Source: Polynucleobacter sp. IMCC 30228 (GTDB lineage: Bacteria > Pseudomonadota > Gammaproteobacteria > Burkholderiales > Burkholderiaceae). Taken from it: DNA of 64,000 bases. The notes under the pieces are model-generated. The model made no database searches, had not been told where the DNA came from, and saw only the letters and a list, made by a program, of their open reading frames with translations. The position numbers and the translations under genes were made by a program. Numbering within the stretch: the stretch's first letter is position 1; the number at the start of each line of letters is the position of its first letter. This document shows positions 1 through 64,000 of the stretch, in pieces. The stretch covers positions 248,001-312,000 of the forward strand of contig NZ_JAJVCS010000003.1 of NCBI RefSeq assembly GCF_021395205.1, written 5' to 3'.

Positions 1-2399
1 AAGTTGTGGTAGCTGAAATTCTATCAACCGAGCAACATCCTGATGCTGATCGTTTGCGGGTTTGTAAAGTCAATGCGGGAACTGGAGAAGATCTAACTAT
101 TGTTTGTGGAGCACCCAATGCGCGAGCCGGCATTAAGATTCCTTGCGCCTTAGTAGGAGCTAGTTTGCCTGCTGCTGAAGTCGGCGGTAAACCTTTACTA
201 ATTAAAGTAGGTAAATTACGTGGTGTTGAAAGCCAAGGTATGTTGTGTTCGGGTCGTGAATTAGGTTTGGGCGACGATCACGCTGGTATCTATGAGTTAC
301 CTGCTGACGCACCAATTGGCGAAGATATTCGTCAGTATCTGCATTTAGATGAGCAAATATTTGTGGTGAAGCTAACGCCTAATAAGGCGGATTGCTTATC
401 ATTAATTGGGATGGCCCGCGAAGTTGCGGCGATTACGAAAACGCCTTTGCAACTCTCGCCAGTGCAAGCGCCAGCCGTATCTATTCCAGACCAGTTAAAG
501 GTTAATATCGTAGCGAGTGATTTATGTGGGCGTTTTGCGGGCCGAATTATTCGTGGCGTTAACGCTTCTGCACCTACACCAGCATGGCTTGTGCAGCGCT
601 TAAAGAGTGCAGGTCAGCGCAGTATTTCTCCTTTGGTTGATATCTCTAACTATGTGATGTTAGAGATGGGTCAGCCAAGCCATGTTTTCGATTTAGACCG
701 TTTAGTGGGTGACTTAAGTGTGCGCTGGGCTAAACCTGGAGAAAGTATTGAATTATTAAACGGTCAGACCCTCGTACCCATCTCTGATGAGATTGAACCG
801 ACTGCACAAATTACTAGTGGCGTAGGCGTGGTAGCAGATGAAAAGGGCTTAGTGAGTTTAGCTGGACTGATGGGCGGAAATCACTCTGCAGTGACGGATA
901 AGACCACCAACATTTATGTGGAAGCTGCTTTTTGGTGGCCCGCGGCGATTCAGGGTAGGTCACGGCGCTTGAACTTTACGACCGATGCTGGACATCGGTT
1001 TGAGCGTGGTGTTGATCCTCAAGCCACGGTAGATTGTTTGGCGTATTTATCTGCCTTAATCATTGAAGTTTGTGGTGGTCGAGCCGGTCCGATTGACGAT
1101 CAAATCGTTGCTTTACCAGAACGTAAGCCGGTCTCTATGCGCTTAAAGCGCGCCATGCAAATTATTGGGATTCCATTAACTATAGAAGTAGTAAGTGACG
1201 TGTTTACGCGCTTGGGTTTTGAATTTACTTCTACAGGAAGCGCTGCCGAGACGATTTTTCAAGTGATGCCACCAAGCTATCGTTTTGATCTAGAGATTGA
1301 GGAAGACCTGATTGAAGAGGTAGCCCGTCTTTATGGTTTTGAACATATTCCCGATTTACCGCCGCGGGGATTATTGGCGATGCGAGCGACACCAGAAAAA
1401 TTGCAGAGCATTCATCTTTTACGGCATCGTTTTGCCCAGCAGGGTTATCAAGAAGTCGTCAATTTTGGTTTTACTGAGCCTGAGTTTGAACAGCAACTTG
1501 CTAATGGTGCCCCAGTTTCGTGCCCGCCAATCAATGTGCTTAACCCAATTGCAGCGCAATATGCGGTTATGCGTAGTACCTTGTTGGGCGGCTTACTAGC
1601 CAACTTGCGAAGCAACCTTAATCGTGGCGCTAGTCGGATGCGTTTATTTGAAGTAGGACGGACTTTTACACGCGTGAACAGTCTGGATACGCTTCGTTTA
1701 CCCAATAGTGACGATGCCGTTGCTGCGGCAGTTGCAGGAATTTGGCAACCACTACAGATTGCGGGTCTTGCCTATGGCTTTGCTTGGCCAGAGCAGTGGG
1801 GAGTGGCAAATAAAATAGTCGATTTTTTTGATATTAAAGGCGATCTGGAAACCATCCTTATGCCCTTGCACATTACCACCAGTGCTGCGCCGCATGCTGC
1901 ATTACATCCTGGCCGCTGTGCGGCAATTCAATTGTCTTTGCCAACTGGTGCACGCACAATTGGCTGGATTGGCGAGTTACATCCCGCTCTTCAGCAAAAA
2001 CTGGCTTTACCGCTAGCGCCTATTGTCTTCGAGTTTGAATGGGATGCGATTAGCTTGATCGATTTACCGAGCCCTAATGAGCTCAGTAAATTACCTGCAG
2101 TACAACGCGATTTAGCCATCGTGGTTAAACAAAATTTTCCAGCGCAATTAGCCTTAGATGCTATGCTAGCAAAACCGCCCGCGTTTGTTCAAAAAATTAC
2201 ACTCTTTGATGAGTTTCGCTCAAAAGCTGATAGTACTGGGAGTGCATCTAATAGCGGCTTAGCAGCCGATGAAAAAAGTTTAGCATTTCGGATTACTCTT
2301 TTAAATCCAGCTGAAACTTTGCAAGATGAACAAGTTGATGCCGTTATAGCTACATTACTGGCGCAGTTAGAAAAAAAGTGTGGAGCCCGCTTGCGGTAG
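1..2399 (+). CDS. pheT: Phenylalanine-tRNA ligase beta subunit (5' end outside window)
   Basis: Beta chain of the alpha2beta2 cytoplasmic enzyme that charges tRNA-Phe. About 798 residues are visible. The first full codon is at base 3 and the N-terminal 40 or so residues lie to the left, so the GTG at base 6 is an internal valine and not a start. In order: the end of the OB-type tRNA-binding domain (EILSTEQHPDADRLRVCKV), the B3/B4 editing region, the B5 domain, the catalytic-like core (EEDLIEEVARLYGFEHIP), and a C-terminal FDX-ACB anticodon-binding domain (KLPAVQRDLAIVVK). No frameshift is seen. ihfA follows in the same direction, the usual arrangement in proteobacteria. Confidence 0.97.
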   Translation, partial: VVVAEILSTEQHPDADRLRVCKVNAGTGEDLTIVCGAPNARAGIKIPCALVGASLPAAEVGGKPLLIKVGKLRGVESQGMLCSGRELGLGDDHAGIYELPADAPIGEDIRQYLHLDEQIFVVKLTPNKADCLSLIGMAREVAAITKTPLQLSPVQAPAVSIPDQLKVNIVASDLCGRFAGRIIRGVNASAPTPAWLVQRLKSAGQRSISPLVDISNYVMLEMGQPSHVFDLDRLVGDLSVRWAKPGESIELLNGQTLVPISDEIEPTAQITSGVGVVADEKGLVSLAGLMGGNHSAVTDKTTNIYVEAAFWWPAAIQGRSRRLNFTTDAGHRFERGVDPQATVDCLAYLSALIIEVCGGRAGPIDDQIVALPERKPVSMRLKRAMQIIGIPLTIEVVSDVFTRLGFEFTSTGSAAETIFQVMPPSYRFDLEIEEDLIEEVARLYGFEHIPDLPPRGLLAMRATPEKLQSIHLLRHRFAQQGYQEVVNFGFTEPEFEQQLANGAPVSCPPINVLNPIAAQYAVMRSTLLGGLLANLRSNLNRGASRMRLFEVGRTFTRVNSLDTLRLPNSDDAVAAAVAGIWQPLQIAGLAYGFAWPEQWGVANKIVDFFDIKGDLETILMPLHITTSAAPHAALHPGRCAAIQLSLPTGARTIGWIGELHPALQQKLALPLAPIVFEFEWDAISLIDLPSPNELSKLPAVQRDLAIVVKQNFPAQLALDAMLAKPPAFVQKITLFDEFRSKADSTGSASNSGLAADEKSLAFRITLLNPAETLQDEQVDAVIATLLAQLEKKCGARLR

Positions 2400-2462
2400 G
2401 TATATATTAGTCATTAGTAACTAAAAATTGAATAATAATTCAAGATTAAAAAGGTAATTTGA

Positions 2463-2786
2463 ATGAACCAGACATCTCATGCGCACCCAACTGTAACTAA
2501 AAATGAGCTTTCTGAGGCTTTGTTTGATCAAGTTGGTCTAAATAAACGCGAAGCTAAAGATATGATCGATGCTTTTTTTGATCGGATTGCCGAATCCCTT
2601 GAGGCAGGCGTTGAAGTAAAAATTTCGGGTTTTGGCAATTTTCAATTGCGCAACAAATCTGCGCGCCCAGGTCGCAACCCTAAAACCGGCCAGCAGATTC
2701 CAATTGATGCACGTCGCGTGGTTACTTTTCATGCGAGCCAAAAACTAAAAGAAGCAGTAGAAGCGCAAACTGGTATGGTGGCTTAG
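2463..2786 (+). CDS. ihfA: Integration host factor subunit alpha
   Basis: DNA-bending protein of the HU/IHF family that pairs with IHF-beta and acts in the nucleoid. The product is 107 residues, close to the family length of about 100. The N-terminal helices contain [20 protein letters not shown], and the beta-arm carries [22 protein letters not shown], whose proline intercalates into DNA. The [18 protein letters not shown] segment is more typical of alpha than beta chains, and the position directly after pheT is the classic ihfA place. An AAGGT Shine-Dalgarno element lies about 8 bases before the ATG. The chain extends a few residues past the usual C-terminus. Confidence 0.97.
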
Positions 2787-2829
2787 GTTTGAATTTTAAG
2801 CAGGTTTTGTTTTTTATCTTCAGTCTCTC

Positions 2830-3141
2830 TTGATCTCTTTATTACCTCCCATTCCTGCTAAACGTTATTTCACTATTGGTGAGGTAGCGAGTTTATGTGG
2901 CGTTAAATCCCATGTCTTGCGCTATTGGGAGCAAGAGTTTGTGCAGCTTCGCCCGCAAAAGAGGCGCGGTAATCGGCGTTATTACCAGCATCACGAGGTG
3001 GTCTTAATTCGCAAAATTCGTTCTTTACTGTACGAAGAAGGCTTTACGATTGGTGGGGCCCGCAATCGCTTAGATGAAGCGCGTGGCAGCTTAAAACTGC
3101 GCGCAGAATTAGAGGCTGTAGTACAGATCTTATCGTTATAG
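2830..3141 (+). CDS. MerR-family transcriptional regulator
   Basis: Short DNA-binding protein of 103 residues consisting almost only of a winged-helix MerR domain. Residues 13-40 hold the helix-turn-helix (FTIGEVASLCGVKSHVLRYW), followed by the wing (LRPQKRRGNRRYY) and a second helical pair (IRKIRSLLYEEGFTIGGARN). No cysteines are placed for metal sensing and no large effector domain is present, so the signal is unknown. The start is a TTG with a weak ribosome site; no ATG lies further upstream in frame. It follows ihfA by 43 bases and is probably co-transcribed. This ihfA-merR-tRNA-Pro order is common in Burkholderiales, but the target genes cannot be read from the sequence. Confidence 0.9.
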   Translation: MISLLPPIPAKRYFTIGEVASLCGVKSHVLRYWEQEFVQLRPQKRRGNRRYYQHHEVVLIRKIRSLLYEEGFTIGGARNRLDEARGSLKLRAELEAVVQILSL

Positions 3142-3173
3142 CTCCGTAGCTGCTGATACAATTTTAGTTTCGT

Positions 3174-3250
<77 letters not shown>

Positions 3251-3287
3251 TTTTTTATACTTCAGTTTCTTATTCAAGACTTTCTGT

Positions 3288-3704
3288 ATGCCAACTAGTT
3301 CAACCAATACGCCAACATCACCACGGGATTATTTTGGCCTGACGATTCCCTTTCTTGATTTTATTGGGGTAATTCCTGAATTTGCAGAGGCTGGTAAGTC
3401 ACGGATTCGGGTAGATTTACGCCCGGAACTACACAATAGCTTTCAAGTAGCCCATGGTGGACTTACCATGACTTTGCTCGACTTTGCCATGGCTGCTGCA
3501 GCCCGTAGCATGCATGAACAGGCCTTAGGCATGATTACGATTGATATGACAGTGAGCTTTTTGCGGCCTTCCACCGGTATTTTGATTGTTGAAGGTAAAT
3601 TGCTCAAAATTGGCAAAACAGTCAATTATTGTGAGGCTGAAGTTTTGAATGAGGCCGGAGAAATTACTGCCAAGGCATTGGGTAGTTTTATGCTCCGCCG
3701 CTAA
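3288..3704 (+). CDS. PaaI-type hotdog-fold thioesterase
   Basis: Predicted acyl-CoA thioesterase of the PaaI/YigI family, 138 residues and cytoplasmic. The central segment [20 protein letters not shown] contains the HGG motif and the helix that carries the catalytic acid in the hotdog fold; [20 protein letters not shown] forms the following strands. The substrate cannot be inferred. A paralogue with the same motif (NVAHGGVLLTLMDVAM) occurs at 41963-42448. Transcription could be shared with tRNA-Pro upstream, since only 37 bases separate them. The leading 12 residues are low-complexity Thr/Ser/Pro, so the true start could be slightly later, although no other ATG is near. Confidence 0.88.
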
Positions 3705-3910
3705 GCTAGCGATAAATAAGTAACTATTAGCTTTAATTTAATATCTTAAATGCTTGATTTTATTCAATTTAGTAATTATAAATTTGATTAATTCAGTAAT
3801 TAATATAATCATTTTTTATATACTAATGCCTAGATTTATTTATATCTATTTAAGCTGATATACAATAATATTAACCTTTATCATCATTTACATTTGGAGT
3901 ATTAATAATA
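3705..3910. other. Very AT-rich leader region upstream of the H-NS gene
   Basis: Only 31 of the 180 bases from 3721 to 3900 are G or C (about 17%), far below the flanking genes. Imperfect repeats of TTTAGTAATTA / TTCAGTAATTA occur around 3770-3805. Many TATAAT-like hexamers are present, so no single promoter can be chosen. Such DNA is typical of intrinsically bent, H-NS-binding promoters, and autoregulation of the downstream gene is a reasonable inference. Confidence 0.6.
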
Positions 3911-4195
3911 ATGGTTAGTTACACTGATTTATTAGCCCAACGCGAGCAATTAGACCAACAAATTAAAGATGCAATTCAGCGTGAAAAGGCTGAGGGGATA
4001 GCGCAAGCTAAAGTCATTATTGAGCGTTATAAATTAGAAGTAGGCGATTTATTTAGTCGGAAATCTGCCACCCGTGGGGCGAGTGGCAAGGTCCCCCCAA
4101 AATACCGCAATCCCAGTACTGGTGATACTTGGACTGGGCGCGGCAAGGCCCCCAAATGGATTGAAGGCAGAGATCGAACGAGTTTTACGATTTAA
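3911..4195 (+). CDS. H-NS family nucleoid-associated protein
   Basis: Short H-NS-type protein of 94 residues. The N-terminal half (residues 1-45) is a charged helix suited to dimerisation (DLLAQREQLDQQIKDAIQRE). The C-terminal half has the family DNA-binding loop with PPKYRNPSTGDTWTGRGKAPKWI, which matches the consensus of beta-proteobacterial H-NS histone-like proteins of the Bordetella BpH3 and Burkholderia type. It silences AT-rich DNA. A GGAG ribosome site precedes the ATG by 11 bases. The gene ends 11 bases from the convergent regulator at 4207. The AT-rich leader suggests autoregulation. Specific partner genes are not deducible. Confidence 0.93.
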   Translation: MVSYTDLLAQREQLDQQIKDAIQREKAEGIAQAKVIIERYKLEVGDLFSRKSATRGASGKVPPKYRNPSTGDTWTGRGKAPKWIEGRDRTSFTI

Positions 4196-4206
4196 GTCTA
4201 TGGACT

Positions 4207-4890
4207 TTAAGCCCAATCGTACTTTCTCGATAAGGCTTCAACAAACAACTGTTCAAGTTGCTGTTTAGCCAACTGGGAGTGATTCGCTGGATAACCCAGA
4301 ATGAGGGGGTTCTCTAAAATATTTTGATTTTGAGCGGAACTGGCGTTTTCTGCATTGGGCTGGGGCTGGATGACTCCTGAATTTTCTCCTGCCAACTGTA
4401 TTACGCCAGGATGAAGTTCCACAAAACCCTCATCAACCAAAATGGGAATGCGTTGGGTAAGTTCATTTTTACTTAAATAATGGATGATGTGTACTTGCTC
4501 AACTGGGGGAATAAAGGCATCGAGATAAATTAAGTCGGGTGCGCTTGATACTGCTTGCATGAGACCCTCAAGGCTATCGAGCGACCAGATTAGGTCGACC
4601 TGCAGCGACCAATCCCGACAAATTTCTTGTAATTCTTCACGGTTTTCAGTGCGGCGAAAAATAGCCATGACCACACAATGAGTTGATAATTTCTGCCGCA
4701 TGAGTTGTTTACGGCGCGTTAATTGCTTTTCTAGGGAGCTGGCGAGGATCCGCCGATGACCGCCGTAGGTTTTCCAGGCGATAAGCTCGCCAACTTCAAC
4801 CATTTTTTGGACGGTACCCAAGGATACTTGGAGAATTTTAGCGCTTTGGCGAGTACTGAGATAGTCTGAGGCGGGATTAATGGCTTTCAT
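4207..4890 (-). CDS. HTH regulator with a receiver-like C-terminal domain
   Basis: Protein of 227 residues from the ATG at 4890; a TTG at 4926 would add 12. Residues 10-55 form an excisionase/MerR-type helix-turn-helix (LSTRQSAKILQVSLGTVQKM, then GGHRRILASSLE). Residues 65-165 resemble a CheY receiver fold: a first strand CVVMAIFRR, then DLIYLDAFIPPVEQVHII in the place of the phospho-acceptor strand and loop, then a strand with IPILVDE. The Asp of YLDAF would be the acceptor, but the acidic pair normally near the first strand is not evident, so it may be a pseudo-receiver. A Gln/Asn-rich linker precedes the last 35 residues. DNA-binding first and receiver second reverses the usual response-regulator order. 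The gene is convergent with the H-NS gene. Its function is unknown. Confidence 0.72.
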   Translation of the reverse strand: MKAINPASDYLSTRQSAKILQVSLGTVQKMVEVGELIAWKTYGGHRRILASSLEKQLTRRKQLMRQKLSTHCVVMAIFRRTENREELQEICRDWSLQVDLIWSLDSLEGLMQAVSSAPDLIYLDAFIPPVEQVHIIHYLSKNELTQRIPILVDEGFVELHPGVIQLAGENSGVIQPQPNAENASSAQNQNILENPLILGYPANHSQLAKQQLEQLFVEALSRKYDWA

Positions 4891-4926
4891 TATTGGTAAA
4901 TTTCTTTCAGTTTTATGAAGGTTCAA

Positions 4927-5192
4927 GCATATAAATCATTTCGCAGGGATGCTGTCAGTTTCGGCTGAAACAGTTGTAGGAAATTTCTTATTAAAGGGTC
5001 AGAATTTGGTCGATTCCTCCCCACTTCGCCATAAAACCTGACTATTAATAAGCTTAATGATGCTAAAATAACCATTCGATATTAGATTCAATGTGTAGAT
5101 TCATCAGTGATCAGTTCGCAATTTGGTAAAGCCAAAGCCCGGACGGTTTAAACCACAGTTTTTTTCGGCATACCCGACGAAAGGTGAGCATC
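4927..5192. other. Intergenic region with the likely sucABlpdA promoter
   Basis: This stretch separates the leftward regulator from sucA and should carry both promoters. A short inverted pair GTTTC-GGCT-GAAAC lies near 4959-4972, and a TAAAAT hexamer in GATGCTAAAATAACC (about 5058-5072) is a possible -10 box for sucA. Neither is strong enough to assign firmly, and no ORF, RNA gene or terminator is apparent. Confidence 0.35.
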
Positions 5193-8054
5193 ATGAGGCA
5201 AGCTTCAATAGGCTCGTCCTATTTGTTTGGCGGTAATGCGCCGTATGTAGAAGACCTATATGAGTCTTACTTGCTTGACCCCAGTTCGGTTTCTGATCAT
5301 TGGCGCACGTATTTTGATAAGGTCAATCGTGTACCCGCTGTTGATGGCGGTAACCACCCAGATATTGCTCATGCGCCAATCGTCGCTTCTTTTGCTGAGC
5401 GCGCAAAGCAAGGCCCCATTCGTAAAGTTAGTGACTCGGCAGATGCGGAGATGGGTCGTAAACGAGTCGCTGTTCAACAACTGATAGCCGCATATCGAAA
5501 TGTCGGTAATCGCTGGGCCAACATTGATCCGTTAAAGCGCACCGAACGCCCCGATATTCCGGAATTAAATCCCGCCTTCTATGGTTTTAGCGATGGCGAT
5601 ATGGATATTGTCTTCAATATTAGTAATACGTTTTTTGGCAAAGACACGATGACCCTGCGCGATTTATTGCAGGCTTTGCGCGAAACCTATTGCGGCACGA
5701 TAGGTGCCGAAGTGATGTACATAGCCGACCAAAAAATAAAAAAATGGTGGCAAGAAAAATTAGAATCAGTACGCTCAACCCCGCGCTTTAATCTTGAAGA
5801 AAAGCGTCAAATTTTAGATCGCGTAACTGCAGCTGAAGGTCTCGAGCGCTATTTACAAGCCAAATATGTGGGCCAAAAGCGATTTTCTCTTGAGGGCGGT
5901 GAAAGTTTTATCGCCAGCATGGATGAATTAATTCGTGGCGCTGGTATTAAAGGTATACAAGAAATAGTCGTGGGCATGGCGCACCGCGGCCGCTTAAACA
6001 TGCTGGTCAATGTTTTAGGCAAGATGCCTAAGGATCTATTTGCTGAATTTGAGCATACCGCACCAGAAGATCTACCATCGGGCGACGTTAAATACCATCA
6101 GGGTTTTTCTAGTGATATTTCAACACCAGGCGGCCCAGTCCATGTCTCTTTGGCATTTAATCCTTCCCATTTAGAAATTGTTGATCCGGTTGCTGAAGGC
6201 TCGGCTCGGGCCCGCATGGAGCGCCGCGGCGATTTGCATGGCGATCAAGTCTTGGCTGTTTTAGTGCACGGCGATGCCTCGATTGCTGGGCAAGGAGTTG
6301 TACAAGAAACTTTAGCGATGTCAGAGGTAAGAGGTTATTCCACGGGCGGCACAGTACATATTGTGATTAATAATCAAATTGGCTTTACTACTTCAGATCC
6401 GCGTGATCTACGTTCTAGCCTTTATTGCACTGACATTATGAAAGTGATTGACGCTCCGGTTTTACATGTCAATGGAGATGACCCTGAGGCAGTTGTATTG
6501 GCGACCCAGTTAGCTTTAGATTTTCGTAGCACCTTTAAGAAAGATGTAGCCATCGATATTGTTTGTTTTCGCAAGCTAGGCCATAACGAACAAGATTCAC
6601 CCGCAATGACTCAGCCCCTAATGTATAAAATTATTGCGGCTCACCCCGGTACCCGCAAACTGTATGCAGATAAGTTAGAGACTCAAGGCGTGATCGCCGC
6701 AGGCGGCGGCGATTTGATGGTGAAAGCATTTCGTGCGGCAATGGATGAAGGGAAACAAACTTCTGACCCGGTATTAAGTAATTTCAAAGGAAAATTCGCT
6801 GTCGATTGGTCGCCATTTCTAAATAAAAAATGGACCGATCAAGCAGATACTGCGATTCCATTGGCTGAATGGAAACGTTTAGCCGCCCGCATCACAACAA
6901 TTCCAGCCGACTTTAAGGCGCATCATTTAGTCGAAAAGGTCATTGCTGATCGTGCTGCCATGGGTCGTGGTGAAATCAATATCGATTGGGGTATGGGTGA
7001 GCATATGGCGTTTGCCTCTTTAGTGGCTAGTGGCTACCCAGTGCGTTTATCTGGTGAGGATAGCGGCCGTGGAACATTTACGCATCGCCATGCCGTATTG
7101 CACGATCAAAATCGCGAGAAATGGGATATTGGTACTTATGTTCCTTTGCAGCATGTTGCTAAAGATCAGGCCCCATTTACCGTAATCGATTCAATTCTTT
7201 CTGAAGAGGCGGTGCTTGGCTTTGAATACGGCTATGCTTCTGCTGAACCCAACACCTTGACGATTTGGGAAGCTCAGTTTGGCGACTTTGCTAATGGTGC
7301 CCAGGTTGTGATTGACCAATTTATCGCCTCAGGTGAGGTGAAGTGGGGTAGGGTGAACGGCTTAGTGATGATGTTGCCGCATGGCTATGAGGGGCAGGGC
7401 CCAGAACATTCGTCGGCTCGTTTAGAGCGTTTTATGCAGTTGTGTGCTGATACGAATATGCAGGTGGTACAACCTACTACGGCCGCGCAAATTTTTCATG
7501 TCTTGCGTCGCCAAATGATTCGGCAATTTCGCAAGCCGCTGGTGTTAATGACGCCAAAATCGTTATTGCGCAATAAAGAAGCCGCTTCACCTTTGATGGA
7601 GTTTACAAAAGGCCAGTTTCAAACGGTTTTGCCTGATACTGACGCGACGCTTGAGCCAAAGCAAGTAACTCGCTTAATTATTTGTTCGGGTAAGGTGTAT
7701 TACGATTTAGTGAAGGCGCGAGTTGAAAAGAAATCAACAGATACTGCCATTATTCGGCTCGAGCAACTTTATCCATTTCCGCATAAGTCAATTGCTTCTG
7801 AACTTAAAAAATATTCTAATTTAGAAGAGGTTGTTTGGTGTCAAGATGAACCACAAAATCAAGGCGCTTGGTTTTTTGTGCAACACAATATTTTAGAAAA
7901 TATGGGTGACGGCATGCGGCTAGCTTATGCGGGTCGGCCGGCATCAGCATCACCAGCAGTGGGTTATTCGCATTTACATCAAGAGCAACAAAAATCATTA
8001 CTGAACTCAGCCTTTGCAAAATTAAAAGGTTTTATTGTGACAAAAAATAAATAA
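5193..8054 (+). CDS. sucA: 2-oxoglutarate dehydrogenase E1 component
   Basis: Thiamine-diphosphate decarboxylase of the 2-oxoglutarate dehydrogenase complex, in the TCA cycle. About 953 residues from the ATG at 5193, chosen because AAAGGTG sits 8 bases upstream; the GTG at 5184 overlaps that ribosome site. The N-terminal E2-docking peptide SSYLFGGNAPYVEDLYESYL, the GMAHRGRLNMLVNVLG and HGDASIAGQGVVQE motifs, and the long C-terminal transketolase-like part (MLPHGYEGQGPEHSSAR) are all in place. Length matches full E1o enzymes, so nothing is missing. First gene of an operon with sucB and lpdA. Confidence 0.97.
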   Translation: MRQASIGSSYLFGGNAPYVEDLYESYLLDPSSVSDHWRTYFDKVNRVPAVDGGNHPDIAHAPIVASFAERAKQGPIRKVSDSADAEMGRKRVAVQQLIAAYRNVGNRWANIDPLKRTERPDIPELNPAFYGFSDGDMDIVFNISNTFFGKDTMTLRDLLQALRETYCGTIGAEVMYIADQKIKKWWQEKLESVRSTPRFNLEEKRQILDRVTAAEGLERYLQAKYVGQKRFSLEGGESFIASMDELIRGAGIKGIQEIVVGMAHRGRLNMLVNVLGKMPKDLFAEFEHTAPEDLPSGDVKYHQGFSSDISTPGGPVHVSLAFNPSHLEIVDPVAEGSARARMERRGDLHGDQVLAVLVHGDASIAGQGVVQETLAMSEVRGYSTGGTVHIVINNQIGFTTSDPRDLRSSLYCTDIMKVIDAPVLHVNGDDPEAVVLATQLALDFRSTFKKDVAIDIVCFRKLGHNEQDSPAMTQPLMYKIIAAHPGTRKLYADKLETQGVIAAGGGDLMVKAFRAAMDEGKQTSDPVLSNFKGKFAVDWSPFLNKKWTDQADTAIPLAEWKRLAARITTIPADFKAHHLVEKVIADRAAMGRGEINIDWGMGEHMAFASLVASGYPVRLSGEDSGRGTFTHRHAVLHDQNREKWDIGTYVPLQHVAKDQAPFTVIDSILSEEAVLGFEYGYASAEPNTLTIWEAQFGDFANGAQVVIDQFIASGEVKWGRVNGLVMMLPHGYEGQGPEHSSARLERFMQLCADTNMQVVQPTTAAQIFHVLRRQMIRQFRKPLVLMTPKSLLRNKEAASPLMEFTKGQFQTVLPDTDATLEPKQVTRLIICSGKVYYDLVKARVEKKSTDTAIIRLEQLYPFPHKSIASELKKYSNLEEVVWCQDEPQNQGAWFFVQHNILENMGDGMRLAYAGRPASASPAVGYSHLHQEQQKSLLNSAFAKLKGFIVTKNK

Positions 8055-8080
8055 GTCGATTGATTCATTTTAGGAAAAAT

Positions 8081-9301
8081 ATGTCTATTTTTGAAGTTAA
8101 GGTACCGCAACTTTCTGAATCTGTTACAGAGGCAACTTTATTAAAGTGGCGAAAAAAACCTGGCGAAGCGGTGGCGCAAGATGAAATTCTGATTGAGATT
8201 GAAACCGATAAAGTGGTTTTAGAAGTTCCTGCACCCGCAGCTGGTGTGCTAACCGAAATTCTGCAGCCAGATGGTGCTACGGTAGTAGCTGAGCAATTAA
8301 TTGCCAAGCTCGATAGTGTCGCCACTCCTACCGTTGCTGCAGTTCCAACTGCTAGCATAGTAGCAAGTGCAATAGCAGCACCGCCAGCTACAACGCCAAG
8401 GGCTTCAGCAACAGTTGCAGCAGCCCCTGCGGCAGTAAAATTAATGGCTGAACTGAACACGAATGCTGCCGCTATTAGCGGTAGTGGACGTGACGGCCGG
8501 ATTACCAAAGGGGATGTGCTGGCTGCGGTAGCTACTGGCGGGGCTAAGCCTGTAAAAGCGGCTCAAGCCGCTTTGCCACCAGCGACGATGCCATTAGGTG
8601 ATCGACCTGAAGAGCGGGTGCCTATGAGCCGCTTGCGCGCCCGTATTGCCGAGCGCTTGCTCGAATCGCAGGCTAATAATGCGATCTTGACAACCTTTAA
8701 TGAAGTCAATATGGCGCCAGTAATTGCAATGCGCAATAAATACAAAGAGGTATTTGAAAAAACCCATGGTGTAAAACTTGGCTTTATGTCTTTCTTTGTA
8801 AAGGCGGCAACCCATGCCTTGAAAAAATTTCCATTACTGAATGCTTCGGTCGATGGCAACGATATTATTTATCATGGCTATTTTGATATTGGAATTGCGG
8901 TTAGCTCTCCGCGCGGTTTAGTCGTGCCCATCTTACGTGATGTTGATCAAATGAATTTAGCGCAAATTGAATTAAAAATTGCTGAATTTGGAGTGAAGGC
9001 TCGCGAAGGTAAATTATCCATTGAAGAATTAACCGGCGGTACATTTTCTATTTCAAATGGCGGGGTGTTTGGCTCGATGTTGTCGACCCCCATTATTAAC
9101 CCTCCCCAGTCGGCCATTTTGGGTATTCATGCAACTAAAGAGCGGGCGGTAGTGGAAGACGGACAAATTGTAATTCGGCCCATTAATTACTTAGCATTAT
9201 CTTATGATCACCGCATTATTGATGGCCGCGAGGCCGTGTTGGGCTTGGTGGCCATGAAAGAGGCAATTGAAGATCCTGCTCGCCTGTTGCTTGATCTATA
9301 A
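8081..9301 (+). CDS. sucB: 2-oxoglutarate dehydrogenase E2, dihydrolipoyl succinyltransferase
   Basis: Core of the 2-oxoglutarate dehydrogenase complex, transferring succinyl from lipoamide to CoA. The product is 406 residues from the ATG at 8081, which has AGGAAAA just upstream; a TTG at 8060 would overlap that site. An N-terminal lipoyl domain carries the modified lysine in EIETDKVVLEVPAP. An Ala/Pro/Thr-rich linker covers residues about 85-120. A peripheral E3-binding domain follows (GSGRDGRITKGDVLAA). The catalytic domain ends with the active-site LSYDHRIIDGREAV. There is one lipoyl domain, as in other succinyltransferases. It follows sucA by 26 bases and precedes lpdA by 12. Confidence 0.97.
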   Translation: MSIFEVKVPQLSESVTEATLLKWRKKPGEAVAQDEILIEIETDKVVLEVPAPAAGVLTEILQPDGATVVAEQLIAKLDSVATPTVAAVPTASIVASAIAAPPATTPRASATVAAAPAAVKLMAELNTNAAAISGSGRDGRITKGDVLAAVATGGAKPVKAAQAALPPATMPLGDRPEERVPMSRLRARIAERLLESQANNAILTTFNEVNMAPVIAMRNKYKEVFEKTHGVKLGFMSFFVKAATHALKKFPLLNASVDGNDIIYHGYFDIGIAVSSPRGLVVPILRDVDQMNLAQIELKIAEFGVKAREGKLSIEELTGGTFSISNGGVFGSMLSTPIINPPQSAILGIHATKERAVVEDGQIVIRPINYLALSYDHRIIDGREAVLGLVAMKEAIEDPARLLLDL

Positions 9302-9313
9302 GAAAGATAATCC

Positions 9314-10750
9314 ATGAGTCAAGCTTTTGATGTGGTGGTAATTGGTGCCGGACCGGGGGGATATATTGCGGCAATTCGGGCTGCGCAATTGGGCTTTTCA
9401 GTGGCTTGTGTTGAAGCTAGCTCGTTCAACGATCCCAAGGGTGAAATCCGCCTAGGCGGTACGTGCCTGAATGTGGGCTGCATTCCATCGAAAGCCTTGT
9501 TAGCGTCATCCGAAGAGTTCGAAAAAATTGAGCATAGTATTGCCGACCATGGCATTACTGTGGGGCAAGTTAGTATCGACATTAAAAAAATGTTGGCGCG
9601 TAAAGACGCTATTGTGACCAAAATGACAGGTGGTATTAACTATTTATTTCGCAAAAATAAAGTGACTTTACTAAAAGGGCACGCAGCTTTTTTGGGTAAA
9701 GATGCGGCGGGCTACCAACTGCAGATTGATGGCAAAACACCGACGACAGTGACAGCTAAGCAAGTGATTATTGCCACAGGTTCGAAGGCGCGGCATTTAC
9801 CAACGATTAAAGTTGATAACGTGATGATTTGCGATAACGAAGGGGCACTGCAATTTGACTCGATTCCAAAGCGTTTGGGTGTGATTGGCGCCGGCGTTAT
9901 TGGCCTTGAGTTAGGCTCTGTGTGGCGACGGGTTGGTTCACAGGTGACCGTTTTAGAGGCTTTACCGACTTTTTTAGGTGCCTGCGATGCGGGCATTGCT
10001 GCAGAAGCCCAGAAAATTTTTACTAAACAAGGCTTAGATATTCAGCTGGGGGTAAAAATTGGTGAAGTAGTTAGTTCTAAAAAAGAAGTCACAGTAAGTT
10101 ATCAAGATAGTGCTGGTAAAGCGCAAAAATTAGTGTGTGAGCGTTTAATTATCTCCGTTGGGCGGGTGCCCAATACGGATGGCCTTAATTTGGCAGCCAT
10201 TGGCCTGAAAACTGATGAACGCGGTTTTATTCCCATCGATCACCATACCTGTGCTACCGCCATGCCTGGCGTCTATGCGGTTGGTGATGTAGTGCGTGGC
10301 CCCATGCTTGCGCATAAAGCTGAAGATGAAGGTGTTCTGGTGGCCGAAATAATGGCAGGCCAAAAACCCCATATTGATTACAACTGCATTCCATGGGTTA
10401 TTTATACCGATCCAGAAATTGCTTGGGTTGGTCAAACCGAACAGCAACTAAAAGAAAGTGGCAGAGCTTTTAAAGCAGGACAGTTTCCGTTTGCAGCCAA
10501 TGGCCGTGCATTAGGTATGGGACGCTCCGAAGGTTTCATTAAAGTGCTAGCTGATGCAAAAACAGATGAGGTTTTAGGGGTTCATATCATTGGGCCAAAT
10601 GCCTCTGACCTCATTGCTGAAGCCGCTGTGGCAATGGAATTTAAAGCTGCCGCAGAAGACATTGCCCGTATTTGTCATGCACACCCAAGCTTATCTGAGG
10701 TAATGCGTGAGGCTGCCCTTGCAACCGATCAGCGCGCATTAAACATGTAA
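9314..10750 (+). CDS. lpdA: Dihydrolipoyl dehydrogenase (E3)
   Basis: FAD disulfide oxidoreductase that reoxidises lipoamide with NAD+, 478 residues. The FAD-binding motif VIGAGPGGYIAAIRAA is at the N-terminus and the redox disulfide is in GGTCLNVGCIPSKALL. A second Rossmann motif for NAD (VIGAGVIGLELGSVW) follows near residue 195. The C-terminal HAHPSLSEVMREA supplies the His-Glu pair of the partner subunit's active site. It is placed directly after sucB, so it probably serves the 2-oxoglutarate complex. Its stop codon is followed without a gap by the TTG start of zapE. Confidence 0.97.
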   Translation: MSQAFDVVVIGAGPGGYIAAIRAAQLGFSVACVEASSFNDPKGEIRLGGTCLNVGCIPSKALLASSEEFEKIEHSIADHGITVGQVSIDIKKMLARKDAIVTKMTGGINYLFRKNKVTLLKGHAAFLGKDAAGYQLQIDGKTPTTVTAKQVIIATGSKARHLPTIKVDNVMICDNEGALQFDSIPKRLGVIGAGVIGLELGSVWRRVGSQVTVLEALPTFLGACDAGIAAEAQKIFTKQGLDIQLGVKIGEVVSSKKEVTVSYQDSAGKAQKLVCERLIISVGRVPNTDGLNLAAIGLKTDERGFIPIDHHTCATAMPGVYAVGDVVRGPMLAHKAEDEGVLVAEIMAGQKPHIDYNCIPWVIYTDPEIAWVGQTEQQLKESGRAFKAGQFPFAANGRALGMGRSEGFIKVLADAKTDEVLGVHIIGPNASDLIAEAAVAMEFKAAAEDIARICHAHPSLSEVMREAALATDQRALNM

Positions 10751-11854
10751 TTGAAAGTTGCCGAGTATTACCGCCATGAATTACAGTTGCATGGCTACCA
10801 TACTGATGCTGCGCAAGAGCGTGCAGTAGCGCGCTTGCAATTATGTGAGGATGAATGGGTAGCCTATAAAGAAAAGCGTGATAACGCCCTGAAGAAAAAA
10901 CTGTTTCACCCTGAATTGCCTAGAGGCATTTATTTATGGGGGGGTGTGGGGCGGGGCAAATCCTTTTTAATGGACTGTTTTTATGCTGCCTCGCCAGTAG
11001 AAAAAAAGATTCGCATTCATTTTCATGAGTTCATGCGCGGAGTGCATCATGAATTACATGAACTGTCGGGTTTAGTTAACCCGCTTGATGAGGTAGCTAA
11101 ACGCATTTCTGAACGCTACCGCTTAATTTGTTTTGATGAGTTTCATATAAACGATATTGCCGATGCGATGATTTTATATCGCTTATTAAAAGCCTTATTT
11201 GAAGATCGCGTGCAATTCATTATGACCTCGAATTACCAGCCTGATGATCTGTATCCGAATGGCTTGCATCGTGATCGCTTACTGCCAGCAATTCAACTAC
11301 TTAAAGCCAAGCTCGATATTTTGAATGTCGATGCTGGCGCTGATTATCGGCAGCTACAAATGGCACAAGTTGAGGCTTATTTATGTCCCCTTACGGCGCA
11401 AAATCATTTAATTTTATTAGATACATTTAAGCGCTTAAGTGGTAATCGCGATGAGATGTCGTGCCCCGTGCTCTTTATCGAGTCGCGACAAATTCGTCCC
11501 TTTCGTTTGGCTGAAGGGGTAGTCTGGTTTGATTTTCAAACCCTGTGCGTTGGGCCCCGCTCGCAAAATGATTATCTGGAGTTGGCGACGCGCTTTCATA
11601 CCATTATGTTGTCGGAGGTACCGTATATGCCGCCGCGCATGACCAATGAAGCTCGGCGGTTTATTTGGCTAATTGATATTTTATATGACCATAGAATCAA
11701 ATTGATTATGTCGGCGCAAGTACCACCTGCAGAGCTTTATCCTGAAGGTCAAATTGTGGCTGAATTTGGTCGCACCGTATCCCGCCTAGTGGAAATGCAA
11801 TCTCGCGCCTATCTCGATGCCCCGCGCCGAGTAATTAATACAAGCTTGACCTAA
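10751..11854 (+). CDS. zapE: AFG1-like cell division ATPase ZapE
   Basis: P-loop ATPase of 367 residues; ZapE in E. coli acts on the FtsZ ring. Walker A is GGVGRGKSFLMD near residue 64 and Walker B is LICFDEFHINDIAD near residue 125. The sensor region IMTSNYQPDDLYPNGLHRD and C-terminal RLVEMQSRAYL are family signatures. The start is a TTG that abuts the lpdA stop codon, so translation is probably coupled. There is no ATG in frame near the conserved N-terminus (YYRHELQLHGYHTDAAQ). Confidence 0.94.
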   Translation: MKVAEYYRHELQLHGYHTDAAQERAVARLQLCEDEWVAYKEKRDNALKKKLFHPELPRGIYLWGGVGRGKSFLMDCFYAASPVEKKIRIHFHEFMRGVHHELHELSGLVNPLDEVAKRISERYRLICFDEFHINDIADAMILYRLLKALFEDRVQFIMTSNYQPDDLYPNGLHRDRLLPAIQLLKAKLDILNVDAGADYRQLQMAQVEAYLCPLTAQNHLILLDTFKRLSGNRDEMSCPVLFIESRQIRPFRLAEGVVWFDFQTLCVGPRSQNDYLELATRFHTIMLSEVPYMPPRMTNEARRFIWLIDILYDHRIKLIMSAQVPPAELYPEGQIVAEFGRTVSRLVEMQSRAYLDAPRRVINTSLT

Positions 11855-11863
11855 AATAGCTGG

Positions 11864-12712
11864 ATGAATACACCTTCTGTACTAAATGCAGATTTGCACT
11901 GCCATTCTGTGGTTTCAGACGGAACCTTGTCACCTGAAGCGCTGGCAGAGCGTGCGCAGCTGAATGGGGTGCAATTGTGGTCATTAACCGACCATGACGA
12001 GCTGGGGGGCCAGGTTCGCGCCCAAGCTGCGGCAGCGCAATGTGGAATTGACTATGTGGCGGGGGTGGAAATTTCGATAACCTGGCTAGACCATACGGTA
12101 CATATTGTGGGTTTAGGTATTGATCCTACTGATCTTGGCTTAATTGAGGGTCTGCGTCAAACCCGCGATGGGCGCCGTAATCGAGCGCAGGCGATGGCAG
12201 AGCAATTAGCTAAAGTTGGCATTGCCGGTAGTTTTGAAGGGGCGCAACTGTATGCCGGTAATCCAGAATTAATTTCTCGTACCCACTTTGCGCGGTTTTT
12301 AGTTGAGCAAGGGTTTTGTCGCGATACCGAAACAGTATTTAAAAATTATTTGGTTGCAGGTAAACCTGGCTATGTGCAACATCGTTGGGCAACCTTAGAA
12401 AATGCAGTACATTGGATTCGGAGTGCTGGTGGCGTTGCCGTGATTGCCCATCCAGGGCGCTATCATTTAACCCCGCTACAGATGACGGAGTTGTATGCGC
12501 GTTTTAAAGATTTAGGTGGATTGGGCATTGAAGTAGTAACCGGCAGTCATAGCCCTGATCAGTATCAAACGTATGCCAAGATTGCTATTGATTATGGTTT
12601 TATGGGTTCACGAGGCTCTGATTTTCATGATCCGCGTGAAAGCCATACTGATTTGGGTTTGCTACCGAATTTACCTTCTAGCTTGAAGCCCATTTGGTCG
12701 TTGTTTCATTAA
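11864..12712 (+). CDS. rnm: PHP-domain 5'-3' exoribonuclease/phosphatase (RNase AM/TrpH type)
   Basis: PHP-domain metal hydrolase of 282 residues. The N-terminal DLHCHSVVSDGTLSPEAL and SLTDHDELGG motifs give the His/Asp ligands of the trinuclear site, GVEISITW adds the Glu, HPGRYHL follows near residue 200, and GSDFHDP near residue 263 supplies the last ligands. In E. coli this family (YciV/Rnm) trims 5' ends of RNA and dephosphorylates 3',5'-bisphosphonucleotides. The gene begins 9 bases after zapE and lies next to trpS, the linkage that gave the family its old TrpH name. Confidence 0.9.
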   Translation: MNTPSVLNADLHCHSVVSDGTLSPEALAERAQLNGVQLWSLTDHDELGGQVRAQAAAAQCGIDYVAGVEISITWLDHTVHIVGLGIDPTDLGLIEGLRQTRDGRRNRAQAMAEQLAKVGIAGSFEGAQLYAGNPELISRTHFARFLVEQGFCRDTETVFKNYLVAGKPGYVQHRWATLENAVHWIRSAGGVAVIAHPGRYHLTPLQMTELYARFKDLGGLGIEVVTGSHSPDQYQTYAKIAIDYGFMGSRGSDFHDPRESHTDLGLLPNLPSSLKPIWSLFH

Positions 12713-12750
12713 CAATTGTAATTTTTGAAATTAATTTTTAGAAAAAATGA

Positions 12751-13956
12751 ATGATGTTTGCTGATCGTGTACTTTCTGGCATGCGACCCACTGGCAATTT
12801 GCATTTAGGCCATTACCATGGCGTGCTCAAGAATTGGGTGCAGTTGCAATCGGAATACCCTTGTTTCTTCTTTGTTGCCGACTGGCATGCTCTAACCACT
12901 CATTATGAAACGTCTAGCGTGATTGAGGAATCGGTTTGGGAGATGGTAATCGATTGGTTGGCTGCTGGGGTTGATCCGCAACAAGCGACTTTATTTATTC
13001 AGAGTAGAGTGCCTGAACACGCTGAACTTTTTTTATTACTAGCAATGGGCACGCCCTTAAGTTGGTTGGAACGAGTGCCAACGTATAAGGATCAAATTGA
13101 AAAATTAAAAGAAAAAGATTTGCAAACGTATGGTTTTTTAGGTTACCCCCTTCTGCAGGCTGCGGATATTTTAATTTATCGCGCTCAACTGATTCCTGTT
13201 GGTGAAGATCAAGTGCCGCACGTAGAGATGTCGCGAGAAGTCGCCCGCCGTTTTAACTATTTATATGGGCGCGAAGCGGATTTTGAAGTCAAGGCAATCG
13301 AGGCGGTAAAGAAGTTGGGTAGTAAGCGCGCCAAAATGTATGCTGAACTGCGGGTTGCCTATCAAGAGCGGGGTGATACTGAGGCCCTAGAACAAGCTCA
13401 GGCCCTGCTGCAAGACTCTCAAAGCCTGTCGATGGTTGATCGGGAGCGGTTATTTGGTTATTTAGAGGGGGCGCGAAAAATTATTTTGCCAGAGCCCCAA
13501 GCTTTATTAACCAAAGCTTCGCGCATGCCTGGACTCGATGGTCAAAAAATGTCGAAATCCTACAACAACACAATTGGCATTCGTGAGCAGCCCGCTGAAA
13601 TTATTCGCTTAGTACGCACGATGCCTACCGATCCAGCACGGGTGCGGCGAACCGATCCTGGTAATCCAGAGCATTGTCCTTTATGGCAATTACATTTGGT
13701 TTATTCTGATTCGGTCACTCAAGATTGGGCTAAAAAAGGGTGCATTTCCGCTGGCATTGGTTGTTTAGAATGTAAGCAGCCAGTCATTGATGCCATTTTG
13801 CGAGAACAGCAGCCCATGTTTGAAAGAGCGCAAATATATTTGGACGACCCTAGTTTATTGCGCTCCATTATTGCTGACGGATGTGATAAGGCGCGCAAGG
13901 TTGCCCAAGAAACCATGCGTGAGGTACGCGAGGCGATGGGGCTAGCGTATGACTAG
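12751..13956 (+). CDS. trpS: Tryptophan-tRNA ligase
   Basis: Class I aminoacyl-tRNA synthetase charging tRNA-Trp, 401 residues. The HIGH-type motif is in MRPTGNLHLGHYHG and the KMSKS motif in DGQKMSKSYNN near residue 270. It is about 65 residues longer than the E. coli enzyme because of a charged helical insert around residues 185-245 (AVKKLGSKRAKMYAELRVAY), a form common in beta-proteobacteria. Two ATGs are adjacent at 12751 and 12754; either could be used. Confidence 0.95.
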   Translation: MMFADRVLSGMRPTGNLHLGHYHGVLKNWVQLQSEYPCFFFVADWHALTTHYETSSVIEESVWEMVIDWLAAGVDPQQATLFIQSRVPEHAELFLLLAMGTPLSWLERVPTYKDQIEKLKEKDLQTYGFLGYPLLQAADILIYRAQLIPVGEDQVPHVEMSREVARRFNYLYGREADFEVKAIEAVKKLGSKRAKMYAELRVAYQERGDTEALEQAQALLQDSQSLSMVDRERLFGYLEGARKIILPEPQALLTKASRMPGLDGQKMSKSYNNTIGIREQPAEIIRLVRTMPTDPARVRRTDPGNPEHCPLWQLHLVYSDSVTQDWAKKGCISAGIGCLECKQPVIDAILREQQPMFERAQIYLDDPSLLRSIIADGCDKARKVAQETMREVREAMGLAYD

Positions 13957-13958
13957 CC

Positions 13959-14498
13959 GTGCTTGACCCTTCTTCCTGGGTGCAGCGCTTTGCGGCGTTG
14001 TTGAAGCCAGGTGGCAGGGTGCTTGATTTAGCGTGTGGTAGCGGCCGACACAGTATTTTTTTGGCTAATGCAGGCTTTGATGTTCTCGGGGTTGACAGCA
14101 ATGTCGAATCGTTGGCTTTGGCACGGGAAAACCTGGGCCAATTAAAGAGCGGTAACCCCCAATGGCTTGAAATGGATTTAGAGGCTGCCGTGTGGCCCTT
14201 GTCGAGCGCCAGCTTTGGCTTTTGGGACGGAATCGTCGTGACAAATTATCTCTATCGCCCCTTTTTGGAGGTATTGCCGAGCCTTCTGAGTAAAGGCGGT
14301 TTCTTAATTTATGAAACTTTTGCCCAAGGCAATGCTGAGTTTGGGAAACCGACCAGCCCCAAATTTTTATTAAACCCTGCGGAATTGTTGCAGTTAGCCC
14401 AGCGCTCTGGCTTGCGGGTATGGGCTTACGAAGATCTTTTTACCGATCTACCTAAACCGGCGATGGTGCAGCGCCTCTGCGCCCAAAAATCGGCTTAG
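13959..14498 (+). CDS. Class I SAM-dependent methyltransferase
   Basis: Small methyltransferase of 179 residues. The SAM-binding motif I VLDLACGSGRHSIFLANAGF is followed by an acidic end-of-strand residue in VLGVDSN, and later strands include WDGIVVTNYLYRPF and GGFLIYETFAQGN. The latter resembles TehB/tellurite-resistance-like methyltransferases, but the substrate is unknown. The start is a GTG two bases after the trpS stop, so it is co-transcribed with trpS. The protein is compact, consisting only of the Rossmann domain and a short C-terminal tail. Confidence 0.85.
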   Translation: MLDPSSWVQRFAALLKPGGRVLDLACGSGRHSIFLANAGFDVLGVDSNVESLALARENLGQLKSGNPQWLEMDLEAAVWPLSSASFGFWDGIVVTNYLYRPFLEVLPSLLSKGGFLIYETFAQGNAEFGKPTSPKFLLNPAELLQLAQRSGLRVWAYEDLFTDLPKPAMVQRLCAQKSA

Positions 14499-14525
14499 AG
14501 GGCCTTATCCGTTACAATTTCAGCG

Positions 14526-15452
14526 ATGAATACGCCTAATTCCAGCGCTAGATTGCTTGAGAAGCCGATTAAAGGCAGCATGGTGGCAATTGTTACCCCC
14601 ATGTTTGCTGATGGCGCTTTAGATTTTTCGGCTTTACGTAATTTATTAGATTGGCATGTAGCCGAAGGCACTTCGGCGATAGTGATTGTTGGGACGAGTG
14701 GTGAATCGCCCACGGTTTCGGTGGCAGAACATTGCGAACTCATTCGGGTAGCAGTAGAGCAGATTGCTAGCCGTATTCCGGTAATTGCTGGCACTGGTGG
14801 CAATTCAACCCTTGAGGCGATTGAGCTAACTGAGTTCGCGAAAAAGGTGGGCGCTGATGCGAGCCTGCAAGTGGTGCCGTATTACAACAAACCGACCCAA
14901 GAAGGTATGTTTGCCCATTTCAAAAGCATTGCTGAGCGGGTTGATTTGCCGATGATTCTCTACAACGTACCTGGTAGAACGGTAGCCGATTTAGCCAATG
15001 ACACCATCTTACGTTTAGCAACAGTACCTGGCATTGTGGGTATTAAAGATGCCACGGGCAATTTAGAGCGAGGCTGTATGTTATTAGCGGATTTACAGTC
15101 TGCTGGGTTAAGTAATTTTGCGGTTTACTCGGGCGATGATCTAACAGCTTTTATGCTGATGCTAATGGGTGGTCAAGGCAATATTTCGGTTACTGCGAAT
15201 GTAGCCCCGCGTTTAATGCATGATTTATGTAGTGCCGCTATGAATGGCGATTTGGTGCGCACGCGCGATTTGCAGTTTCGCTTATTTGCTTTGCATAAAG
15301 CCATGTTTATTGAGGCAAATCCTATTCCCGTGAAATGGGCATTACACGCTATGGGTAAAATTACGCCTGGCATCCGTTTGCCTTTAACGCCCTTGAGCCC
15401 CGCTTTGCGAGACTCTTTGTTGTCCACCCTTAAGCAACTTGGTCTTTTATGA
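14526..15452 (+). CDS. dapA: 4-hydroxy-tetrahydrodipicolinate synthase
   Basis: Condenses pyruvate with aspartate semialdehyde in the lysine and diaminopimelate pathway; a TIM-barrel aldolase forming a Schiff base. The product is 308 residues, with about 15 extra at the N-terminus compared with E. coli. Motifs: [14 protein letters not shown] near residue 58, the [11 protein letters not shown] tyrosine region, and the catalytic lysine in [12 protein letters not shown]. lysC, another enzyme of this pathway, lies in the same window at 28487. The stop codon overlaps the ATG of bamC by four bases. Confidence 0.96.
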
Positions 15453-16636
15453 TTTTTGATGTGAAGGTTTATCGACTTCGATTCAAACCCCATACCCGCA
15501 ATTTTTTCACCCTGCTAATGCTTGCTTGCCTAGGACTAACTGCGGGCTTAACTGCCTGCACCACTTCTACAGTAAGTTCTGATAAGGTTGATTACAAGTC
15601 GGGCGGTACTCAGCGCGGCCCCAACCTAGCCTATCCTCCTGATTTAGTTACTACGCAAGCCGATCGCCGTTATTTAGTACAAGACGGTAGCGCCACCATG
15701 TCTGATTACAACGCCATTCTAAAAAAGGGCGGAGAAGTACGTAAAACGCCTTTAACTGGAATTCCAGGTATGCGTATGGTACGAGATGGCGACAGGCGTT
15801 GGCTCGTCATCGATAAACCAGCAGCCGAGCTTTATCCGCAAATTAAAGATTTTTGGCAAGAAAATGGGTTTTTATTATTAGTAGATTCGCCTACCACCGG
15901 CATTATGGAAACCGATTGGGTTGAAAATCGTGCCAAAATTCCGCAAGATTATTTACGCAGCCTATTAGGTGGTGTGCTCTCGAGTGTTTTTGATACTGGT
16001 GAGCGCGATAAATATAAAACGCGCTTAGAGGTTTTAAAGCCTGATCAGACAGAAATTTTTATTACCCATAAAGGCGCTTCAGAAGAGCCCGTCCGCGATA
16101 ACAGTGGTGGTGTGATTTCAACCAAGTGGGTACCACGACCCAATGATCCTGATTTAGACGCTGCTTTTCTGGTCAGGCTGATGGAGCGTCTTGGTCATAC
16201 GCAAGAACAAGCTAAAGCCCAGTTGGCAGCAGCTAGCTCACCCACCAATAAAGTGGTCAAAGCGAAACTTGCGCAAGATAGTAGTGGAGTAGCTGTAATT
16301 GAATTACCCTCGAGCTTTGATCGGGCTTGGCGCGATGTGGGCCTAGCGCTTGATCGGTCGAACTTTACGGTAATCGATCGTGATCGCTCAAAAGGAGTTT
16401 ACTTTGTGCGCTACGTCAATACTAAAGATACTGGCGATGCTTCTAAGGGCTTCTTTTCTGGGCTTTTTAGTAGTAAAGATGAAGCTGCTTTACAAGCGAA
16501 GCAATATCGAATTTTTGTGAAGGCCAATGGCGCAGAGGCAAGTCAAGTATTTGCGCAAGATGCTGAAGGCAAACCAGAAAATTCTCCTGCTGGAATTCAA
16601 TTGCTCACATTATTAGCTGAACAACTAGCGCGCTAA
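15449..16636 (+). CDS. bamC: Outer membrane assembly lipoprotein BamC (NlpB)
   Basis: Component of the BAM complex that inserts beta-barrel proteins in the outer membrane. The product is 395 residues. The N-terminus has an arginine-rich n-region, a hydrophobic stretch, and a lipobox ending GLTAC (Cys 37). The disordered conserved segment DKVDYKSGG after it is typical of BamC, followed by two helix-grip domains (about residues 95-210 and 255-390). It overlaps dapA by ATGA, and the dapA-bamC order is conserved in beta- and gamma-proteobacteria. A terminator follows 33 bases after the stop. Confidence 0.93.
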
Positions 16637-16668
16637 TTTACTACTGATTTTGATTGGTATGAGATCGT

Positions 16669-16696
16669 AAAAAAAGCCGCTTACGCGGCTTTTTCG
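16669..16696. terminator. Bidirectional rho-independent terminator
   Basis: Perfect hairpin with GCCGC/GCGGC arms extended by A-T pairs (AAAAAGCCGC, loop TTAC, GCGGCTTTTT). T-runs occur on both sides, so it can end bamC transcription rightward and the small lipoprotein gene leftward. Confidence 0.92.
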
Positions 16697-16712
16697 TTCT
16701 TCTGCAAGAAGA

Positions 16713-16889
16713 TTACTTCTTTGCTTCAGGAGCAGCAGGAGCTGGAGCAGCAGGAGCGGCAGCAGCAGGAGCAGCATCAGCAGGAGCAGCAGCAGGAGCT
16801 GGAGCAGGCGCTGGTTTTGGTTCTTCTTTTTTGCCACAAGCAGCCAAAGCAACGGCTAACATAGCAGCAAGTAATAGTGACTTCTTCAT
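16713..16889 (-). CDS. Small Ala/Pro-rich lipoprotein
   Basis: Fifty-eight residues, read on the minus strand from the ATG at 16889. The signal peptide MKKSLLLAAMLAVALAAC ends in a lipobox (Cys 18), followed by GKKEEPKP and then about 30 residues of Ala and Pro only, ending EAKK. A strong AAAGGAA ribosome site is placed about 7 bases upstream. The tail is encoded by near-repeats of GCTGCTCCT, so length changes by slippage are plausible. Small lipoproteins of this kind are frequent in Burkholderiaceae and may link to the outer membrane or peptidoglycan; no function is known. The Leu-rich product in another frame of the same DNA is spurious. Confidence 0.85.
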   Translation of the reverse strand: MKKSLLLAAMLAVALAACGKKEEPKPAPAPAPAAAPADAAPAAAAPAAPAPAAPEAKK

Positions 16890-16989
16890 TTGTAAGTTCC
16901 TTTAAAAAAAATTAACATCAATTACCGGTAATTGTTGTTGGAATCAGTTAAGGGTTACCCCTTAACAAATCCAGAAAACATTATAGCCA

Positions 16990-18264
16990 TCATTGGGGGA
17001 ATGGTTCAAAGATTAACCATCCGGCTTGATATGCGCTGTAGAGAGAATGGGCAGCTTGGCCTTGGGTAGGCCGGAGAATTAACCGCTGCTGAGCTGAGAG
17101 ACTAAGGGTTTTGTTCGTTGCCAGCGCGCGCCATAACTGTTTGACTAGCGGGCTGGCGGTTTGGGTCATATTTTCGCCATTACAAAAAATATGCTGCTTG
17201 TCACAGATCATGCGGGTAAGTGGATGAAGATACAAAGAGCTTGTAGACAGCTTGCCAATAAATTGTGGGTAACTGAGGGGTTTTGCTGGGCCCGTAAAAT
17301 ATGCGCTGGGTTTGGGTTCGCTTAAATAGGCGCTAATACCCTGTAAAAAATGATTAATATCATTTAAATCAAGGCTTTTCAGGCGTTTTTTCAATTGCTT
17401 AATTAGCTCTGGTGGTAGCACTTCGGGTTGCTTGGTGGCACCTTGCTGGGGATCGGCATAGTGTGTATTGAGCTCGGGTACCGAGTCTAGGGATTCAGCT
17501 AAGCGCCACAACCCCTCTTGGAGTAATTCTCGGTAGGTGGGTGCTCGAAAGCCAATTGACCAGGTTTGGCATGCTGGATCGAGCGCGACGCCATCATGTG
17601 CTGTATTTGGCGGTAAATAGAGCATATCGCCAGGCTCAAGCACCCATTCTTCTTGAGCCTTAAAGTGACGCAGAATTTTCAGTGGCAGGCCCGCTTTGAG
17701 TGTTAGATCACTTTGGGTGGAAATTGACCATTTTCTGCGGCCTGCCATTTGCAATAAAAACACATCATAGGAGTCAAAGTGGGGCCCCACGCCACCCCCG
17801 ATACCGGCAAGACTGATCATTAAATCGTCTAATCTGGCATCGGGTATAAAGCGAAACCAAGAAAGTACCTTTGCGGCAGCGGGGTGATGGGCCTCTACCC
17901 CTTGTATGAGCAGGGTCCAATTAGGGTCTTTAAGATTTGGTAAATGCTTGGCTTTGAGCGGCTCGGTACTGAGGTCATGAAGACGCCAGGGTTTAGAGCG
18001 AATTAAGCGGGCTTCACTTTCACCCTGACTGGCCATAGCCCAGAGTGCCTGGGCCGATATAGGACTATCGAGCGGGTTACCAAGGGCCTTAGCTTGCTGA
18101 AAAGCAGGAATAGCTCCCCGCACTAAGAGGGGGCGCTGATGCCAGTAATTGCGCATAAAGACTTGTGGGCTAAGGCCGCCCAAGAGGGGCCAAGCTTGCT
18201 TCAAGAGCAAGACTTCAGGCGCGCGGGGTGGTTGGTAGGGATTGCTCAAGTAAAATGAACTCAA
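16990..18264 (-). CDS. roxA: JmjC/cupin ribosomal oxygenase (RoxA/YcfD type)
   Basis: Fe(II)/2-oxoglutarate oxygenase of 424 residues. In E. coli, YcfD hydroxylates an arginine of ribosomal protein L16. The metal triad can be read as His162 and Asp164 in GPHFDSYDVFLLQ and His223 in PNTAHDGVA, on a double-stranded beta-helix core. An N-terminal FMRNYWHQRPLLVRGA segment is the family signature, and a C-terminal winged-helix-like domain spans about residues 290-424. The length is slightly above the usual 370-390. It is divergent from the FKBP gene with only 36 bases between starts. Confidence 0.88.
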   Translation of the reverse strand: MSSFYLSNPYQPPRAPEVLLLKQAWPLLGGLSPQVFMRNYWHQRPLLVRGAIPAFQQAKALGNPLDSPISAQALWAMASQGESEARLIRSKPWRLHDLSTEPLKAKHLPNLKDPNWTLLIQGVEAHHPAAAKVLSWFRFIPDARLDDLMISLAGIGGGVGPHFDSYDVFLLQMAGRRKWSISTQSDLTLKAGLPLKILRHFKAQEEWVLEPGDMLYLPPNTAHDGVALDPACQTWSIGFRAPTYRELLQEGLWRLAESLDSVPELNTHYADPQQGATKQPEVLPPELIKQLKKRLKSLDLNDINHFLQGISAYLSEPKPSAYFTGPAKPLSYPQFIGKLSTSSLYLHPLTRMICDKQHIFCNGENMTQTASPLVKQLWRALATNKTLSLSAQQRLILRPTQGQAAHSLYSAYQAGWLIFEPFPQ

Positions 18265-18300
18265 TTCTAATTTTTTAGCAAACTTATTAGCAAACTACGT

Positions 18301-18930
18301 ATGAAGATCTCAAAAAATACTATTGTCTCGCTGCGTTACAAATTAACCGATGCACAAAATAATGTCATCGAAGAACCCGAAGCCCCGATGGTATACCTGC
18401 ACGGGGGTTATGATGGCACTTTTCCAAAAATTGAAACCGCTTTAGATGGGCAAGATGTGGGGTATGAAACCACTTTGCAACTCGATCCTGGCGATGCATT
18501 TGGCGAATACGACCCTGAGTTATTAAAAATAGAGCCCCGTACGCGTTTTCCAGAGCCGCTTGAGGTAGGGATGCAATTTGAGGGTGTACCCGACGCAGAT
18601 GATGTTTCGCTTGATGCCGAACAGGTTCATGAGGTGATAGATGATAGCGACGAAGAGGATCTTTCCGCAATGATTTATACCGTGACCGATGTTGCCGAGA
18701 ATCAAGTGGTGCTGGATGGTAATCATCCCCTTGCTGGCATGGCGTTACGCTTTTGGTTGCAGGTAGAAGAAGTGCGAATTGCCACCGATGAGGAAATTCA
18801 AAATCGACACCCGCAAGGCGAGGAAGGTCTTGGCTTTGGGGTTTTGGATGAGGGTGATGATGAAATGGATGAAGATTATATTGGCGGCGCACAAAAAAAA
18901 GATGGCGCAAATCCGCACACCTTGCACTAA
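18301..18930 (+). CDS. FKBP-type peptidyl-prolyl isomerase, SlyD-like
   Basis: Prolyl isomerase and chaperone of 209 residues. The N-terminal FKBP half has SLRYKLTDAQNNVIEE and YLHGGYDGTFPKIETALDGQ with LDPGDAFGEYDPELL. An insert-in-flap-like region follows (SAMIYTVTDVAENQVVLDGN), and HPLAGMALRFWLQVEEVR returns to the FKBP core. The C-terminal 50 residues are strongly acidic and Gly/Asp/Glu-rich, without the His-rich metal tail of E. coli SlyD. Cytoplasmic, since no signal peptide is seen. Its exact relation to SlyD or FkpB is unclear. Confidence 0.88.
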   Translation: MKISKNTIVSLRYKLTDAQNNVIEEPEAPMVYLHGGYDGTFPKIETALDGQDVGYETTLQLDPGDAFGEYDPELLKIEPRTRFPEPLEVGMQFEGVPDADDVSLDAEQVHEVIDDSDEEDLSAMIYTVTDVAENQVVLDGNHPLAGMALRFWLQVEEVRIATDEEIQNRHPQGEEGLGFGVLDEGDDEMDEDYIGGAQKKDGANPHTLH

Positions 18931-18947
18931 ATAAAATCCGTCATATT

Positions 18948-19718
18948 TTATTCTTTCAGCCAGCGCTTAATTGCGTCTAGCTCGCGCATCGCAGCGCCAT
19001 CTTCAGAGCTAGGTGTTACCTGTGTAGGGGCGTGTCCTGTTAGTTTTGCCAAGGCTTCTTCTAAGGCTTGTATTTTTGTTTCTTGTAAGAGGGTGGCGTC
19101 AATCAGCCCTTTTAGCGCAAGTGACATGGGATCATCGGCATTGGGGGTGATTCCGTATGCAGAAAAATTAGCCTTACTTTCCATACTGCCGGCGTGAGGT
19201 AAGTCGGGGTGTAGGGTGCGGGCTGGCACACCAACGGCGGTTGCACCCGCGGGTATTTCTTTCAGCACGACAGCATTTGAGCCTATACGGGCGCCATCTC
19301 CCACCATAAACCCACCCAAGACCTTAGCGCCTGCGCTAACAACCACCCCCTTGCCTAGTGTGGGGTGACGTTTGACGCCTTTATAAAGTGAGGTGCCGCC
19401 TAAAGTAACGCCTTGATAAATTGTGCAATCGTCACCAATAACCGTGGTTTCGCCAATGACAATACCCAGGCCATGATCGAGGAAAACCCGGCGCCCAATT
19501 TTGACCCCAGGATGTATTTCAATACCGGTAAGCCAACGCGCCAACATTGACCATAGGCGGGCGATTAATTTAAGTTCTACTTGCCAAAAAAAGTGCGCAA
19601 CACGATGCAGCCATACCGCATGCAAACCAGGGTAGCAAAGTATTACCTCCAGCCGGTTTCGCGCTGCCGGATCACGGGCAATAATGGAATCGATTTCGTC
19701 GAAGAATGCGTTGGCCAT
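18948..19718 (-). CDS. cysE: Serine O-acetyltransferase
   Basis: First step of cysteine synthesis: serine plus acetyl-CoA to O-acetylserine. The product is 256 residues. The N-terminal helical region contains RNRLEVILCYPGLHAVWLHR, and a left-handed beta-helix of hexapeptide repeats follows (HPGVKIGRRVFLDHGLGIVI, GETTVIGDDCTIYQGVTLGG). The C-terminal tail is long and ends in a helix (LDAIKRWLKE) instead of the short Ile-ending tail that binds cysteine synthase. It lies 23 bases downstream of trmJ on the same strand, a neighbour pair common in this group. Confidence 0.95.
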   Translation of the reverse strand: MANAFFDEIDSIIARDPAARNRLEVILCYPGLHAVWLHRVAHFFWQVELKLIARLWSMLARWLTGIEIHPGVKIGRRVFLDHGLGIVIGETTVIGDDCTIYQGVTLGGTSLYKGVKRHPTLGKGVVVSAGAKVLGGFMVGDGARIGSNAVVLKEIPAGATAVGVPARTLHPDLPHAGSMESKANFSAYGITPNADDPMSLALKGLIDATLLQETKIQALEEALAKLTGHAPTQVTPSSEDGAAMRELDAIKRWLKE

Positions 19719-19741
19719 AGTGAGAGTTTAATCGGAAGCGC

Positions 19742-20578
19742 TTATTTTTTTGTCAGCATCTGTTTGGCGATACCCCTTAATAAATCAATTTCCTCTTTAT
19801 GCAGTTCGGCTCGTGCAAACAAGGCCTGTAAACGGGGCATTAGTTTTTTGGGCCGATCGGGGTCAAGGTAGCCAATAGATTCAAGGCCTTGGCGCCAATG
19901 CTCGGCCATAGCGGCCACTGCGGTGGGGTCGGCTAGATCACTGCTTGCTGCTTTGGGGTTTGAGCTGATTTTGTGGCGGGCTATTTCGGCTTGCAAAGAC
20001 TGGCGCAGGGTATAGGCGCAGACCATTACGGCTTGCGCTAAATTCAAAGAGGGGTATGCCGGATTAGCATCTAAAAAGACTCGATGTGAACACAGTTTGA
20101 GGGCTTCATTATCTAGACCAGTTCTTTCTGTACCGAAAACCAAAGCCACTTGCTCTTCATTCATTAATAGTTGAGTCGCCCGTTGGCAAGCTTCTGGCCA
20201 CGAAAGCGCTGGCGGCCCAAATTGGCGCTCTCGGCTAGTTAAACCTAGCACCAGCGAACAATTTTTGAGGGCTGGGCCCAAGGTCGGTCTTTCGAGCGCT
20301 TGCTCTAATACGTCTTGAGCGCCACTGGCAAAGGCAATGGCCTCAGAGTGCTCGAACGGCTTATTTTGACGTGGGGCTATTAGCGTGAGGCGCTGAAAGC
20401 CCATGGTTTTTAGCGCCCGCGCGCTTGCGCCAATATTGCCAGGATGGCTGGTTTGGACCAAGACCCAATTTAGCGCATTAAATGCAGGATGTTCAGGTAG
20501 TGAGCTTAGCTGATGCAGCGGGTTAACCGCGTCACTATGGGTCGGTTGTGGAGTCATTGGGGGCATCTTGAGGTTCAT
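19742..20578 (-). CDS. trmJ: tRNA (cytidine/uridine-2'-O-)-methyltransferase TrmJ
   Basis: SPOUT-fold 2'-O-methyltransferase acting on position 32 of tRNAs. Up to 278 residues. The family pattern WVLVQTSHPGNIGASARALK starts near residue 39, so the first 35 residues are outside the conserved fold and the start may be later (several ATGs lie at the N-terminus). The knot region has LVFGTERTGLDNEALKLC and YPSLNLAQAVMVCAYTLRQ. The C-terminal helical domain ends DLLRGIAKQMLTKK. It is divergent from suhB and followed by cysE. Confidence 0.92.
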   Translation of the reverse strand: MNLKMPPMTPQPTHSDAVNPLHQLSSLPEHPAFNALNWVLVQTSHPGNIGASARALKTMGFQRLTLIAPRQNKPFEHSEAIAFASGAQDVLEQALERPTLGPALKNCSLVLGLTSRERQFGPPALSWPEACQRATQLLMNEEQVALVFGTERTGLDNEALKLCSHRVFLDANPAYPSLNLAQAVMVCAYTLRQSLQAEIARHKISSNPKAASSDLADPTAVAAMAEHWRQGLESIGYLDPDRPKKLMPRLQALFARAELHKEEIDLLRGIAKQMLTKK

Positions 20579-20689
20579 TCTGCAGGTATTGCGTCCGATC
20601 GTTTAAGATGAGCGCTTCGCTTGTTATTGTCCCGCATTTTTTAGGGCACTTACAGGCTGGCTCTTATTTAATTTGCTCACACTAATCTT

Positions 20690-21508
20690 ATGCATCCTAT
20701 GTTGAATGTGGCCGTTAAGGCTGCCCGCCGTGCTGGAACTATTATTAACCGTGCCTCGCTGAACTTAGAGCGCTTGCAGGTTGATCGTAAACAACATAAT
20801 GATTTTGTGACAGAAGTAGACCAACAAGCCGAAGCGGCCATTATTGAAACCTTAAGTGATGCCTACCCTGACCATGGTTTTTTGGCGGAAGAAACAGGTA
20901 GCCACAAACCCGATGCGGAATCAATTTGGATTATTGACCCCCTTGATGGCACCACCAATTTTATTCATGGCTTTCCGCAGTATGCAGTTTCAATTGCCTT
21001 AGCGGTTGCGGGAGTGACTCAGCAAGCAGTGGTATATGACCCCACTCGCGATGAATTATTTACTGCTACTAGGGGTAGCGGAGCGTATTTAAATCGCCGT
21101 CGTTTGCGGGTAGCAGCTGAAATCCGTTTGGCTAATGCTTTGCTGGGAACGGGCTTTCCTTACCGAGAAGATCAAGACCTTGAGAGCTACTTACGCATTT
21201 TTGCTGAGATGTCTCGGCAATGCGCTGGCTTGCGTCGGCCTGGTGCTGCTTCTTTAGATTTGGTTTATGTTGCTGCGGGTCGTTATGATGGATTTTTTGA
21301 AAGTGATTTAAAGCCCTGGGATATGGCAGCAGGCGCTTTAATTGTGGCCGAAGCAGGCGGCCTAGTGGGTACCTACTCGGGTGAAGAAGGTTTCTTGCAA
21401 AGTGGTGAGGTGATGGCGGCTAACCCTCGTTTATTTGCCCAGATGGCGCAAATTTTGCGACCTTATGCTAAAGCGCCGGAAGGCAATAGCGCCTTAAAAC
21501 GGAGTTAG
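20690..21508 (+). CDS. suhB: Inositol-1-monophosphatase family protein SuhB
   Basis: Magnesium-dependent phosphatase fold of 272 residues. In E. coli SuhB also binds the rRNA antitermination complex. The metal site appears in FLAEETGS, in [20 protein letters not shown] and in [17 protein letters not shown]. Full length with no lesions. The ATG at 20690 is followed by a second ATG three codons on. It faces trmJ divergently across 111 bases and converges with lpxH, with four bases between the stops. Confidence 0.95.
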
Positions 21509-21512
21509 TTTT

Positions 21513-22301
21513 TTACCCCTTAACTAAGTCTAGGTAGCGCACCCCATTGGCATCAATGCGTAGTGCACTAGCTTTAGGCAAGACGCTCTCGGGATGATCT
21601 AAATCCCAATCGGATAGCACCCAGCGTTGCCACTCTACTTGATTGAAGTTTTCATGATGTCGAGTGGGTAAATGCGTATGACCATGAATAAGCTGATCGA
21701 TCTTAAATTGATCGACAAGGCTGGCACAGGCATGAAGAGTGACATCGACTTTCATTTGAGTGGATTCAGGCGCATAACGCGCAGCTCGCTGATACTGCGC
21801 GGTACTATTGCTTCGCAACTGCTGGGCTATAGTGCGACGCCAGTTGAGGGGCATTTTTAAAAATAGCTGTTGTAGCCAGGGTTTACGAACCCACTTACGA
21901 AAGAGTTGATACGCGTTATCGGCAGTGCATAAAATATCGCCATGGCTTAAGAGATATTCAGAGCCTGCTAAGACTACTTTACTTGGGTCGGGCAAGAGGG
22001 TCATACTGGTTTTCTTTAAAAAATCAGGACCAATTAAAAAATCGCGATTACCATGAAGATAGTAAATTTTTACATTGAGCGCCAAATTGGCCAAGGCATT
22101 TTTTATCTCTAGATGAAAAGGGGAGCGTAAGCTAGCATCATCGCCTACCCAATATTCAAAGAGATCGCCCAAAATAAAAACGGCTTCAACCGAGCGCGCC
22201 TCTTTTTCACAAAAATCAATCAACCGTTGCGCCGTTATTGGCATTGACGGCGTGAGATGGATATCGGAAATCAAGAGGGCGCTAGCGTAGCTTGGAATCA
22301 T
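21513..22301 (-). CDS. lpxH: UDP-2,3-diacylglucosamine diphosphatase
   Basis: Calcineurin-like metallophosphatase that makes lipid X in lipid A synthesis, peripheral at the inner membrane. The product is 262 residues. The motifs run in order: LLISDIHLTPSMP (Asp/His), LGDLFEYWVGDD, HGNRDFLIG, LLSHGDILCTAD and HGHTHLPTRHH. The helical cap between residues 130 and 185 (RKWVRKPWLQQLFLKMPLNW) binds the acyl chains in known homologues. It follows ppiB's start by 35 bases, with which it may share no transcript because ppiB is downstream. Confidence 0.95.
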   Translation of the reverse strand: MIPSYASALLISDIHLTPSMPITAQRLIDFCEKEARSVEAVFILGDLFEYWVGDDASLRSPFHLEIKNALANLALNVKIYYLHGNRDFLIGPDFLKKTSMTLLPDPSKVVLAGSEYLLSHGDILCTADNAYQLFRKWVRKPWLQQLFLKMPLNWRRTIAQQLRSNSTAQYQRAARYAPESTQMKVDVTLHACASLVDQFKIDQLIHGHTHLPTRHHENFNQVEWQRWVLSDWDLDHPESVLPKASALRIDANGVRYLDLVKG

Positions 22302-22336
22302 GCTGAAAATTTCTTAAAAAATGACTAGCTCGTGAA

Positions 22337-22840
22337 TTAGTCTTCTAAAACCGTGGCTTTTTCAATCGTGACATCTTCGGTGGGTACATCTTGATGAAAA
22401 CCAGCGGTACCCGTTTTGACTTTGCGAATGGCATCAACGACATCCATGCCGTCACAAACTTCGCCAAAGACTGCATAACCCCAGCCTTGCGCATTGGGTG
22501 CTGTATGGTTTAAGAAATCATTGTCATTCAAATTGATAAAAAATTGCGATGATGCCGAGTGGGGCTCGTTGGTGCGGGCCATTGCCACAGTGCCGCGCAG
22601 ATTTTTTAAGCCATTATTTGCTTCGTTTTCAATTTCAGCCAAGGTTGATTTTTGTTTTAGGCCAGTGGTCATGCCACCGCCTTGAATCATGAAATTATCG
22701 ATAACGCGATGAAATATAGTGCCATCATAATGCCCACTTTTTACATATTGTAAAAAATTCGCCACGGTTTTTGGCGCTTTAGCAGCATCGAGAGATAAGG
22801 TGATATCGCCTTTATTTGTTTTGAGAAGAACTTTGGCCAT
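22337..22840 (-). CDS. ppiB: Cyclophilin-type peptidyl-prolyl cis-trans isomerase B
   Basis: Cytoplasmic cyclophilin of 167 residues with no signal peptide. The catalytic Arg is in [17 protein letters not shown], and the later active-site stretch is [20 protein letters not shown] followed by [17 protein letters not shown]. The start overlaps the end of the TPR lipoprotein gene upstream by 29 bases, so the two are translated from one message. Confidence 0.96.
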
Positions 22841-23633
22841 TGCTTGGTGTACTTTCTAGAAGGTTAGGGGTTGAAGTGACGGGTGCTGCAGTAACTGATG
22901 GTGATGTTGCTGGCGCAACTGAAGTTGTTGGGGTGGTGGCCGGTTTTGCTGCTGCCGCAGCTTGGGGCACTTTGACAACGGGCGGCTTCAGAATTTCTTG
23001 CAAGGCTTTATTACGACGCGCATTTTCCCGAATATTGGGTTGTAATTTCGCGGCTGCTTCATAGTTTTTAGCGGCTAAACGAATATAAATATCACCTGAG
23101 TTTGACAGGGCAGTAACGTAATCTGGACGCAGCTTCAGCGCTAATTCAAGATAATCGCGGGCATCAATCCATTGATCTTGGCTAGCCCCAATGGCCGCTA
23201 GATTATTGTAGGGCTCGGGTAACTCTGGAAATTGTTGGGTAATTTCAGTAAAGGTTTTTTTGGCAGCAGGAATATTGTGTAATTCAATTTGTAAGCGCGC
23301 CTTCAAAAAACGCAATTGCACATTACGTGGGTTCTTAATCAAGGTTAGGTCGATTTGATCAACCGCTGCTTTAAATTGTTTTGCTCTTACGAGCTTTTCA
23401 ATTTGGGGTGGAATGCCATCTTTTGCAAGGGCATCGGGCTCGATAATTAAGAACGACAGGTAGGGTACGGCAATTGAATTAGCGATAGGGGCAGTTAGCG
23501 GATCAAACCCAGCGGTTGGGCTATAAGATGAGACCACTGGAGGGGGTGGAGTGGTAGTGCAGGCGCTCAAGAAAATTGCGCCAAGCAACACTGCAGCAGA
23601 TATAAACCGTTGAACTAAGGAGAATAAACGCAT
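22812..23633 (-). CDS. TPR-containing lipoprotein
   Basis: About 273 residues from the ATG at 23633, which begins a proper lipoprotein signal ([10 protein letters not shown], then a lipobox FLSAC with Cys 25). Residues 85-190 hold two to three tetratricopeptide-like repeats ([58 protein letters not shown]). The last 70 residues are Ala/Pro/Thr/Ser-rich and disordered, and their codons run into ppiB. It is likely a periplasmic or outer-membrane scaffold. No specific function is recognised. The segment NSIAVPYLS near residue 52 echoes the end of the small lipoprotein just upstream. Confidence 0.82.
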
Positions 23634-23643
23634 GCTAGCCAAC

Positions 23644-23850
23644 TTATTGATAAGGCACAGCGACAGAATCGGCCATTGAAGGTGGGCCATCATTAAAAGT
23701 AGCCTGAGGAATTGCATAAGTTGCATTTGGATCGCCATTAATACTGGCACAACCCCCTAAATTGAAAAGCAAGGTTCCGCAGACCGGCAAAAGGATTTTG
23801 CGGTACCAATAAAAGGGAGTTTTAGGAAGGGTGGGGAGGTGTGGGCTCAT
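23644..23850 (-). CDS. Small putative lipoprotein
   Basis: Sixty-eight residues. The first 18 are polar, then ILLPVCGTLLFNLGGC gives a hydrophobic core and a plausible lipobox (LGGC). The mature part is only about 35 residues (ASINGDPNATYAIPQ..., ending DSVAVPYQ). Its stop lies 10 bases before the start of the TPR lipoprotein, which carries the similar string NSIAVPY after its own lipobox. It may be a true tandem small lipoprotein or a decayed duplicate. The ribosome site is weak, so confidence is limited. Confidence 0.55.
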   Translation of the reverse strand: MSPHLPTLPKTPFYWYRKILLPVCGTLLFNLGGCASINGDPNATYAIPQATFNDGPPSMADSVAVPYQ

Positions 23851-23904
23851 TCGATATACTCAGCAGTCTAACAAATTAGCGGAACCGATACCTTCGCTGC
23901 CTTT

Positions 23905-25353
23905 ATGCTGCAAATCTATAACACCCTGAGCCGGTCGAAAGAGGTCTTTAAGCCGATTACCCCCCGCCACGTAAGCATCTATGTTTGCGGGATGACGGTT
24001 TACGATTATTGCCATCTGGGCCATGCGCGGGTGATGATTGTGTTTGACATGGTAGTGCGGTGGCTAATGACCTTGGGATACGAAGTGAATTATGTGCGCA
24101 ATATCACGGATATTGATGACAAAATTATCCAACGTGCGCTAGAAAATAAAGAATCTATTTTAGCCTTAACTAATCGTTTTATTACTGCTATGCATGTCGA
24201 TTCTGACCATTTAGGCTTATTGCAGCCGAATCATGAACCAAGAGCAACCGATTTTATTGCGCCAATGCAGGGCATGATTTCGCGTCTCATTGACCAACAA
24301 TTGGCTTATCAAGGTGATGATGGCGATATTAACTTTTCTGTGCGTTCATTTCCAAAATATGGCCAACTTTCGGGCAAAGCCATCGATGATTTAAACGCAG
24401 GCGAGCGCGTGGCGATTGGCAGCGGTAAGCGTGATCCACTTGATTTTGTTTTATGGAAAAGTGCTAAGCCCGAAGAACCAAGCGATACTCGCTGGAAATC
24501 CCCTTGGGGGGAAGGACGACCCGGCTGGCATATTGAATGTTCGGCAATGTCTTGTGATCTTCTCGGACAACATTTTGATATTCATGGTGGCGGTGCTGAT
24601 TTGCAATTTCCCCACCATGAAAATGAAATTGCCCAAAGTGAAGGGGCTATCTACGGTCAAAACCGTAAACCACTTGATCCCCCTTTTGTAAATTATTGGA
24701 TGCATAACGGGCATATTCGCGTTAATAAAGAAAAAATGTCGAAATCTCTTGGCAATTTTTTTCTGATACGCGATGTGCTCGAGCAATTTGATCCCGAGGT
24801 GATCCGCTTTTTTATGCTTAAAGCGCATTACCGTAGCCCGATTAACTTTAGTGATTCGCAGTTAGAAGAGGCGCGGGCGGGTTTAAATCGTTTATATACT
24901 GCGCTGGTACAAACCCCCGGTTTTGTGGCAAAAAAAATGAATGGGTTGGGTGACCCAGCTAACGCTTGGGTTATGCGTTTTACCGCCGCCATGAACGATG
25001 ACTTCAATACGCCCGAAGCCCTTGCTGTGCTATTTGATTTAGCAAGCGAGATTAACCGTGCACAAGGCGCTGAGCGCGTAATTTTGGCCCAACATTTACA
25101 TCATTTAGCCGGTGTGTTGAATTTTTTACAAGGTGATCCCACAGCATTTTTACAAGGCGAGACTTTAGTTCAACAAAACCCTGACTCGGCTGGGCTTAGT
25201 GCAGAGTTGATTGAGACGCAAATTGCCGCAAGAAGCGCCGCCAAAGTGGCCCGTGACTTCACTCAAGCTGATACGATTCGGCAGCGTCTCTTAGCGCAAG
25301 GCATAGTTCTAGAAGATCAGGCTGGAGGGGTAACCACATGGCGCCGCGCGTAA
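23905..25353 (+). CDS. cysS: Cysteine-tRNA ligase
   Basis: Class I synthetase, 482 residues. The HIGH-type motif is in [19 protein letters not shown], where the Cys is a zinc ligand, and the zinc site continues in [10 protein letters not shown] and [20 protein letters not shown] appears in [13 protein letters not shown]. The C-terminal helical anticodon-binding region ends [15 protein letters not shown]. Its last codons overlap the start of the glycosylase gene by 16 bases. The gene is divergent from the small lipoprotein gene. Confidence 0.97.
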
Positions 25354-26066
25354 TTCAATCTAGTACTGCTAAAGTTGCAACTGCTATACCTCCCCTCAAA
25401 AAAAATCTAGTTAAATTACCGGTTAGAAAAAAAATCGCAGCAGATGCAGCCCCCGATTATTGGCAACAAGCTTGTACTGAGTTAATGCAACAAGATCGTA
25501 TTTTGCGCAAGCTCATTCCGCGCTACGGTACTGGATTTTTAGTCACCCGCGGTGATGCTTTTAATACCTTAGCGCGGGCGATTGTAGGTCAACAAATTTC
25601 GGTTGCAGCTGCCCAAGCAGTTTGGAATCGGTTGGTAACGAATTTAGAAAAAAAGGTCAATCCTGCGCAAGTTTTAGCTGTATCTAGTGAGCATTTGCGC
25701 AGCGCCGGATTATCAGGTCGGAAAGTAGAGTACATCCGTGATTTAGCCAGTCATTTTCATGAGGGGCGTTTACATGCCAAACAATGGCAAGCAATGGATG
25801 ATGAAAGCGTGATTCGGGAATTAACCGATATTCGGGGAATTGGGCGGTGGACTGCAGAAATGTTTTTGATGTTTAATCTGATTCGGCCCAATGTATTGCC
25901 TTTAGATGATGTGGGCTTAATTCGGGCAATTTCCTTAAATTATTTCAGTGGCGAGCCTGTTAGTCGCCATGAAATGCGCGAGGTAGGCGAAAACTGGGCG
26001 CCATGGCGTACAGTAGCTACTTGGTATATGTGGCGCAGTATCGACCCAATTCCCGTGGAATATTAG
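25338..26066 (+). CDS. DNA-3-methyladenine glycosylase, AlkA type
   Basis: HhH-GPD base-excision glycosylase of 242 residues. The helix-hairpin-helix [18 protein letters not shown] is followed by the catalytic aspartate region [13 protein letters not shown], and the N-terminal [16 protein letters not shown] motif is typical of the family. The first 35 residues are basic and low-complexity and precede the fold. It lacks the extra N-terminal domain of E. coli AlkA, so it is closer to the shorter bacterial and yeast Mag types. It overlaps cysS, and 9 bases later comes accA. Confidence 0.9.
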
Positions 26067-26075
26067 AATTCAGCA

Positions 26076-27050
26076 ATGAAAATCACTTTTTTAGACTTTG
26101 AACAATCGATTGGTGAGTTAGAAGCCAAAATTGAAGAATTGCGTTTTGTGCAAGATGAGTCAGCTGTTGATATTTCAGCCGAAATTAAAACGCTAGCTGA
26201 AAAAAGCCAGCAACTCACTAAAGATATTTATGCCAATTTAAGCCCTTGGCAAGTATCCCAAGTGGCCCGGCATCCGCAACGACCCTACACTTTAGACTAT
26301 ATCAACGCCTTATTTACCGATTTTCGGGAGCTACATGGCGACCGCACCTTTGCCGACGACAAATCGATTATTGGCGGCTTAGGGCGCTTTAATGACACCG
26401 CTTGTCTGATTATTGGTCATCAAAAAGGCCGCGATACAAAAGAACGGGCTTTACGTAATTTTGGCATGAGTAAGCCCGAAGGCTATCGCAAAGCCATGCG
26501 CTTAATGCGCTTAGCCGAAAAATTTAAATTACCAGTATTTACATTTGTTGATACGCCAGGCGCTTTCCCTGGTATTGATGCCGAAGAGCGCAATCAATCG
26601 GAGGCGATTGGCAGAAATTTATATACCCAAGCTGAGTTAACGGTGCCAATTATTTCTACCATTATTGGCGAGGGCGGATCGGGAGGGGCTTTAGCGATTG
26701 CCATGGGTGATGTAGTTTTGATGCTGCAATATTCAACTTATTCGGTAATTTCACCAGAAGGCTGTGCTTCTATATTATGGAAAACGGCTGAGAAAGCCCC
26801 TGAAGCTGCTGAGCAATTAGCCCTTACAGCGCAACGCCTCAAGGCCCTAGGCTTAATTGATCGGATTGTGAGCGAACCGGTAGGTGGCGCTCATCGTGAT
26901 TATGAAAACATGATGACGGCCATGCGTAAAGCTTTAAGTGAATCTTTAAAGATTTTTGAATCAATGGGAAAAAAAGAACTTCTCGAGCGTCGGCATGAGC
27001 GTTTAATGAGCTATGGCAAATTCAAGGAAGCTGAACCCAAAGCCACCTAG
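26076..27050 (+). CDS. accA: Acetyl-CoA carboxylase carboxyltransferase subunit alpha
   Basis: Alpha subunit of the carboxyltransferase that makes malonyl-CoA for fatty acid synthesis. The product is 324 residues, near the 319 of E. coli. Signatures: [19 protein letters not shown] at the N-terminus, [12 protein letters not shown], then the crotonase-fold core [20 protein letters not shown] and [19 protein letters not shown], which binds the carboxybiotin. The end overlaps tilS by 38 bases. Confidence 0.97.
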
Positions 27051-28419
27051 CCGACGTAGTAGTCAGGTTATCAAGCCTCAACTACCGCGCAGCCAAGATA
27101 CAGTGATTGGCATTGCTTTAAGTGGTGGGCTCGACTCCATGGTGCTATTTGATGCAGTCATACGCAATCTTGCTGCTTTGAAGACTGATAAGAAGGGCAC
27201 ATCAATTCCAATATGGGTTTTTCATATTCACCATGGCTTGCAAAAATCAGCTGATGCTTGGCTAGATTTTTGTGCCCTAGCTGCGCAGCGTAAAAAAGTT
27301 CATTTCGACTTCCGTTTATTGCAATTGCCTGCAAATACCAATGAGGCAGAAGCCCGTCTGGCCCGTTATGAAGCTTTAGCTGATTTATGCGCGGTGCATG
27401 GGGTAAGTGACTTATTGCTCGCCCATCATCAAAATGATCAAGCCGAAACCGTGCTCTTGCAATTACTACGTGGTGCAGGGGTACGTGGTTTGGCGGGTAT
27501 GCCCATGATGCGAAACATGACCAAAGTAGAGCCCAATACTCAGACCAAACCCATTACCTTATGGCGACCGTTACTTGATTTATCGCGCGCAGAATTAGAA
27601 GCTTATGCCCAGCAACACCGCCTTAAGTGGGTGGAAGATCCCTCGAACCGTAGTTTGGTTTATCGCCGCAATGCGGTGCGTCATTCACTGCTGCCAAAGC
27701 TAGAGCAAGTGCAGCCAGGCGCAATTGCAAATTTAGCGCGCAGTGCAAAATTGTTAAGCGACTCGCAGCATTTATTAGAGCGCTTAGCGCAACTAGACGG
27801 CGCGGAAATTTTGCAAAGCTCAAAAACTGCCCCATTGACAACAGGATTAAAAGTAAAACCATTATTGGATTTATATCTAAAGGATGCTTCGGCGGCGAAT
27901 AATGTCATGCGTTATTGGTTGCTGCAACTGGGTTTAGCAATGCCATCCTTAGAGCGTTTGCAATCGTGGTGGCTAGACTTACAACGCGCACGCAGTGATG
28001 CACGCTTGAAGTTCCTGCATGCTGGTGGGGAAATTCGTTTATGGCGTGGACAATTAATTTATGAGGCCACATCAAATCAGCAAAATAGTGATAAAGCTTT
28101 CGCAGGGAAGTGGGTTTTTTTACCTGTACCCTTGCGCAGTAAGCGATTAGGTTTAGCAGCGGCATGGGTGCAAGAAGCGCAGCTGACTGGAGCGATTGAA
28201 TACCGTTTACGCAAAGGCGGAGAGCGTTTTCAAAAAACGGCTCGTGGTGCGACTAAAACGCTGAAAAATTTGTTTCAAGAAGACGCTATTCCGCCCTGGC
28301 AACGTCAGGCCCCTTTACTCTTTATTGCCAATGAACTCGTAGCAGTTGCGGGAATTGGGGTGAATCATCCGCATTTAGTGGCTACAGGCAACCGGGTTTG
28401 GCCCGAGTGGCAAGCTTGA
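27013..28419 (+). CDS. tilS: tRNA(Ile)-lysidine synthase
   Basis: Modifies C34 of tRNA-Ile2 to lysidine so that it reads AUA. The product is 468 residues. The N-type ATP pyrophosphatase P-loop is [13 protein letters not shown] near residue 33. [35 protein letters not shown] and WVEDPSNRS are family motifs, and the C-terminal substrate-recognition domain contains [10 protein letters not shown]. The ATG at 27013 lies inside accA; the first 30 residues are basic and not part of the fold, but no later ATG precedes the P-loop. It is probably coupled to accA. Confidence 0.95.
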
Positions 28420-28486
28420 AGACTTTGGCTGGAGCGCTGTAAACCTTGTAAAATAAAGCCTTTAAGCAAGCTTTCTACCTTCTTTT

Positions 28487-29737
28487 ATGGCAATTATTGT
28501 TCACAAGTACGGCGGCACATCGATGGGCTCGGTTGAGCGCATTCAGAATGTGGCCAAGCGCGTAGCTAAATGGATGCGAGCTGGCCACCAAGTGGTCGTG
28601 GTGCCATCGGCTATGTCGGGCGAAACCAATCGCTTGTTGGGTTTAGCTAAAGATATTCACCCTAATCCAAATCCGCGTGAGTTAGATCAAATTGCCTCGA
28701 CCGGTGAGCAGGTGAGCTCGGGTTTATTAGCCCTAGCTTTGCACCGTGAAGGTATTGATGCGGTTAGTTATGCAGGCTGGCAAGTGACGATTCATACTGA
28801 TTCTGCTTTTACAAAAGCCCGCATTATGGGTATTGAAGATGAAAAAATTCGGGCCGATTTGAATTTAGGTAAAGCGGTAGTGATTACCGGTTTTCAGGGG
28901 GTCGATCCGCACGGTAACATCACTACTTTAGGTCGCGGTGGCTCTGATACTTCCGCGGTAGCAGTGGCTGCGGCACTGAAGGCAGAAGAATGTTTAATTT
29001 ATACCGATGTTGATGGGGTCTTTACCACCGACCCCCGAGTTTGCGAAGATGCACGCCGCCTCGATAAAATTACCTTTGAAGAAATGCTGGAAATGGCAAG
29101 CTTAGGTTCGAAGGTATTGCAAATTCGCTCTGTTGAATTTGCTGGCAAGTACCAAGTTAAAACTCGGGTTTTGTCTTCCTTGACAGACCCCTTAATTGCG
29201 CTTGAACAAGAAATGAAGTCGGGTACATTAATTACATTTGAAGAGGACAGCACCATGGAAGCCGCCGTTATTTCGGGTATTGCATTTGCACGCGATGAAG
29301 CCAAAATTACTGTCTTAAGTGTGCCCGATCGTCCTGGTATTGCGTATCAAATTTTAGGCCCTATTGCCGATGCGAATATTGATGTTGACATGATTATTCA
29401 AAATCAATCGGTTGATGGTAAAACTGACTTCACTTTTACAGTACCAAGGGCTGAATATCAAAAAGCGATTGATTTACTAAAAAACTCAGTACAGGCGCAT
29501 ATCGGCGCCAAAGAAATTACTGGTGACCCCAAAGTTTCCAAGGTGTCGGTAGTGGGCGTTGGCATGCGTTCGCATGTTGGGGTTGCCAGTAAAATGTTCC
29601 GTACGCTTTCGGAAGAGGGTATTAATATCCTAATGATCTCTACTAGTGAAATTAAAATTTCGGTGGTGGTTGATGAAAAATACATGGAATTAGCCGTGCG
29701 GGCTTTGCACAAATCATTTGAGTTAGATCAGGCTTAG
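28487..29737 (+). CDS. lysC: Aspartate kinase
   Basis: Phosphorylates aspartate, the first step to lysine, threonine and methionine. The product is 416 residues. The kinase domain opens with [20 protein letters not shown] and includes [18 protein letters not shown] and the Asp of [14 protein letters not shown]. Two C-terminal ACT domains ([37 protein letters not shown]) bind the feedback amino acids. This is the class found in Burkholderia and Corynebacterium, in which an internal start may give a separate beta chain. It is followed by tRNA-Ser. Confidence 0.97.
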
Positions 29738-29843
29738 TTTTACTTTGGTTAAGAGGCTGTTGAAGGCCCAGTGAGGCCACATTTGGCTGTTTTACCAACA
29801 CTCCGTTAAACTAGCGGCTGTAGTAATTTTTGTGACTGAATAC

Positions 29844-29938
29844 GGAGACGTGGCCGAGCTGGTCGAAGGCACTCCCCTGCTAAGGGAGCATCGGGGCTAA
29901 AACTCTGATCGGAGGTTCGAATCCTCTCGTCTCCGCCA
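29844..29938 (+). tRNA. tRNA-Ser (GCT anticodon)
   Basis: Ninety-five bases including CCA, with the long variable arm of a serine tRNA. The acceptor arms GGAGACG/CGTCTCC pair fully. The anticodon arm CTCCC-CTGCTAA-GGGAG places GCT at 34-36. The T arm GGAGG-TTCGAAT-CCTCT is intact. It marks the junction between the lysC cluster and the accessory region. Confidence 0.97.
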
Positions 29939-29984
29939 GTACTTTGGCAAACTTTCTACTTTCTGCTTTATACAACAAAGACTT

Positions 29985-30007
29985 AGCCCCGTAACTGGGG
30001 CTTTTTC
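29985..30007 (+). terminator. Rho-independent terminator after tRNA-Ser
   Basis: AGCCCC, loop GTAACT, GGGGCT, then TTTTC. The hairpin begins 47 bases after the tRNA CCA end and has a T-run on the plus strand. Confidence 0.85.
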
Positions 30008-30133
30008 TTTATTACTCCCGCTTACCAGTACGCTTACCACCCAAACAGTATGTGGTTGCAGATAGGTGGCTAATGCAATTGAAGCTATGAATCTCTTATT
30101 GCACTGTGGGATCAATGCTCTCGCGATAAGCGC
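30008..30133. other. Gene-free junction between tRNA-Ser terminator and hipA
   Basis: Contains CGCTTACCA twice, at 30019-30027 and 30031-30039, a 12-base tandem period. No coding frame or RNA is convincing. Such short repeats next to a tRNA could be a recombination scar, but no copy of the tRNA 3' end was found at the other side of the accessory region. Confidence 0.4.
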
Positions 30134-31441
30134 TTAGTTTTTGGCTAAGATCTTGATTAATTCAGTGCTGCAAATATCATCGATATGCCTAAAGGCTAGA
30201 AAGATTCCATCGATTTGATCTGCAGCAATTCCAAGGCTTTCAAAGTGTGTTTTCCATTGTCTGGTTACTCGCCATACACGATCGATAATGTCGTTTGCTT
30301 GCTGCGCAGATAGGCCAAAGCGCTCTTTGGCACCATAGGCATTATCGAGTGTTGCTAATTTACCTTGTGGTCCAACGCCTAGATGTTGATAACGCTCACT
30401 TGCAATGACTACATGAGGCATTACATCATAGAGCGGACTTAGGCTCCAGCCCTTTAGCTCATGATTCCATAAGAATGCATGATTGCGTAGATGATCATCA
30501 TCGTTACTAACAAAAATATTAAAGATCATGCGTGCATATAGTTCTTCAATATCAGCTTTGACTGTTTGAACCACGCAATATCTGCGGATGGTATCCGCAA
30601 TATCCATATAGCTTTTTGTATTAGATTCTGATTCGTGACAGGCAACTAAGGTGAGGGCGCTAACGATATGATGACGAATTTCTACTGGCCGAGCAAAAGC
30701 AGTCCAAGAGCGATCAAAGCGTTTGACCATCAACACTTTTTTCTTGCCAACTTGTTCTAATTGAGTTTGCGCTACATTAAGACCGGCTAACTGCGCAAGT
30801 TTGAGTGTGGCGTATTCAATGCTTGGTACATCTAAAGCGCCATCTGTGTTACCTGGAAACTTAGCCATCCATAAAATATTTTCATCATCGCGCACACTTG
30901 CCTTAGGACGCATGCCCCCAAGGCCGCTACCCACAATCAAAATTCTGGATAACGCTTCCGATAATGGCAAACCTGCCTCAATTTTTTGTGCGCCTTCTAG
31001 TATGTAAGATAGATTATGAATGCTTTCATGAGCAGGGCGCTCCTCTTGATCTAAGGAAGATCGAATATCCAAAGCCCCCACACGATCACTGCCTGCTTCG
31101 AGTAGATAGGTTGACTCTGGAAGACTATTGGGCGGGACCTTAAGCCTAGCTTCAATCACTCTTCTTCCCCACGAATCAGGGGCAGCATCCCGAATTCCAC
31201 CAAAAGATTCTAAACCGTTAGGTGGAACGAGGCGTTTGCCTTTGATCTCACTTTTATTCTTAAGACTAAGAGCGACTGGATCCACTTCTTGCGCGTTGCT
31301 CTTATCTAAATAGCGCAAGCCATAAGCAAATGAAGAGGCAATGAGTCTTGAGCCTTCTTCATCTATTTGCAGTTGTCCTGCTGGCACAAATTCACCATCA
31401 AGATTGGCAAAGACAAAAAGATCTTTAGTGGTATTTGCCAT
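30134..31441 (-). CDS. hipA: HipA-family serine/threonine kinase toxin
   Basis: Toxin of a type II module, 435 residues. The known E. coli HipA phosphorylates glutamyl-tRNA synthetase; the target here is unknown. The N-terminal subdomain has VFANLDGEFVPAGQLQ. The glycine-rich motif IVGSGLGGMRPKASV carries the ATP-contact lysine. VLMVKRFDR forms the beta-strand core, FVSNDDDHLRNHAFLW holds the catalytic Asp/His/Asn, and WSLSPLYDVMPH contains the metal-binding Asp of the DFG-like position. All key residues appear present, so it is probably active. Its ATG shares a base with the stop of hipB (TGATG). Confidence 0.92.
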   Translation of the reverse strand: MANTTKDLFVFANLDGEFVPAGQLQIDEEGSRLIASSFAYGLRYLDKSNAQEVDPVALSLKNKSEIKGKRLVPPNGLESFGGIRDAAPDSWGRRVIEARLKVPPNSLPESTYLLEAGSDRVGALDIRSSLDQEERPAHESIHNLSYILEGAQKIEAGLPLSEALSRILIVGSGLGGMRPKASVRDDENILWMAKFPGNTDGALDVPSIEYATLKLAQLAGLNVAQTQLEQVGKKKVLMVKRFDRSWTAFARPVEIRHHIVSALTLVACHESESNTKSYMDIADTIRRYCVVQTVKADIEELYARMIFNIFVSNDDDHLRNHAFLWNHELKGWSLSPLYDVMPHVVIASERYQHLGVGPQGKLATLDNAYGAKERFGLSAQQANDIIDRVWRVTRQWKTHFESLGIAADQIDGIFLAFRHIDDICSTELIKILAKN

Positions 31442-31782
31442 CAGAAATCAAGCGCTTTCATTTCCGCTGCACTTAAATCACGCACGCGTTGTGGACGTGA
31501 GCGACGCTCTAAAGCAATGATCGCAGGATCATCTCCGCTTAAGAGTTGCAACAAGTTCATGCCTGGAGCGATTGCATCTAAGTAACGCAGGAGCGCGCCA
31601 ATAGCTACACCAGGATCACCCTTTTCAATGCGCTGTGCAGTAGCGCGAGATAGGCCGGCGCGGACTGCTGCTTCACTTTGGCGAACACGACGCGCAAGAC
31701 GCAAAGAAACAAGGCATTGCGCTATTTCAGCGGATTGGCCAAGTTGCTTTGATGCTAGGGTCAGTTGTTGATCTACGCGCAT
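31441..31782 (-). CDS. hipB: HipB-family antitoxin (HTH)
   Basis: Antitoxin and autorepressor, 113 residues from the ATG at 31782, chosen for the GAGG ribosome site 5 bases upstream; an ATG at 31797 has none. An Xre-type helix-turn-helix occupies residues 28-75 (LRLARRVRQSEAAVRAGLSR, then ATAQRIEKGDPGVAIGALLR). The C-terminal tail RRSRPQRVRDLSAAEMKALD is basic and probably contacts the toxin. Order antitoxin-toxin and overlapping stop/start give tight coupling. Repeats upstream at 31823-31897 are the likely operators. Confidence 0.9.
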   Translation of the reverse strand: MRVDQQLTLASKQLGQSAEIAQCLVSLRLARRVRQSEAAVRAGLSRATAQRIEKGDPGVAIGALLRYLDAIAPGMNLLQLLSGDDPAIIALERRSRPQRVRDLSAAEMKALDF

Positions 31783-31822
31783 AGTTGCCTCATGCATTTT
31801 GTTGAGTATGAGGCGTTAATAT

Positions 31823-31897
31823 ACCTGTTTATGCGCTATAGGTCAATAAATATGAATTATAAATGAGTCTTTAAGTAGTTTAATGACCTATTTATGA
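31823..31897 (-). promoter_or_regulatory. Candidate HipB operator/promoter with repeated half-sites
   Basis: TAGGTCAATAA at 31839-31849 and TTAATGACCTA at 31880-31890 are inverted with one mismatch. ACCTGTTTATG at 31823-31833 and ACCTATTTATG at 31887-31897 are direct copies with one mismatch. All lie 41-115 bases upstream of the hipB start in AT-rich DNA. Spaced operators of this sort are how HipB represses its own operon in E. coli, though the sequence differs. Confidence 0.55.
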
Positions 31898-32209
31898 GTA
31901 TTTTAATGGTTTACAGTAGAAAATTTAGGCTTGTAATTTCGTTAAAGGGGCGCCTCGATACCGGACTACTTCTCCATGCATTTTTCTACAAAGTCAGTTG
32001 TGGATAACCCAGATCCCACCATACCCTCACCAGCCTTTATCGACTAATTCACTAAGCCAACCTATACGTAGTAATTTGCTCAAGGGCTAACCCTCTGTGC
32101 AGTTTCCTGACCATAGAAAAGTCGGTTTATAGCAACATCGCCACTTCTAAATTGAGCAAAAAACAAGCGGGGGGGGGGGTAATATTGCTAAACAATTCTA
32201 AATTTTAGA
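31898..32209. other. Long intergenic region between hipB and the subtilase gene
   Basis: About 310 bases without a believable gene. It contains a TGTGGATAA string (31999-32007; a single DnaA-box match), and a run of 11 G at 32169-32179. A 17-base palindrome, ATTCTAAA-T-TTTAGAAT at 32195-32211, overlaps the next start codon. The G-run lies 30 bases before the ATG, in promoter or leader position. Confidence 0.6.
32169..32179 (+). repeat. Poly-G tract (11 G), possible phase-variation element
   Basis: Uninterrupted run of eleven G in otherwise AT-rich DNA, 30 bases upstream of the subtilase lipoprotein start. No other G-run this long was noticed in the window. Homopolymers of this length slip during replication. 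They can change promoter spacing or leader structure; because it lies outside the coding region, reading frame would not change. Confidence 0.8.
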
Positions 32210-33094
32210 ATGGCTTATATGACAAAGCACCTTGTGTACGCGCTGCTTACATTTATATCAATATTACTAGCTGCTTGTGGAGGCGGTGGAGGTGATAGTT
32301 CATCAACGAGCAGTTCATCGTCAAGTGCTTCACTTCCAGCAGGATGTTGTTCAATTTATCAAACTGCAGCAGTTCAAGCAGCATATCTTGCAGGGTATAC
32401 AGGTCAAGGTTCTACTGCTTTAAATTTAGATTGGTCAACGCATTCTAATCCTGACGGAGCATCACATCAAACGGTCACAAATGGAATTATTGCTGGATCC
32501 GGTGGAGTAGCAACTTATGCAACCTTGGTACCTGTAACTTACGCGGCAACCGTCAGCACCTCAAATTGGATTGGAATAATCTCAAACACATTAGCTGGGA
32601 TGAGTAATGGTCAAACGCTCAATCTCAGTGCATATACTACTGGAACCTCTAGTACCGCGATAACCGCCCCCACCACAGTTCCTAGTATCGTAGTTACGAT
32701 GGCAGCGGGCAATGATGGTCAGCCAACTTTAAATAAAAGTGAGACTGCGGCACTTTATAACTCCGCCTATAAAAGTAATTTAATTTTAGTTGGCGCATTA
32801 GGAGCTGATGGAAATATTGCGTCTTATTCTTCAACAGCAGGAGCAGCAGCGGACCGGTTTGTAGTCGACTACGGAACATCAACCACCCCTTATTCAGGAA
32901 CCTCCTATTCAGCCCCAAGAGTTGCAGGATATGCGGCAATTATTAAGCAAAAATATCCGAATGCTACTGGCGAACAAATTGCAGCTGCGATCTTAAATAC
33001 CGCAGTTCTTAAACCAGGTTGGGATCCAGTAATCTACGGTAAGGGTCAAGTAGATTTAACTGCGGCCTTAAGTTCGGCCGGTGGGCTTAAATAA
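32210..33094 (+). CDS. Compact subtilisin-like (S8) serine protease lipoprotein
   Basis: 294 residues from the ATG at 32210; a second ATG at 32219 also fits, and neither has a clear ribosome site. The lipobox LLAAC (Cys 23) is followed by GGGGG and a Ser-rich tether to residue 42. The catalytic residues can be aligned: Asp74 in TALNLDWST, His86 in SHQTVTNGIIAG, the oxyanion Asn168 in VVTMAAGNDG and Ser232 in GTSYSAPRVAG. The Asp and His surroundings depart from the usual DTG and HGTHVAG, while the Ser motif is orthodox. No propeptide is evident and the domain is about 250 residues, small for S8. It is likely surface or periplasm anchored. Substrate unknown. Confidence 0.75.
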   Translation: MAYMTKHLVYALLTFISILLAACGGGGGDSSSTSSSSSSASLPAGCCSIYQTAAVQAAYLAGYTGQGSTALNLDWSTHSNPDGASHQTVTNGIIAGSGGVATYATLVPVTYAATVSTSNWIGIISNTLAGMSNGQTLNLSAYTTGTSSTAITAPTTVPSIVVTMAAGNDGQPTLNKSETAALYNSAYKSNLILVGALGADGNIASYSSTAGAAADRFVVDYGTSTTPYSGTSYSAPRVAGYAAIIKQKYPNATGEQIAAAILNTAVLKPGWDPVIYGKGQVDLTAALSSAGGLK

Positions 33095-33168
33095 ATATAT
33101 TCATTTGCCGTCAATTCTGATCTCCCCAAGGGCAAAGTTCGCCTGTAACTATCAGCTTACATTGTTTA

Positions 33169-34383
33169 CTAAAATTGAACTCGCACTCCACTGGCAAATG
33201 AACTAACGCTAGTTGCGGAATAAATGCTGGTCGCTCCTCCTTTATCAATGCCATAAATAGCATATAAATTAGTGCGTTTACTAAGGTAATAATTGGCGCC
33301 AATTTGCCAAGCATTTATTTTTGAAGAGGGGCTATTAATTCCGTAGGTAGTGTATTGCCCATTACCAATATTGGCCCAGCTTTCAATATTGCTAGTAAAA
33401 AACCCCCTAAGCCCAATTTGTTGCGCAGACCTTGAAAGGGTATATGAAGCATCAAGCAGATTGGTGACCTTACGATTAACAAATTGCAAATAAGTTTTGA
33501 AATAGCCAAAGTCATAAGTTGCTCCAGCGTAATATTGGTTATCTTGAGTATTTACACCTCCTTCTGCCCAAGCCCAAACCTTCGGATCTGGTGTAAATGC
33601 AGTAGATGGACAGGCGCCAGGCTGCGCGCAACCGTAACCTAGATTTTGTGATTTAAGTGCCTGATATGCTACCCCTAGATAAAATTTCTCTTGAATATAT
33701 TGTCCGGAAATCCCCCAGCCACTGGTACTATTTTTAATCGGCACGGGTTCGGTTTTTGATTGAGCGCTCAAAGTATCGCTACGAATAATAGCGATTCCTG
33801 CTAGCGTAAAACCAGATACATCTGCGGTTTTAAATGATAAGGTTGAGTGTGTTCTGGTGGTTAAAGCAATGCTAACGCCACCAACGCCAGCATTATCATC
33901 GAATGTGCCATTTGCACGCGTGCCGCCTTTGGAATAAATAGGGTAAACAGCCGATCCAGGGGTATTGTTGGTATGACCCACATCGGTTGCAGCTAATTGA
34001 TTATAAATTGGGGTATTTTGGGTACCAATTGCAAATTGGCCCAAACTTGTCGCGCCTAGACCAAGAAAACTTTGACGATCTTGCCAGTGCGAAAGGAAGC
34101 CATTGGCAGGCTGCATATCAGTTTCAAGGGTAAAAAAAGCAAAGACACCGCCGCCTAAATCTTCAGTACCTTTAAATCCCAAGCGGCTGGTCTGTTGTGC
34201 TGAGTTACCAAACACCACGGTATTGGTAGCTTCGTCAGGAATAATGGTGGTGCCGTTAGTCTTTATATTAATATAGCCCACATCGACAATGCCATAAATT
34301 GTTACGCCTGACTGCGCACTGGCTTTGCTTACATATATGCTAAGTACGCTGCATGCCGCAATAGTAAAAATCGACTTATTCAA
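33169..34383 (-). CDS. Gram-negative general porin
   Basis: Trimeric outer-membrane porin of the beta-proteobacterial OmpC/Omp32 type, 404 residues. The signal peptide ends ASAQS, then the first strand GVTIYGIVDVGY and the family segment SRLGFKGTEDLGGGVFAFFT. The last residue is Phe (SGVRVQF), the usual C-terminal outer-membrane insertion signal. The start is TTG, preceded directly in frame by a TAG stop, so it cannot lie further upstream. The sequence has the alternating strand pattern throughout and no break. It lies tail to tail with the subtilase gene, 74 bases apart. Confidence 0.92.
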   Translation of the reverse strand: MNKSIFTIAACSVLSIYVSKASAQSGVTIYGIVDVGYINIKTNGTTIIPDEATNTVVFGNSAQQTSRLGFKGTEDLGGGVFAFFTLETDMQPANGFLSHWQDRQSFLGLGATSLGQFAIGTQNTPIYNQLAATDVGHTNNTPGSAVYPIYSKGGTRANGTFDDNAGVGGVSIALTTRTHSTLSFKTADVSGFTLAGIAIIRSDTLSAQSKTEPVPIKNSTSGWGISGQYIQEKFYLGVAYQALKSQNLGYGCAQPGACPSTAFTPDPKVWAWAEGGVNTQDNQYYAGATYDFGYFKTYLQFVNRKVTNLLDASYTLSRSAQQIGLRGFFTSNIESWANIGNGQYTTYGINSPSSKINAWQIGANYYLSKRTNLYAIYGIDKGGATSIYSATSVSSFASGVRVQF

Positions 34384-34473
34384 CTAGATTTAATCCAGAT
34401 ATTATTATTGTTTGTATCTCAACATCATATCGATAAAATTAATAAGAGCGCTAATTTCCTTTATAATATTAAA

Positions 34474-34692
34474 ATGAGCAAAAAACTGATATGGATGATA
34501 GTTTCAATTTTAATAGTGTTTGTTTTAGTGAGCGTTGCAGCTCGAAGCTTCTGTGACGCAGCGCCAAATAGTGCAATTAGTTCATTTGTAGAAAAAAATA
34601 TTCCCAAGCCAAACAACGTTGATATTAATGAATTAAGACGTATGTGGATAGTAGTTTTTTCTAAATTTTGTGCAACGACCAGTAACCGCTGA
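34474..34692 (+). CDS. Small hypothetical membrane or exported protein
   Basis: Seventy-two residues from the ATG at 34474 (an earlier in-frame ATG exists at 34408). MSKKLIWMIVSILIVFVLVSVAA is a strong membrane anchor or signal peptide, followed by about 45 polar residues with two cysteines (SFCDAA and SKFCATT) that could form a disulfide. No family is recognised. The ribosome site is weak, and the gene lies alone between the porin and the DUF3443 gene, divergent from the first and convergent with the second. Confidence 0.5.
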   Translation: MSKKLIWMIVSILIVFVLVSVAARSFCDAAPNSAISSFVEKNIPKPNNVDINELRRMWIVVFSKFCATTSNR

Positions 34693-34798
34693 TTGAAGTT
34701 AGCTTAGTTATGGGGCCTTACGCTGATTCGCAAAATTCTCCGCTCAACAAAATTGACATGACTACGACTTATTTTGTTGCACCATTAAAAAAATCAAA
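34693..34798. other. Short gap between two convergent accessory genes
   Basis: No coding frame, RNA or clear terminator hairpin is visible here. Confidence 0.4.
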
Positions 34799-36016
34799 TT
34801 AATTATCGGTATAGGCAAAGTAGGGGCCAGTGCCTGCATTGCTTGTTTTGCCAGATATGCCAACATAAACGGTTCGACCAAAGAAGAAGGGCAGACCCCA
34901 ATCGAATGATTGGGCACCAGCGGCTGGTATGGGGCCGGCTAGATTATTAAATGCATGATTAGTAACGCCAAGATTATTTGCATTTGCAACTGAAAAATTT
35001 ACCGTGCTTGTAGTATTGTTTTGTAATGTCATTGTAGCGGTATAAGTTTTGGTACTGGCAGGGCAGTATAAGCCTCCAACTGAACAGATCGATAATTCAT
35101 TGCTATTACTTCCAGCTACAAAATAAAGGGCATTACTGCCACTATCAATATAGCTTTGCGAGTAAGCAATACCGTTAAAAATAGTTGTAAAGTAACCATT
35201 ACTATTTGCGGGAATAAAGTTTGCCCCGTTTGATGCATTATTTGCTTGAGTGTCAATACCAAAAATGACTGACCCTGTGACTGTAGGTGCACCACTTGCA
35301 CTGACTTGTGGCAAGCGAATTAAAAGCCCATTATTGTTTACCGCAAATGCAGCAATTGGATTTTGGATTTGATAATTGGGCGGTGGAGTAATTTCGCAAG
35401 CATTAGCCGCACTGGGAATGCAATTAAAGTAAGGGCCAGTGTCGTAGAGGGTGTTAGAGACTCCAATAATGCCATTTGCACCCATGGCAGCTGGAGTTTG
35501 ATTAGTGGGTTGCCCATTGCTACATGCACTAGGAACAATGCCATTATTGCTATCATCAATGACCTGTATTGCCATTGAGCTCGCTAATTCACCTGCCATA
35601 CGTATATCTGCAACTTTTACGGCACCCCATGTAACACCAGAGCCAAAAAGAGCGCATTCATAAATATTTGGTGATGGTAATCCCAAATTGAGCGACTTCA
35701 CTGCCGAAGCAAAAATGCGTAAACCCTGAGATCCGGTATCGAGCATAATATTATGAATAGTTTTGCAGTTATATGTGCCTGGGTCGCAAATAGTAACGCT
35801 TACGAAGGGAATATTAGATTGACCATTTAGACCCTCTGCTATCGTTACACTAAGTGAATTTGCGGCTAATACTACGCTTTCATAGTCCGTGTTACGGCTG
35901 TTTGTTGGCGCGGTACTCGAAGTATTATTATTATCTCCACCGCAAGAAATAATGCTGATAGCAACGCCAATACTACATAAGCATTGCAGCTTAAAGCGAG
36001 AATAAATTGATTTCAT
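34799..36016 (-). CDS. DUF3443 lipoprotein with retropepsin-like motif
   Basis: 405 residues. The signal peptide (MKSIYSRFKLQCLCSIGVAI) leads to a lipobox-like SIISC (Cys 25), then a GGDNNNTSS tether. The core has VSVTICDPGTYNCKTIHNIM, followed by LDTGSQGLRIF near residue 93, which matches the DTG(S) active-site signature of aspartic peptidases. A second hydrophobic-Asp-Ser-Gly site, SYIDSGSNALYF, lies near residue 286, as expected for a two-lobed pepsin-like fold. The protein is recognised as the Burkholderia-type DUF3443 family, described mainly as secreted and of unknown function. Cysteines are paired in spacing suited to disulfides. Confidence 0.78.
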   Translation of the reverse strand: MKSIYSRFKLQCLCSIGVAISIISCGGDNNNTSSTAPTNSRNTDYESVVLAANSLSVTIAEGLNGQSNIPFVSVTICDPGTYNCKTIHNIMLDTGSQGLRIFASAVKSLNLGLPSPNIYECALFGSGVTWGAVKVADIRMAGELASSMAIQVIDDSNNGIVPSACSNGQPTNQTPAAMGANGIIGVSNTLYDTGPYFNCIPSAANACEITPPPNYQIQNPIAAFAVNNNGLLIRLPQVSASGAPTVTGSVIFGIDTQANNASNGANFIPANSNGYFTTIFNGIAYSQSYIDSGSNALYFVAGSNSNELSICSVGGLYCPASTKTYTATMTLQNNTTSTVNFSVANANNLGVTNHAFNNLAGPIPAAGAQSFDWGLPFFFGRTVYVGISGKTSNAGTGPYFAYTDN

Positions 36017-36144
36017 GATTGATCGATTTATAATCGGCAGTTAGTAAGCATGCCCCACTCTAGCCCAATAATTTGCAAATTACATGCAGGTTTACCCTAA
36101 ATTTAGACTAGAGAAATTTCTTTTTTAGCTTTAAAGGTTATTCA

Positions 36145-36555
36145 ATTAAAAATATTTATTCTTTTTGTAGTTACTTATTGCTTAGTATCATGCTGCTTTT
36201 AACGGCATGTAAAAAAGAAGAGGGTAGCTTTCGCCTTTTATGTACTGGCGACTATTTGATTAAAAATTACTACACGGCAAATAATCAAACGGCTGAGGCT
36301 GAGAAAGTAAAGCGTCAAACGTTTGAATTTATTGATAAGAAGGCCAAGGGCTCAATACCATGCCAAATTTGGTCTGCAGAGCAGATTGAATGCGAAGAAA
36401 TTAGCACTGCCTCATACGATGAACACGACTTTAAAGTGAAATACAATCGTACTACTGGCGTACTAAATGAATATAGCTTAATGAAGCGGGGTGAATACAC
36501 TAGCGAGCAACGCTTTACTGGGCAGTGCATTACAGTTAGTAATAAAAAAATCTAG
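36145..36555 (+). CDS. Small lipoprotein, apparent ATT start
   Basis: 136 residues if it starts at ATT 36145. That start has AAAGG seven bases upstream (36133-36137) and gives a full lipoprotein signal: Lys at position 2, a hydrophobic core and LLLTAC. The only standard start nearby, TTG at 36178, has no ribosome site and begins inside the hydrophobic core, without the positive n-region. The mature part is polar with four further cysteines (LLCTG, IPCQI, IECEE, GQCIT). No family is recognised. It is followed after 7 bases by another small lipoprotein gene, and the two look like one operon. Confidence 0.6.
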   Translation: MKNIYSFCSYLLLSIMLLLTACKKEEGSFRLLCTGDYLIKNYYTANNQTAEAEKVKRQTFEFIDKKAKGSIPCQIWSAEQIECEEISTASYDEHDFKVKYNRTTGVLNEYSLMKRGEYTSEQRFTGQCITVSNKKI

Positions 36556-36562
36556 GATTAAT

Positions 36563-36769
36563 ATGAAATTAATTTTTAGCCTACTCTTTTCAGCATTGGT
36601 TTTGGTAGCATGCGCCAAAATACCAACGCAAAACTTAGATACATCTAAAAATAATGCGAAGACGTTTAATCAGGACATTGCTGATTGTCAATTGGCTTAT
36701 CCCGAGCAAAACTCGGGAATTCATCATAAGCAATGGATTAACTGCATGGAATTAAAAGGTTGGCGCTAA
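36563..36769 (+). CDS. Small lipoprotein
   Basis: Sixty-eight residues. Signal MKLIFSLLFSALVLVAC gives a lipobox VLVAC (Cys 17). The ATG at 36563 has AGGA seven bases before it. The mature part is about 50 residues with two cysteines (ADCQLAY and WINCMELKGWR) that could pair. The Cys-containing C-terminal pattern is reminiscent of small outer-membrane lipoproteins, but I do not recognise a family. Co-transcribed with the preceding lipoprotein gene. Confidence 0.68.
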   Translation: MKLIFSLLFSALVLVACAKIPTQNLDTSKNNAKTFNQDIADCQLAYPEQNSGIHHKQWINCMELKGWR

Positions 36770-36816
36770 ATTTTGTTTGCTTGGGTTCTGGCTCAGGCCT
36801 GATTAGGCCCGAATTC

Positions 36817-37203
36817 TCAGCGCTGAATTAACTCTATTTTGTAGCCATCGGGGTCTACTACAAATGCGATTACTGTAGCACCTCCTTTTACGGGCCCAGC
36901 TTCGCGGGTAATGACCCCGCCAGCGGCTTTAATTTTTTCGCAGGCACCATAGGCATCTGGTACTTCGATGGCAATGTGGCCATAGGCCGTGCCCATTTCA
37001 TAGCCTTCTACCCCGTGGTTATGGGTTAGTTCAATTTCTGCCTGGCCATCGGCGTTACCTTTACCAAAGCCTACAAAAGCCAATGAATAATGTTGGTCGG
37101 GGCGCTCGGTTGTACGCAATAGGTTCATACCCATGACTTGGGTATAAAAGTCGATCGATCGGGCTAGGTTACCGACTCGTAGCATGGTGTGGAGGATCAT
37201 CAT
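36817..37203 (-). CDS. gloA: Lactoylglutathione lyase (glyoxalase I)
   Basis: Converts the methylglyoxal-glutathione hemithioacetal to S-lactoylglutathione. The product is 129 residues, starting at ATG 37203 (37200 is equally possible). The metal ligands are visible: His in [19 protein letters not shown], Glu in [10 protein letters not shown], His in YGHIAIEV, and Glu in GYKIELIQ. The single-domain length fits the nickel-type bacterial enzyme. It is divergent from selD, with 21 bases between the two starts. Confidence 0.94.
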
Positions 37204-37224
37204 AGGAGACAATATACTGCGTTT

Positions 37225-38322
37225 ATGACTACACCAATTAGATTAACTGAATATGCCCATGGCGGGGGTTGTGGGTGCAAAATTTCCCCCAGTTTATTAG
37301 CAACAATTTTGCGTGATGTACCTTTGCCATTGCCCAATCCTAAATTGCTGGTTGGGAATGAATCGGCGGACGATGCAGCGGTATACCTCCTGAATGATCA
37401 GCAAGCATTAATAGCTACCACTGATTTTTTTACACCTATTGTTGATGACCCCTTCGATTTTGGGCGCATTGCGGCTACGAATGCGCTTTCAGATATTTAC
37501 GCCATGGGTGGTGAGCCAATTTTGGCTTTAGCCATTGTGGGAATGCCGATTGACAAATTGCCTGCGGAAACTATTGGGCGAATTCTGGCAGGGGGGCAAA
37601 GTGTTTGCTCTGCTGCGGGCATCACAATTGCTGGCGGCCATTCAATTGATACCCCCGAACCAATTTACGGCTTAGCGGTGATGGGCTTGGCGCATCCTCA
37701 GTTTGTTCGTAAAAATTGCAACGCCAAAGCAGGGGATAAATTAATATTAGCCAAACCACTAGGCATTGGTATTCTTTCTGCGGCCTTAAAAAATGCGGTG
37801 TTGAGTGATGATGCTTATGCTGAAATGCTGCGCTTGACGACGCAATTAAACAGTATTGGCGCAAGTATTGCGAAGTTGCAAGGCGTTACGGCCATGACCG
37901 ATGTAACTGGCTTTGGTTTGGCAGGTCATGCTCTTGAGATGGCTCGGGGAGCTAATTTGATATTACAACTTGATTTTGCAGCTATTCCCTTGATTACTTT
38001 GGCAGTTGACTATCTTAAGCAGGGATATTCAACTGGTGCAAGCTTGCGCAATTGGCAAAGCTACGGTGGTGAGATAGCGCTTAGCAATGCAGTAGGCCAT
38101 GAACAAGGGCTTTCAACTGCGCAAGTACAGACCCTGTTAACAGACCCTCAAACTAGTGGCGGACTGTTAATTAGTTGTACACCAGCTACTGCGCCACAGG
38201 TGCTGGCAACGCTAAATCAAGCGGGGTTTTGTGATGCTGGCCAAATAGGTCAATTTTTGACTAAGGAACCAGCCGCTGAGCTAAACAGCCCAGCCCCAGT
38301 AATGAAGCTAAAGGTTTATTGA
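37225..38322 (+). CDS. selD: Selenide, water dikinase
   Basis: Makes selenophosphate from selenide and ATP, the donor for selenocysteine and for 2-selenouridine in tRNA. The product is 365 residues from the ATG at 37225. The active-site loop [16 protein letters not shown] has cysteine where some homologues use selenocysteine. Nucleotide-binding segments [26 protein letters not shown] and [16 protein letters not shown] are all conserved, and [13 protein letters not shown] lies near the end. No selA, selB or mnmH (selenouridine synthase) lies in the window, so the pathway it serves is not shown here. Its end overlaps the parvulin gene by 7 bases. Confidence 0.95.
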
Positions 38323-39122
38323 ATCTTTGCTTTTGCTCGTAGTTTTTTCATCATTTCAGCAAACTGCGCTTTTTGCCATGCTTCATCTGAAATAATCATT
38401 TGTTTAAGCTGATCTTTGACTTCATCAAAGCTAGGCACTTTTGCTTCGCGCGATTCATCGACTTTAATAATGTGCCAGCCAAATTGAGTTTTAACGGGCT
38501 TGTCGGTCATTTGGCCATTTTTTAAGCCCACCATGGCCTTAGAAAATTCAGGCACTAATGCTTTTTCGCCAACCCAACCTAAATCTCCGCCATTGGGGGC
38601 AGAGCCAGGATCTTTTGATTTTGCTTTAGCAATATCGGCAAACTTTGCGCCGCCTTTAATTTGAGCAATGATTGCTTTGGCATCGGCTTCTTTTTCGACC
38701 AAAATATGTTCGACGTGATATTCCTTGCCGCTGTATTGCGTTTTCATATTTTCATAAGCTGACTTTAAATCGGCCTCAGTAACCCCTTCCTTTTCGATGT
38801 ACTCTTGAAATACTGCGGCAACGAGGACACCAGTCTTGGATTGCTCAATTTGTTCGCGTACATCAGGGCGTTGCGCAACCCCAGTTTTATCGGCTTCTTG
38901 CAAAATGAGTTCACGAGTGATGAGCATCTCGCGACCTTGTTCACGAATTTTAGGATCATCGCCTTGGCCTGATTTTTTAATTAAAGCGTCTAGCTGTGCC
39001 GAGGGAATAGCTTTGCCATTCACAATTGCGGCATTTTGTGCATGCGCTAGGGGTATGGCAAAAGCAAGACAAATGGCGGAAAAGAGTAGGGCAAGGGGGG
39101 GATTTGAGCGTGTAAATGACAT
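38316..39122 (-). CDS. Periplasmic parvulin-type peptidyl-prolyl isomerase
   Basis: Periplasmic foldase of 268 residues. The signal peptide ends AHAQN. A SurA-like N-terminal helical region with ITRELILQEADKTGVAQRPD is followed by a single parvulin domain at about 133-240 (VEHILVEKEADAKAIIAQI, SKDPGSAPNGGDLGWVGEKA, KTQFGWHIIKVDESR). It is like PpiC-domain proteins of the Burkholderiales. It is last in the leftward run selO-msrB-yciB-bolA and starts 5 bases before the end of bolA's spacer. Confidence 0.9.
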   Translation of the reverse strand: MSFTRSNPPLALLFSAICLAFAIPLAHAQNAAIVNGKAIPSAQLDALIKKSGQGDDPKIREQGREMLITRELILQEADKTGVAQRPDVREQIEQSKTGVLVAAVFQEYIEKEGVTEADLKSAYENMKTQYSGKEYHVEHILVEKEADAKAIIAQIKGGAKFADIAKAKSKDPGSAPNGGDLGWVGEKALVPEFSKAMVGLKNGQMTDKPVKTQFGWHIIKVDESREAKVPSFDEVKDQLKQMIISDEAWQKAQFAEMMKKLRAKAKIQ

Positions 39123-39126
39123 GATC

Positions 39127-39408
39127 TTAAATGGCTTCTTCTGGGGTTAGGGCAACAATAGCTAAGGCGTGAATTTCAGTAGGAATGTGTTTCTGCAAAG
39201 CATCATACACCAGCCGGTGACGCGCTACGCGGGATAGACCGGTAAATTCTGGGGCAATTAAAGTGACGCGAAAATGGCCTCCACCACTTGCTGCACCAGC
39301 ATGCCCCGCATGCATATGGCTTTCATCTTCAATGTGTAAATTAGTTATGACAAACGCCGCCTCTAGGTCGGCAGTAAATTGTTGGATGCGTAATTGATTT
39401 GGGGTCAT
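39127..39408 (-). CDS. bolA: BolA family protein
   Basis: Small regulator and iron-sulfur partner of monothiol glutaredoxins. The product is 93 residues from the ATG at 39408, which overlaps the yciB stop (ATGA). The His-rich stretch [19 protein letters not shown] precedes [20 protein letters not shown] with the family helix and conserved His; the C-terminus has [14 protein letters not shown] longer reading from 39432 would run into yciB and has no support. Confidence 0.9.
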
Positions 39409-39944
39409 GACTCGATATGCTTGCCAAGCCAAATACTTTGCAAAATAATGAAAACAACTAATAAACCCGTGCTGCCGAATAATTTAAAGTTGACCCAAGT
39501 ATCTTCAGAAAATTGGAAAGCAACATACAGATTTAAAAAGCCCATTGCTAAAAAAAAGAGCACCCAAGCTAAGTTAAGCTTACCCCACAAGGTATTCGCA
39601 TGCAATGGCTTAAGGGTAACCTGCTTACCCATGACAACTTGAATCCAATTTTTTTTAAAAAACTGCGCACTAATAAGTAGAACTGCAGCAAAGAGCCAAT
39701 ATAAAACGGTTGGTTTAAGTTGAATAAAAACTTTATTTTGTAGGAAGATAGTGAGGCCACCAAAGACGACAATCAATACTAAGCTAGCCCATTGCATGGC
39801 ATCGATTTTACGGTGGCGATAATAAACCCAAAGAATTTGCACGATCGTTGCCACCATCGCCACAATAGTTGCTGCATAAATATCAGCAAATTTAAAAGTA
39901 ATAAAAAATAAAATGACAGGAAATAAATCGAATAGAAATTTCAT
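39405..39944 (-). CDS. yciB: Inner membrane protein YciB (septation protein A family)
   Basis: Polytopic membrane protein of 179 residues, tied to cell-envelope and septation functions in E. coli. It opens with [20 protein letters not shown], and about five hydrophobic helices follow, including the conserved [20 protein letters not shown] and WVNFKLFG. No soluble domain is present. It is embedded in the msrB-yciB-bolA order, and its stop overlaps the start of bolA. Confidence 0.93.
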
Positions 39945-39949
39945 AAACT

Positions 39950-40366
39950 TTATTTCTTTTCTGTAATGGTTTGGGCATTTTGGCTAGGCTCAAACTTTAG
40001 TGATGCTGAATTGATGCAATAGCGTAAGCCAGTAGTATCGGTAGGACCATCATTAAATACGTGCCCTAAATGGGCGTCGCAATTGCCGCAACGCACTTCA
40101 GTACGCGTCATGCCATGGGTTGTGTCTTTGTGTTCGACGATAGCCTCTGCAACCATTGGCGCATCATAGCTAGGCCAACCGCAACCTGCATCGAATTTAC
40201 TGCTCGAAACAAATAAGGGGGTGCCACAACATACGCATTTGTATTCGCCTTGGTTCCAGTGATCCCAATACTTACCAGTAAAAGGGGCTTCAGTAGCGGC
40301 TTGGCGAGTGACGCGATATTCAATATCACTTAACTCTTTTTTATATTCTGCATCAGTTTTCTTCAT
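39950..40366 (-). CDS. msrB: Peptide-methionine (R)-S-oxide reductase
   Basis: Reduces methionine R-sulfoxide in proteins. The product is 138 residues and cytoplasmic. The zinc cysteines appear as CVCCGTPLF and [12 protein letters not shown]. The catalytic cysteine is in [11 protein letters not shown], a Cys form, not selenocysteine. Five bases separate its stop from the yciB start and it follows selO by 14 bases. Confidence 0.96.
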
Positions 40367-40380
40367 ATCAATATCTCACT

Positions 40381-41883
40381 TTAAGAGGAGCAACTTACCG
40401 CAATGGCATTCAATTCGGGTGGGGGAGGTTGGGCATAAGCATCATATTCTAATTGCTCATCATACGGCTTACGCAAAATAGTGGCTAAGCGTGTTAATTC
40501 CGAAAAATCATCTGCTTGCGCTGCTTCGATAGCTGCTTGCGCTAAATGATTGCGCAGGATGAATTTGGGGTTAACTAGATTCATGCGTTGTTGGCGTTTT
40601 TGATCGTTGCTGTGTTCTTGCTGTAAGCGTGTTCGGTAGTGTTCAAGCCAGACATCAAAACCAGCGCGGTTCAAAAATAGGTCTCGTAAGGGGCTATTTT
40701 GATTGTTACTAGGTAGCGCACTGAGGTCGCCTAGATGTCGAAAAAATGTCGTGAAATCAATTTGGTTATCGTGCATTAATTGCAGTAAGGCCTCAATTAA
40801 AGCTACATCTTCAGATTGGATCTCAAGTAAACCTAGCTTTGCGCGAAAATGCCTCTCCCATGCGGTTTGATAAAGATCGGGATAAAGCGCAAGTGCGCTG
40901 CGTAGGGTGGTTTGCGCTGCATTGCTTAAGTCTGCTTCAGACTGAGTTGGGTTAGCTTGCTTTAATTCTTGCTCTATTAAGGGCAGCATTGCACTGGCAA
41001 GGCAGGCCATATTCCAGTGCAAAATTTGGGGTTGGCGCTGATAGCTGTAACGACCTCCCGCATCGGAATGATTGCAAATATGATTGATTTGAAATTGATC
41101 GAGAAAGCCAAACGGGCCGTAATCCATAGTTAAACCTAGCAAGCTAGTGTTATCTGTATTCAGTACCCCATGACAGAAACCAACCGCCTGCCATTGCGCT
41201 GCGAGTTCTGCGGTGCGAGCTGAAATTGCTTTAAATAAATCTAAATAGGGCGTTGTTGAGTCTGCACAAGCGGGATAGAAGTTACGAATTAAATCATCAG
41301 CAAGTATTTGTAGCTCTGCGTGCATTTGTAAGGAAGCGAAATGTTCGAAATGCCCAACGCGTAAAAAACTGGGGGCTAAGCGCGTACAGACTGCAGCAGT
41401 TTCAAGGGTTTCGCGTACCACTGTTTTTTTTGAGCCGACTACCGCTAAAGCACGGGTAGTGGGAATACCCAGGGCATGCATCGCTTCGCTACACAGATAT
41501 TCACGTATAGAAGAGCGCAGTACTGCGCGGCCATCACCCATGCGGGAATAGGGTGTTTTGCCAGCGCCCTTCAGTTGGATTTCTTGCCCTTGAATATCGC
41601 CCAATAAAATTGCCCGGCCATCGCCAAGCTGGCCTGCCCACATGCCAAATTGATGACCGCTATACGCAGTTGCCGTGGGCTCGCTGAATTGCCGATCGGC
41701 TACTTCTAAGGTGTTACCGGCTAATACTTGCAGCCATGCAGGGTCGCTTGGCAAGTGATCGGACGTGAGATTCAAGCCGATGAGTTTTGCCGCATCGGTA
41801 GAAAAAGCGACCCAATAGGGGTCGGGTAAAGGGGTAGGGGTGACGGTTTGCTTAACTGCTTCACCGCATAAAATAAATGCCAT
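40381..41883 (-). CDS. selO: Protein adenylyltransferase SelO (YdiU)
   Basis: Pseudokinase-fold enzyme that transfers AMP to Ser, Thr or Tyr in redox-stressed proteins. The product is 500 residues. Nucleotide-binding segments GQLGDGRAILLGD and KGAGKTPYSRMGDGRAVLRS are clear, with STREYL-like SIREYLCSEAM, and the metal site is in MDYGPFGFLDQF. The protein ends VSCSS: the Cys sits at the third position from the end, where the human homologue has selenocysteine. It is first in a leftward operon with msrB, linking protein repair to redox signalling. Confidence 0.95.
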   Translation of the reverse strand: MAFILCGEAVKQTVTPTPLPDPYWVAFSTDAAKLIGLNLTSDHLPSDPAWLQVLAGNTLEVADRQFSEPTATAYSGHQFGMWAGQLGDGRAILLGDIQGQEIQLKGAGKTPYSRMGDGRAVLRSSIREYLCSEAMHALGIPTTRALAVVGSKKTVVRETLETAAVCTRLAPSFLRVGHFEHFASLQMHAELQILADDLIRNFYPACADSTTPYLDLFKAISARTAELAAQWQAVGFCHGVLNTDNTSLLGLTMDYGPFGFLDQFQINHICNHSDAGGRYSYQRQPQILHWNMACLASAMLPLIEQELKQANPTQSEADLSNAAQTTLRSALALYPDLYQTAWERHFRAKLGLLEIQSEDVALIEALLQLMHDNQIDFTTFFRHLGDLSALPSNNQNSPLRDLFLNRAGFDVWLEHYRTRLQQEHSNDQKRQQRMNLVNPKFILRNHLAQAAIEAAQADDFSELTRLATILRKPYDEQLEYDAYAQPPPPELNAIAVSCSS

Positions 41884-41962
41884 GCAATGGACTCTAGCTT
41901 AACTTGAGCCTTTTTGCTGACCGCGCTAGAAAGCCTTATGCTATTGTGAATTTGGAGACCCT

Positions 41963-42448
41963 ATGACCACTGATGCTAATTTAACTGCCATTTCTAGCCA
42001 GCTAGCCCACTTAGGCGAAGAGCTGGATGTGCCATTCCTTAAATTATTAGGAGTACGCATTTTAAAAGCCGAAATGGGTCGTGGCGAAATTTTGCTCGCC
42101 TTACGGCCCGAGCATCAAAATACTTGGAATGTTGCGCATGGCGGCGTTTTACTAACGCTAATGGATGTGGCGATGGCCGTTGCAGCCCGTTCAGCAGATC
42201 CAGGCGATCGTAGTGTAGTAACAATTGAACTGAAGAATAATTTTTTGCAAGCGGCTAAGGGTATTTTGCGGGTGAAGGCAGATACCGTGCATGCCACCGC
42301 CACCATGGCATTTTGTGAGGCAAAGTTATACGATGATCAAGGGGCTATTTGTTGTATGGCTACAGGCACATTCAAGTTTCTTAAGCGCTTACCAACCCGT
42401 AATGCGCAGGGCGAACGGGTGATTGAAGTGGACGAACGTAAAGCGTAA
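41963..42448 (+). CDS. PaaI-type hotdog-fold thioesterase
   Basis: 161 residues. The hotdog core has NTWNVAHGGVLLTLMDVAMA with the HGG motif, then FLQAAKGILRVKADTVHATA. A C-terminal tail of about 20 charged residues (RNAQGERVIEVDERKA) extends beyond the fold. It is a clear paralogue of the protein at 3288-3704, with which it shares the HGG and helix segment. Substrate not deducible. It lies between leftward genes on both sides. Confidence 0.88.
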   Translation: MTTDANLTAISSQLAHLGEELDVPFLKLLGVRILKAEMGRGEILLALRPEHQNTWNVAHGGVLLTLMDVAMAVAARSADPGDRSVVTIELKNNFLQAAKGILRVKADTVHATATMAFCEAKLYDDQGAICCMATGTFKFLKRLPTRNAQGERVIEVDERKA

Positions 42449-42455
42449 GTGAGCG

Positions 42456-43313
42456 CTAGACCGAGAGGTTTGAACCCGAGGCTCCGATTAAGCCGCCCGT
42501 AACGACATCATGGCCAATCGTACCCTTGGCATCGAAGCGACGCTCAACCATTTCAAATGCGCCATCATGACGAACCCTTAAGATGGTGCTTGAGCGCGTG
42601 CCGTAATTTGGGGTCTGTATGAAAGCAGCTGACAAAGCCTTTTCCCATTCCATATTGACCCCAGTACTCGGTAATTCTTGATCACTAGCCTGATGTGTAT
42701 CGGCTAGCAAACGCAGATAGGGGTCGACATTTTTTAATTCGCCTTGATCCATTGCTAAGGCTTGTGCAAATGCGGCAATCCGATGATTGACTTTAGGCCA
42801 AGGGGTATCAAGCATGGCATTTGATAGTCCATACACACCAGCATCTAAGGCTTGTTTAGGATAGGTTTTGCGGGGTCGAATCGATTTGCCCATCATTAAG
42901 CGGTTACTAACCCAGTGCATTTCAGCATTAACGGGATCACTTAGATCAGCCATTAGTAAGTTAAAGCCGTTATATTGATCAAATTGTTTAGCGTGGTGTT
43001 CAATGAATGTATCAGGTCGATTGGCATTATTGAGGAATAACATCGGTAACTCACCGCGGGTTCTGGCATCAAGCCTTTTTTCACTCGGCGCTCTTACGTT
43101 AGTCAGCGCGGCAAAGCGACCTGTTTTAGTGAAGCCAAACCAAGTACCAGGATTACCAAGGACATCTGCGCGATCGCGGCCCGCTAAAAGATGCGGTTTT
43201 TCTGGCCACCAAGCCATTTTTTCGGTATCGCGTTCATAAAATTCATCGCGATTAGCAGCCACGACTAAAGCGTATTTAGGGTGAGATTTCCAAGCGAATA
43301 AAATGAGGCACAT
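42456..43313 (-). CDS. NRDE-motif protein of the TANGO2 family
   Basis: 285 residues. The N-terminus MCLILFAWKSHPKYALVVAA starts with a conserved Cys at position 2 and runs into NRDEFYERDTEK, the family's name motif. GTWFGFTKTGRFAALTNVRA and LLMADLSD follow. Cys 2 after Met removal is typical of N-terminal nucleophile-like hydrolases. The biochemical function is unsettled; animal homologues are linked to haem and lipid handling. It precedes the ygfZ gene end by 17 bases on the same strand. Confidence 0.88.
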   Translation of the reverse strand: MCLILFAWKSHPKYALVVAANRDEFYERDTEKMAWWPEKPHLLAGRDRADVLGNPGTWFGFTKTGRFAALTNVRAPSEKRLDARTRGELPMLFLNNANRPDTFIEHHAKQFDQYNGFNLLMADLSDPVNAEMHWVSNRLMMGKSIRPRKTYPKQALDAGVYGLSNAMLDTPWPKVNHRIAAFAQALAMDQGELKNVDPYLRLLADTHQASDQELPSTGVNMEWEKALSAAFIQTPNYGTRSSTILRVRHDGAFEMVERRFDAKGTIGHDVVTGGLIGASGSNLSV

Positions 43314-43330
43314 AACGATAATATGCCAGA

Positions 43331-44377
43331 TTAAATTTCTAGCAAGGGGTAAGGCAATTTTTCCCCCAAAAATAACAGTGGCCCATTCGCCGTGCCCAAA
43401 TGTAAATGCTCGGTAGGAATTGCGAGCGTGCTATGAACTAACTCGGACTTACATTCGATCTGAAAACAGACCTGCTCTGCATTAAATGGATTGGGGGCAG
43501 ATAGAACCGCCATTCCAGCAGGCTGGGTAGGATCTTGAGAATGAAAAATTTCTACCCCTGGTTGCACAAGGGCGGGGCTCACTTTCAGTGATTTGCTATC
43601 ACTATAGGCTAAGTACAAACGCCGTTTGATAACTCCGCGATATTGGCTACGTGCGACAATTTCTTGGCCGGGATAACAACCCTTTTTAAAATCAACGCCA
43701 TACACCGATTCAAAATTAATCATTTGCGGCACAAATTGATCTTGAGTGGACAACACAATGCGCGGTATAGCGCTCATGACTTCAAGAAAGTTCCACATGT
43801 CAGCAGCGTGATTTGCACATTCAATAGAACTCGGCTCGCTAGGAGTTACGGGAATAGCCATTAGAGAACGGGTAAAAGAAAGTCTGAGATCTTCAGCCAT
43901 GATTTGAGAAGGGGGCAGCGATAAAATCACTGCCTCATTTGGAAGCCCTAGAGCGCTACCAGGGTTGAGGTTCCCCTCGCCTAGCTGTTGCCAACTGCCT
44001 TTAATTAGCCATTCATTGCTCACGTCACGCACTTGTACTTTAGCGCGTAAGACATACATGGCCAAACGTTTCGCAAAAGCAGCAGCAATATCCTTCGAAA
44101 GAAATAAAAAATAGCTTGGCTCTGCGGCTTGCTGCAAAATTAGCCAGCCACTTGCTAATAAACGGCCTTTAGGGGTGCAGTAGCCCATGAGCCGAACTTC
44201 TTGAGGTCCTGTCGCCACCTTGCCTGGTGGTATCGCTGTTAAGCCCTCGACGGAATTGGTAAGTTGATTTTGCAAAAAATGGCTGGCATCTAGCCCTTGA
44301 ATACAGATTAAGCCCCACTGATCTAAAGTAGCAGAGCCAGCGGCAAGGGTTGGGTTATTTATTGAGGAAAGAGTCAT
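43331..44377 (-). CDS. ygfZ: Folate-binding Fe-S cluster repair protein YgfZ
   Basis: Tetrahydrofolate-dependent protein used in repair of some Fe-S enzymes. The product is 348 residues. The hallmark KGCYPGQEIVARSQYRG with its conserved Cys lies near residue 235. The GcvT-like fold shows IQGLDASHFLQNQLTNSVEG at the start. It is divergent from mltG, separated by 20 bases. Confidence 0.94.
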   Translation of the reverse strand: MTLSSINNPTLAAGSATLDQWGLICIQGLDASHFLQNQLTNSVEGLTAIPPGKVATGPQEVRLMGYCTPKGRLLASGWLILQQAAEPSYFLFLSKDIAAAFAKRLAMYVLRAKVQVRDVSNEWLIKGSWQQLGEGNLNPGSALGLPNEAVILSLPPSQIMAEDLRLSFTRSLMAIPVTPSEPSSIECANHAADMWNFLEVMSAIPRIVLSTQDQFVPQMINFESVYGVDFKKGCYPGQEIVARSQYRGVIKRRLYLAYSDSKSLKVSPALVQPGVEIFHSQDPTQPAGMAVLSAPNPFNAEQVCFQIECKSELVHSTLAIPTEHLHLGTANGPLLFLGEKLPYPLLEI

Positions 44378-44397
44378 TCTGCTTTTATCATAGCCTG

Positions 44398-45462
44398 ATG
44401 CACAAAAAATGTCCTAAAAGCAATTATTTCAAATCGATTGCTTTAATTCTGCTGGTCTTGTTGATTTTATTTTATGTGAACATATTTACCTTTGGCCTTG
44501 TGCCCACGCGCGCGCAATTTACCGGTGGGGCAGCCCAAGAGCCATGGCGCATTCGGATCGCGCCGCAATCGGGGGTGCACAGCATTGCCAAACAGCTGCA
44601 GGCACAGGGCATTGGCGTAAATCCTTGGTTTTTTCAACTCGCCGCTCGCGCTCTTTGGGTCGGTGCTAAATTAAAGCCTGGGACTTATTTATTTCCAGTG
44701 GGCGCAAGCACCAGTGACGTTTTATTGCAAATGGCGCGGGGTGATCGGGTGCGTGAAACCCTTAGCATTATTCCAGGAATGACGATTTGGCAACTGCGTG
44801 CTGTCATTGATGCTAATCCAGCCTTAGACCATCAAACGCAAGGCTTAAATAATCAAGCATTGTTGAAGAAATTAAATCTCAATTATCCCAGCGGCGAGGG
44901 ACTTTTTTACCCCGATACCTATGTGTTTGATCCCGGCGAAAGTGATTTAATCATTTATCAACTAGCGGCTAGTGCAATGCAAAAACAATTGCAGTTGGCA
45001 TGGCAGCAACGTACCCCTCAAATTGCCGTGTCCAACCCCTATGCCTTATTAATTTTGGCTTCCATTATTGAAAAAGAAACTGGTCAAGCCGCTGATCGTG
45101 GCTTAGTTGCAGCGGTATTCGATAATCGCCTGCGAAAGGGTATGCTGCTTCAAACTGATCCAACCGTCATCTATGGCATAGGCCCAAAATTTGATGGGAA
45201 TTTACGTAAATCGGATTTGCGCCGCGACAATCCCTACAATACTTATATGCGCCGCGGATTACCCCCAACCCCTATTGCTATGCCCAGTCGAGAGTCGCTA
45301 TTTGCAGCTGCTGGGCCCGCTAAGAGTAGTGCGCTTTATTTTGTGGCCAAAGGCGATGGCAGCAGCTATTTTTCAACTTCCCTACCTGAGCACGAACGCG
45401 CTGTAACCCAATATCAACGATTGCCAGCAAAAGCGGCAACTACCTTACCCAGTAAACCGTAA
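44398..45462 (+). CDS. mltG: Endolytic peptidoglycan transglycosylase MltG
   Basis: Inner-membrane enzyme that cuts nascent glycan strands. The product is 354 residues from the ATG at 44398; an earlier start at 44350 would lie inside the ygfZ promoter. The N-terminal helix is SIALILLVLLILFYVNIF, followed by a LysM-like stretch. The catalytic glutamate is in LILASIIEKETGQAADRG, and NPYNTYMRRGLPPTPIAMPS is conserved. tmk and holB follow, the standard mltG-tmk-holB arrangement. Confidence 0.95.
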   Translation: MHKKCPKSNYFKSIALILLVLLILFYVNIFTFGLVPTRAQFTGGAAQEPWRIRIAPQSGVHSIAKQLQAQGIGVNPWFFQLAARALWVGAKLKPGTYLFPVGASTSDVLLQMARGDRVRETLSIIPGMTIWQLRAVIDANPALDHQTQGLNNQALLKKLNLNYPSGEGLFYPDTYVFDPGESDLIIYQLAASAMQKQLQLAWQQRTPQIAVSNPYALLILASIIEKETGQAADRGLVAAVFDNRLRKGMLLQTDPTVIYGIGPKFDGNLRKSDLRRDNPYNTYMRRGLPPTPIAMPSRESLFAAAGPAKSSALYFVAKGDGSSYFSTSLPEHERAVTQYQRLPAKAATTLPSKP

Positions 45463-45492
45463 TTTCACTAGACCACCATTATTTTTACCCGC

Positions 45493-46125
45493 ATGCAGAA
45501 TCAACCTGGTTTTTTTATAAGCTTTGAAGGCATCGATGGCGCCGGTAAAAGCACGCACATTGAAGCGTATGCCAATTTTTTACGTGCTAAATTTCCGGCA
45601 CGTAAGGTGCTAGTTACCCGTGAGCCTGGTGGCACCACTTTGGGCGAGCAATTAAGAATGCTGCTACTCGATGCACCAATGGATCTTGAAACAGAAGCCT
45701 TGTTGATGTTTGCGGCTCGGCGAGAGCATTTAGCCCAGATCATCGAACCGGCCCTTGCGGCGGGAAAAATTGTTATTTCAGATCGTTTTACCGATGCCAG
45801 CTTTGCTTACCAAAGTGGGGGGAGGGGCTTAAGCGTTGAAAAACTCAGCCAACTCGAACAATGGGTACAAAGCAGGGCAGGGAAGCTCTTGCAGCCTAAT
45901 CTGACTTTCTTATTTGATTTGCCCAGTGAAGTTGCAGAAGCGAGGCGCTCACAGGCAAGAACGCCAGATAAATTTGAACGTCTGGACCTCGCCTTTTTTG
46001 AACGCGTTCGCCAAGAGTATCTGCGGCGTGCAGGAGCAGAACCTGAGCGTTTTCGTGTTTTAGATGCGCGCGACACCCCTGAGGTAATCTGGAAAAAGCT
46101 TCAAAATATTGATGTAAATATATGA
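45493..46125 (+). CDS. tmk: Thymidylate kinase
   Basis: Phosphorylates dTMP to dTDP. The product is 210 residues. P-loop [16 protein letters not shown] and the dTMP-binding [14 protein letters not shown] with [17 protein letters not shown] are clear. LIDs region [20 protein letters not shown] follows. Second gene of the mltG-tmk-holB-tatD run. Confidence 0.96.
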
Positions 46126-46184
46126 TTTATATGCATAATTTTATTATTAATTTTAACTATAATAGCTAACAATGAATAAAAGCT

Positions 46185-47321
46185 ATGAGCCTTAATCAAC
46201 CCATTGCTCCTTGGCTACAAGGCCTATGGGGCGAATTACCTTTCGCCGCCTTTCCCCATGCAGTGCTTATTTATGGGCAAGCAGGTATTGGCAAATATGA
46301 TTTTGCGATCCATCTTGCCCAAGCCTTATTGTGTGAATGCGCAGAACCCAATATTAGTAAGCCTTGCCAGCAATGTGAGGCATGTCGGTGGTTTGCCACT
46401 GGCAATCACCCCGATTTCATGGCGCTCGTTCCTGAAATACAGCATAAGTATTTGCCCCAAGCAGCACTCGAAGGCGGTCAAGCCGATGCACCAGTGCGAA
46501 CTACTAAAGCCCGCGATGATGAAGCCGATGCGGAAGCGACCGATAAAAAAGAAAAGCGTTTTATTGCTATCGCTGAAGCACGTAGCGTTATTAGCTCATT
46601 GGGGCTCGGTAGCCACCGAGGAGGTAATCGGGTGATCTTAGTTTCGCCCCTGGAGCAATTAAAGCCCGATGCAGCCAATACCTTACTTAAGTCTTTGGAA
46701 GAGCCGCCACCCCAAACTATTTTTATTTTAGTGGCCGCTAGACTTGATCGGGTTCTGCCAACCATTCGCTCGCGCTGCCGACTCTTGCAAGCACCAAAGC
46801 CTGAGCGCGCCATTGGGCTTAGTTGGCTGCAAAATAAACTCGCTACCGAAAAACTCAACGCAATATCTACAGCTGAAATAGAGGCGCTTTATGATGAATT
46901 CGGCGGTGCCCCATTTACCGTTTATGAAACCCTGCTAGCTAGAAGTAGTGAAGACGAAAAAGATGAGTTGCTGCTGGGTGCCTTGGCCACAAAAAGTTTG
47001 TTACAGGGCCTAGCAAATGGAATTCAGATTGATTGGCTTAGTATTGCCGAAAAAATTCATAAAGCGCCTGTTCCCATTTTATTAATCACTTTGCAACGCT
47101 GGTGTGCAGACCTACAAGGGCTTTCGCAAGCGAATGTGGTGCGTTATTACCCTAAGCACACTGAGGTCTTGAAGGTGCTAGCCAAGCAAGTGCGTCTAGT
47201 AAAATTAATGCGCTGGTGGAAAATGCTCTTACAAGCTCGGCGCCATGAAAATCATCCCCTTGCTACGCGCATACAAATGGAAGCCTTGTTGCTGCAATAC
47301 CAAAATATTTTTAGCGATTGA
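46185..47321 (+). CDS. holB: DNA polymerase III delta-prime subunit
   Basis: Part of the clamp loader that places the sliding clamp on DNA. The product is 378 residues. A degenerate P-loop GQAGIGKYDFAIHLA precedes the zinc-finger Cys set CECAEPNISKPCQQCEAC, and the SRC motif is in VLPTIRSRCRLLQAP. A charged insert around residues 100-125 (RTTKARDDEADAEATDKKEK) is longer than in E. coli. A TATAAT hexamer at 46158-46163 in AT-rich DNA just upstream could be an internal promoter, but no matching -35 box is clear. Confidence 0.93.
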   Translation: MSLNQPIAPWLQGLWGELPFAAFPHAVLIYGQAGIGKYDFAIHLAQALLCECAEPNISKPCQQCEACRWFATGNHPDFMALVPEIQHKYLPQAALEGGQADAPVRTTKARDDEADAEATDKKEKRFIAIAEARSVISSLGLGSHRGGNRVILVSPLEQLKPDAANTLLKSLEEPPPQTIFILVAARLDRVLPTIRSRCRLLQAPKPERAIGLSWLQNKLATEKLNAISTAEIEALYDEFGGAPFTVYETLLARSSEDEKDELLLGALATKSLLQGLANGIQIDWLSIAEKIHKAPVPILLITLQRWCADLQGLSQANVVRYYPKHTEVLKVLAKQVRLVKLMRWWKMLLQARRHENHPLATRIQMEALLLQYQNIFSD

Positions 47322-47348
47322 ACTATCAAAATATGTTGATTGGCCCTG

Positions 47349-48131
47349 ATGTTTATTGATTCACATTGTCATCTTGATTTTCCTGAATATCGTGATCGCA
47401 TGCCTGAGGTGTTGGCTAATATGGCTGCTGCCGGGGTTAGTCATGCGCTCTGTATTTCAGTTGATTTACCTGATTTTCCTGCCGTTAAGGCCTTGGCCGA
47501 AACCTATGCGCATCTATACGCATCGGTAGGGGTGCATCCTGATTATGAAAATACCCCCGAACCAACTGAAGATTTCTTGGTAGCGGAAGCAGAGCACCCA
47601 AAGATAATTGCCCTGGGAGAAACGGGCTTAGATTATTACCGTAGCGGAGAGCGCACCTATGATTCGATGGAATGGCAGCGCCAACGCTTTCGCATCCATA
47701 TTCGGGCGGCCATACGGGCCAATAAACCCCTCATTATTCATACCCGCTCTGCCGCAGAAGATACGCTGCGCATTATGCAAGAGGAGGGAGCAGGGCGCGT
47801 TGGCGGGGTGATGCATTGCTTTACCGAGAGTACGGCAGTGGCACTAGCTGCCATTGAAATGGGGTTTTACATCTCTTTTTCAGGAATTGTGACCTTCAAA
47901 AATGCTAAGGATCTGCAAGAAACCTGCCGTCAGTTGCCCTTAGAGCATATGTTAATTGAGACCGATTCGCCGTATTTAGCGCCTGTTCCCCATCGCGGTA
48001 GAACCAATGAGCCAGCTTGGGTAGCCGATGTGGGCCGCTTTGTTGCGCACCTGAAAGGGGTTTCAGTTGAGACCGTAGCACAGCAAACGTCCAGTAATTT
48101 TTTTCATTGTTTTCAGTTAGATAGACCATAA
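47349..48131 (+). CDS. TatD-family metal-dependent deoxyribonuclease
   Basis: TIM-barrel metal hydrolase of 260 residues from the ATG at 47349; the TTG at 47340 lacks support. The metal ligands can be traced: FIDSHCHLDF at the start, IIALGETGLDYYR, PLIIHTRSAAEDTL, GVMHCFTEST, and the late LIETDSPYLAP. It is a YcfH-type member, normally found after holB. DNase and 3'-exonuclease activity is known for the family, but the physiological substrate is not certain. Confidence 0.93.
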   Translation: MFIDSHCHLDFPEYRDRMPEVLANMAAAGVSHALCISVDLPDFPAVKALAETYAHLYASVGVHPDYENTPEPTEDFLVAEAEHPKIIALGETGLDYYRSGERTYDSMEWQRQRFRIHIRAAIRANKPLIIHTRSAAEDTLRIMQEEGAGRVGGVMHCFTESTAVALAAIEMGFYISFSGIVTFKNAKDLQETCRQLPLEHMLIETDSPYLAPVPHRGRTNEPAWVADVGRFVAHLKGVSVETVAQQTSSNFFHCFQLDRP

Positions 48132-48133
48132 AT

Positions 48134-48886
48134 ATGCAGTTAAATGTCACTATTTTTCGTAAGCCATTTTTGCTGCCGTCGTTGCGGCTGTTGGGCTGCT
48201 TGAGCTTGTATTTTGCTTTGGGCCTAGGAATGCCGATTTATTCCCTGGCTCAAACCCCAGTTTATGAGCTTGATGCCATTAAGGCAGCTAAATTTAATGA
48301 TGTGAGGGGGATGACAGCGTTGTTACAGCAAGGTTTAATTAGTCCTAATATGCGCGATGCCAAGGGCACACCCCTGTTAATACTGGCTTTAGACGACCGT
48401 TCTATTGAAGTTTTGTATCTTTTAATGGATTCACCAGAAATTAATATCGATGCCACTAATCGAAATGGTGAAACCACCCTAATGATGGCCGCGATCTTTG
48501 GGTTAATGCCTGAAGTGAAGTATTTGGTTGAAAATAAAGCGGCGATCTTTAATCAATCTGGGTGGACGCCATTGCATTACGCGGCATCATCTGGTCAAAC
48601 AGATATTGCTACCTATTTACTTGAGCAAGGCGCGCTAGTGAATGCACTTTCTGAAAGCAATACAACGCCCTTAATGATGGCCGTGCGTTCTGGCAATATA
48701 GAAACCGTAAGCGTCTTGCTCAAGAACGGCGCTGATATGCAAATAGTGAATCATCAGGGCTTTACGGCGATTGATGTAGCTGATTTCTTTGGGCAACGCG
48801 AAATTAGTGAAGGGCTTTCAAGTCGCTGGCAGAAGCTTTATAAGCAAAAATATACCCATATGGTGGCGCTGCCGCAGAGTAAGTAA
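48134..48886 (+). CDS. Secreted ankyrin-repeat protein
   Basis: 250 residues. A hydrophobic N-terminus ending SLAQTPVYE suggests export to the periplasm. Residues 45-220 contain about five ankyrin repeats, with tips such as NGETTLMMAAIFGLMPEVKY, GWTPLHYAASSGQTDIATYL, NTTPLMMAVRSGNIETVSVL and GFTAIDVADFFGQREI. The last repeat ends in a basic helix. Ankyrin proteins after tatD occur in several Burkholderiales. Partner not known. It is two bases downstream of tatD, so probably in the same operon. Confidence 0.9.
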   Translation: MQLNVTIFRKPFLLPSLRLLGCLSLYFALGLGMPIYSLAQTPVYELDAIKAAKFNDVRGMTALLQQGLISPNMRDAKGTPLLILALDDRSIEVLYLLMDSPEINIDATNRNGETTLMMAAIFGLMPEVKYLVENKAAIFNQSGWTPLHYAASSGQTDIATYLLEQGALVNALSESNTTPLMMAVRSGNIETVSVLLKNGADMQIVNHQGFTAIDVADFFGQREISEGLSSRWQKLYKQKYTHMVALPQSK

Positions 48887-48990
48887 CATGGGCTTAGCCT
48901 AATCTATTATGCGTATAATCATTATTATGTCAAATAAGAAATAGATCTTCTTTTAATCCCGCCTAACCCTTACCTTCACTGCCACTGCTC

Positions 48991-49494
48991 ATGCCTGAGT
49001 TTCTAAGCAATCTTCCCAATATTGTTCATCTATGGAATGAGATTGCTGTTGATTTGGTTAGGCCTGAAATGAAGTTTATGATTTTTGTGGCCGTGCTGGT
49101 AGTGTTAATCCATGGCATGCTTGTACTGCTGATCATGACGGCCTTTCATCAGATCAATAAACACAATATTAATCGTTACCAAAAACAAGTGGATGTCTTG
49201 GTCTATTTCTCAGTTATTTTATTGATCTTTGTAAGTCATTTACTGGATATCTTTATTTGGACCTATGCCATGGTTAACCTAGAGGTCTTCCCCAGCACTT
49301 TAAAAACCTTTTATTTTGCGGGGGAAATGTATACCAATTTAGACCATAACGACCCCAGCTTTAAGCTCGGGCCAAATTGGAATATGTTGCCCATTTTGCT
49401 GTCCTTTTCGGGCTTATTTGCAGTGGCCATTTCTGGGTCAGCGCTCTACACCTTATTAGTATCCACCTTTACCAGGCCAAATAAAGATGAATAA
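48991..49494 (+). CDS. Channel-like membrane protein with a degenerate pore loop
   Basis: 167 residues with three hydrophobic spans (about 28-51, 70-96 and 132-157). It aligns along its whole length with the next gene product: LDIFIWTYAMVNLEVFPS and KTFYFAGEMY match IVLWTYALIPLNIFPS and ETFYFAGEMY there. At the site where the neighbour has TVGFG this protein has TNLDHND, so no potassium filter is possible. It may be a regulatory or heteromeric partner. No signal peptide. The gene starts about 105 bases after the ankyrin gene and ends 12 bases before the second copy. Confidence 0.72.
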   Translation: MPEFLSNLPNIVHLWNEIAVDLVRPEMKFMIFVAVLVVLIHGMLVLLIMTAFHQINKHNINRYQKQVDVLVYFSVILLIFVSHLLDIFIWTYAMVNLEVFPSTLKTFYFAGEMYTNLDHNDPSFKLGPNWNMLPILLSFSGLFAVAISGSALYTLLVSTFTRPNKDE

Positions 49495-49506
49495 CACCCT
49501 AAATTA

Positions 49507-50058
49507 ATGGACCTACTAAACTACCTGCCTTCGCTGACTGAGCTATTTAAGCAAATATATATAGATATCGGCAATCAGCAAATCTATTGGATATTAGGTT
49601 TCGTTGGTTTGATGCTGACTTTTCATGGCGTCTATGTACTGCTCGTCGTTATTTGTTTTAATGCTATTCGCAGTTGGCTAGTAGATAACTATCGCATTGC
49701 CGGCCATTATATTTATGGCTTTCGGTTAGCCGCCTTTGTGGCTTATTTTGTCGCTATTGTGCTGATTATTTTAGGGCATCTGATGGACATTGTGCTGTGG
49801 ACTTACGCCCTAATTCCACTCAATATTTTTCCCTCGAATCCAGAAACATTTTATTTTGCTGGCGAAATGTATGTCACCGTAGGATTTGGCGGCTTTGAGC
49901 TTGCTAAGAGCTGGCGAATACTACCGATTGTGATTGCCTTCTCGGGCATCTTCGCCGCCTCGATGTCGGGAGCAGCTTTGTTCAATATGCTGGGTACTCT
50001 AATAAGCCGGCGCACTAACTCAGCTAAAAGTGCCGATATTAATCTGCCCGCTGCTTAA
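49507..50058 (+). CDS. Two-helix potassium-channel-like membrane protein
   Basis: 183 residues with hydrophobic spans about 27-50, 73-100 and 137-162. Between the second and third lies a pore-loop-like segment ETFYFAGEMYVTVGFGGFEL, in which TVGFG (residues 124-128) is a potassium-channel selectivity filter signature, followed by a final helix with FSGIFAASMSGAALF. This fits the Ion_trans_2 architecture of outer helix, pore helix, filter and inner helix, with one extra N-terminal span. It has no cytosolic regulatory domain. The third-span C-terminus is short and basic (SRRTNSAK). It overlaps the convergent DUF3108 gene by 20 bases. No assay evidence exists, so ion selectivity is an inference. 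Confidence 0.78.
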   Translation: MDLLNYLPSLTELFKQIYIDIGNQQIYWILGFVGLMLTFHGVYVLLVVICFNAIRSWLVDNYRIAGHYIYGFRLAAFVAYFVAIVLIILGHLMDIVLWTYALIPLNIFPSNPETFYFAGEMYVTVGFGGFELAKSWRILPIVIAFSGIFAASMSGAALFNMLGTLISRRTNSAKSADINLPAA

Positions 50059-50989
50059 ATACCAATTCAAACACCCTGCCATTCGCCTCTAAGGTACGAA
50101 CACGGCCAGGTAGCCATTCCAAATCTTTTGCTAACCAAATATCGACCTGCCGTTTATATGGATCGCTGGCCCTTTGAATTAAGCGATAGTGACGAACTGC
50201 TGTTTGACCTAAGGAAGGAATTGCATCTGATTTCAACTCTTCGCCAAAACTCAGAAATTGCCACATTTCAAGTGTGTTGTAATCGACCACGGGAATTTCG
50301 CGCACGACCCCTGCTTCATCAATCTTTTCGCTGCCATTGAGTAAAGAAGCTAGCTGAAACATCAAGCTAAAACGATCTTGGGTACCAGGCAAAATATCGG
50401 GAGTAAATTCAGGCTTTTCAGTAAAAAACATTTTCCCCCCACCTTTATCGTCACGATCAAAACGCGAGTACCGAGGTGGTTTTTCACCACGCTGAGTCCA
50501 ATAAATGGCTGGTGCTAGACCATATTTATCAACCACGCCGCGCGACTCGAAAACAAACGGGCCAACAAAGGCAAACGGCACATTAATATAAAGCCGATAT
50601 CCACCGTCATTAACAACCCAATCAACTCTTCCAGTTTGGTTTATTTGTCCATCGGCATACGCATCATAAAAAAGGGTAGCCGAGCTGGGTAAGCGAAAAG
50701 CCTGCCCTTTTTGACTTACGCCACCCTCCTCTCCTTCTGTTTCAGTACCGCTAGGGCTTGAGCTAATAGATGAATTACCGCTTGATGAGACGGTGGGGGC
50801 GAGCTTTTTCTTTTGTCCGCGTTTAATTTCAATAGGCTGAACCTTTTCAACTTTTAGAACAGCTTGAATAGTTTGTTCTTCTGGCGTAGCAAGCTGATTG
50901 CCAAAAGAAATAAAAGGTAAGCCAATAAATATAATAAAGTGCGCAACTAAAGAGATTAATAGTGCGCCTAATAGAACTCTTAATCCCAG
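50039..50989 (-). CDS. DUF3108 protein with an N-terminal membrane anchor, apparent CTG start
   Basis: The frame is open from a stop at 51019-51017 to 50039, and contains no ATG, GTG or TTG until the internal GTG at 50581. A CTG at 50989 has GGAAGG ending six bases upstream and yields about 316 residues: a membrane helix (VLLGALLISLVAHFIIFIGL), a Lys/Ser/Gly-rich linker, then the DUF3108 domain (SSATLFYDAYADGQINQTGR, then the AFVGPFVFESRG region). Homologues are periplasmic proteins of unknown function with such an anchor. It overlaps the HNH gene's stop by 10 bases, so coupled translation is likely. Its domain is complete even if the start is uncertain. Confidence 0.75.
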   Translation of the reverse strand: MGLRVLLGALLISLVAHFIIFIGLPFISFGNQLATPEEQTIQAVLKVEKVQPIEIKRGQKKKLAPTVSSSGNSSISSSPSGTETEGEEGGVSQKGQAFRLPSSATLFYDAYADGQINQTGRVDWVVNDGGYRLYINVPFAFVGPFVFESRGVVDKYGLAPAIYWTQRGEKPPRYSRFDRDDKGGGKMFFTEKPEFTPDILPGTQDRFSLMFQLASLLNGSEKIDEAGVVREIPVVDYNTLEMWQFLSFGEELKSDAIPSLGQTAVRHYRLIQRASDPYKRQVDIWLAKDLEWLPGRVRTLEANGRVFELVFKQRAD

Positions 50990-51555
50990 AAAGCACCTTC
51001 CAGCAAGCGACTTTCTTTAGGTAATTTAGCAGCCAAAAAATCCATTTGATCAGCCAAAATATTGCGGCCTTTTAAAATCATATCTTCGTATAAGCTAGGT
51101 GTGTATGGGGCATACAGCAAGCTCATACCAGAACCTTCAGGGGTGCGATTGCCTTTGCGTTGATTGCAAGGCCGACAGGCGATGACTAAATTCATCCACG
51201 CATATTTGCCACCACGACTGTTCGGAATAATATGCTCTGCTTCAGCATCATTTTCTGTAACGCCCTGCCCGCAATATGCACATAGCCCGCGATCACGCCT
51301 AAATAACTTGCGTTTGGTAATTGCAGGAATCACATCAAAAAGATTAATGCGTGCAGAGCCCTTGACGGCTAAAATAGAGTGCAACTCAATGATAGATTGC
51401 TGACCAGTAAGGCGAGAAATACCCCCGCGCATGACTGCAATTGGGTCACCCAGTGTCCATAAGACACTTTTATCGGCGTAATGCTTAGTAGCCTCTTCAG
51501 CATTCACCCAACATTGGGGAATGCCACCAGCATCTAACTTCAAAATACTAAGCAC
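50980..51555 (-). CDS. HNH endonuclease family protein
   Basis: 191 residues. Zinc-finger pairs CAYCGQGV and CRPCNQRKGN frame the HNH core, with the nuclease His in AEHIIPNSRGGKYAWMNLVIA. The N-terminal 75 residues (CWVNAEEATKHYADKSVLW) and C-terminal region resemble chromosomal HNH proteins common in Burkholderiales. No phage or restriction genes lie nearby, so its role is likely a housekeeping one and remains unknown. The DUF3108 gene follows with overlap. Confidence 0.88.
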   Translation of the reverse strand: MLSILKLDAGGIPQCWVNAEEATKHYADKSVLWTLGDPIAVMRGGISRLTGQQSIIELHSILAVKGSARINLFDVIPAITKRKLFRRDRGLCAYCGQGVTENDAEAEHIIPNSRGGKYAWMNLVIACRPCNQRKGNRTPEGSGMSLLYAPYTPSLYEDMILKGRNILADQMDFLAAKLPKESRLLEGAFWD

Positions 51556-51708
51556 AACAGCTCCTTTCTGCGATTCGCTTGCATTAAGGTAAGACCCTTA
51601 AAAACGAACCTTCGCCCCTATCTTACAGAAAAGTGGTGGCTCTATCAATGAATGCCATTTGCGCTCCTATTCCGCACTCTTAAGAGGGATTAAAGAAGGG
51701 GTTTAGGC
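51556..51708. other. Intergenic gap between yqiA and the HNH gene
   Basis: About 150 bases with no coding frame. It carries the promoter and ribosome site (AGGAG) of the HNH gene at its left end. No hairpin with a T-run is obvious. Confidence 0.35.
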
Positions 51709-52308
51709 TTAGCGACCAGCACAGACAAAATCCAGTACTTGAGGTAGGTAGAGGCTGTATTCACTTAGACCATGATCGCTGCCATCTAGCACCAGTTGAG
51801 GCGCGCTAGCATAAAAATCGACCATTTCATGCCAGTCAAGCAACTCATCGCCTTTAGCGGCCATTAAAAAATAGCGCTCGGGCATGGTTATTTGGGTAAT
51901 TTGTAATGCTTTTAATTCATCGATATACTCAGCCTTGAAATCAAAGGGCTCATTACTGTCATATTGCGTTAACTGGCCAACATAAGGCGCTAATTCGCGT
52001 GCAGCATAGACGGCCGGATTAAGAACTACGGCTTTACAGCCCAGATACTCAGCCAGCCAGTTCGCATAAAACCCACCCAGCGAAGAGCCAATGATGGCAA
52101 CGTTTGCCGGCTTTGCGTTTTGCAAGTGGTTTAGTACCAAATTAATTGCACCTTGGGGTGATGGCGGCAGTTGGGGGCAAAACCATTGCAGCGCAGCCCC
52201 ATCTTCAATTTTTGCCTGCACAGCCGCACCAGTTAATTTTGCCTTAGAGGAGTTGGGTGAAGAACGAAAGCCATGTAAATAGACTAACTGCAAAATTTCT
52301 TTTGTCAT
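51709..52308 (-). CDS. YqiA-like alpha/beta-fold esterase
   Basis: Small alpha/beta hydrolase of 199 residues. The N-terminal VYLHGFRSSPNSSKAKLTG is the YqiA/YcfP signature. The nucleophile elbow is IIGSSLGGFYANWLAEYLG, with Ser near residue 73, and the catalytic His is in DGSDHGLSEY. The substrate is unknown; in E. coli it hydrolyses short acyl esters and palmitoyl-CoA. Its start overlaps the stop of hyi by four bases (ATGA). Confidence 0.9.
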   Translation of the reverse strand: MTKEILQLVYLHGFRSSPNSSKAKLTGAAVQAKIEDGAALQWFCPQLPPSPQGAINLVLNHLQNAKPANVAIIGSSLGGFYANWLAEYLGCKAVVLNPAVYAARELAPYVGQLTQYDSNEPFDFKAEYIDELKALQITQITMPERYFLMAAKGDELLDWHEMVDFYASAPQLVLDGSDHGLSEYSLYLPQVLDFVCAGR

Positions 52309-53096
52309 TGTGTCAAATCATTCTTCAAGCGCTTCATCCAACTCAACCCTGCTTCGGTACTTGTCAGGGGTTTATATTCGCAGCCAATCCAGCCAGAATA
52401 TTGCAAGCGATCAATTAGCTCAAATAAAAAATAGTAATTAATTTCTCCGGTGCCAGGTTCATTTCTGCCAGGGTTGTCAGCTAGTTGCATATGGGCAATA
52501 CGCGGTAAATATAACTCTATAGTCTTGGCTAGCTCCCCTGCCATCCGTTGCGCATGGTAAATATCAAATTGTAAGAATGCATTCGGAGCGGCTACCTCAT
52601 CTAAGATTGCAATGGCTTGCTCGGTACGAGATAAAAAAAAGTTTGGTATATCAAAGGTATTAATGGGTTCAATTAATAATTTCAGTCCTGCAGCATGAAA
52701 TTCTTTAGCGGCATATTGCAAATTAGCAATAAGTGTTTGACGTAATAACTTGGCATCAATATCGTTAGGGGCAATACCCGCTAAACAATTAAGCTGCTGA
52801 ACACCTAAGATTTTTGCGTACTGAATGCCCGTAGCGACACCTAAACGAAATTCCTCAATGCGATTTGGCAGGCAAGCTATACCCCGCTCATTAGTTTCAA
52901 TATTACCTGGTGGTAGGTTATGTAAAACTATCTTTAAATGATATTGATCTAACCGGGTCTTAATTTCCTCGGCAGCGTACGCATAAGGAAACAGAAATTC
53001 AACCGCCTTAAAGTCAGCTTGAGAGGCTTTTTCAAAGCGCTCTAAAAAAGGAACCTCATTAAAAAGCAATGAAAGATTAGCAGCAAATTGGGGCAT
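52305..53096 (-). CDS. hyi: Hydroxypyruvate isomerase-like TIM-barrel enzyme
   Basis: Predicted to interconvert hydroxypyruvate and tartronate semialdehyde. The product is 263 residues with a xylose-isomerase-like TIM barrel. It opens MPQFAANLSLLFNEVPFLER, has QFDIYHAQRMAGELAKTIE and ends with the metal-site string IGCEYKPLT; glutamate ligands appear in LIEPINTFDIPNFFLSR. No glyoxylate carboligase or tartronate reductase lies alongside, so the pathway is incomplete here and OtnI-type activity remains possible. Confidence 0.85.
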   Translation of the reverse strand: MPQFAANLSLLFNEVPFLERFEKASQADFKAVEFLFPYAYAAEEIKTRLDQYHLKIVLHNLPPGNIETNERGIACLPNRIEEFRLGVATGIQYAKILGVQQLNCLAGIAPNDIDAKLLRQTLIANLQYAAKEFHAAGLKLLIEPINTFDIPNFFLSRTEQAIAILDEVAAPNAFLQFDIYHAQRMAGELAKTIELYLPRIAHMQLADNPGRNEPGTGEINYYFLFELIDRLQYSGWIGCEYKPLTSTEAGLSWMKRLKNDLTQ

Positions 53097-53163
53097 ATTT
53101 GGTATTGTAGCGAGCCCGAGAAACCAGGCCCGCCATACCGTTATGCCCCCTCAGTCGGGACTC

Positions 53164-53805
53164 TTAAAAGCGATACGTAATTCCCACTGCTGGTGTCCAT
53201 GGATTAAGGGTTAAAGTGCCTAAATTAGTACCTCCCGATACCGTTTGTACATCAGTTGACATGGTGATGTATTTTAGATCAACATTCATGCCCCAATTTT
53301 TATCAAACATGTAGTCAAAGCCAATTTGTCCGACAAAACCTACACTTGATTGATTAACCGTGACACTATTATTTAAGGCAGGAAAATTAGCGCGATTACT
53401 AAAAATAGTGTAGTTGATACCTGCTCCGACATAAGGTTTAAAGGCGCCTAAATCAGTAAAGTGATATTGCAAGACTAGGGAAGGTGGCAAAGCACTAATG
53501 GTGCCCACATTCGCTTGATTTGCACCGGCATTAATTTTTACTTTTTGGGGATAAGTTAGCACCAGTTCAGTAGCAATATTTTTGGTGAAAAAATAAGTAA
53601 TATCTAACTCGGGAATCCACTCTTTTTCGGCTTGAACATTTAATGATTGCACTGCGCCATTACCGCCCGATTGACCATTAGCCCAATCTAAATAAACCGC
53701 ACGAACTCTTATCATCCATGGGTTTTCTTGCGCCTGTGCTTGCGCCATTGCTGGAGCTAGCATACAACTAGTAGCTAAAGCAACTACCAATGATTTAACT
53801 CTCAT
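53164..53805 (-). CDS. ompW: Outer membrane protein OmpW family
   Basis: Eight-stranded outer-membrane barrel of 213 residues. The signal peptide ends AQAQEN. WMIRVRAVYLDWANGQSG starts the first strand, and GVGAGINYTIF-like VGAGINYTIFSN follows near residue 130. The last residue is Phe (GITYRF), the outer-membrane sorting signal. OmpW transports small hydrophobic compounds and is induced under low oxygen. Two FNR-type boxes lie upstream and AAAGGAG precedes the ATG by 6 bases. Confidence 0.94.
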   Translation of the reverse strand: MRVKSLVVALATSCMLAPAMAQAQAQENPWMIRVRAVYLDWANGQSGGNGAVQSLNVQAEKEWIPELDITYFFTKNIATELVLTYPQKVKINAGANQANVGTISALPPSLVLQYHFTDLGAFKPYVGAGINYTIFSNRANFPALNNSVTVNQSSVGFVGQIGFDYMFDKNWGMNVDLKYITMSTDVQTVSGGTNLGTLTLNPWTPAVGITYRF

Positions 53806-53821
53806 CTCATACTCCTTTATT

Positions 53822-53861
53822 AATTTAGACTAAGTTTTCTTTACTAAGATCAGTCTAAATT
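53822..53861. promoter_or_regulatory. Inverted repeat in the ompW leader
   Basis: AATTTAGACT at 53822-53831 and AGTCTAAATT at 53852-53861 are exact inverses. They lie between the ompW start and its upstream FNR box, so they would form a hairpin in the 5' untranslated mRNA or bind a dimeric regulator. The right arm also contains the proposed -10 box TAGACT. Confidence 0.55.
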
Positions 53862-53892
53862 TTTAAAAGTTTCTAATTTTGATTTAAATCAA
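53852..53892 (-). promoter_or_regulatory. ompW promoter: perfect FNR/ANR box plus -10 hexamer
   Basis: TTGATTTAAATCAA at 53879-53892 is a perfect FNR-family site (TTGAT-N4-ATCAA). A TAGACT -10 hexamer lies at 53857-53852 on the minus strand. The box centre would fall about 41 bases upstream of a start near 53845, the classical class II activation geometry. Confidence 0.75.
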
Positions 53893-53947
53893 ACCCACAA
53901 GCAATTAAGGGGTGCCGAGGTAGTTGTTGTAAATTTATATAGAGTTA

Positions 53948-53985
53948 ACAGCCTATATTTTGATCTAAATCAAAATATAGGCTGT
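53948..53985. promoter_or_regulatory. 38-bp perfect palindrome containing a second FNR box
   Basis: Seventeen-base perfect arms around CTAA: ACAGCCTATATTTTGAT, CTAA, then the inverse. The inner part TTGATCTAAATCAA (53960-53973) is again a perfect FNR box, 81 bases upstream of the first. No T-run follows on either strand, so it is not an ordinary terminator, although it lies 54 bases after the Bug receptor stop. Confidence 0.7.
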
Positions 53986-54038
53986 GCAAAAACAACAGTA
54001 GATCGGCTTAGGCTGCCTTTGGAGAGGCACACTAAAGC

Positions 54039-55025
54039 CTAATCGACCTTCGCGCCAGAAGCCTTAACTAGCGTTCCCCAACGCGGGTAATCGGCGCGTA
54101 TTAAATCAGCAAATTGCTCTGGGGTTGTAGGCATAGTGTTAAAGCCCTGCTCTTCTAATGATCGCTTGGTATCGGGCTCATTGAGGATAGCGACAATTTC
54201 GCGATTGAGGCGTTCAACAATGGGACGGGGCGTTCCAGCACGCACAAAAATGCCATTCCACACAATCGATACGTAACCCTTCATACCTGCTTCATCCATG
54301 GTTGGCACGCTAGGCAATAAAGGCGAGCGCTTTGCTGAGCCAACCCCTAAGGCGCGCAACTTGCCGCTATTCACCAGCATCACTATGGCGGGTAGATTAT
54401 TAAACATCATTGGCACTTGGCCCCCAAGTACATCATTTAAGGCCGGAGGACCCCCCTTGTAAGGTACATGGAGCAAATCGATATCTGCTTGCATCTTAAA
54501 TTGCTCTCCTGCTAAATGCATCGTGTTACCGTTTCCAGCTGAGGCATAAGCAATTGCCCCCGGCTTCGCTTTAGCAGCAGCAACGACATCGGCGACACTT
54601 TTATAAGGGGTTGCAATATTCACTACGAGTACATTAGCCATTTCATGCGTACCAGAAACTGGCTGCAGATCTTTCATCGGATCATATGGCATCTGTTTGC
54701 CATAAAGATGGGGATTAATGGTAATGGTGCTGGCAGAGCCTAGCAGAATCATATAGCCATCTGCCGGAGCTTTAGCAACATATTCCGAGCCAATATTGCC
54801 ATTAGCGCCGGGACGGTTTTCAATGACTACTGGTTTACCAAGACGTTCACTTAATTTTTTTGCTAACTGCCGAGCAAATACATCGGCCGCTCCTCCTGGA
54901 GGATAAGGCACTACATAGGTGATTGGTTTAGTGGGGTAATCACTCTGAGCATTAGCTAAGAGTGATAAAAGGCAAGTGCATATACCAACAAGAAGTGCTT
55001 TTGCGGATTTATTAACTAGAGCCAT
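54039..55025 (-). CDS. Bug/TctC-family periplasmic solute-binding receptor
   Basis: Periplasmic binding protein of tripartite tricarboxylate-type transport, 328 residues. The signal peptide ends ANAQS, and the mature domain starts DYPTKPITYVVPYPPGGAADVF. RPGANGNIGSEYVAKAPADG is a family string, and the C-terminal ADLIRADYPRWGTLVKASGA matches the family closing helix. These receptors are strongly expanded in Burkholderiales. No membrane components TctA/TctB lie next to it, so the partner transporter must be elsewhere. Ligand unknown. Confidence 0.94.
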   Translation of the reverse strand: MALVNKSAKALLVGICTCLLSLLANAQSDYPTKPITYVVPYPPGGAADVFARQLAKKLSERLGKPVVIENRPGANGNIGSEYVAKAPADGYMILLGSASTITINPHLYGKQMPYDPMKDLQPVSGTHEMANVLVVNIATPYKSVADVVAAAKAKPGAIAYASAGNGNTMHLAGEQFKMQADIDLLHVPYKGGPPALNDVLGGQVPMMFNNLPAIVMLVNSGKLRALGVGSAKRSPLLPSVPTMDEAGMKGYVSIVWNGIFVRAGTPRPIVERLNREIVAILNEPDTKRSLEEQGFNTMPTTPEQFADLIRADYPRWGTLVKASGAKVD

Positions 55026-55058
55026 CAGTTATCCATATATAAGTAGTCAAAATTAAGC

Positions 55059-55523
55059 TTAAGGTACGGGATTTAAATTAGCGTGAGCAATGACTTGCCA
55101 TCCTGCAGCACTCTTTTGCCATACATCAAGTCGGTACTGCGGTTTTCTTGAGAGCTCTTTGCCATCGATGATTTCTTTTGTTGCTATTGCATAAGAAACA
55201 ATTAAAGCATTTTCAGAATAGGTAGCCTTGAGACTGCTAAGGGCATATTCACGAATCTTGGCCTTTTTAATAATCTCCATCCAGGCCGCTTTATTTTGAG
55301 CGCCAATGTTTAATACCTGTTGATAGTTAGGTGATACAGTTTTTTCTAGCCCCTGCATGTCACCATTTTTTACTTGATCCCACCATAGACGTTCAAGTTT
55401 TTCTGCTTCAACTTGGGCATTTGCTGCGGTAATGACTTGAGCTTGCCCCAACATCGGAACAGCCATTAAGGACATTAGTATGGCTATAAGGATGAGTGCA
55501 CGATTAAATAAAATCTTGGCCAT
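55059..55523 (-). CDS. Exported NTF2-like fold protein
   Basis: 154 residues. The N-terminal 29 residues form a signal peptide ending GQAQVITAA. The mature part looks like a SnoaL/NTF2-type cone: helix KLERLWWDQVKNGDMQGLEK, then VSPNYQQVLNIG, and C-terminal strands YRLDVWQKSAAGWQVIAHAN, which is a common DUF4440-type pattern. No catalytic residue is assigned and function is unknown. It lies 33 bases upstream of the Bug receptor and shares its strand, so they may be in one transcript. Confidence 0.75.
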   Translation of the reverse strand: MAKILFNRALILIAILMSLMAVPMLGQAQVITAANAQVEAEKLERLWWDQVKNGDMQGLEKTVSPNYQQVLNIGAQNKAAWMEIIKKAKIREYALSSLKATYSENALIVSYAIATKEIIDGKELSRKPQYRLDVWQKSAAGWQVIAHANLNPVP

Positions 55524-55623
55524 GATTATTCTCCTTGGTTTAAATGGGAATAACTATACCCTGAATTTTGCTGTGGGAATCATGGCGAGATATGCTTGTT
55601 TTTTGCGGGCTGTAATCAAAAAG

Positions 55624-55649
55624 AAAAAGAGGCTCGAGAGCCTCTTTTT
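55624..55649 (-). terminator. Rho-independent terminator of the tRNA operon
   Basis: AAAAAGAGGCTC-GA-GAGCCTCTTTTT is a perfect hairpin with T-runs on both strands. It lies 12 bases beyond the CCA end of tRNA-Asp, the last tRNA of the leftward operon. Confidence 0.9.
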
Positions 55650-55660
55650 ACTTGACAATT

Positions 55661-55737
55661 TGGCGGAGCGGACGGGACTCGAACCCGCGACCCCCGGCGT
55701 GACAGGCCGATATTCTAACCAACTGAACTACCGCTCC
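55661..55737 (-). tRNA. tRNA-Asp (GTC anticodon)
   Basis: Seventy-seven bases with encoded CCA. Acceptor arms GGAGCGG/CCGCTCC pair. The anticodon arm GGCCT-GTCACGC-type region reads GTC, and the T arm GCGGG-TTCGAGT-CCCGT is intact. Third in the leftward Ala-Glu-Asp operon. Confidence 0.97.
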
Positions 55738-55808
55738 AAATAGGGCAAAACTAGTACAACGTCACTGTAAAACGATGCTACTAAACCACTTAATACGACT
55801 CAAAAAAC

Positions 55809-55884
55809 TGGCGTCCCCAGGGGGATTCGAACCCCCGTACTCACCGTGAAAGGGTGATGTCCTAGGCCTCTAGACGATGGGGAC
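55809..55884 (-). tRNA. tRNA-Glu (TTC anticodon)
   Basis: Seventy-six bases with CCA. Acceptor arms GTCCCCA/TGGGGAC pair. The anticodon arm CACCC-TTTCACG-GGTG reads TTC, and the T arm GGGGG-TTCGAAT-CCCCC is regular. Middle gene of the operon. Confidence 0.97.
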
Positions 55885-55907
55885 CTGGACTAAATTGTTC
55901 AAAATAG

Positions 55908-55983
<76 letters not shown>

Positions 55984-56128
55984 TGCGTTAAATTGCTTAA
56001 CTTCTTATTTCCCGTCAATATCTGACCGCATATTCAAACAATCCGTGATTTTAGCCTATTTTTCTTCTCCGGCTTGGGCTTACCGAGTTATTTGCCTAGC
56101 AATGCTTGATGCAGAGCCTAGCTTGGTA

Positions 56129-57526
56129 CTAACTCAGCACCAAGTTTAGACGCTCGGTACAGGCTTCCCACCCCATCAGAGCCATTACTGCATCAATAGC
56201 TGGGGTTTGTGTTGTGGCAAATAAAGCGTAACGCAAAGGCATAGCGAGGGCTGGCATTTTGATTTGATGTTGTACTAAGACGGCCTTAATCGCAGCCGCA
56301 TAGGCTTCTTTTGATGATTTACAGCCCTCAATTGCGCGTCTTAAATCGTTTAAAGCAGGCTTAATGGCTTCTGGTATATGAGCCACAATCTGCTCAGTTG
56401 AATGTTGAGGAGCAGGCATATAGAATAATTTCGCACCATCAGCAATTTCTAATAAGGTGTTGGCACGATCTTTTAGCAACCCTACAACTTGCTCAAAATT
56501 GGGACCTCGATGAATATCAATGCCACGCTCTTCAGCAAAAGGCCGCACTAATTCGCTTAAGTACTTTGTATCAGCCTGCTGAATGTAATGGTGATTTAAC
56601 CAAAGTAATTTTTCAGGATTATGTTGGGCAGGAGATCGACCCAGATGCTCTAACTCAAACCAGGCAACAAATTGCTCTTTAGTAAATACTTCCGCATCGC
56701 CATGGGCCCAGCCCAATCGAGCTAAATAATTTAAAATGGCCTCTGGTAAATAGCCTGCCTTTTGGTAATCGCGCACGCTCATCGCCCCGTTGCGCTTACT
56801 CATTTTTTCACCCGTATCATTTAAGACGGTGGGTAAATGGGCATACACTGGTGGCGTACCGCCTAAAGCTCGCATAATATTAATTTGCCGAGGGGTGTTA
56901 TTCACATGGTCATCGCCGCGAATCACATGGGTAATGTTCATATCCATATCATCTACAACTACACAAAAATTATAAGTAGGTGTGCCATCGGTTCGTGCAA
57001 TGACTAAATCGTCAAGTTCATCATTCCGAATTTCAATTAAGCCTTTAACTGCATCTTGCCAAGCCACGCTGCCTTCGAGTGGATTTTTAAAACGAATCAC
57101 AGGGCTGACACCAACGGGCGGCTCAGGCAAAATTTTGCCGTGCTCAGGGCGCCAAAGACCGTTGTAGCGCGGCTTTTCTTTATTCGCTATTTGTGCATCT
57201 CGCAAAGCATTTAAATCAGCCTCACTCATATAGCAAGGATAGGCTAAGCCATTTTTTAACATGTCCTGAATTACTAACTGATAGCGATTAAGTCGCTGCA
57301 TTTGATAAATTGGTCCTTCATCAGGATCAAGCCCTAACCAATGCATGCCCTCAAGAATGACTTCAACAGCCTCGAGCGTTGAGCGCTCTTGATCAGTATC
57401 TTCAATGCGCAAGATGAATTCGCCTTGATGATGGCGCGCAAAAGCCCAAGGATATAAGGCGCTACGCAAGTTACCTAGATGGATGAAGCCAGTTGGGCTA
57501 GGAGCAAAACGGGTACGAATGGTCAT
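56129..57526 (-). CDS. gltX: Glutamate-tRNA ligase
   Basis: Class Ib synthetase charging tRNA-Glu, 465 residues. The HIGH motif is in [30 protein letters not shown] follows, and KMSKS reads as [12 protein letters not shown]. Full length. HipA of E. coli phosphorylates this enzyme at the KMSKS-region serine, and here that serine is conserved, so it is a candidate target of the hipA product at 30134. It converges with nothing and diverges from hslO, whose first upstream bases lie inside its start. Confidence 0.97.
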
Positions 57527-57581
57527 ATTGCTTATTATCTCAGGTCATGAGCTTTTTTCTAAAACCGTGGATACTTTAGTG

Positions 57582-58550
57582 ATGAATCAATTACTTGTAT
57601 TTATTTGTGATGGCGCACCAGTACGCGGAGAAATCGTCAGTCTTGGCACTGCCTGGCAAGCCATTCTAGAGCACCGTACTGAGCCCTTAGCAGTTCGTAA
57701 AATTTTGGGTGATTTTGTCTCTGCCGCCGCGCTTCTAAGCGCCAGCTTAAAGTTTGATGGCACCTTAATTATTCAAGCGCAAAGTAAAGGCCCAGTTTCA
57801 TTATTAGTGGTTGAATGTACTGCCAATTTAACCCTGCGCGCAACGGTTAAATTATCACCCAATTGCGGCGAAATTAATGCAAACGCCACCCTTGGTGAGT
57901 TACTAGATGCAGAGCATACTGGCCGTCTAGTGATTACCTTAGATGCTGCTGAACGCAAGCCTGGACAAGCCCCTTATCAGGGTATTGTGGCTCTTCAACA
58001 AGATAATTTAGCTGGACAGTCAAAGCCGGTAACTTCTGTAGCCGAGGCCATCATGCTCTATATGCGGCATTCCGAACAAGTTGATACCCGTATTTGGTTA
58101 GCTAGTGACGAGGCAAGTTTAGGTGGCTTGTTATTACAACGCTTACCCAACTCTAGTGGGCATGCTCACTTAGATGCCGAATTAGCAGCCGAAGGTTGGA
58201 ATCGTATTCAATTATTAGGAGAAACCATCACAAGTAATGAATTGCTCACCCTAGAGCCTGAAACCACCTTGCGTAGGCTCTTCCTTGAAGAATCAGCCAA
58301 GGCTGGGGTGCGCAGTTTCCCCACACGCGCAGTGCAGTTTGCCTGTCGTTGTTCGCGCCAAAAGGTAGCCGATGTCTTACGCATGCTTGGCGAGCCTGAG
58401 GTAGAGAGTTTGTTGGCTGAACGCGGTGATGTAGAGACCATCTGCGATTTTTGTGGCAAAACCTATTCCTTTGATCCGGTAGATTGTCGCCAAGTATTTA
58501 AAACAGATTTACTAAGTGATGCAACCAGGCCGCCATCGAAGGGACACTAA
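57582..58550 (+). CDS. hslO: Redox-regulated chaperone Hsp33
   Basis: Holdase chaperone switched on by oxidation, 322 residues from the ATG at 57582 (MNQLLVFICDGAPVRGE); the longer reading from 57483 runs into gltX. The zinc-binding redox cysteines are in FACRCSRQK and CDFCGKTYSF, a C-X-C plus C-X-X-C pattern. The N-terminal substrate-binding domain and flexible linker are both complete. Its start is 55 bases from gltX on the other strand. Confidence 0.95.
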   Translation: MNQLLVFICDGAPVRGEIVSLGTAWQAILEHRTEPLAVRKILGDFVSAAALLSASLKFDGTLIIQAQSKGPVSLLVVECTANLTLRATVKLSPNCGEINANATLGELLDAEHTGRLVITLDAAERKPGQAPYQGIVALQQDNLAGQSKPVTSVAEAIMLYMRHSEQVDTRIWLASDEASLGGLLLQRLPNSSGHAHLDAELAAEGWNRIQLLGETITSNELLTLEPETTLRRLFLEESAKAGVRSFPTRAVQFACRCSRQKVADVLRMLGEPEVESLLAERGDVETICDFCGKTYSFDPVDCRQVFKTDLLSDATRPPSKGH

Positions 58551-58561
58551 TACCTAGCAAT

Positions 58562-58885
58562 TTACTTCTTATTCGGCGCGGTTCCACTAACAGCGTTTGC
58601 AGCCAAGGGGCTTTCAGTTGGCAAAATTTGCACGTAATATTCACCTTCTTTAAGCATGCCATGCTCCGCTCGTGCGCGCTCTTCTATTGCGCGGGTACCT
58701 TCTTTTAAATCTTTAACATCGCCACTTAACTTGGCATTGCGCAAGGTAAGCAGTTGGTTTTTTTCCTGTTGCGCATTCAGCTGACCTTCCATTTCATAAA
58801 CCCTTAACCACCCTCCCTTGCCTAGCCATAAAGGATATTGAATGCCAATAAACAGCAACAGCATCGAGTAAACAATGATTCTCAT
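58562..58885 (-). CDS. ftsB: Cell division protein FtsB
   Basis: Small bitopic divisome protein, 107 residues. The N-terminal helix MRIIVYSMLLLFIGIQYPLW spans the inner membrane, and a coiled coil follows (LNAQQEKNQLLTLRNAKLSG, DVKDLKEGTRAIEERARAEH), then the GMLKEGEYYVQIL tail typical of FtsB. It bridges FtsL and FtsQ. It ends the pyrG-kdsA-eno-ftsB operon, 38 bases after eno. Confidence 0.94.
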   Translation of the reverse strand: MRIIVYSMLLLFIGIQYPLWLGKGGWLRVYEMEGQLNAQQEKNQLLTLRNAKLSGDVKDLKEGTRAIEERARAEHGMLKEGEYYVQILPTESPLAANAVSGTAPNKK

Positions 58886-58923
58886 ATTGAAGATGTCATT
58901 GGCATATAAATGAAATAAAGAAT

Positions 58924-60234
<1,311 letters not shown>

Positions 60235-61106
60235 TTAAAAATCATCTTCAATGAAGACCCCATCTTTTTTTACTGCTGCATCAATTGCTAGCAGTGATTC
60301 AAGTAGTTCTCGCATGCGGTTTAAGGGCACTGCATTGGGGCCGTCAGAAAGTGCCTTAGCTGGGTCTGGATGGGTTTCCATAAAAATACCGCTAATTCCA
60401 ACTGCAACTGCTGCCCGGGCGAGCACTGGCACAAACTCACGCTGCCCACCGCTACTGGTACCATGACCCCCTGGCAACTGAACTGAGTGTGTCGCATCGA
60501 AGACCACGGGAGCCTGCGTTGTACGCAAAATTGCCAAGCTACGCATATCGGCAACTAAATTGTTATAACCAAATGTAGTACCCCGCTCGCATACCAAAAA
60601 CTGTTGTGATAGGCCTTTTTCTTTCGCGGCTTCGCGCGCTTTGTCTAGGACATTAAACATTTCTTGCGGCGATAAAAATTGACCTTTTTTAATATTTACT
60701 GGCTTGCCACTTTGCGCGCATGCCCGAATAAAATCGGTTTGCCGACATAAAAATGCGGGCGTTTGCAAAACATCGACAATCGCGGCAACTGGTGCAATTT
60801 CAGGAATGTCATGCACGTCGGTAAGCACTGGCACGCCAATTTGTTTTTTTACCTTGGCTAAAATTTCTAGACCCCGTTCCATGCCAAGGCCACGATAAGA
60901 ATTACCCGACGAGCGATTAGCTTTATCAAAAGAAGATTTATAAATAAAGTGCATCCCTAATGCGCTGGTAATGGACTTTAATTCCCCAGCAATGTCCAGG
61001 GCTGATTGCTCAGACTCAATAACACAAGGGCCGGCAATTAAAAAGAGGGGCTGCTTCAAGCCAACGGGAAAGCCACATAAATGCATCGCGTGATCCATCT
61101 TCGTCA

Positions 61107-61107
<1 letters not shown>
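60235..61107 (-). CDS. kdsA: 3-deoxy-8-phosphooctulonate synthase
   Basis: Makes KDO-8-phosphate from PEP and arabinose-5-phosphate for LPS inner core. The product is 290 residues. The barrel strings [39 protein letters not shown] and ATHSVQLPG are present. The position corresponding to the metal-binding Cys in the metal-dependent class appears as Asn ([15 protein letters not shown] region not decisive), so the metal class is not assigned. Its ATG shares one base with the pyrG stop. Confidence 0.96.
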
Positions 61108-62954
<1,847 letters not shown>

Positions 62955-64000
62955 ATGATGTTAGATACCTATAACACCCAAGTTGCTGAACGCGCCGCCC
63001 TGGGAATTCCGCCTCTGCCCCTCACAAAAGATCAAACATCCTTATTGCTCGGCCTATTAAAAAATCCGCCGGCTGGTACCGAACAGCAGCTGATTGATTT
63101 AATAACCTATCGGGTTCCTGCTGGAGTTGACGAGGCCGCCAAGGTGAAGGCTGAATTTCTCGATAAAGTAGCCAAGGGGGAAGAAAAAACTCCTCTGCTT
63201 TCACGCATTGAAGCAACTGAATTACTGGGCACCATGTTAGGTGGCTACAACATTAAGCCCTTAGTAGACTTATTAAGCGATGCTGAATGTGGCGCAACTG
63301 CCGCCGCTGTATTGAAAAAAACCCTCTTAATGTTCGATTACTTTAATGACGTGCAAGAGCTCGCTGAAAAAGGTAATGTCAATGCCAAGGCAGTCATGCA
63401 AAGCTGGGCTGCAGCGGAGTGGTTTACGAGTCGCCCCGCTGTGCCAGAAAGTATGGTTCTAACCGTTTTTAAGGTTACTGGTGAAACCAATACCGATGAT
63501 TTATCGCCAGCTCCAGATGCCTGGAGTCGCCCCGATATTCCACTGCATGCTACTGTGATGCTGAAAAACCCACGGGCTGGAATCGAACCCGATGAGGTTG
63601 GTGTACGCGGCCCCATGAAACAAATTGTTGAGCTACAGAAAAAAGGCCATCAAATTGCTTATGTCGGCGATGTCGTGGGTACAGGCTCATCACGTAAATC
63701 AGCTACTAATTCAGTGTTGTGGTGGACTGGTCAAGATATTCCTTTTGTGCCCAATAAGCGCTTTGGTGGCGTATGTTTAGGTAGCAAAATTGCGCCAATC
63801 TTTTTTAACACCATGGAAGATGCTGGCGCATTACCGATTGAACTAGATGTATCAAAAATGAATATGGGTGATGTCATCGAATTACGCCCCTATGAAGGTA
63901 AAGCACTTAAAGACGGCAAAGTGATTGCCGAATTTACGTTAAAGTCGCCGGTTATTTTGGATGAGGTGCGTGCAGGCGGACGCATTCCTCTTATTGTCGG
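62955..64000 (+). CDS. acnB: Aconitate hydratase B (3' end outside window)
   Basis: TCA cycle enzyme interconverting citrate and isocitrate through a 4Fe-4S cluster. About 348 residues are visible from the ATG at 62955 (62958 is possible); GAGG lies 8 bases upstream. The reading frame runs to the window edge without a stop. The N-terminal helical HEAT-like domain typical of AcnB (LDTYNTQVAERAALGIPPLP, TPLLSRIEATELLGTMLGGY) is followed by the swivel domain with GDVVGTGSSRKSATNSVLWW and FVPNKRFGGVCLGSKIAPIF. The Fe-S domain lies beyond the edge. Confidence 0.95.
   Translation, partial: MMLDTYNTQVAERAALGIPPLPLTKDQTSLLLGLLKNPPAGTEQQLIDLITYRVPAGVDEAAKVKAEFLDKVAKGEEKTPLLSRIEATELLGTMLGGYNIKPLVDLLSDAECGATAAAVLKKTLLMFDYFNDVQELAEKGNVNAKAVMQSWAAAEWFTSRPAVPESMVLTVFKVTGETNTDDLSPAPDAWSRPDIPLHATVMLKNPRAGIEPDEVGVRGPMKQIVELQKKGHQIAYVGDVVGTGSSRKSATNSVLWWTGQDIPFVPNKRFGGVCLGSKIAPIFFNTMEDAGALPIELDVSKMNMGDVIELRPYEGKALKDGKVIAEFTLKSPVILDEVRAGGRIPLIV

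Follow-up and report, generated by a model that had tools for sequence, protein, structure and literature searches.

A potassium-channel relative with a replaced selectivity filter, usually encoded beside a filter-bearing paralogue, in Polynucleobacter

We analyzed a 64,000-nucleotide stretch of the genome of Polynucleobacter sp. IMCC 30228 (hereafter, the window), in which two adjacent genes, termed A and B, encode small related proteins downstream of an ankyrin-repeat gene and a dif site (Table 1). Both open reading frames reported by the first-pass annotation as tandem three-span genes are present; they are separated by 12 nt, and their products match each other at E 9.7e-31 in a pairwise protein comparison. 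The AlphaFold2 models of the two proteins follow a common plan: an N-terminal helix precedes three long ones, and a short pore helix sits ahead of the last. In the model of A, the long helices span residues 25-58, 65-96, and 133-160, with the pore helix at 103-115 (mean pLDDT 88.3, pTM 0.82), and the C-terminal end extends 7 residues past the last helix. In the model of B, they span residues 25-62, 69-105, and 139-166, with the pore helix at 111-123 (mean pLDDT 85.7, pTM 0.78). A and B are paralogues, each with three predicted spans plus a pore helix. The positive-inside rule, applied by eye, would make the C-terminus and the loop that joins the first two spans cytoplasmic, so that the pore loop would lie towards the periplasm, as in K+ channels.

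Table 1 Coordinates of the features at the channel locus, as positions in the window
Feature	Position	Strand	Evidence
Ankyrin-repeat gene, across dif from the channel pair	48134..48886	+	Pfam Ank_2 3.4e-29; synteny
Chromosomal dif (XerCD) site, upstream of the pair and outside the channel system	48908..48935	+	dif-layout pattern, single copy, GC skew, XerD half
Gene A, predicted three-span channel-family protein with replaced filter	48991..49494	+	167 aa; ORF, 37% identity to B, AF2 model, orthologues
A residues 115-122, TNLDHNDP, at the site of TTVGYGD	49333..49356	+	Invariant in 12/12 distinct A proteins; codon changes synonymous only
Gene B, predicted three-span potassium-channel-like protein	49507..50058	+	183 aa; ORF, Ion_trans_2 18.0 bits (E 0.0027), AF2 model
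B residues 124-128, TVGFG filter	49876..49890	+	Sequence; G-F-G or G-L-G in 15/15 B-type rows

Alignment of the wider family (91 rows) also revealed conserved positions away from the pore loop, namely two intramembrane histidines (84/91 and 85/91), an acidic residue (82/91), and a tryptophan (85/91). In A, residues 41, 83, 86, and 90 (49111-49113, 49237-49239, 49246-49248, and 49258-49260) are such conserved family positions. Judged from the helix ends in the models, the histidines of the first two spans may be at about the same membrane depth, and they could serve in metal or haem binding, or in pH sensing.

The first-pass annotation had taken the pair for paralogues of a potassium-channel-like family with a pore helix, an assignment that homology to K+ channels and the pore helix predicted in both proteins bear out. 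The search against Pfam Ion_trans_2 that it proposed succeeded at the level of the family, 63 of whose 91 members match this model at E <= 0.01 (best 9.9e-12), and failed for the two proteins taken alone, since the score of B is under the 22.5-bit cut-off and A has no match. Similarly, B as a single query against solved structures gave nothing useful, whereas the family profile did find K+ channels in the PDB, including Shaker (E 8.8e-4) and Kv1.3 (E 0.0012), with the profile string YttvGfgd aligned on TTVGYGD of Shaker. KcsA chains were weaker in this search (E 0.023 and above), and two unrelated kinds of molecule appeared in it at E 0.13 and above. NCBIfam holds no model for the A/B family, and two members match one of its K-channel models at 2.5e-4 or worse. 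Comparisons of the predicted folds were less discriminating. Foldseek against solved channels returned E values above 0.3 for both models (above 1 for A); the A model fits the KirBac3.1 pore at 2.4 Å over 94 residues (Z 8.4), with designed helical bundles scoring higher (Z 12.1), and the B model fits K+ channel pores at Z 8.0, again with designed helical bundles higher (Z 12.5). At the level of models, these fold searches agree weakly with the K+-channel assignment.

The filter of B is of the TxGYG/TxGFG type and follows the pore helix, exactly where it had first been read. By its homology to filter-bearing members and the pore helix in its model, A falls within the P-loop superfamily, and its clade is placed inside the family tree; the K+-selective signature is missing, as none of the 12 distinct A proteins has a G-x-G filter. 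As judged from sequence, the A/B family is a three-span, P-loop, potassium-channel-like family found in most Polynucleobacter. B and most of its paralogues fit the plan of the pore-only K+ channels of Ion_trans_2 (PF07885), in which two helices surround a pore helix and the filter reads TxGYG/TxGFG. The A/B family differs from these in its extra N-terminal span and its conserved intramembrane histidines, and A differs further in lacking the signature filter. Remote relatives on rhizobial plasmids are annotated as ‘potassium channel family protein’ or ‘ion channel’.

The TxGYG filter is among the most conserved motifs of ion channels. In A it is swapped residue for residue, TTVGYGD becoming TNLDHND, and a two-residue insertion follows: GEMY-TTVGYGD and similar strings of relatives at the locus correspond to GEMY-TNLDHND in A. 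As first described, the string T115 N L D H N D P122 is bracketed by two conserved flanks, TFYFAGEMY and MLPI.LSFSGLF, and it is the same in 13 genomes. The first of these flanks, a pore-helix string, is identical in A and B, and both the pore helix and the inner helix of A are kept as in its GxG relatives. The first filter glycine is present in all 79 non-A rows of the alignment (A1), odd-filter paralogues included, and is Asp (D118) in 12/12 A rows. The glutamate ahead of the filter (E112 in A, which we take to be the equivalent of KcsA E71) is found in 12/12 A rows and 55/57 GxG rows and is lost in all 22 other odd-filter rows, indicating that the change in A differs from theirs and that the scaffold behind its filter was retained. 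The 15 B-type rows all have G-F-G or G-L-G (two VTLGLG, the rest VTVGFG or TTVGFG), so the expectation that TVGFG would be conserved holds for the G-x-G form and not for the exact string.

We detected A in 13 of 186 Polynucleobacter genomes, the window's own genome included. The gene was not found in the other 173, some of them incomplete (42 of the 186 fall below 90% completeness or exceed 5% contamination), and this absence would make its function dispensable. Among matches with a species name, the closest comes from an assembly titled P. meluiroseus (91% identity in A). Beyond the genus, 150 genomes of the family Burkholderiaceae (genus included) yielded only two remote matches of 21% identity, neither with the motif (L066, L067). 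None of 26 non-genus loci from 300 genomes of the order had an A-like filter (the 26 do not include another three weak hits that had no locus); the filters there read TLGYGD, TSLGNGD, TTLGATN, and similar. Among 369 genomes of the class, the A profile recovered its own genome only. A search of genome contigs gave 10 A loci, labeled Polynucleobacter, Burkholderiaceae, or uncultured beta proteobacterium, together with two remote paralogues. In the genomes searched, A was found only in Polynucleobacter, and the suggestion that the pair would be conserved together across Burkholderiaceae therefore does not hold.

The arrangement of the two genes is regular. In 12 of the 13 A genomes, A precedes a GxG gene, with the partner's filter being VTVGFG, VTLGLG, TTVGYG, or TTVGFG. 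The distance from the stop codon of A to the start of the partner is 1 nt in 4 of 11 measured pairs and 8 to 64 nt in the others, a spacing suggestive of a common transcript and, for some pairs, of translational coupling. The exception is Polynucleobacter sp. AP-Melu-500A-A1 (G030; loci L116, L136), where A stands alone with its stop codon near the end of the DUF3108 gene. This genome is listed as 99% complete, and a genome profile search found no GxG family member in it at E <= 1, only A and two members, of the TAMGFM and TTVGFA types. In the reverse situation, five genomes (G048, G241, G300, G214, and G316) have a B-type gene directly after the ankyrin-repeat gene at the same locus without A; in G298, the contig ends at B. 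Judging by these loci, A/B pairing is usual and not obligatory. Obligate pairing, and with it an obligate form of the hetero-oligomer that the first-pass annotation had suggested, is contradicted by G030, which is a single genome and hence a single event.

The surroundings of the channel gene are shared well beyond the A genomes. Of 22 GxG loci, 21 have tatD and the ankyrin-repeat gene as neighbors of the channel gene, and 19 have DUF3108 (gene names by Pfam); further GxG and A loci have the same gene order, which is old, and A is inserted into it as an additional gene immediately ahead of the GxG gene. In a quick tree built without the filter columns, the A rows form one clade (SH-aLRT 98). 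The nearest group to A in this tree consists of F-type GxG paralogues that some genomes carry at other places (support 95, long branches). A direct duplication of the adjoining gene is not borne out, as the tree joins A to these F-type paralogues and not to its neighbor; A is called an extra copy at this locus on the basis of its position. On a tree of neighboring genes from 44 hand-chosen loci, the presence of A requires 6 changes, at least 5 of them forced by supported branches, and such patchiness would reflect repeated loss or exchange. A mobile origin was rejected: A had no match in 50,697 phage records, its exact back-translated motif was absent from the viral contigs, and its plasmid relatives, on three plasmids, are only 22-26% identical.

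The replaced filter is under tight constraint. The sequence GEMYTNLDHNDP is intact in all 13 A genomes, though identity to the window's A drops to 56%, and MYTNLDHNDP is likewise present in 13/13. Once aligned, the 12 distinct A proteins (one genome's A is identical to another's) are invariant over residues 111-122, and these 12 residues are the longest invariant run in A; a run as long arose in 19 of 20,000 column shuffles. The codons of this stretch vary at synonymous sites only. Since the same replacement occurs in all 13 genomes and the longest invariant run falls on the swap, the coincidence is more than chance. Pairwise dN/dS, in the five species pairs computable for both genes, was 0.060, 0.064, 0.064, 0.061, and 0.028 for A and 0.100, 0.081, 0.092, 0.097, and 0.098 for B, values that are rough, as dS is as high as 1.4 in some pairs and four genomes account for four of the five. 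A is below B in all five pairs; a sixth pair gave 0.046 for A and was saturated for B. By this estimate, purifying selection is stronger on A than on B. No internal stop occurs in any of the 13 A rows. The longest non-synonymous branch of A is that of G030 (dN 0.058 for G022-G030, 0.074 for G030-G267, and 0.034 for G022-G267), so some relaxation is possible in the one genome that keeps A alone.

Filter-swapped relatives of K+ channels are, in our assessment, already known. NirBac1.1 and NirBac1.2, which carry foreign filter sequences, assemble into stable oligomers that conduct Na+, K+, and other monovalent cations without K+ selectivity, whereas Ca2+ did not pass through NirBac1.2 (PMC4607889). 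Their hosts are Anaeromyxobacter and Gemmatimonas (PMC4607889). A resembles NirBac in being a bacterial K+-channel relative with a non-canonical filter loop and the rest of the pore kept. It differs in several ways. NirBac is a two-span KirBac homologue with a cytoplasmic Kir domain, whereas A is a 167-residue three-span protein without one (no Kir-domain Pfam match in A). In A, the flanks of the swap are kept and a single replacement sequence recurs in 13 genomes; the loops of NirBac1.1 and NirBac1.2 bear no resemblance to each other. Finally, A usually lies beside a filter-bearing paralogue, and no other obvious K+ channel gene is reported for Anaeromyxobacter (PMC4607889). The original verdict that A “cannot form a filter” and has a dead pore is not supported as it stands: the loop is the most conserved stretch of A, purifying selection exceeds that on B, and NirBac1.1 and NirBac1.2 are described as conducting.

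On these grounds, A probably serves as a pore, or as a subunit of one, with an unusual ion preference and is not a dead copy. Our preferred reading, put forward tentatively, is that A is a filter-swapped channel subunit kept by selection, which would form a working cation pore without K+ selectivity. The sequences show homology, a single clade of A, an invariant new filter, purifying selection, and, in one species, retention of A where no GxG partner is found; the tetramer, conduction, selectivity, and physiological role are inferred from them. In the proposed mechanism, B, the ordinary family member with a G-x-G filter, most probably forms a K+-conducting homotetramer. A is the extra upstream copy, its filter replaced position for position and its pore helix, glutamate, and inner helix retained; as a probably co-expressed pore with a filter lined by Asp, His, and Asn, it would lack K+ selectivity and pass monovalent cations besides K+, and perhaps divalent ones. 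The loop residues Asp, His, Asn, and Asp would bring eight aspartates into a tetramer, which suggests a weak preference for K+ and perhaps divalent binding; since NirBac1.2 did not pass Ca2+, divalent passage by A is a guess. We favor a conducting A pore for the strict conservation of the loop, the retention of A without a GxG partner, and the NirBac precedent.

The main alternative, only somewhat less likely, is that A acts as a modulatory subunit in a mixed A/B tetramer, in which one to three of the four strands would read TNLDHND and K+ conduction would be lowered, altered, or gated by ions at the Asp/His ring. A lies directly upstream of a filter-bearing gene in 12/13 genomes, the gap never exceeds 64 nt in the 11 measured pairs, suggesting co-expression, the two proteins share the string TFYFAGEMY, and A lacks a GxG neighbor once, with B-type genes standing without A in five genomes. 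The 12/13 adjacency, taken with the 1-nt gap in 4/11 pairs, fits a mixed complex as well as a filter-swapped pore, or better. However, a GxG gene occupies the syntenic locus in most of the genus, so adjacency is to be expected and is by itself weak evidence for a hetero-oligomer; G030 keeps an intact A with otherwise only TAMGFM and TTVGFA types; and the partner's filter varies by species, whereas that of A is constant. In animals and plants, K+ channels also have silent or modulatory subunits, which as a rule retain a GYG-like filter. Like them, A could modify a conducting partner to which it is related; unlike them, it has no GYG-like filter and, in one genome, no GxG partner.

Asp and Asn are the L-residues best able to adopt the glycine-like left-handed backbone. 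A new type of filter, in which they stand in for the glycines and A works both alone and mixed with B in a filter of two strand sequences, is conceivable on this basis, and we regard it as doubtful. Less probable still is a non-conducting sensor or anchor, whose Asp-His-Asn-Asp loops would coordinate a divalent metal or close off the mouth, with signaling through the helices or the periplasmic face of the protein. The replacement of both filter glycines, the first of them otherwise universal in the alignment, the acidic and histidine residues that could bind metal, and the very strong conservation of the loop would suit such a role, but the pore helix and inner helix are retained as in GxG relatives, Pfam detects no fused signaling domain, and the ankyrin-repeat neighbor is present also where A is not. 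That A is a decaying duplicate, as its patchy presence might suggest, is hardly credible and is contradicted by its dN/dS of 0.03-0.06, lower than that of B, its invariant 12-residue run, and its uninterrupted reading frame.

The filter-swapped pore that we favor would thus extend a known theme. As far as we searched, a three-span family with a residue-for-residue swap fixed in 13 genomes and an intact filter-bearing neighbor is new, and a literature search of open-licence PMC found no paper on a filter-swapped channel pair in Polynucleobacter. Here, a small channel family has exchanged its filter residue for residue and fixed the new sequence under strong selection, with an ordinary paralogue, mostly next door, as a natural control. 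Proteins of about 170 residues make it testable what a glycine-less filter passes and whether a bacterium builds tetramers with mixed filters. An absent signature should not be taken as a dead pore.

Further odd-filter family members occur in Polynucleobacter, with filters reading TTVGFV/I, TAMGFM, TTLGDF, TTIGNT, and TTIGSNN (L003:1465-1950; L034, L039-L043, L046-L052, and L071-L080). Going by these sequences, diversification of the filter in the genus is wider than the A/B pair.

An ultra-conserved element lies 55 bp upstream of the channel pair. Its 24-bp TATAATCATTATTATGTCAAATAA occurs exactly in 108/186 genomes of the genus, in one copy each bar one assembly with two, and the window's own genome has one copy even when 3 mismatches are allowed. 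A dif-layout pattern, drawn up after the site had been seen, matches the window once with 1 mismatch and none of 100 shuffles, and the cumulative GC skew of the window peaks at this interval. The XerD half, TTATGTCAAAT, equals that of the Burkholderia mallei chromosome 1 dif (PMC2731167). From its layout match, GC skew, and XerD half, we conclude that the element is the chromosomal dif site, and its presence at this spot accounts for the conserved DNA upstream of the pair. We considered TATAATCATTATTATGTCAAATAAG as a regulatory site for the channel (promoter, leader peptide, or operator) and rejected this, as it is a single copy at the turning point of the GC skew and fits a betaproteobacterial dif. 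The site is exact even at loci where the channel gene was matched only in fragments or frame-split (L038 in G023, L045 in G017, and C22 and C37 of G053). At A-bearing loci, the 180 bases ahead of B showed no second dif copy of the kind that a Xer-integrated element might leave behind. Across the genus, the channel gene adjoins dif in the loci read.

On the far side of dif, the ankyrin-repeat gene is syntenic with the channel gene, also where A is absent. By eye, the N-terminus of its product resembles a signal peptide; the protein is probably exported, and it is a possible periplasmic partner of the channel.
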